Shown one piece after another: positions 1 to 14,948 of a stretch of DNA of 14,948 nucleotides. The notes below the pieces were generated by a model. That model did no database searches. It saw nothing but the letters and a program-made list of their open reading frames with translations, and was not told where the DNA came from. The DNA lies in NCBI GenBank assembly GCA_031254955.1, contig JAIRTK010000052.1, positions 1-14,948 on the forward strand. The letters run 5' to 3'. Origin of the DNA: Opitutaceae bacterium (lineage in GTDB: Bacteria > Verrucomicrobiota > Verrucomicrobiia > Opitutales > Opitutaceae). Both the position numbers and the translations under genes were made by a program. Within the stretch, counting starts at the first letter, position 1. Each line of letters begins with the position of its first letter.

Positions 1-140
1 GCGAGCTGGCGTTCGCCGGGCAGCACCGGGCCGAGTTTCCGCGCCCCGATGTCGCCGCGCAGCACCTCGACCAGTTGCGCGGGCAGGCTCATGGGGCGAA
101 AGGCGGGCTTGAGTTTCAAGGGATGCTTTTCCGAAGGCAT
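1..140 (-). CDS. GntR-family transcriptional regulator, N-terminal part only
   Basis: A reading frame on the minus strand begins with ATG at 140-138 and stays open to the left window edge, giving 46 complete codons. The peptide begins MPSEKHPLKLKPAF and continues with SLPAQLVEVLRGDI and a VLPGERQLA-like segment. This matches the start of a GntR winged-helix domain, where a first helix (xLxEQLxxxLRxxI) is followed by the LPSERxLA turn into helix 2. The recognition helix and the effector domain lie outside the window, so the subfamily is unknown. A GTG two codons upstream is an alternative start. The gene is on the same strand as the transporter and enzyme genes and downstream of SulP, so it may be a local regulator of the cluster; that is inference from position. 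Confidence 0.62.
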   Translation of the reverse strand, partial: MPSEKHPLKLKPAFRPMSLPAQLVEVLRGDIGARKLGPVLPGERQL

Positions 141-207
141 GGACACGGATGGCTCAAAAGTGAAGCAAGGCCGGAGTCGCTGTTGTTTTCAAACTATTCT
201 CCAAAAT

Positions 208-512
208 CGATTCCCCGCTATTTTGAATGGTTGGAAATGGATGAACCGAAAAGCGGTGCCTGCATCGTGGCGCGCTGGCGCAAGGAGGGGCGGCGTCCCG
301 CCGCCCGACGCGGGCAAAGCCCGCGTCCGTTTCGCAGGGATGCGGACGGACGCACACGGGTTTTCGGATTGCCTGCCGGCGGACGGGCGAGGTGAGTGAG
401 CGAGCGGACGGACGGGCGAGGCGCGTTGCGCCTCGTCGGGCGGCGGGACGCCGCCCCTCCTTGCGCCAGCGCGCGTCCACGCGCATGGCCATCGAAAATA
501 GCGAGGAACCGC
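208..512. repeat. Long inverted repeat with 41-base perfect arms (hairpin element, copy 1)
   Basis: Bases 270-310 are the exact reverse complement of 434-474 (41 of 41). The arms contain GCGCAAGGAGGGGCGGCGTC and its complement. Weaker complementarity continues outward: the segment near 208-235 (CGCTATTTTGAATGG) pairs imperfectly with the segment near 485-512 (CCATCGAAAATAGCG). The interior is GC-rich with small nested hairpins such as CGGGCAAAGCCCG and GGACGGGCGAG repeats. A second member of the same family is at 12247-12427. No transposase is encoded, so this is a non-autonomous palindromic intergenic element. Confidence 0.9.
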
Positions 513-696
513 AAAGGGTATCAGGGCCGGCTCGGATAAGGGACTGCCAACGAGCAATGCTCTATCCCTGAAAATTTTACGTTACATGAGTCGCAAGCCA
601 AGATGTCCGGGGTGCGCCCGGCGGGACGCGTGCTCTGCCCGGCGGAGCGCGTGCCTTGCCCGGAACACGTCCCTTCATTCTTCACCCTTCATTCTT
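513..696. other. Intergenic stretch without a recognisable gene
   Basis: No coding frame with a plausible product is visible. The only structure seen is a short imperfect direct repeat near 628-662, with GCGTGCTCTGCCCGG followed by GCGTGCCTTGCCCGG. The stretch separates the hairpin element on the left from the heptamer tract on the right. Confidence 0.5.
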
Positions 697-776
697 CGCT
701 ACTCGCTACCACTTTTCACTACTCGCTACTCACTACTCGCTACTCACTACTCACTACTCGCTACTCACTACTCGCC
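697..776. repeat. Heptamer tandem tract (GCTACTC / ACTACTC), overrunning the SulP stop codon
   Basis: From about 717 the sequence is a near-perfect 7-base tandem array alternating ACTACTC and GCTACTC, preceded by looser variants from 697. The array enters the 3' end of the SulP gene: its stop (TAG, 763-761) and the last codons (Ser-Ser-Glu) are written in repeat units. Related but more degenerate CACTCGCCATTCGCC-type sequence recurs at about 14170-14250. There are no spacers, so it is not a CRISPR array. Confidence 0.85.
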
Positions 777-2542
777 TTGTCGTAGAATAGTCGCACGCCG
801 GCGGCGGCGCCGATGAGTGATCGCGCGCGCTGGAGCGCTTTTTTGGTGGCCATTGTCAGGTTTTGCTCGGCGGGGAACACGTTTTCCTCGCCGATGCGTT
901 TGATCAGGCCGGAGCGTTTCAGGACGCCCGCCACGTCGCCGTGCACGCCCGAGATGAGCAGGTGGCGTCCGGTGGTCTTCAACAGGGTGTTGAGCTGGTC
1001 GATGGCGAGCACCGTGGAGCCGTCGAGGTGGCGGGCGTTTTTCATCCGCAGAATCACGACCCGCAGGCCGGGGTCGGCGGCAAGCACGCGGATGTGGTCT
1101 TGGAACAGGTCCGAGGCGCCGAAAAACAAATCGCCCTCGACGTGCACGATGGAAATTTGCGGCTCGGGGCGCGCGACCGGGTTTTCCACGACCACGAAAT
1201 CGCCCGAGTCGCCGATGGCGTATTCGACGAGCGCGGGGCTGGCGGCCTTGATGAGGAAGAGCGCGAGCGAGGCGCCGATGCCCAGGTAGATGGCGGTGTC
1301 GAGGTTGAGCAGGAGCGTGCCGAGGAGGGTGACGAGAAAGACGGCGGTGTCGGAATGCGTCGCGCGGCACACGGTGCGGATGTGCCGGTGGTTGACCATC
1401 CGCGCGGCGACGGGGAGGAGGATCGCGGCGACCGCCGGCAGCGGGATGGCGGCGGCGAGCGGCGCGATGGCCCAGAGGATCGCGCCGAGGCCGAGCGCGG
1501 AGATGATGGCGGCGATTTGCGTGCGCCCGCCCGTCTGCATGTTGACGGCGCTGCGCACGAACGAGCCGGAGCCGGACATCGCGCCGAACAGGCTGGCGGC
1601 GAGGTTGCCCGCGCCGAGGCCGAGGAGTTCCTGGTTGGGGTCGATGCGCTGGCCGGTGGTCGCGGCGATGTTTTTGGCGATGGAAATGGCTTCCAGCATG
1701 CCGATGAGCGCGAGCGTGAGCGCCGGATTCACCAGCGCGGGCAGCGCGGAGAGCATTTTGAGCGGCGCGCCGTCGAAGACGGGCATCGTGGTCGAGAGGC
1801 CGCCGAGTTCGGCCACGGTGCGCACGCCTTGCGCGTGCAGGCGGAGGGCGTGCGTGGCGGCGGTGGCGAGCGCGAGGGTGATGACGCCGCCCGGCCAGCG
1901 CGGGCGCCAGCGTCCCAGCGCGAGCAGCACCGCCAGCGAGCCGGCGCCGAGCGCGAGGGCGGGCGCGTTCACGCGGCCATGAAGCATTTCGGCGGCGGCG
2001 CGCATGACGATGGCGAAGGGTTTGCCGTGCTCGACGCGCACGCCACGGAACACCGGCAGCTGGCCCGCGAGGATGAGCACCGCCGCGCCGGTGCCGTAGC
2101 CGAGGATGACGGAGCGCGAGATGAATTGCGTGATTTTGCCCGCGCGCGCCACCGCCGCGGCGAGTTGGATGGCGCCGGCCAGAAACGCCAGGAGCACCGC
2201 GGTCTGCACGGGGTTGAGCGCGGGCGCGACGCCGCCCGCCACGACGATGGCGATGAAGATCGAGGTGGTGTTGGTCGGGCCGATGACGGTGTGGCGCGAC
2301 GAGCAGAAGAGCGCGGCGACGACCCCGGCGACCATCACGCCCGCGATGACCACGCCCGGCGGCAGCCCGGAGATGAGCGCGAAGCCGATCACTTGCGGCA
2401 GCGACACGAGCGCGATGGTGAGGCCGGCGAGGGTGTCGGCGCGAAACGCGCCCCGGTCGTAGTCTCGCAGTTCGCCGAGGAGGGGGAATTTTCCGGCCAG
2501 CATCCGGGGCCAGGCCGCGGGCGTGGGGAGGCGGAGTTTCAT
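761..2542 (-). CDS. SulP-family inorganic anion (sulfate-type) transporter with C-terminal STAS domain
   Basis: The 593-residue inner-membrane protein carries the N-terminal SulP signature: LPQVIGFALISGLPPG (about 48-63) followed by SSRHTVIGPTNTTS (81-94). It has roughly ten to twelve hydrophobic segments up to about residue 430, including GSGSFVRSAVNMQTGG (324-339), a typical SulP segment. A STAS domain follows at about 463-560, with the DGST loop (507-510) at the expected position. Length and domain order are normal for the family. Substrate cannot be read from sequence; SulP members move sulfate, bicarbonate or other anions. The start is the ATG at 2542-2540, only 4 bases after the stop of enzyme A, so the two are probably co-transcribed and perhaps translationally coupled. 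A sulfatase nearby makes uptake of freed sulfate a reasonable inference. The last few codons are made of the heptamer repeat. Confidence 0.9.
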   Translation of the reverse strand: MKLRLPTPAAWPRMLAGKFPLLGELRDYDRGAFRADTLAGLTIALVSLPQVIGFALISGLPPGVVIAGVMVAGVVAALFCSSRHTVIGPTNTTSIFIAIVVAGGVAPALNPVQTAVLLAFLAGAIQLAAAVARAGKITQFISRSVILGYGTGAAVLILAGQLPVFRGVRVEHGKPFAIVMRAAAEMLHGRVNAPALALGAGSLAVLLALGRWRPRWPGGVITLALATAATHALRLHAQGVRTVAELGGLSTTMPVFDGAPLKMLSALPALVNPALTLALIGMLEAISIAKNIAATTGQRIDPNQELLGLGAGNLAASLFGAMSGSGSFVRSAVNMQTGGRTQIAAIISALGLGAILWAIAPLAAAIPLPAVAAILLPVAARMVNHRHIRTVCRATHSDTAVFLVTLLGTLLLNLDTAIYLGIGASLALFLIKAASPALVEYAIGDSGDFVVVENPVARPEPQISIVHVEGDLFFGASDLFQDHIRVLAADPGLRVVILRMKNARHLDGSTVLAIDQLNTLLKTTGRHLLISGVHGDVAGVLKRSGLIKRIGEENVFPAEQNLTMATKKALQRARSLIGAAAGVRLFYDKASSE

Positions 2543-2546
2543 GCGT

Positions 2547-5054
2547 TCAATGGACTTCGAATTCGTTGATCGAGTAGCCCCAGGGGCTGCCGCGTTTTTT
2601 CATGACGATGCGCACTTGCCGCGCGTGCGTGCCGGCGGGCAGGGCGATGGTGGCGCGGCCTTCCCGTCCGGTGTCGGTCCGCCAGACGGTCCGCCAGTCT
2701 TTCCCGTTGGTGGCGACCCGGATTTCGTAGCTTTTCGCGTAGGCTTTCAGCCAGCCGATGTTGACGCGGGTGAGCGGGTGCACCGCGCCCAGGTCCACTT
2801 CGAGCCATTGGGCGTCGCTGTAGGCGGACGACCAGCGGGTCTTGCCGTCGCCATCGACGGCGTTGGCCGCGGCGAGTGTCTCCGCTTCTTTCGAGGAGCC
2901 GACCGCGCGTTTTTTCAAGGCCAGATTCGGGCGCCGCCCGGATTCGAGCCAGTCGCGCATGGCGTCGATTTTTGTTTGCAGGAGCTGGATTTCTTCGTCG
3001 CGGCGGCGCGGGGCGTGTTTGCGCCACACTTCGCCGCCGTTGTAGGTGATGTTCACCTCGGGATAAAAGTCCCGCAGCAGCGCGATCAGTTTCGTGGCGT
3101 TGTCGATTTCGTCGCGGGCGATGTCGCTGATGGGCGCGAGGGGCTGGCGGGGCGGCGCGGCGCCGGGGGCGGCGCCGGCGGCGAGCATGGCGGTGGCGGC
3201 GCGGTTGAAATGATACTGGGTCGTGAGCAGGCGGCGGTAGAGGTCGGCCCAGCGGCGCATGTCGTTGAGGCGCGAGGCGACGGCGCCGGGAGCGGCGGTT
3301 TTGCAGAGGTCGTCGATTTTGCCGATGGCGGCGTCGAGTTCCGCGAGGACGGTTTTATAATTTTCGGCGACGCCCGGCTTGTGCATCCACGCTTTCGCGT
3401 TTTGGGCCTCCTTGCGTTCGGCCAGCACGTCCGGGACCAGCGGCAGATGATACGGCCCGCCGAACGCCGAGTATTCGGTGAAAATGCCCATGCGCTGATA
3501 CCAGTCCATGATGTGCAGGCCGGTGTCGCCCGGCTGGAAATCCTTCGCGTAGGCGGCGCGGTTCCAGACGACGGCGCGGTCAAACGCCTGCCAGAACTCC
3601 AGCACGCGCGGGGCCAGGACGGCGCCGAAGTCGCGCTCCGCGATGCGCCGGAGCAGCGGCTCGCCGGTCACGGGATCGAGCGGCGCGGGATTTTTTATAT
3701 CAAACGCGCGCGGCTCCCATGTCATGTGCGCGATGACCTCGGCGTTGGGCTGGTAAACCCAGCCTTCAAGCCCGGCCCACCAGAGGATGAAGTTTTTCGC
3801 GTCGATGTCCGCCAGCCGCGCGAGTTTGTATGCGGCGACGGCGGGCAGCGGCATGGCGATGACGGGGTTGGTGCTTTCGCACGCGCCGCCCGCGGAGACC
3901 AGCGGCAGGTAATGCTCGCCGTAGAGGGTCGCGCCCCGCCCGTCCGTCCTGACGGCGGCGGGCGTGAAATTATCGCGGCAGAGGAGCCAGCAGTCGTTGT
4001 TGCCTGCCTCGTTGAAGATCACGGCGACTCCCTCTTGCGCCATTTCGAGCATGAACGCCTTTTCCCCCTCGGGGTCGCCAAAAAACGCGTGCCAGAGCCA
4101 GACCGCCGGCTGGATGTCGCGGTCGCCTATGACCTCCTTCATGATGGCGAGGATTTCCTTGATGCCGTCGGCGCGCGAATGTCCGTAGGGCCGGCCCGTC
4201 TTTATATTCACGAAGGCCTCGGACGGGATGATATTGTAATCCGCGAACGTGCCGTAGAGCACCTTCACGTCGGGGTTTTCCTTCAACGCCTCGCGGTAGC
4301 GTTGCGCGTAGGCCTCGCGGCCTTTGGCGTCGAACGGGCTGATGCCGCGCCTGTTGTTGTTTTTCGGATTGATATAAACAGCCGGGGCGTTTTCGGCCCT
4401 GTCCATCCAGGGGCCTTTTTCCGGCGGGAAACGCACCTCCATCATGACGCCAAGCCCGTAGCGGCGGCGCACGTCGCGGGGCAGGGGCGGCTCGTATTTC
4501 TCGCCCCAGATCACATTGATATAATGACTGGCGTAATACGCGGCCTGCTCGTCCTGGCTCCAGAAGGAGGGCGGCCACTGGTTGTAAATGTGCCCGCCGA
4601 CGCGCAGGCGGAAGGCGGGGCTTCCCGCCTCGTCGAGCGCGCCGATGTCGGACGTGTTTTTTTCGAGGAAGCGGAAGACGCCGTTCATCGCGCCCTTGGG
4701 GCCGGCGCCGGCAATATACAAGCTCCCGCCGCGCGCGGCGAGGTGGTAGCTTTCCGGCTCGGAGGGGTTCAGGCGAAACGGGGCGCGCGCGTGCTCGGCG
4801 GCGATCTCCGGGCTGGTCGCGGGCGTGCCGATATAAATCATCCGGGCTTTTCCCGGCGCGCGGGTGATGGCGGGTTCCTTTCCGAGCCGCCCGGCGAGGG
4901 CTTTTTTCAGTTCTTGCGCCGCCGTTTGCTCCACAATGTCGCCGCCGCTGGCGATGGCCCATTCCCCGGTGAGGGTCTGGGACGCCGCCGGCGAAAACGG
5001 GAGCCACAAGGCGGCGGATAGTATCATGAGTCTGGCGGCGGGTTTCGATTTCAT
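2547..5054 (-). CDS. Secreted putative glycoside hydrolase A: GH67N-like domain, barrel, helical region, F5/8 type C domain
   Basis: I place the start at ATG 5054-5052 because it opens a signal peptide (MKSKPAARLMILSAALWLPF, cleavage near ASQ-TLTG); the frame remains open upstream without protein-like sequence. This gives 835 residues. Residues about 30-135 resemble the alpha/beta domain that precedes the barrel in GH67, GH20, GH84 and GH89 enzymes (EQTAAQELKKAL, then IYIGTP, then GAMNGVFRFLE). A probable TIM barrel (about 145-450) holds HYINVIWGEK, EVRFP, ADYN, AVWLWHAF, NEAGNND (348-354), GGACES (389-394) and EGWVYQPN. A helical region follows. The last 130 residues are a discoidin-type sugar-binding domain (NAVDGDGKTRWSS, WLEVDLG). 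It is paralogous to the gene at 9348-11882. Catalytic residues are not established; acidic residues in NEAGNND, GGACES and ADYN are candidates. I cannot assign a GH family or substrate. It is 4 bases upstream of SulP. Confidence 0.75.
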   Translation of the reverse strand: MKSKPAARLMILSAALWLPFSPAASQTLTGEWAIASGGDIVEQTAAQELKKALAGRLGKEPAITRAPGKARMIYIGTPATSPEIAAEHARAPFRLNPSEPESYHLAARGGSLYIAGAGPKGAMNGVFRFLEKNTSDIGALDEAGSPAFRLRVGGHIYNQWPPSFWSQDEQAAYYASHYINVIWGEKYEPPLPRDVRRRYGLGVMMEVRFPPEKGPWMDRAENAPAVYINPKNNNRRGISPFDAKGREAYAQRYREALKENPDVKVLYGTFADYNIIPSEAFVNIKTGRPYGHSRADGIKEILAIMKEVIGDRDIQPAVWLWHAFFGDPEGEKAFMLEMAQEGVAVIFNEAGNNDCWLLCRDNFTPAAVRTDGRGATLYGEHYLPLVSAGGACESTNPVIAMPLPAVAAYKLARLADIDAKNFILWWAGLEGWVYQPNAEVIAHMTWEPRAFDIKNPAPLDPVTGEPLLRRIAERDFGAVLAPRVLEFWQAFDRAVVWNRAAYAKDFQPGDTGLHIMDWYQRMGIFTEYSAFGGPYHLPLVPDVLAERKEAQNAKAWMHKPGVAENYKTVLAELDAAIGKIDDLCKTAAPGAVASRLNDMRRWADLYRRLLTTQYHFNRAATAMLAAGAAPGAAPPRQPLAPISDIARDEIDNATKLIALLRDFYPEVNITYNGGEVWRKHAPRRRDEEIQLLQTKIDAMRDWLESGRRPNLALKKRAVGSSKEAETLAAANAVDGDGKTRWSSAYSDAQWLEVDLGAVHPLTRVNIGWLKAYAKSYEIRVATNGKDWRTVWRTDTGREGRATIALPAGTHARQVRIVMKKRGSPWGYSINEFEVH

Positions 5055-5057
5055 AAG

Positions 5058-5079
5058 GGCGTTTTGAAAACGCCGTTTT
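5058..5079 (-). promoter_or_regulatory. Overlapping palindromes just upstream of the enzyme A start codon
   Basis: GGCGTTTTGAAAACGCC (5058-5074) is a perfect 8+1+8 palindrome whose edge is 3 bases from the chosen start codon. It overlaps a second palindrome, AAAAC-GCC-GTTTT (5067-5079). It could be an operator read as DNA, or in the transcript a small hairpin that masks the start region, where no good Shine-Dalgarno sequence is seen. Function is inferred from symmetry and position only. Confidence 0.4.
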
Positions 5080-5080
5080 A

Positions 5081-5215
5081 ACCGCGAATGCATGCGAATG
5101 GACGCGAATGGCAGGAGGCAATCAAGCTCTCCTTTATTCCGGTCATTGTCATGATAAGAAATAGTCATGCTCATTGGTGTTTATTGGTATTTATTGGCGT
5201 TCGTTCGCGGTGGGT
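5081..5215. repeat. Two 10-base-period tracts in inverted orientation
   Basis: At 5081-5110 the decamers ACCGCGAATG, CATGCGAATG and GACGCGAATG follow one another. At 5171-5210 the decamers TCATTGGTGT, TTATTGGTAT, TTATTGGCGT and TCGTTCGCGG follow one another; read on the minus strand these become CCGCGAACGA, ACGCCAATAA and so on, the same kind of element pointing the other way. Similar CGCGAATGAACGCGAATG-like intergenic repeats are, from general knowledge, common in Verrucomicrobiota and Planctomycetota. The 60 bases between the tracts show no gene. Confidence 0.75.
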
Positions 5216-5290
5216 TCGCTTGGGTGCCTTTCAAAGTGAGGCCATGCGCCCGGTCTTTTCCCTCTCTCCTCCAGCTTCTTTCCTCTTTCC

Positions 5291-5346
5291 TCTTTATCTT
5301 TATCTTTATCTTTATCTTTATTTTTATCTTTATTTTTATCTTTATC
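5291..5346. repeat. Hexamer tandem tract (TTTATC)n
   Basis: About nine units of TTTATC/TTTTTATC run without interruption, preceded by TTCCTCTTTCCTC pyrimidine sequence. Translated on either strand it gives only Lys-Ile or Asp-Lys repeats, so it is not coding. A shorter tract of the same kind sits in the loop of the inverted repeat at 8908-9346 (about 9110-9150). Confidence 0.85.
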
Positions 5347-5401
5347 CCCCGGCGGCGCCGCCCAAAGGAGAAAGAAAAAACTGAAGCGGTCGCGGCCTGA
5401 C

Positions 5402-5455
5402 GCAAGGTCAGGCCCTGCGTGTCGCGTAGCGAGGTCAGGCGCTGCGCGTCGCGTA
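5402..5455. repeat. Tandem 27-base direct repeat
   Basis: Bases 5402-5428 and 5429-5455 are adjacent copies matching at 24 of 27 positions (GCaAGGTCAGGC followed by CTGCGtGTCGCGTA, with variants at the lower-case and adjacent positions). The pair lies in the gap between the sulfatase stop and the TTTATC tract. No coding potential is seen. Confidence 0.8.
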
Positions 5456-5505
5456 ACTTCAGGGAGAAAGAGGGAAGAGGGCGCGGTCTCGGGGCGGAAC
5501 TGTAT

Positions 5506-5538
5506 ATTTTGCATCACGGCGAAAACAGGGTTGGCGCG
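5506..5538. repeat. Dispersed motif directly downstream of the sulfatase stop codon
   Basis: The segment contains TTTTGCATCACGGCGAAAAC and then AGGGTTGGCG. A near copy lies at 9310-9346, directly after the stop of enzyme B, and a reverse-orientation copy at 8908-8940. On the minus strand the motif reads CGCCAACCCTGTTTTCGCC and begins within about 10 bases of the sulfatase stop codon, so it would be in the 3' end of the transcript. Function is unknown; it has no T-run of a classic terminator. Confidence 0.7.
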
Positions 5539-5546
5539 GAAGTTCA

Positions 5547-6932
5547 TTATTTTTTCCACAGGCTTTTCTTGTATTCATCCAGCGCGCGCTGAAGTTCGGC
5601 GGCTTTTTCCGGTTGCTCGCCGGCGAGGTTGTTTTTTTCCCCGATGTCGTTGTCCAGGTCGAAGAGCTGCGTCACTTTCGGGTTTTCCTTTTGGGAATAA
5701 CGGATGTGGAGCGGGCCGTTGCGGTATTTCCAGCCGCCCGCGCGCACCGCCGTGGTTTCAAAGCCGATGACGGCCCACGGCGACACGGCGCCCGGCTCGC
5801 CGCGCAAAACCGGCATGATGTCGTGCCCGTCGAGCGCGCGCCCCCTCGGCGGGCGGACGCCCGCCAGCGCCAGCGCCGTCGGGAAGATGTCGAGCGCCGA
5901 CAGCACCAGATCGCTTGTCCGCCCGGCGGGAATCACGCCGGGCCACCAAAAAATACCGGGGACGCGCACGCCGCCCTCGTAGCTGGAATGCTTCCCGCCG
6001 CGCAGCGGTTGCGCGGAGCCGCCGTCGGCGCCCTGCGTGGTCCACGGGCCGTTGTCCGACGAAAAGATGACCAGCGTCTTTTTATCGAGGCCGGTTTCGC
6101 GCAGCGCGCGGAAAATCCCGCCGACCGCCCAGTCGATTTCCTCCACGCAATCGCCGTAAAGGCCGCGCGCGCTTTTGCCCCGAAACGCCGCCGACGCGTG
6201 CAGCGGCACGTGCGGCATGGCGGGGGTGAGATAGATAAAAAACGGCGCCGCCTTGTGCTTGTGTATAAAGGCGACGGTCTCCGCCGCGTAGCGTTGCGTA
6301 AGCGTGTCCTGGTCGGCGGGCCACTCGACGCAGTGCTCGCCGCGCATGAGCGGCACCTTGCGCCGGGACAAGTCGCGCTTGTCGCGCGGCGTGGCGCGGT
6401 AGTCGGCGAGGGTTTTGCCCTCGCGCAGCATGATGTTTTCGGCGGGCGGAATGTTTTCCGCGTCGAGCCACATGTCGTTTGAGTAGGGAATCCCGAAATA
6501 ATAATCAAAGCCGCGCCGCGTCGGCAGATAGCGCGGCAGGTGGCCGAGATGCCATTTGCCGATGCACGCGGTGGCGTAGCCGCCGGCTTTGAGCGCCTGC
6601 GCCAGCGTCACCTCGTCGAGGCGCATTCCGTTGTCGCTGTTGGGAAAAAACACGCCGCCCGCGCCGGCGCGCTCCGGGTGGCGCCCGGTCAGCAGTCCCG
6701 CGCGGGAGGCCGAGCACACCGGCGCCGCGGCATAGAAGGAGGTGAGGCGCAGTCCCTCCGCGGCCATCCGGTCGATGTTCGGCGTCTTGATCAGCGGGGA
6801 GCCGTAGCAACCGAGGTCCTGGTAGCCTTGGTCGTCGGTCAATATGACAATGATATTCGGTTTTTCGACAGCGCCGGCGGCGGCGTCCGCCAGCGTCGCC
6901 GCGCCGAGGAGGAACAATAATTCGCGTTTCAT
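5547..6932 (-). CDS. Secreted S1-family (arylsulfatase-type) sulfatase
   Basis: The 461-residue protein starts at a signal peptide (MKRELLFLLGAATLADAAAG, cleavage near residue 20-22) and enters the sulfatase fold at KPNIIVILTDDQG, where Asp33 and Asp34 are expected metal ligands. The active-site motif is C73-S-A-S-R77 followed by AGLLTGR. It is the C-x-(P/A)-x-R pattern whose Cys is converted to formylglycine, here with Ala rather than the commoner Pro. Other conserved sites are GKWHLGH (125-131), PHVPLH (240-245), SSDNGPW (291-297, Asp293/Asn294) and the GGKxxxYEGG segment (312-321). Length is normal. It should hydrolyse sulfate esters in the periplasm or outside the cell. It needs an anaerobic (anSME) or aerobic formylglycine-generating enzyme, not encoded here. 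The substrate is unknown; position between enzyme A and the MFS permease suggests a sulfated glycan. Confidence 0.93.
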   Translation of the reverse strand: MKRELLFLLGAATLADAAAGAVEKPNIIVILTDDQGYQDLGCYGSPLIKTPNIDRMAAEGLRLTSFYAAAPVCSASRAGLLTGRHPERAGAGGVFFPNSDNGMRLDEVTLAQALKAGGYATACIGKWHLGHLPRYLPTRRGFDYYFGIPYSNDMWLDAENIPPAENIMLREGKTLADYRATPRDKRDLSRRKVPLMRGEHCVEWPADQDTLTQRYAAETVAFIHKHKAAPFFIYLTPAMPHVPLHASAAFRGKSARGLYGDCVEEIDWAVGGIFRALRETGLDKKTLVIFSSDNGPWTTQGADGGSAQPLRGGKHSSYEGGVRVPGIFWWPGVIPAGRTSDLVLSALDIFPTALALAGVRPPRGRALDGHDIMPVLRGEPGAVSPWAVIGFETTAVRAGGWKYRNGPLHIRYSQKENPKVTQLFDLDNDIGEKNNLAGEQPEKAAELQRALDEYKKSLWKK

Positions 6933-6935
6933 GGA

Positions 6936-7046
6936 ATGAAATTGGGAATTGGGAGGCAGGAATTGGGAATTAAGGTCTGGAAATCAGGGTTTGGAAATTA
7001 ATGTTTGGAATTGGAAATTAATGTTCGGAAATTAGGGTTTAGAGCA
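6936..7046. repeat. Degenerate AT-rich tandem repeats upstream of the sulfatase
   Basis: Imperfect units of about 14 bases follow one another: GAATTGGGAATT forms first, then GTCTGGAAATCAGG, GTTTGGAAATTAAT, GTTCGGAAATTAGG. This fills the immediate upstream region of the sulfatase. It is much more AT-rich than its surroundings, so a promoter could lie within it, but I cannot pick a -35/-10 pair with confidence. Confidence 0.6.
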
Positions 7047-7089
7047 TCCATCAAAAAACCGCCCAGGTTTTTCTTTTCGATAGATGCTC
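7042..7089. repeat. Short hairpin (GAGCATCCATC ... GATAGATGCTC)
   Basis: GAGCATCCATC (7042-7052) pairs with GATAGATGCTC (7079-7089) at 10 of 11 positions, and the inner AAAAAACC / GGTTTTTC segments extend the stem. It lies between the sulfatase promoter region and the next inverted repeat. It could form a stem in RNA or DNA; no function is evident. Confidence 0.6.
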
Positions 7090-7118
7090 CAAATACAACG
7101 ACATGGTTAATGAGTGCT

Positions 7119-7278
7119 TTTTCGTTTACGCTGACGCATGCCTGGGCCTGACGTAGCGCAGACTTCCAAGTCTGCCCGGCTTGGGCGGCGCGGAGCGCCG
7201 TCGAGCAGGTTGGGAAACCTGCGCTACGAAAACGCCGGACCTTGCGACAGCATCAACGAAAGAGGCTCCAGGCATGTC
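7119..7278. repeat. Nested inverted repeats with CGTAGCGCAG arms
   Basis: Bases 7152-7175 and the complement of 7205-7228 match at 19 of 24 positions, starting with an identical CGTAGCGCAG. Each arm is itself a hairpin: GCAGACTTCCAAGTCTGC and GCAGGTTGGGAAACCTGC. An outer pair, GCATGCCTGGGCCTG (from 7136) and GAGGCTCCAGGCATG (from 7262), flanks them. Sequences of the TAGCGCAGGTTTCC type are, from general knowledge, a dispersed intergenic family in Verrucomicrobiota and Planctomycetota. The rest of the gap up to the MFS stop shows no gene. Confidence 0.8.
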
Positions 7279-7346
7279 TTGCTTCATCTTCAAAGATAAT
7301 TTGACATTCGCGAATGCGCAAATGGCTTGGACGTTGTGTATAAATC

Positions 7347-8837
7347 CTAATTTTTGATTGCTAATTTATTTTTCGGTCTCCGCACGAGGACGAAGAGGAT
7401 GACGGCGGAGGCGAGGTGCATGAAGCCCATCGCGAGAAACATTTGCCCAAGCGTGAAGGGAAAACCGGGCTGGCCGGCGCGTTTGAGCAGGAGGTTGAAG
7501 CCGATCGTGCCCGCCGCGCCGAAGGTGCCGGCGATGCCCCACACGCTGGCCACGTTGCCCATCGGGAATATCTCCGCGATGATCGGCGCGAGGCCGGACA
7601 TCCAGCTCATGCACACCGCCGCGATGACGCAAAACGCCACGATGACCAGCGCAAGCCCCTTGATCGAAACGACGCCGAGCAACGGCAGCGCGAACGACAC
7701 GTCGCGCAGGTGCGGAATCGCGATGCACAACGGCGCGGCGATGGACACGAGGTAGAGCAGGTTTTTGCGCCCGAGGAGCGGGTCGCGCCGGTGGCGTTTG
7801 GCAAAAATGTCGGAAAGCACGGAGGCGCCCAGCCCGCCGATGAACGAGGCGAGGAAAATGAAGCCGACGACGCCGAGGCTGCCGAAGGCGACCGCCTGTT
7901 GTTTTTCGAGGTAGCCGGGCAGCCAGTAGAGGATGAAATTCCACACCGGATCGCTCACCAGCCGCGCGAGCACGATGCCCCACAACGCGCGCGTGCCCCA
8001 GAGTCGCGTCCAAGGAAGCGGCGGCGCGACGGCGACGGCGGCGGCAGCGGCAGCGGGGGCATCAGCGGCGGCGGTGGCACTGCCGGCGGTTGGGGCGGCG
8101 GTGCCGGCGGCGTGGGTGGCGGTGCTGGCAGCGGTGCCGGCGGCTGGGGCGGCATTTTTTTCGACATGAGTCGAGTTAAGTCGAGTTAAGTCGGGAGAGG
8201 CGCCGGCGTCGGACGCGGCTGGCGCGGCTGGCGCCGGGTCGCGATAACTGAGCCACCAGACGGCGGCGATGAGCAGGCCGGCGAGGCCGGGCAGGACAAA
8301 CGCATGGCGCCACGTGCCGGCGGTGGCGGTGAGCCAGACGACGATGGAAGCGGTGGCGATATTGCCCACGCTGCCGCCGACGCTGCACAGGTTCATGTAG
8401 AGGCCGCGGTTGTGGCGCGGCGCCCAGGCGGTGGCGACGCGAATGCTCACCGGCGCCAGCCCCGGCTCCGCCACGCCGAGCAGCGCGCGGAACACAAACA
8501 GCATCGCAAAACCGTGCGCCAGCCCGCAGCCGATGGTGGCCACCGACCACAACCCCGCGAAAATGAGCAGCGCGGCGCGCGGCCCGATTTTGTCCACCAC
8601 CCAGCCGGAGAGCATGAGCGCGCCGGCGTAGCAGAGGAGGAAGGCGTTGACGATGTCGCCGTAGCGGCTCTGGTCGAGGCCGAGCGTCGGCTCGGCGATG
8701 AGCGTCTCCTGCAAAACCGACAGCGTGGTGCGGTCAAGGTAGTTGAGAAAGGAGACGCAGAAGAGCAGCGCGAGGACGAACCAGCGGAAGGTGGCGTCGG
8801 CGAGCAGGGCGCGGGTTTTCGGCAGGAGCTGGGTCAT
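7347..8837 (-). CDS. MFS transporter, anion:cation symporter type (hexuronate/ExuT-like)
   Basis: The 496-residue inner-membrane protein opens like ExuT and other ACS-family permeases: RWFVLALLFCVSFLNYLDRTTLSV (about 18-41), then GWVVDKIGPR (78-87), the MFS motif A between TM2 and TM3. About six hydrophobic helices lie on each side of a cytoplasmic loop. The family moves organic anions such as hexuronates, glucarate or phthalate with protons; an acidic sugar is the likely cargo here, by family resemblance and context. The central loop (about 201-276) is unusual: rich in Ala, Pro and Thr, about 75 residues long, with a decamer-repeat insertion encoding LTRLNST. Upstream there is no clear ribosome-binding site. 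The gene stands alone, with more than 400 bases of repeats on either side. Confidence 0.87.
   Translation of the reverse strand: MTQLLPKTRALLADATFRWFVLALLFCVSFLNYLDRTTLSVLQETLIAEPTLGLDQSRYGDIVNAFLLCYAGALMLSGWVVDKIGPRAALLIFAGLWSVATIGCGLAHGFAMLFVFRALLGVAEPGLAPVSIRVATAWAPRHNRGLYMNLCSVGGSVGNIATASIVVWLTATAGTWRHAFVLPGLAGLLIAAVWWLSYRDPAPAAPAASDAGASPDLTRLNSTHVEKNAAPAAGTAASTATHAAGTAAPTAGSATAAADAPAAAAAAVAVAPPLPWTRLWGTRALWGIVLARLVSDPVWNFILYWLPGYLEKQQAVAFGSLGVVGFIFLASFIGGLGASVLSDIFAKRHRRDPLLGRKNLLYLVSIAAPLCIAIPHLRDVSFALPLLGVVSIKGLALVIVAFCVIAAVCMSWMSGLAPIIAEIFPMGNVASVWGIAGTFGAAGTIGFNLLLKRAGQPGFPFTLGQMFLAMGFMHLASAVILFVLVRRPKNKLAIKN
8164..8193. repeat. In-frame decamer repeat inside the MFS central loop
   Basis: Three consecutive decamers, ACATGAGTCG-like then two identical TCGAGTTAAG units (8171-8190), occur within the coding sequence and are translated on the minus strand as part of DLTRLNSTHVEK. 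The surrounding loop codons are GC-rich Ala/Pro/Gly codons, so this AT-richer patch stands out as a possible repeat insertion tolerated in a flexible loop. Confidence 0.65.
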
Positions 8838-8850
8838 GGGGAGCGGCGGG

Positions 8851-8886
8851 ATTTTGGGAGCGGGACGGATTTTGGGAGCGTGACGG
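8851..8886. repeat. Tandem 18-base direct repeat upstream of the MFS gene
   Basis: ATTTTGGGAGCGGGACGG (8851-8868) is followed at once by a copy with one change (8869-8886). It begins 14 bases upstream of the MFS start codon and so lies in its 5' leader or promoter. It may be a regulatory site pair or a simple duplication. Confidence 0.7.
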
Positions 8887-8907
8887 GCAAGGGGAAATGT
8901 TAACAGA

Positions 8908-9346
8908 CGTGTTCGCCAGCCCTGTTTTCGCAGTCACTGAGGTTGCGCGGAGCCGGCTGGGAATCCTCTCCGAGGCTTCCGTCGGGCGGAGAAGGCGGTT
9001 TGCCTTTCATGGGAAAAAGCGGGGGCGTCATGGGGAACAGCGGGGCGTTGTCGCGGAGGCCGTGGAGCGGTGCAACTCAACGTTGTGCCACTCCCTCTTT
9101 CTTCTTTCCTGTTTATATTTATATTTATCTTTATCTTTCTCTTTATCTTTCGTCAGGAACAGGCAGAAAATTCCGGGCGAAGCGAGAAGCCTGACAAGAG
9201 GAAAGATAAAGAATAAAGAGGAAAGATTCCGGCAGTGACACAACGTTGAATTACATCCGCCTCGGAGAAGCCTCCCCGCCGGCTCCGGCCAGTCGTTAAC
9301 GTGCTTTGGATTTTGCTTCACGGCGAAAACAAGATTGGCGAACACG
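8908..9346. repeat. Large nested imperfect inverted repeat with a pyrimidine/TTTATC core
   Basis: Three pairs of arms nest in order. Outer: 8908-8934 against 9316-9346 (CGTGTTCGCCA and TTGTTTTCGC-like sequence). Middle: 8948-8976 against 9259-9287, 25 of 29 matching (CGGAGCCGGC ... CTCCGAGGC). Inner: 9069-9094 against 9232-9258, sharing CAACGTTGTG and CACT. The centre has a pyrimidine tract with TTTATC units (about 9096-9151) opposed by GAAAGATAAAG purine sequence (about 9198-9230). The left half carries an extra asymmetric segment (8966-9014) that recurs near 14484-14534. No protein is plausible. It fills the gap between MFS and enzyme B. Confidence 0.8.
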
Positions 9347-9347
9347 C

Positions 9348-11882
9348 CTAATACACTTTGATTTCCCGCAACGCATACCCCCGCTGGTGCGGGGCATGGC
9401 GGAGACAGTTGAGGCGCACATAACGCGCGGCGGAGCCGGGCGGCAGGGGCAGCGTGATGTTGCCCTCGGTGCCGTCCGTCATGCGGATGGCGGGGCGCCA
9501 GCTTTTCGCGTCGTCGGAGAGTTCGATGGTGTATTCCACGGCAAAGGCCGGCCCCCAGCCGAGGCGCGCCAGTTCGAGCGGACGGGTCGCGCCAAGGTCG
9601 ATTTGCAGCCACGCGGGCGCATCGCCGCGCGGGGACCACAGGGTCAGCGCGTCGCCATCGACCGCGTTGTGCACGCCGCGCTTTTTCGGGTCGCCGACGG
9701 AGGAGGCGTCCGCGCGGCGGCCTTTGGCGAGGTCGAAGCGCCCGGCCAGTTCGAGTTCCATGCCGGTGAGCTTGTCCCGCAGGCTGCGGGTTTCGTTCAA
9801 AACACTGCCCCGGTTTTCGATGACGCCGGCGTGGCCCTCGGTGAGGTTCATGTTCGGGGCGAAGGCCGGCAGGAGCGCGAGGATGGCGCGGGTGTTGCGG
9901 ATGCTCTCGCGCGTCAGCGGCGCGATGGCGCGGCGGGCGGCGGCGGGGTCGGCCTTGCCGCCGCCGAGCGTGTTGATGAGCGCGAGGCCTTTTAAATGAT
10001 GATACTGGGCCTCCCAGAGGAGCACGGCGAGCTGCGTCCAGTTATATAATTGTTGCATCCGGTCTTTCGGCGTGCCGGCTTTCGCGGATGCGAGCAGGCT
10101 CGCGAGGCCGGCCTGGGCGGCGCGCAAGCGGGCGAGCGCGGCCTCGTAGTTTGCCAGCGTGTAGTCGTTGGCGCCCCAGGCGCAGGAATTTTCAAAGCGT
10201 TTTGTATTGATGAGCGCCTCCGCGGTCACGGGTTCGAGAAACGCGCCCTGGAAAAGAATCTCGGTGTAGGTGCCGAGGCGTTGATACCAATTGTAGATGT
10301 GCAGGCCGTTTTCCGCCGGGTCGCCCTGCGCCTCGCGATTGGGTTTTTTATAAAGCGGCAGGCCGGTGACGAGCGCGGCGTCGAAATTTTTATAATATTC
10401 AACCATTCCCGGCGCAAGCTCCGGGCCGAAATCGCGCGCGGCGAGGCGCTCCAGCAGGGGCGCGACGGCGTTGAAATCCTTCGAGGCGTATCGGGCGATT
10501 TCGTCTTCGTCCGCCCAGGTCAGCTCGGCGATGACCTCCAGGTTGGGCTGGTAGGTCCAGCCCTCGCAGCTTGCCCACCAGAGCACGAAGTCGCGCACGC
10601 CGGCCCGCGCCAGCAGGGCGAGCTTGTGCGCCGCGATGCGCGGCAGCGGCATGCCGATGACGGGGTTCACGCTCTCGCAGGCGCCGCCGGCGGAGACCAG
10701 CGAGAGATATTCCCCTCCGTGGACGATGCGCCCGCCACGGGTTTTCATCGCCGCGTCGTCGAAATTATCGAGGCTGAACACCCAGTTGTCATTGTTTCCG
10801 GCCTCGTTATACATAAGGCCGAAGCCCTCCTCCGCCAGCCGGTCCATGAAACGGAGTTCCCGTCCGCGCTGGAACCAAAACGCCTGCCAGAGCCAGGCGC
10901 GCGGGACGATGCCGGAATCCTGGCCGACGGCCTCGCGCATGATTTTTAATATTTCGACGATGGTGTCCTCGATGCTGTGCGCGTAGGGTTCGCCGGTGAA
11001 GGCGTTGACGCTGTCGGTGGTCTCGGGGAGCGCGTTGTAATCCGAGAACATGTCATAAAGGATCTTCAGGTCGGGGTTTTCCTTGTATAGTTTTTTATAT
11101 TGGTCGAGATACCACCGGCGCCCGGCGGGGGCGAAGGGGCTGATGACGCGCAGGCCCTCGGCGTCGTGCCAGAGATTGGGGCGCTTTTGGGCGGGGACTA
11201 TGCTGAAAATCGCTTCGCGGTTGGCCGGGTCGTCCAGCCATTCCCGGCTGGCGTTTTGCGGGAAACGCACCTCGGCCATGACGCCGATGCCGTATTTGCG
11301 GCGCACGTCATGGGGAAGCGGCGGGCGTTTTTTCTCGCCCCAGACCACATTGATATAATGGCGCGCATAATAGCGGGCCTGGTCGTCGTGCGACCAGCCG
11401 GGCGGCGGGGTCTGGTTGCACTCGTTTCCGCCGGCGCGCCAGCGGAAATTGGGGCGTCCGGCGAAGTCGAGCCTGTCCACGTTTGCGCGGTTGCGGTCGA
11501 GGATGCGGAAGGCGGCGTTCATCGCGCCCTTCGGGGTCGCGCCGACGGCGTAGAGGCGGTTGCCGTCGAGGCGCGCGTGAAAGGATTCCGGCGAGTCCGG
11601 GGCGAGGCGGAACGGCGCGCGGGCGTGCGCGGCGGCGATGAGGCTGCTGTCCGCCACGGTGCCGATGACGAGGGCGGGGCGCGCGGGGTCGGCGGCGGAC
11701 TCGGGCCGGGGCGCGTCCAGCCGCGCGCCGAAGCGCCGCGCGGCCTCGTCGCGGAACATGCCGGCGGCGGTTTGCTCCAGCTCGTCGCCGCCCGTCAACA
11801 ATTGCCAGCGCCCGTCCAGGTCGAGCGCGCGCGCGGCGGGGCAGAGCAGCAGGCATGAGGCGGCGGCGATGGTTTTTCCCAT
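9348..11882 (-). CDS. Secreted putative glycoside hydrolase B, paralogue of enzyme A
   Basis: The start is set at ATG 11882-11880, which opens a signal peptide (MGKTIAAASCLLLCPAARA, then LDLDGRW); the upstream open frame is translated repeat. The product has 844 residues and the same order as enzyme A: an N-terminal alpha/beta domain (GDELEQTAAGMF, LVIGTV, PKGAMNAAFRILD), a probable TIM barrel, a helical region, and a C-terminal discoidin domain (NAVDGDALTLWS, WLQIDLG, ARYVRLNC). Blocks shared almost exactly with A include HYINVxWGEK, PPLPxDVRRxYGxGVM, EVRFP, NEAGNND (359-365), GGACES (399-404), EGWxYQPNxEVIA and GLHIxxWYQRxG. Differences cluster in the segment after EVRFP and in the helical region, which may mean different substrates. 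No family name can be given from sequence alone. The stop codon is followed directly by a dispersed motif also found after the sulfatase. Confidence 0.75.
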   Translation of the reverse strand: MGKTIAAASCLLLCPAARALDLDGRWQLLTGGDELEQTAAGMFRDEAARRFGARLDAPRPESAADPARPALVIGTVADSSLIAAAHARAPFRLAPDSPESFHARLDGNRLYAVGATPKGAMNAAFRILDRNRANVDRLDFAGRPNFRWRAGGNECNQTPPPGWSHDDQARYYARHYINVVWGEKKRPPLPHDVRRKYGIGVMAEVRFPQNASREWLDDPANREAIFSIVPAQKRPNLWHDAEGLRVISPFAPAGRRWYLDQYKKLYKENPDLKILYDMFSDYNALPETTDSVNAFTGEPYAHSIEDTIVEILKIMREAVGQDSGIVPRAWLWQAFWFQRGRELRFMDRLAEEGFGLMYNEAGNNDNWVFSLDNFDDAAMKTRGGRIVHGGEYLSLVSAGGACESVNPVIGMPLPRIAAHKLALLARAGVRDFVLWWASCEGWTYQPNLEVIAELTWADEDEIARYASKDFNAVAPLLERLAARDFGPELAPGMVEYYKNFDAALVTGLPLYKKPNREAQGDPAENGLHIYNWYQRLGTYTEILFQGAFLEPVTAEALINTKRFENSCAWGANDYTLANYEAALARLRAAQAGLASLLASAKAGTPKDRMQQLYNWTQLAVLLWEAQYHHLKGLALINTLGGGKADPAAARRAIAPLTRESIRNTRAILALLPAFAPNMNLTEGHAGVIENRGSVLNETRSLRDKLTGMELELAGRFDLAKGRRADASSVGDPKKRGVHNAVDGDALTLWSPRGDAPAWLQIDLGATRPLELARLGWGPAFAVEYTIELSDDAKSWRPAIRMTDGTEGNITLPLPPGSAARYVRLNCLRHAPHQRGYALREIKVY

Positions 11883-11908
11883 CAGGCTTGTTTTAAAAAA
11901 GGCGCGGC

Positions 11909-12015
11909 GAAACCCTGGGAAAGGCGGCATCCTATATAGACAGCGCCAATGCGCGAATTTCCGCCAAAGGGTCACTCTGTGAAACTCGGGGAAAGGCGGC
12001 ACCGTATATAAACAG
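11909..12015. repeat. Pair of 35-base direct repeats upstream of enzyme B
   Basis: Bases 11909-11943 and 11981-12015 match at 30 of 35 positions, 72 bases apart start to start. Each contains GGGAAAGGCGGCA followed by TATATA. Read toward enzyme B, each is TATATA(C/G)GGTGCCGCC-like then TTTCCC, lying 27 and 99 bases upstream of the start codon. TATATA could serve as a -10-like element. The intervening sequence is not clearly duplicated, which favours two sites over a simple tandem duplication. Confidence 0.65.
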
Positions 12016-12136
12016 GCCGCCGCGCGGTGGCGCTTGCATCTTTTGGCAGGATTGTCGGTCATCATGAAGCTGGGCTTGGGGCGGGACTGGACGCGGCCAT
12101 TCACTCCGTTTCGTCCGCGCCACGCAAACCCGGCTT

Positions 12137-12154
12137 TGCTTTACCCGTTCAGCA
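12137..12154 (-). promoter_or_regulatory. Candidate operator TGCTGAACGGGTAAAGCA upstream of enzyme B
   Basis: On the minus strand this reads TGCTGAACGGGTAAAGCA, an imperfect palindrome with TGCT/AGCA ends and AC..GT inside. It lies about 254 bases upstream of the enzyme B start. The identical 18 bases occur at 14658-14675 upstream of the right-edge gene, also oriented with that gene. A LacI- or GntR-type operator is a reasonable guess; a fragment of another dispersed repeat is the alternative. Confidence 0.45.
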
Positions 12155-12246
12155 GCGGAAGGAGCCGCAAAGTTCCCGGACGCAGCACCTCACTTTGAAA
12201 CGCCTCCGAGCCGGGGCGGACGCGATGCAAAGTCGAGTCACCCCAA

Positions 12247-12427
12247 GGCGCTCGCGCAAGGAGCGGCGGCGTCCCGCCGCCGGACGCGAGCCACGCGAGC
12301 GCCCATTCGTTTACCCACGGGTTTTCGCGCAGCCCTGCACCTGCGGGCTTTCGCGCGGTCCAAGCGCAAACGGGCGAGGCTTCGCCTCGTCCGGCGACGG
12401 GACGTCGCCGCTCCTTGCGCGAGTGCC
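12247..12427. repeat. Hairpin element copy 2 (40-base arms), same family as 208-512
   Basis: Bases 12247-12286 and the complement of 12388-12427 match at 37 of 40 positions. The arm contains CGCAAGGAGCGGCGGCGTCC, closely similar to the arm of the element at 270-310 (GCGCAAGGAGGGGCGGCGTC). The interiors of the two copies differ, although both carry CACGGGTTTTCG and GGGCGAGG. So arms are conserved and loops have diverged. Confidence 0.88.
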
Positions 12428-12740
12428 CTTTCTGATCCCTTTTTCTTTTTCATCTTTTTTCCTTCCTCATCCCTTTTTCTCCCCCGTCTCTTTTAATTTT
12501 GACACCACTTTGAATCTGACCCGCGTCGGGGCGGGTTTGCATTTTTGGCTTGCGAACGGGCGGGCTTGTGCGGTTTCGCTTTCGCCACAGTTGCCAAGTT
12601 GCCACATCAAAGCGGCGTTTCCCTGTCGTTATCCTTCCTCTTTATTATTTCCGTCATTTCTTCCGCCTGATTCTTTTTTATCGCTCCGTTTTTGACGAAA
12701 GAGAACGGGGACGAAGAAAAAGAACGGGGACGATTCGACA
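12428..12740. other. Pyrimidine-rich stretch then purine-rich 19-base-spaced repeat; no gene
   Basis: From about 12428 to 12495 the plus strand is almost all C and T (CCCTTTTTCTTTTTC and similar). At 12702-12733 it becomes purine-rich, with AGAACGGGGACGA present twice, 19 bases apart. The frame of the following GH130 gene is open through the purine part, but the residues it would give (Lys/Glu/Arg/Gly-rich) are not part of the enzyme. The promoter of the GH130 gene should lie in this stretch; I cannot place it securely. Confidence 0.5.
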
Positions 12741-12784
12741 GAGGGAAACACCGCTTCGATGGCGCCTTTTTTCTCCGCCATTGC

Positions 12785-14011
12785 ATGACCATGAACCAAT
12801 CCCGTCTTCCTCAAATACGCACGCTGGACGCGCCCATCCTCGCGCCACGCACCGGCACGCCTTGGGCCGACACCATGGTGCTCAATCCCGCCATCATCGA
12901 CGAGCCGGGGTCGGCGCGCCTGCACATGCTTTTCCGGGCGAGCGGGCCGTGGCCGCAGGTGCGGACGCCGGGCCGCCCGCCGCCGTATCCGATTTTTCTC
13001 GGCTACGCGTGGAGCGATGATTTTGGCGCGACGTGGCGCGCGGATTTTTCGCGGCCCTGCCTGGCGCCGCGCTTGGAAACCGACGCGGAAAAAATCCGCA
13101 TCCGCAACCGCGCCGGGGAAATGGTCGTGAATCACGCCAACGGCTGCGTCGAGGACCCGCGCCTGTTCCGCATGGAGGGCCGGCTTTATCTGAGCACGGC
13201 GTGCCGCATGTTTGCGCCGGGGCCGTATTGGGAGCGGGACGACCCGATGCAGTGCGCGCCCGGTTGGGCGGCAGCTGCGGCGCACATCTTTGGGCGGGCC
13301 GCGCGCGAGAACCTGACGATTTCCGTGCTGTGGGAAGTCGATCTGACGCGGCTCAAGGCGGGCGATTACGAGCGCGCGTTTGTTTACGTGGCGCCGCTGA
13401 CCGACCCGGAGCGCGGCGACAACCGCGACGCGTTTTTGTTTTCCGAAAAAATGGTCATCGATGGGCGCGTGCGCCATGTCTGCCTGCATCGCCCTGCGCA
13501 GCCCGGCGCTTACGGCGCGGAGTTCGCGGCGCTGCAACCGGCGATCTTCATGGCGGCGGCGGAGCGGCTGGAGGACTTGGGGACGCCGCGCGCGGCGCAC
13601 CGGCTGCTGGCGGAACCGCGGTTCGAGTGGGAAGGCGACCGCATCGGCGCGAGCTGGGCCCCGCTGCCGCTCGGCGGTGGCGAATGGCTGCTGCCGTATC
13701 ATGGCAAGCAGGACGCGGTGGTCGGCTACACGCAGTCGTTCATGATTCTCAAGCCCGGCGGGGACGGCTGGCCGGAAGTCGCGCACCGCTGCCCGGACCG
13801 GTTGATGTTCGCGCAAAAACGCTGGGAACTCGACGGGCGTTTCAAGACGCCGTGCGTGTTCACCTGCGGCGGCGTCGTGCGCGACGGCGCCCTGCTCATG
13901 ACCTACGGCGCCGCCGACACGGTGGCGGGCGCGGCGTGGACGGACATGGCGGAACTCGTGGCGCATGTCCGCCGTTACGACGCGGCTGGGAAGGCCGGCG
14001 GCGGCGGATGA
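12785..14011 (+). CDS. GH130-type beta-mannoside phosphorylase or hydrolase
   Basis: I start at ATG 12785 (ATG 12791, two codons on, is equally possible), because homologous sequence begins shortly after it; the product has 408 residues. The five-bladed propeller landmarks of the GH130/PF04041 family are visible: LNPAIIDEPGS with LHMLFRA, then NHANGCVEDPRLF with the Asp of EDPR as expected general acid (about residue 124), WLLPYHG, and near the end LMTYGAADT. There is no signal peptide, so it should act in the cytoplasm on imported oligosaccharide, as GH130 phosphorylases for mannosyl-glucose, mannobiose or mannosyl-GlcNAc do. Specificity, and phosphorolysis against hydrolysis, cannot be told by eye. 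It carries segments unlike the standard enzyme (about 140-175 on, APGPYWERDDPMQCAPG), so a divergent subfamily is likely. It is divergent from enzyme B and followed by a strong hairpin. Confidence 0.78.
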   Translation: MTMNQSRLPQIRTLDAPILAPRTGTPWADTMVLNPAIIDEPGSARLHMLFRASGPWPQVRTPGRPPPYPIFLGYAWSDDFGATWRADFSRPCLAPRLETDAEKIRIRNRAGEMVVNHANGCVEDPRLFRMEGRLYLSTACRMFAPGPYWERDDPMQCAPGWAAAAAHIFGRAARENLTISVLWEVDLTRLKAGDYERAFVYVAPLTDPERGDNRDAFLFSEKMVIDGRVRHVCLHRPAQPGAYGAEFAALQPAIFMAAAERLEDLGTPRAAHRLLAEPRFEWEGDRIGASWAPLPLGGGEWLLPYHGKQDAVVGYTQSFMILKPGGDGWPEVAHRCPDRLMFAQKRWELDGRFKTPCVFTCGGVVRDGALLMTYGAADTVAGAAWTDMAELVAHVRRYDAAGKAGGGG

Positions 14012-14014
14012 AAG

Positions 14015-14037
14015 ACGGGCGCGGACATCGCGCCCGT
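14015..14037 (+). terminator. Perfect hairpin 4 bases after the GH130 stop
   Basis: ACGGGCGCG (14015-14023), loop GACAT, and CGCGCCCGT (14029-14037) form a perfect 9-base-pair GC-rich stem. It begins 4 bases after the stop codon. No T-run follows, so it may be a non-canonical terminator or a transcript-end stabiliser. Confidence 0.5.
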
Positions 14038-14062
14038 GCCCAGCGAATGGCCGGGAAGAAGG

Positions 14063-14374
14063 ATTTCACCACGGAGACACGGAGGACACGGAGCCGTGAA
14101 GCCATGAAGAACTCACGCGGCGACGCGGCGACGCAAAGAGGGGTGAGGGATAAAAACAAACCCTCCGGTGCCGTCACTCGCCATTCGCCATTCACACTCG
14201 CCACTCACCTCTTACTCCTCACTCCTCGCCATTCGCCACTCGCCACGCACCTCCCCCCCCATTTTCTCCGCGTCTCCGCGTCTCTGCGTGGGAACAATCC
14301 TGCCCTCCGCCTTCCCACCCTCCCGTCCTCCGCCCTCCGCGTCTCCGTGCCCTCCGCGTCTCCGTGGTGAAAAC
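14063..14374. repeat. Nested inverted repeat bounded by TTTCACCACGGAGACACGG arms
   Basis: The left arm (14063-14093) holds TTCACCACGGAGACACGGAG and the right arm (14343-14374) its near complement (CTCCGCGTCTCCGTGGTGAA). Inside, ACGCGGCGACGCGGCGACGC (from about 14115) opposes CTCCGCGTCTCCGCGTCTCT (from about 14266). The centre is CACTCGCCATTCGCC-type repeats (about 14170-14250). Repeats of the CACGGAGACACGGAG kind are a well-known source of spurious TTETRRTRR peptides. No gene is present here. Confidence 0.85.
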
Positions 14375-14404
14375 GAGCAAACCTTTAGAGCCTTTTCGGT
14401 TGAT

Positions 14405-14583
14405 TGTGTCGCAACCGCAAGAGGTCAGGCGCGGGAGCGCCGGTAGGGAGGCCTCGGAGAGGCCTCCGTGAGAACGCTCCGATTTCCCCATAAAATGCAA
14501 ACCGCCTTCTCCGCCCGGCGGAGGCCTCGGAGAGGCCTCCCTACCGGCGCTCCCGCGCCAAAGGCTCGTTTCCAATGCGACAA
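14405..14583. repeat. Inverted repeat with 40-base arms containing GGAGGCCTCGGAGAGGCCTCC
   Basis: Bases 14428-14467 and the complement of 14520-14559 agree at 37 of 40 positions; the three differences are the centre of an internal palindrome (GAGGCCTC GGA GAGGCCTC). Weak complementarity continues outward through TGTCGCA (about 14406-14412) and TGCGACA (about 14576-14582). The loop side, 14484-14534, is close to the reverse complement of 8966-9014. There is no coding potential. Confidence 0.88.
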
Positions 14584-14657
14584 AATAATGAGGAAATGCC
14601 CTAAATCCGGAATAAGCCCTTAAACTACACTGCGCGGCGGCGGGGCGCCACTCAGGG

Positions 14658-14675
14658 TGCTGAACGGGTAAAGCA
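14658..14675 (+). promoter_or_regulatory. Candidate operator TGCTGAACGGGTAAAGCA upstream of the right-edge gene
   Basis: The 18 bases are identical to those on the minus strand at 12154-12137 upstream of enzyme B. Here they lie 138 bases before the start codon at 14814. After the motif the two sites stay loosely similar for about 25 bases (GCGGGGATTGTGGCG here, GCCGGGTTTGCGTGGCG there). The rest of 14584-14813 shows no gene. Confidence 0.45.
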
Positions 14676-14813
14676 TCGCGGGGATTGTGGCGGCCATCGA
14701 GCATGGGCAAGCATTCCCCGTCACATCCCGGCAAGGCCGGCCGCTCGCGCGGACGCGCCGCCCCCCTCACCCGCACGCACACATCCCGTCAGCCCTCTCC
14801 CCCAGAAAACCTC

Positions 14814-14948
14814 ATGGAAACATCCCGCCGCATCCCGCGCCCCGGCCTTCGCGCCCACCGCCTGTTTTCCGTCCTTCTCCTCGCCGCCGCAGCCTTTTCA
14901 GGACGCGTCGCCGCCCAGCAGGTCACGCCCGCGGACACCGCCGCCGCT
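14814..14948 (+). CDS. Secreted or outer-membrane protein, N-terminus only (possible TonB-dependent receptor)
   Basis: The frame opens at ATG 14814 and is open to the window edge (45 codons). It gives METSRRIPRPGLRAHRLFSV, then a hydrophobic LLLAAAAF segment and a likely signal-peptidase site near GRVAAQ-Q, followed by VTPADTAAA. This is a clear Sec signal peptide and little else. A twin-basic n-region and a Gln/Ala-rich start of the mature part, at a glycan locus in this kind of organism, would suit a TonB-dependent receptor, but no plug-domain residues are inside the window. That identity is inference. Confidence 0.6.
   Translation, partial: METSRRIPRPGLRAHRLFSVLLLAAAAFSGRVAAQQVTPADTAAA

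Follow-up and report, generated by a model that had tools for sequence, protein, structure and literature searches.

Hexosaminidases of families GH84 and GH20 carry an adjacent pair of acids after strand 4 of the barrel (DD in GH84, DE in GH20), which is used in substrate-assisted cleavage. GH67 enzymes work with an acid and with residues that activate water, and we take their catalytic acids to be placed on strands 4, 6 and 7. For GH138, the PDB title of BP0997 describes an enzyme targeting pectin rhamnogalacturonan II. GH67 and GH115 both act on side chains, and the two families are reported to have no active-site conservation between them (PMC3879575).

The stretch of DNA analysed here (the window, 14,948 nucleotides) is one contig (C432) of the 3.58-Mb draft genome, 69% complete, of an Opitutaceae bacterium (Verrucomicrobiota). 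Two of its proteins, A and B, represent a small, probable glycoside hydrolase family that has a known kind of fold and is unclassified by every library tested (Pfam, NCBIfam and PDB). The likeliest chemistry for this family is in our view uronidase-like, on a glycan carrying sulfate at least in those cases where a sulfatase gene is linked. The reading as a whole, namely an unclassified GH67/GH115/GH138-like family that cuts at uronic acids on a sulfated glycan, with two clades dividing the work, we put at roughly four chances in ten.

Proteins A and B and the surrounding genes

Protein A (835 residues; 2547..5054, minus strand) is putatively secreted and combines a GH67N/zincin-like domain, a (beta/alpha)8 barrel, a helical domain and an F5/8 type C domain; protein B (844 residues; 9348..11882, minus strand) is its paralogue from another clade of the family. 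BLASTP aligns the two over their full length with 359 of 849 positions identical (42%, 570 bits), which bears out the earlier note where it described two paralogues in one locus. Both lie in open frames whose mechanical ORF starts are further upstream (5174 for A, 12104 for B); the starts at 5054 and 11882 give N-termini that look hydrophobic by eye, and from these A and B are probably secreted. Of the six patterns that had been named as common to both proteins, A and B each have a single copy: HYINVxWGEK (at 177 in A and 175 in B), (S/A)DYN (271/280), NEAGNND (348/359), GGACES (389/399), EGWxYQPN (430/440) and GLHIxxWYQRxG (512/526). Taken as exact strings they are less widespread: of the 40 proteins retrieved, among them the copies from the window and one fragment, 20 have NEAGNND and 27 have GGACES.

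The predicted model of the A core (residues 28-712, pLDDT 92.4) consists of a zincin-like domain, a (beta/alpha)8 barrel and a helical domain. Judged from the strands and helices of the model, the zincin-like (GH67N) domain spans about residues 30-145 (4620..4967, minus strand). The barrel takes up about residues 150-450 (3705..4607, minus strand), with eight DSSP strands at 123-397 in core numbering (to which 27 is added for the residue number in A), and the helical domain, also by DSSP on the predicted model, about residues 460-705 (2940..3677, minus strand). A barrel and a helical region had been proposed for both proteins and are seen in the predicted model of A; a GH67N-like domain, likewise read in both, passes its Pfam cut-off in A (PF03648, 33.2 bits against a cut-off of 24.3, residues 42-129) and has no match in B at E<=1. 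The terminal F5/8 type C domain was correctly recognised, as it scores above the Pfam cut-off in A (2550..2930, minus strand; PF00754, 5.6e-21) as well as in B (9351..9734, minus strand; PF00754, 1.1e-14). It is a CBM32-type module, and the two copies are 38% identical (48/126). The nearest solved structure to that of A is a discoidin-type domain of a glucanase/chitosanase (E 4.7e-23); chitosan was weighed as a ligand on this ground and not adopted.

At E<=1, the Pfam matches of A are GH67N and two models for F5/8 type C, with GH20b below cut-off, and those of B are the same two F5/8 models, with DUF3999 below cut-off; NCBIfam returns nothing for either protein at this threshold. Neither protein matches the catalytic domains of GH67 (PF07488) or GH115 (PF15979) or DUF4838, presumably GH163, at E<=1, and PF07488 has no match in the window's own genome. 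Sequence matches of A and B in the PDB run through the C-terminal domain, all other rows standing at E about 0.3. The impression that the pair fits no nameable GH family therefore survives for Pfam, NCBIfam and PDB, since the first two give no catalytic family and the only significant sequence matches in the third fall within the C-terminal domain. In the plasmid collection no place covers 80% of A; 43 records match it, the best 20 of the 43 all in the C-terminal region. A literature search on GH138, GH115/GH67 residues, the C-terminal domain and new families of this fold or host, outside most subscription journals, gave no paper recognisable from its title or the start of its abstract as dealing with this family.

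By structure, the nearest folds to the model of A are GH138, GH67 and GH115 (12-14% identity in the matches), followed by GH84/GH20, all at about 14% identity or less. The fold comparison proposed in the earlier note thus speaks against a new fold in A, the nearest solved ones being GH138, GH67 and GH115. GH84 has the highest VIA Z among the matches listed for the model; GH138 and GH67 are outside the best 50 VIA matches listed, which we do not weigh as evidence. A nine-sequence core profile (A3) run against PDB sequences gave nine matches at E<=10, none of them to GH115 or to GH138, whose chain is present in the structure library and only presumed among the PDB sequences searched; GH67 is reached in the N-terminal domain only (E 0.52).

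The minus-strand genes are arranged in the order B (11882-9348), an MFS permease (8837-7347), a sulfatase (6932-5547), A (5054-2547) and, directly downstream of A, a SulP sulfate permease with a STAS domain (2542-761; PF00916, 7.5e-67). The sulfatase (5547..6932; PF00884, 2.1e-65), which lies between A and the MFS gene and is putatively secreted, has a CSASR signature in its ORF. The MFS transporter (7347..8837; PF07690, 2.8e-39) has its best NCBIfam match in the D-galactonate transporter subfamily TIGR00893 (127.1 bits, below the cut-off of 395). Divergent from B is a GH130-like gene (12692..14011, plus strand), which matches PF04041 (1.9e-12) over profile positions 200-318 of 320 only. Genes for hexuronate catabolism are present in the window's own genome, and tRNA and Rfam searches gave no matches.

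The window also contains inverted repeats (270-313/431-474, 12247-12286/12388-12427 and 8952-9017/14483-14548) that resemble dispersed palindromic elements and are partly common to both its ends (272-331 and 12248-12307 are 83% alike). A six-base T-rich unit forms short tandem arrays upstream of A (5291-5346) and beyond the 3' end of B (9112-9150), and a repetitive stretch inside the MFS gene (8017-8144) codes for an Ala-rich loop.

Family members, paired copies and neighbourhoods

Among 5.8 billion proteins the family forms at least 40 distinct clusters, A and B being two of them; this is a lower bound, as no more than about 8000 candidates were scored in each of the three protein searches (with 19, 31 and 32 rows listed). 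When species genomes were scanned with two peptide patterns, ten loci came up: in six of them (L005-L010) the match extends over most of the family, in three (L012-L014) it is confined to the N-terminal domain, and L011 is a piece at a contig edge. The hosts of the six are two Opitutaceae, a Candidatus Symbiothrix, a Planctomycetota bacterium, Jiangella and Phytoactinopolyspora. Symbiothrix is a termite-gut symbiont, and our guess is that the window, too, is of termite-gut origin. For the family gene in Phytoactinopolyspora (L010, 10001-12477) the match is split in two, and the protein given for it is short and flagged as partial; runs of N, read as X, occur in this locus too. The window's own genome carries four family copies. 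Three of the 200 genomes drawn from its taxonomic family (its own included) have a match at E<=1e-20, and among 387 drawn from the phylum, with only two candidates scored per genome, 38 have some match at E<=0.001, full length only in the window's own.

In a FastTree of the cores (built without P0001, P0020, P0034 and P0035-P0040), A and B fall in different clades, each with a support of 1.000. The window contig, C16 (L035) and L008 each hold two copies, L008 being an Opitutaceae locus whose genome (G438) belongs to the same genus as that of the window; two further pairs can be inferred from partners on equally long contigs (8,816 and 23,949). In 5/5 pairs (the two inferred ones included) the partners come from different clades; L006, L007, L009 and L010 have a single copy each. 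The proposal of complementary steps on one glycan gains support from this recurrence of pairs that bring different clades together. In four relatives (P0005, P0008, P0010 and P0013) the family core is fused to a GH5 module, that of P0005 being close to GH5 cellulases.

Part of the gene order of the window, namely MFS (75% identical), sulfatase (75%), A (73%) and SulP (82%), recurs in L005, which lies in a genome of another genus (G456). There, the sulfatase (2232-4136) carries in frame a C-terminal F5/8 type C domain that is 75% identical to that of the neighbouring A homologue and 74% to that of A itself; the window's sulfatase is without such a domain. The shared domain suggests that, in the lineage of L005, sulfatase and A are tied to one ligand. 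The same locus also holds a GH5 gene with an F5/8 type C domain. An MFS homologue precedes the family genes in L008 and L011 as well; in L011, which shares its assembly with L005, an ORF that by eye resembles a TonB-dependent receptor (832-3987) lies between the MFS and family genes. In Jiangella (L009), the family gene stands beside a ROK regulator, a peptide-type ABC importer, an epimerase, two sulfatases, a mannonate-dehydratase-like enolase (396.6 bits against a cut-off of 550) and a weakly GH43-like protein. A link between this last protein and the window's GH130 was considered and dropped, as the two have no significant alignment. Sulfatase matches are present in L010 too, and none were found at E<=1e-3 in five of the eight other loci (L006, L007, L008, L011 and L035); no GH130 match turned up in the eight.

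Conserved acids and distant kinship

Six acids at or after the ends of barrel strands are invariant in 33/33 aligned sequences: Glu185, Glu206, Asp272, Glu349, Glu393 and Glu430 in A numbering. The alignment (A2) leaves out P0001 and P0020, which are the A and B genes again and are represented by the window's own copies, and the fragment P0034, and includes the truncated P0033. Three of the six had been proposed as catalytic candidates from their motifs, and in the model of A these do come after barrel strands: three residues after strand 4, one after strand 6 and seven after strand 7. They are Asp272 of ADYN (codon 4239..4241, minus strand; core 245, strand 4 at core 236-242), Glu349 of NEAGNND (4008..4010, minus strand; core 322, strand 6 at core 317-321) and Glu393 of GGACES (3876..3878, minus strand; core 366, in the loop after strand 7 at core 355-359). 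Aligned with them in B are Asp281 of SDYN (11040..11042), Glu360 of NEAGNND (10803..10805) and Glu403 of GGACES (10674..10676), all on the minus strand.

A second family, family X of Verrucomicrobiota (L024 910-3243, L033 550-2340, L040 376-2538, L063 and others), came up in the phylum search by matching where the barrel ends and the helical part begins, and again with the GH67 model. Of 115 genomes sampled from the phylum, 24 have it at E<=1e-30, with up to nine matches per genome, and in Pfam and NCBIfam the two members scanned reach no family at or near its cut-off. In hhalign, with E-values that hold for single comparisons, the A/B family scores 98.8% with family X (E 4.1e-17, 508 columns, over barrel and helical domain), 94.1% with GH67 (E 1.3e-7) and 58.4% with GH115 (E 9.7e-5); with alignment A2 the values are 98.6%, 87.8% and 96.9%. 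Decoys (one reversed and five column-shuffled, against four targets, 24 in all) reach at most 1.2% and an unrelated GH5 barrel 0.3%. Family X itself aligns with GH67 at 91.7% by profile.

Residue by residue, the kinship is less simple. Family X has the strand-4 motif SEN where the A/B family has DYN, and it is Tyr273, not Asp272, that faces the family X Glu matching the GH67 acid, which counts against the simple reading. The larger residue-level alignment with GH67 ends before strand 6, short of strands 6-7. In the GH67 relative L038, the presumed catalytic acids, picked by their spacing, are found beyond strands 4 and 6 and where strand 7 ends; the support from this placement is weak, as the confidence of the model is low (pLDDT 62.3, locally low). 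An invariant strand-7 Glu of family X faces Glu393 in one alignment but not in a larger one, and we do not count it as support.

Proposed function and comparison with known families

The data show kinship, the predicted fold of A, the invariance of the acids and their place on the strands, the gene order and the recurrence of pairs; uronidase chemistry, a sulfated substrate, roles for the acids and a division of labour are what we infer. Given the uronidase-like fold and the adjoining sulfatase, A and B may help to dismantle a sulfated glycan that bears acid sugars. Each would cut an alpha-linked uronic acid, or the adjacent bond, from this glycan, with Asp272 (strand 4) as the candidate acid and Glu349/Glu393 (strands 6 and 7) activating water, after the manner of GH67. 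The sulfatase of the same operon would take off the sulfate, the MFS permease would import the freed uronate, and SulP would move sulfate. Each of the two clades probably deals with a position or linkage of its own in one glycan.

Within the same superfamily, the bond that is cut could carry a neutral or N-acetylated sugar, so that A and B would be hexosaminidase- or mannosidase-like; we hold this to be unlikely, though not lightly dismissed. The likeness in fold of A to the GH84 and GH20 hexosaminidases, with GH84 heading the listed VIA matches, would suit such a specificity, as would the GH130-like neighbour of B and the chitosanase/glucanase affinity of the C-terminal domain of A. That kind of domain, however, occurs in many other proteins (witness the 43 plasmid records), and after strand 4 the family has Asp272-Tyr273 in 33/33 sequences in place of the acid pair of GH84 and GH20. 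CAZy curators might also place A and B as outlying members of GH138, GH115 or GH67, to which the nearest folds and the detectable profile kinship with GH67 and GH115 would point. This is improbable in view of the missing Pfam GH67/GH115 catalytic matches at E<=1, the core profile that at E<=10 finds neither GH138 nor GH115 in the PDB and meets GH67 only in the N-terminal domain (E 0.52), the 12-14% identity of the structure matches and the GH67 motif strings, found in 0/40 family proteins.

The GH5 fusions of four relatives, one of them near cellulases, and the GH5 gene with an F5/8 type C domain in L005 would agree with an endo-acting enzyme that cuts a beta-1,4-glucan-like or other backbone alongside GH5. 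Yet the profile kin GH67 and GH115 are families acting on side chains (PMC3879575), and the invariant set, rich in tryptophan and in acids at strand ends, looks more like a pocket; an endo mode is accordingly a slim prospect. To our knowledge no member of the family has been tested, and none surfaced in the searches made, as would be expected also of non-catalytic binding proteins; the invariance across 33 sequences of six acids at or after strand ends makes this the least credible explanation, and a very improbable one. Uronic-acid cutting on a sulfated glycan is the reading that we prefer.

If it is true, A and B would add enzymes for sulfated, uronic-acid-bearing glycans, and the operon, with its sulfatase in some lineages, suggests a substrate class that can be tested. 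The best Foldseek match to A is GH138 (BP0997; PDB 6hzg/6hzf/6hze), with E 2.4e-19 over 803 alignment columns, from which A differs at 13% identity, a TM of 0.53 and an rmsd of 9.1. The alpha-glucuronidases of GH115 (PDB 4zmh, 4c90, 4c91 and 7pug) are likewise among the nearest folds. With GH67 (PDB 1l8n and 1gqi) A has in common a GH67N match above cut-off, which B lacks at E<=1, the fold and the profile kinship, and perhaps, by way of the low-confidence L038 model, acids after the same three strands. Blocks typical of GH67 had not been seen in A and B, and indeed NHWDN, SEGQPGP, GPxDFQ and TQEYLG, present in 23, 19, 10 and 19 of 27 GH67 proteins, are absent from both and from all 40 family proteins. 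Tentatively, and with more doubt than conviction, we would go further and see in A and B the founding pair of a new CAZy uronidase family on sulfated glycan, its paired clades making successive or position-specific cuts, and in this family together with family X an overlooked branch that links GH67, GH115 and GH138. Already on the preferred reading, family X, whose two scanned members lack a Pfam or NCBIfam name, would receive its first functional hint, and A and B would represent an unnamed branch of GH67/GH115/GH138-type enzymes.
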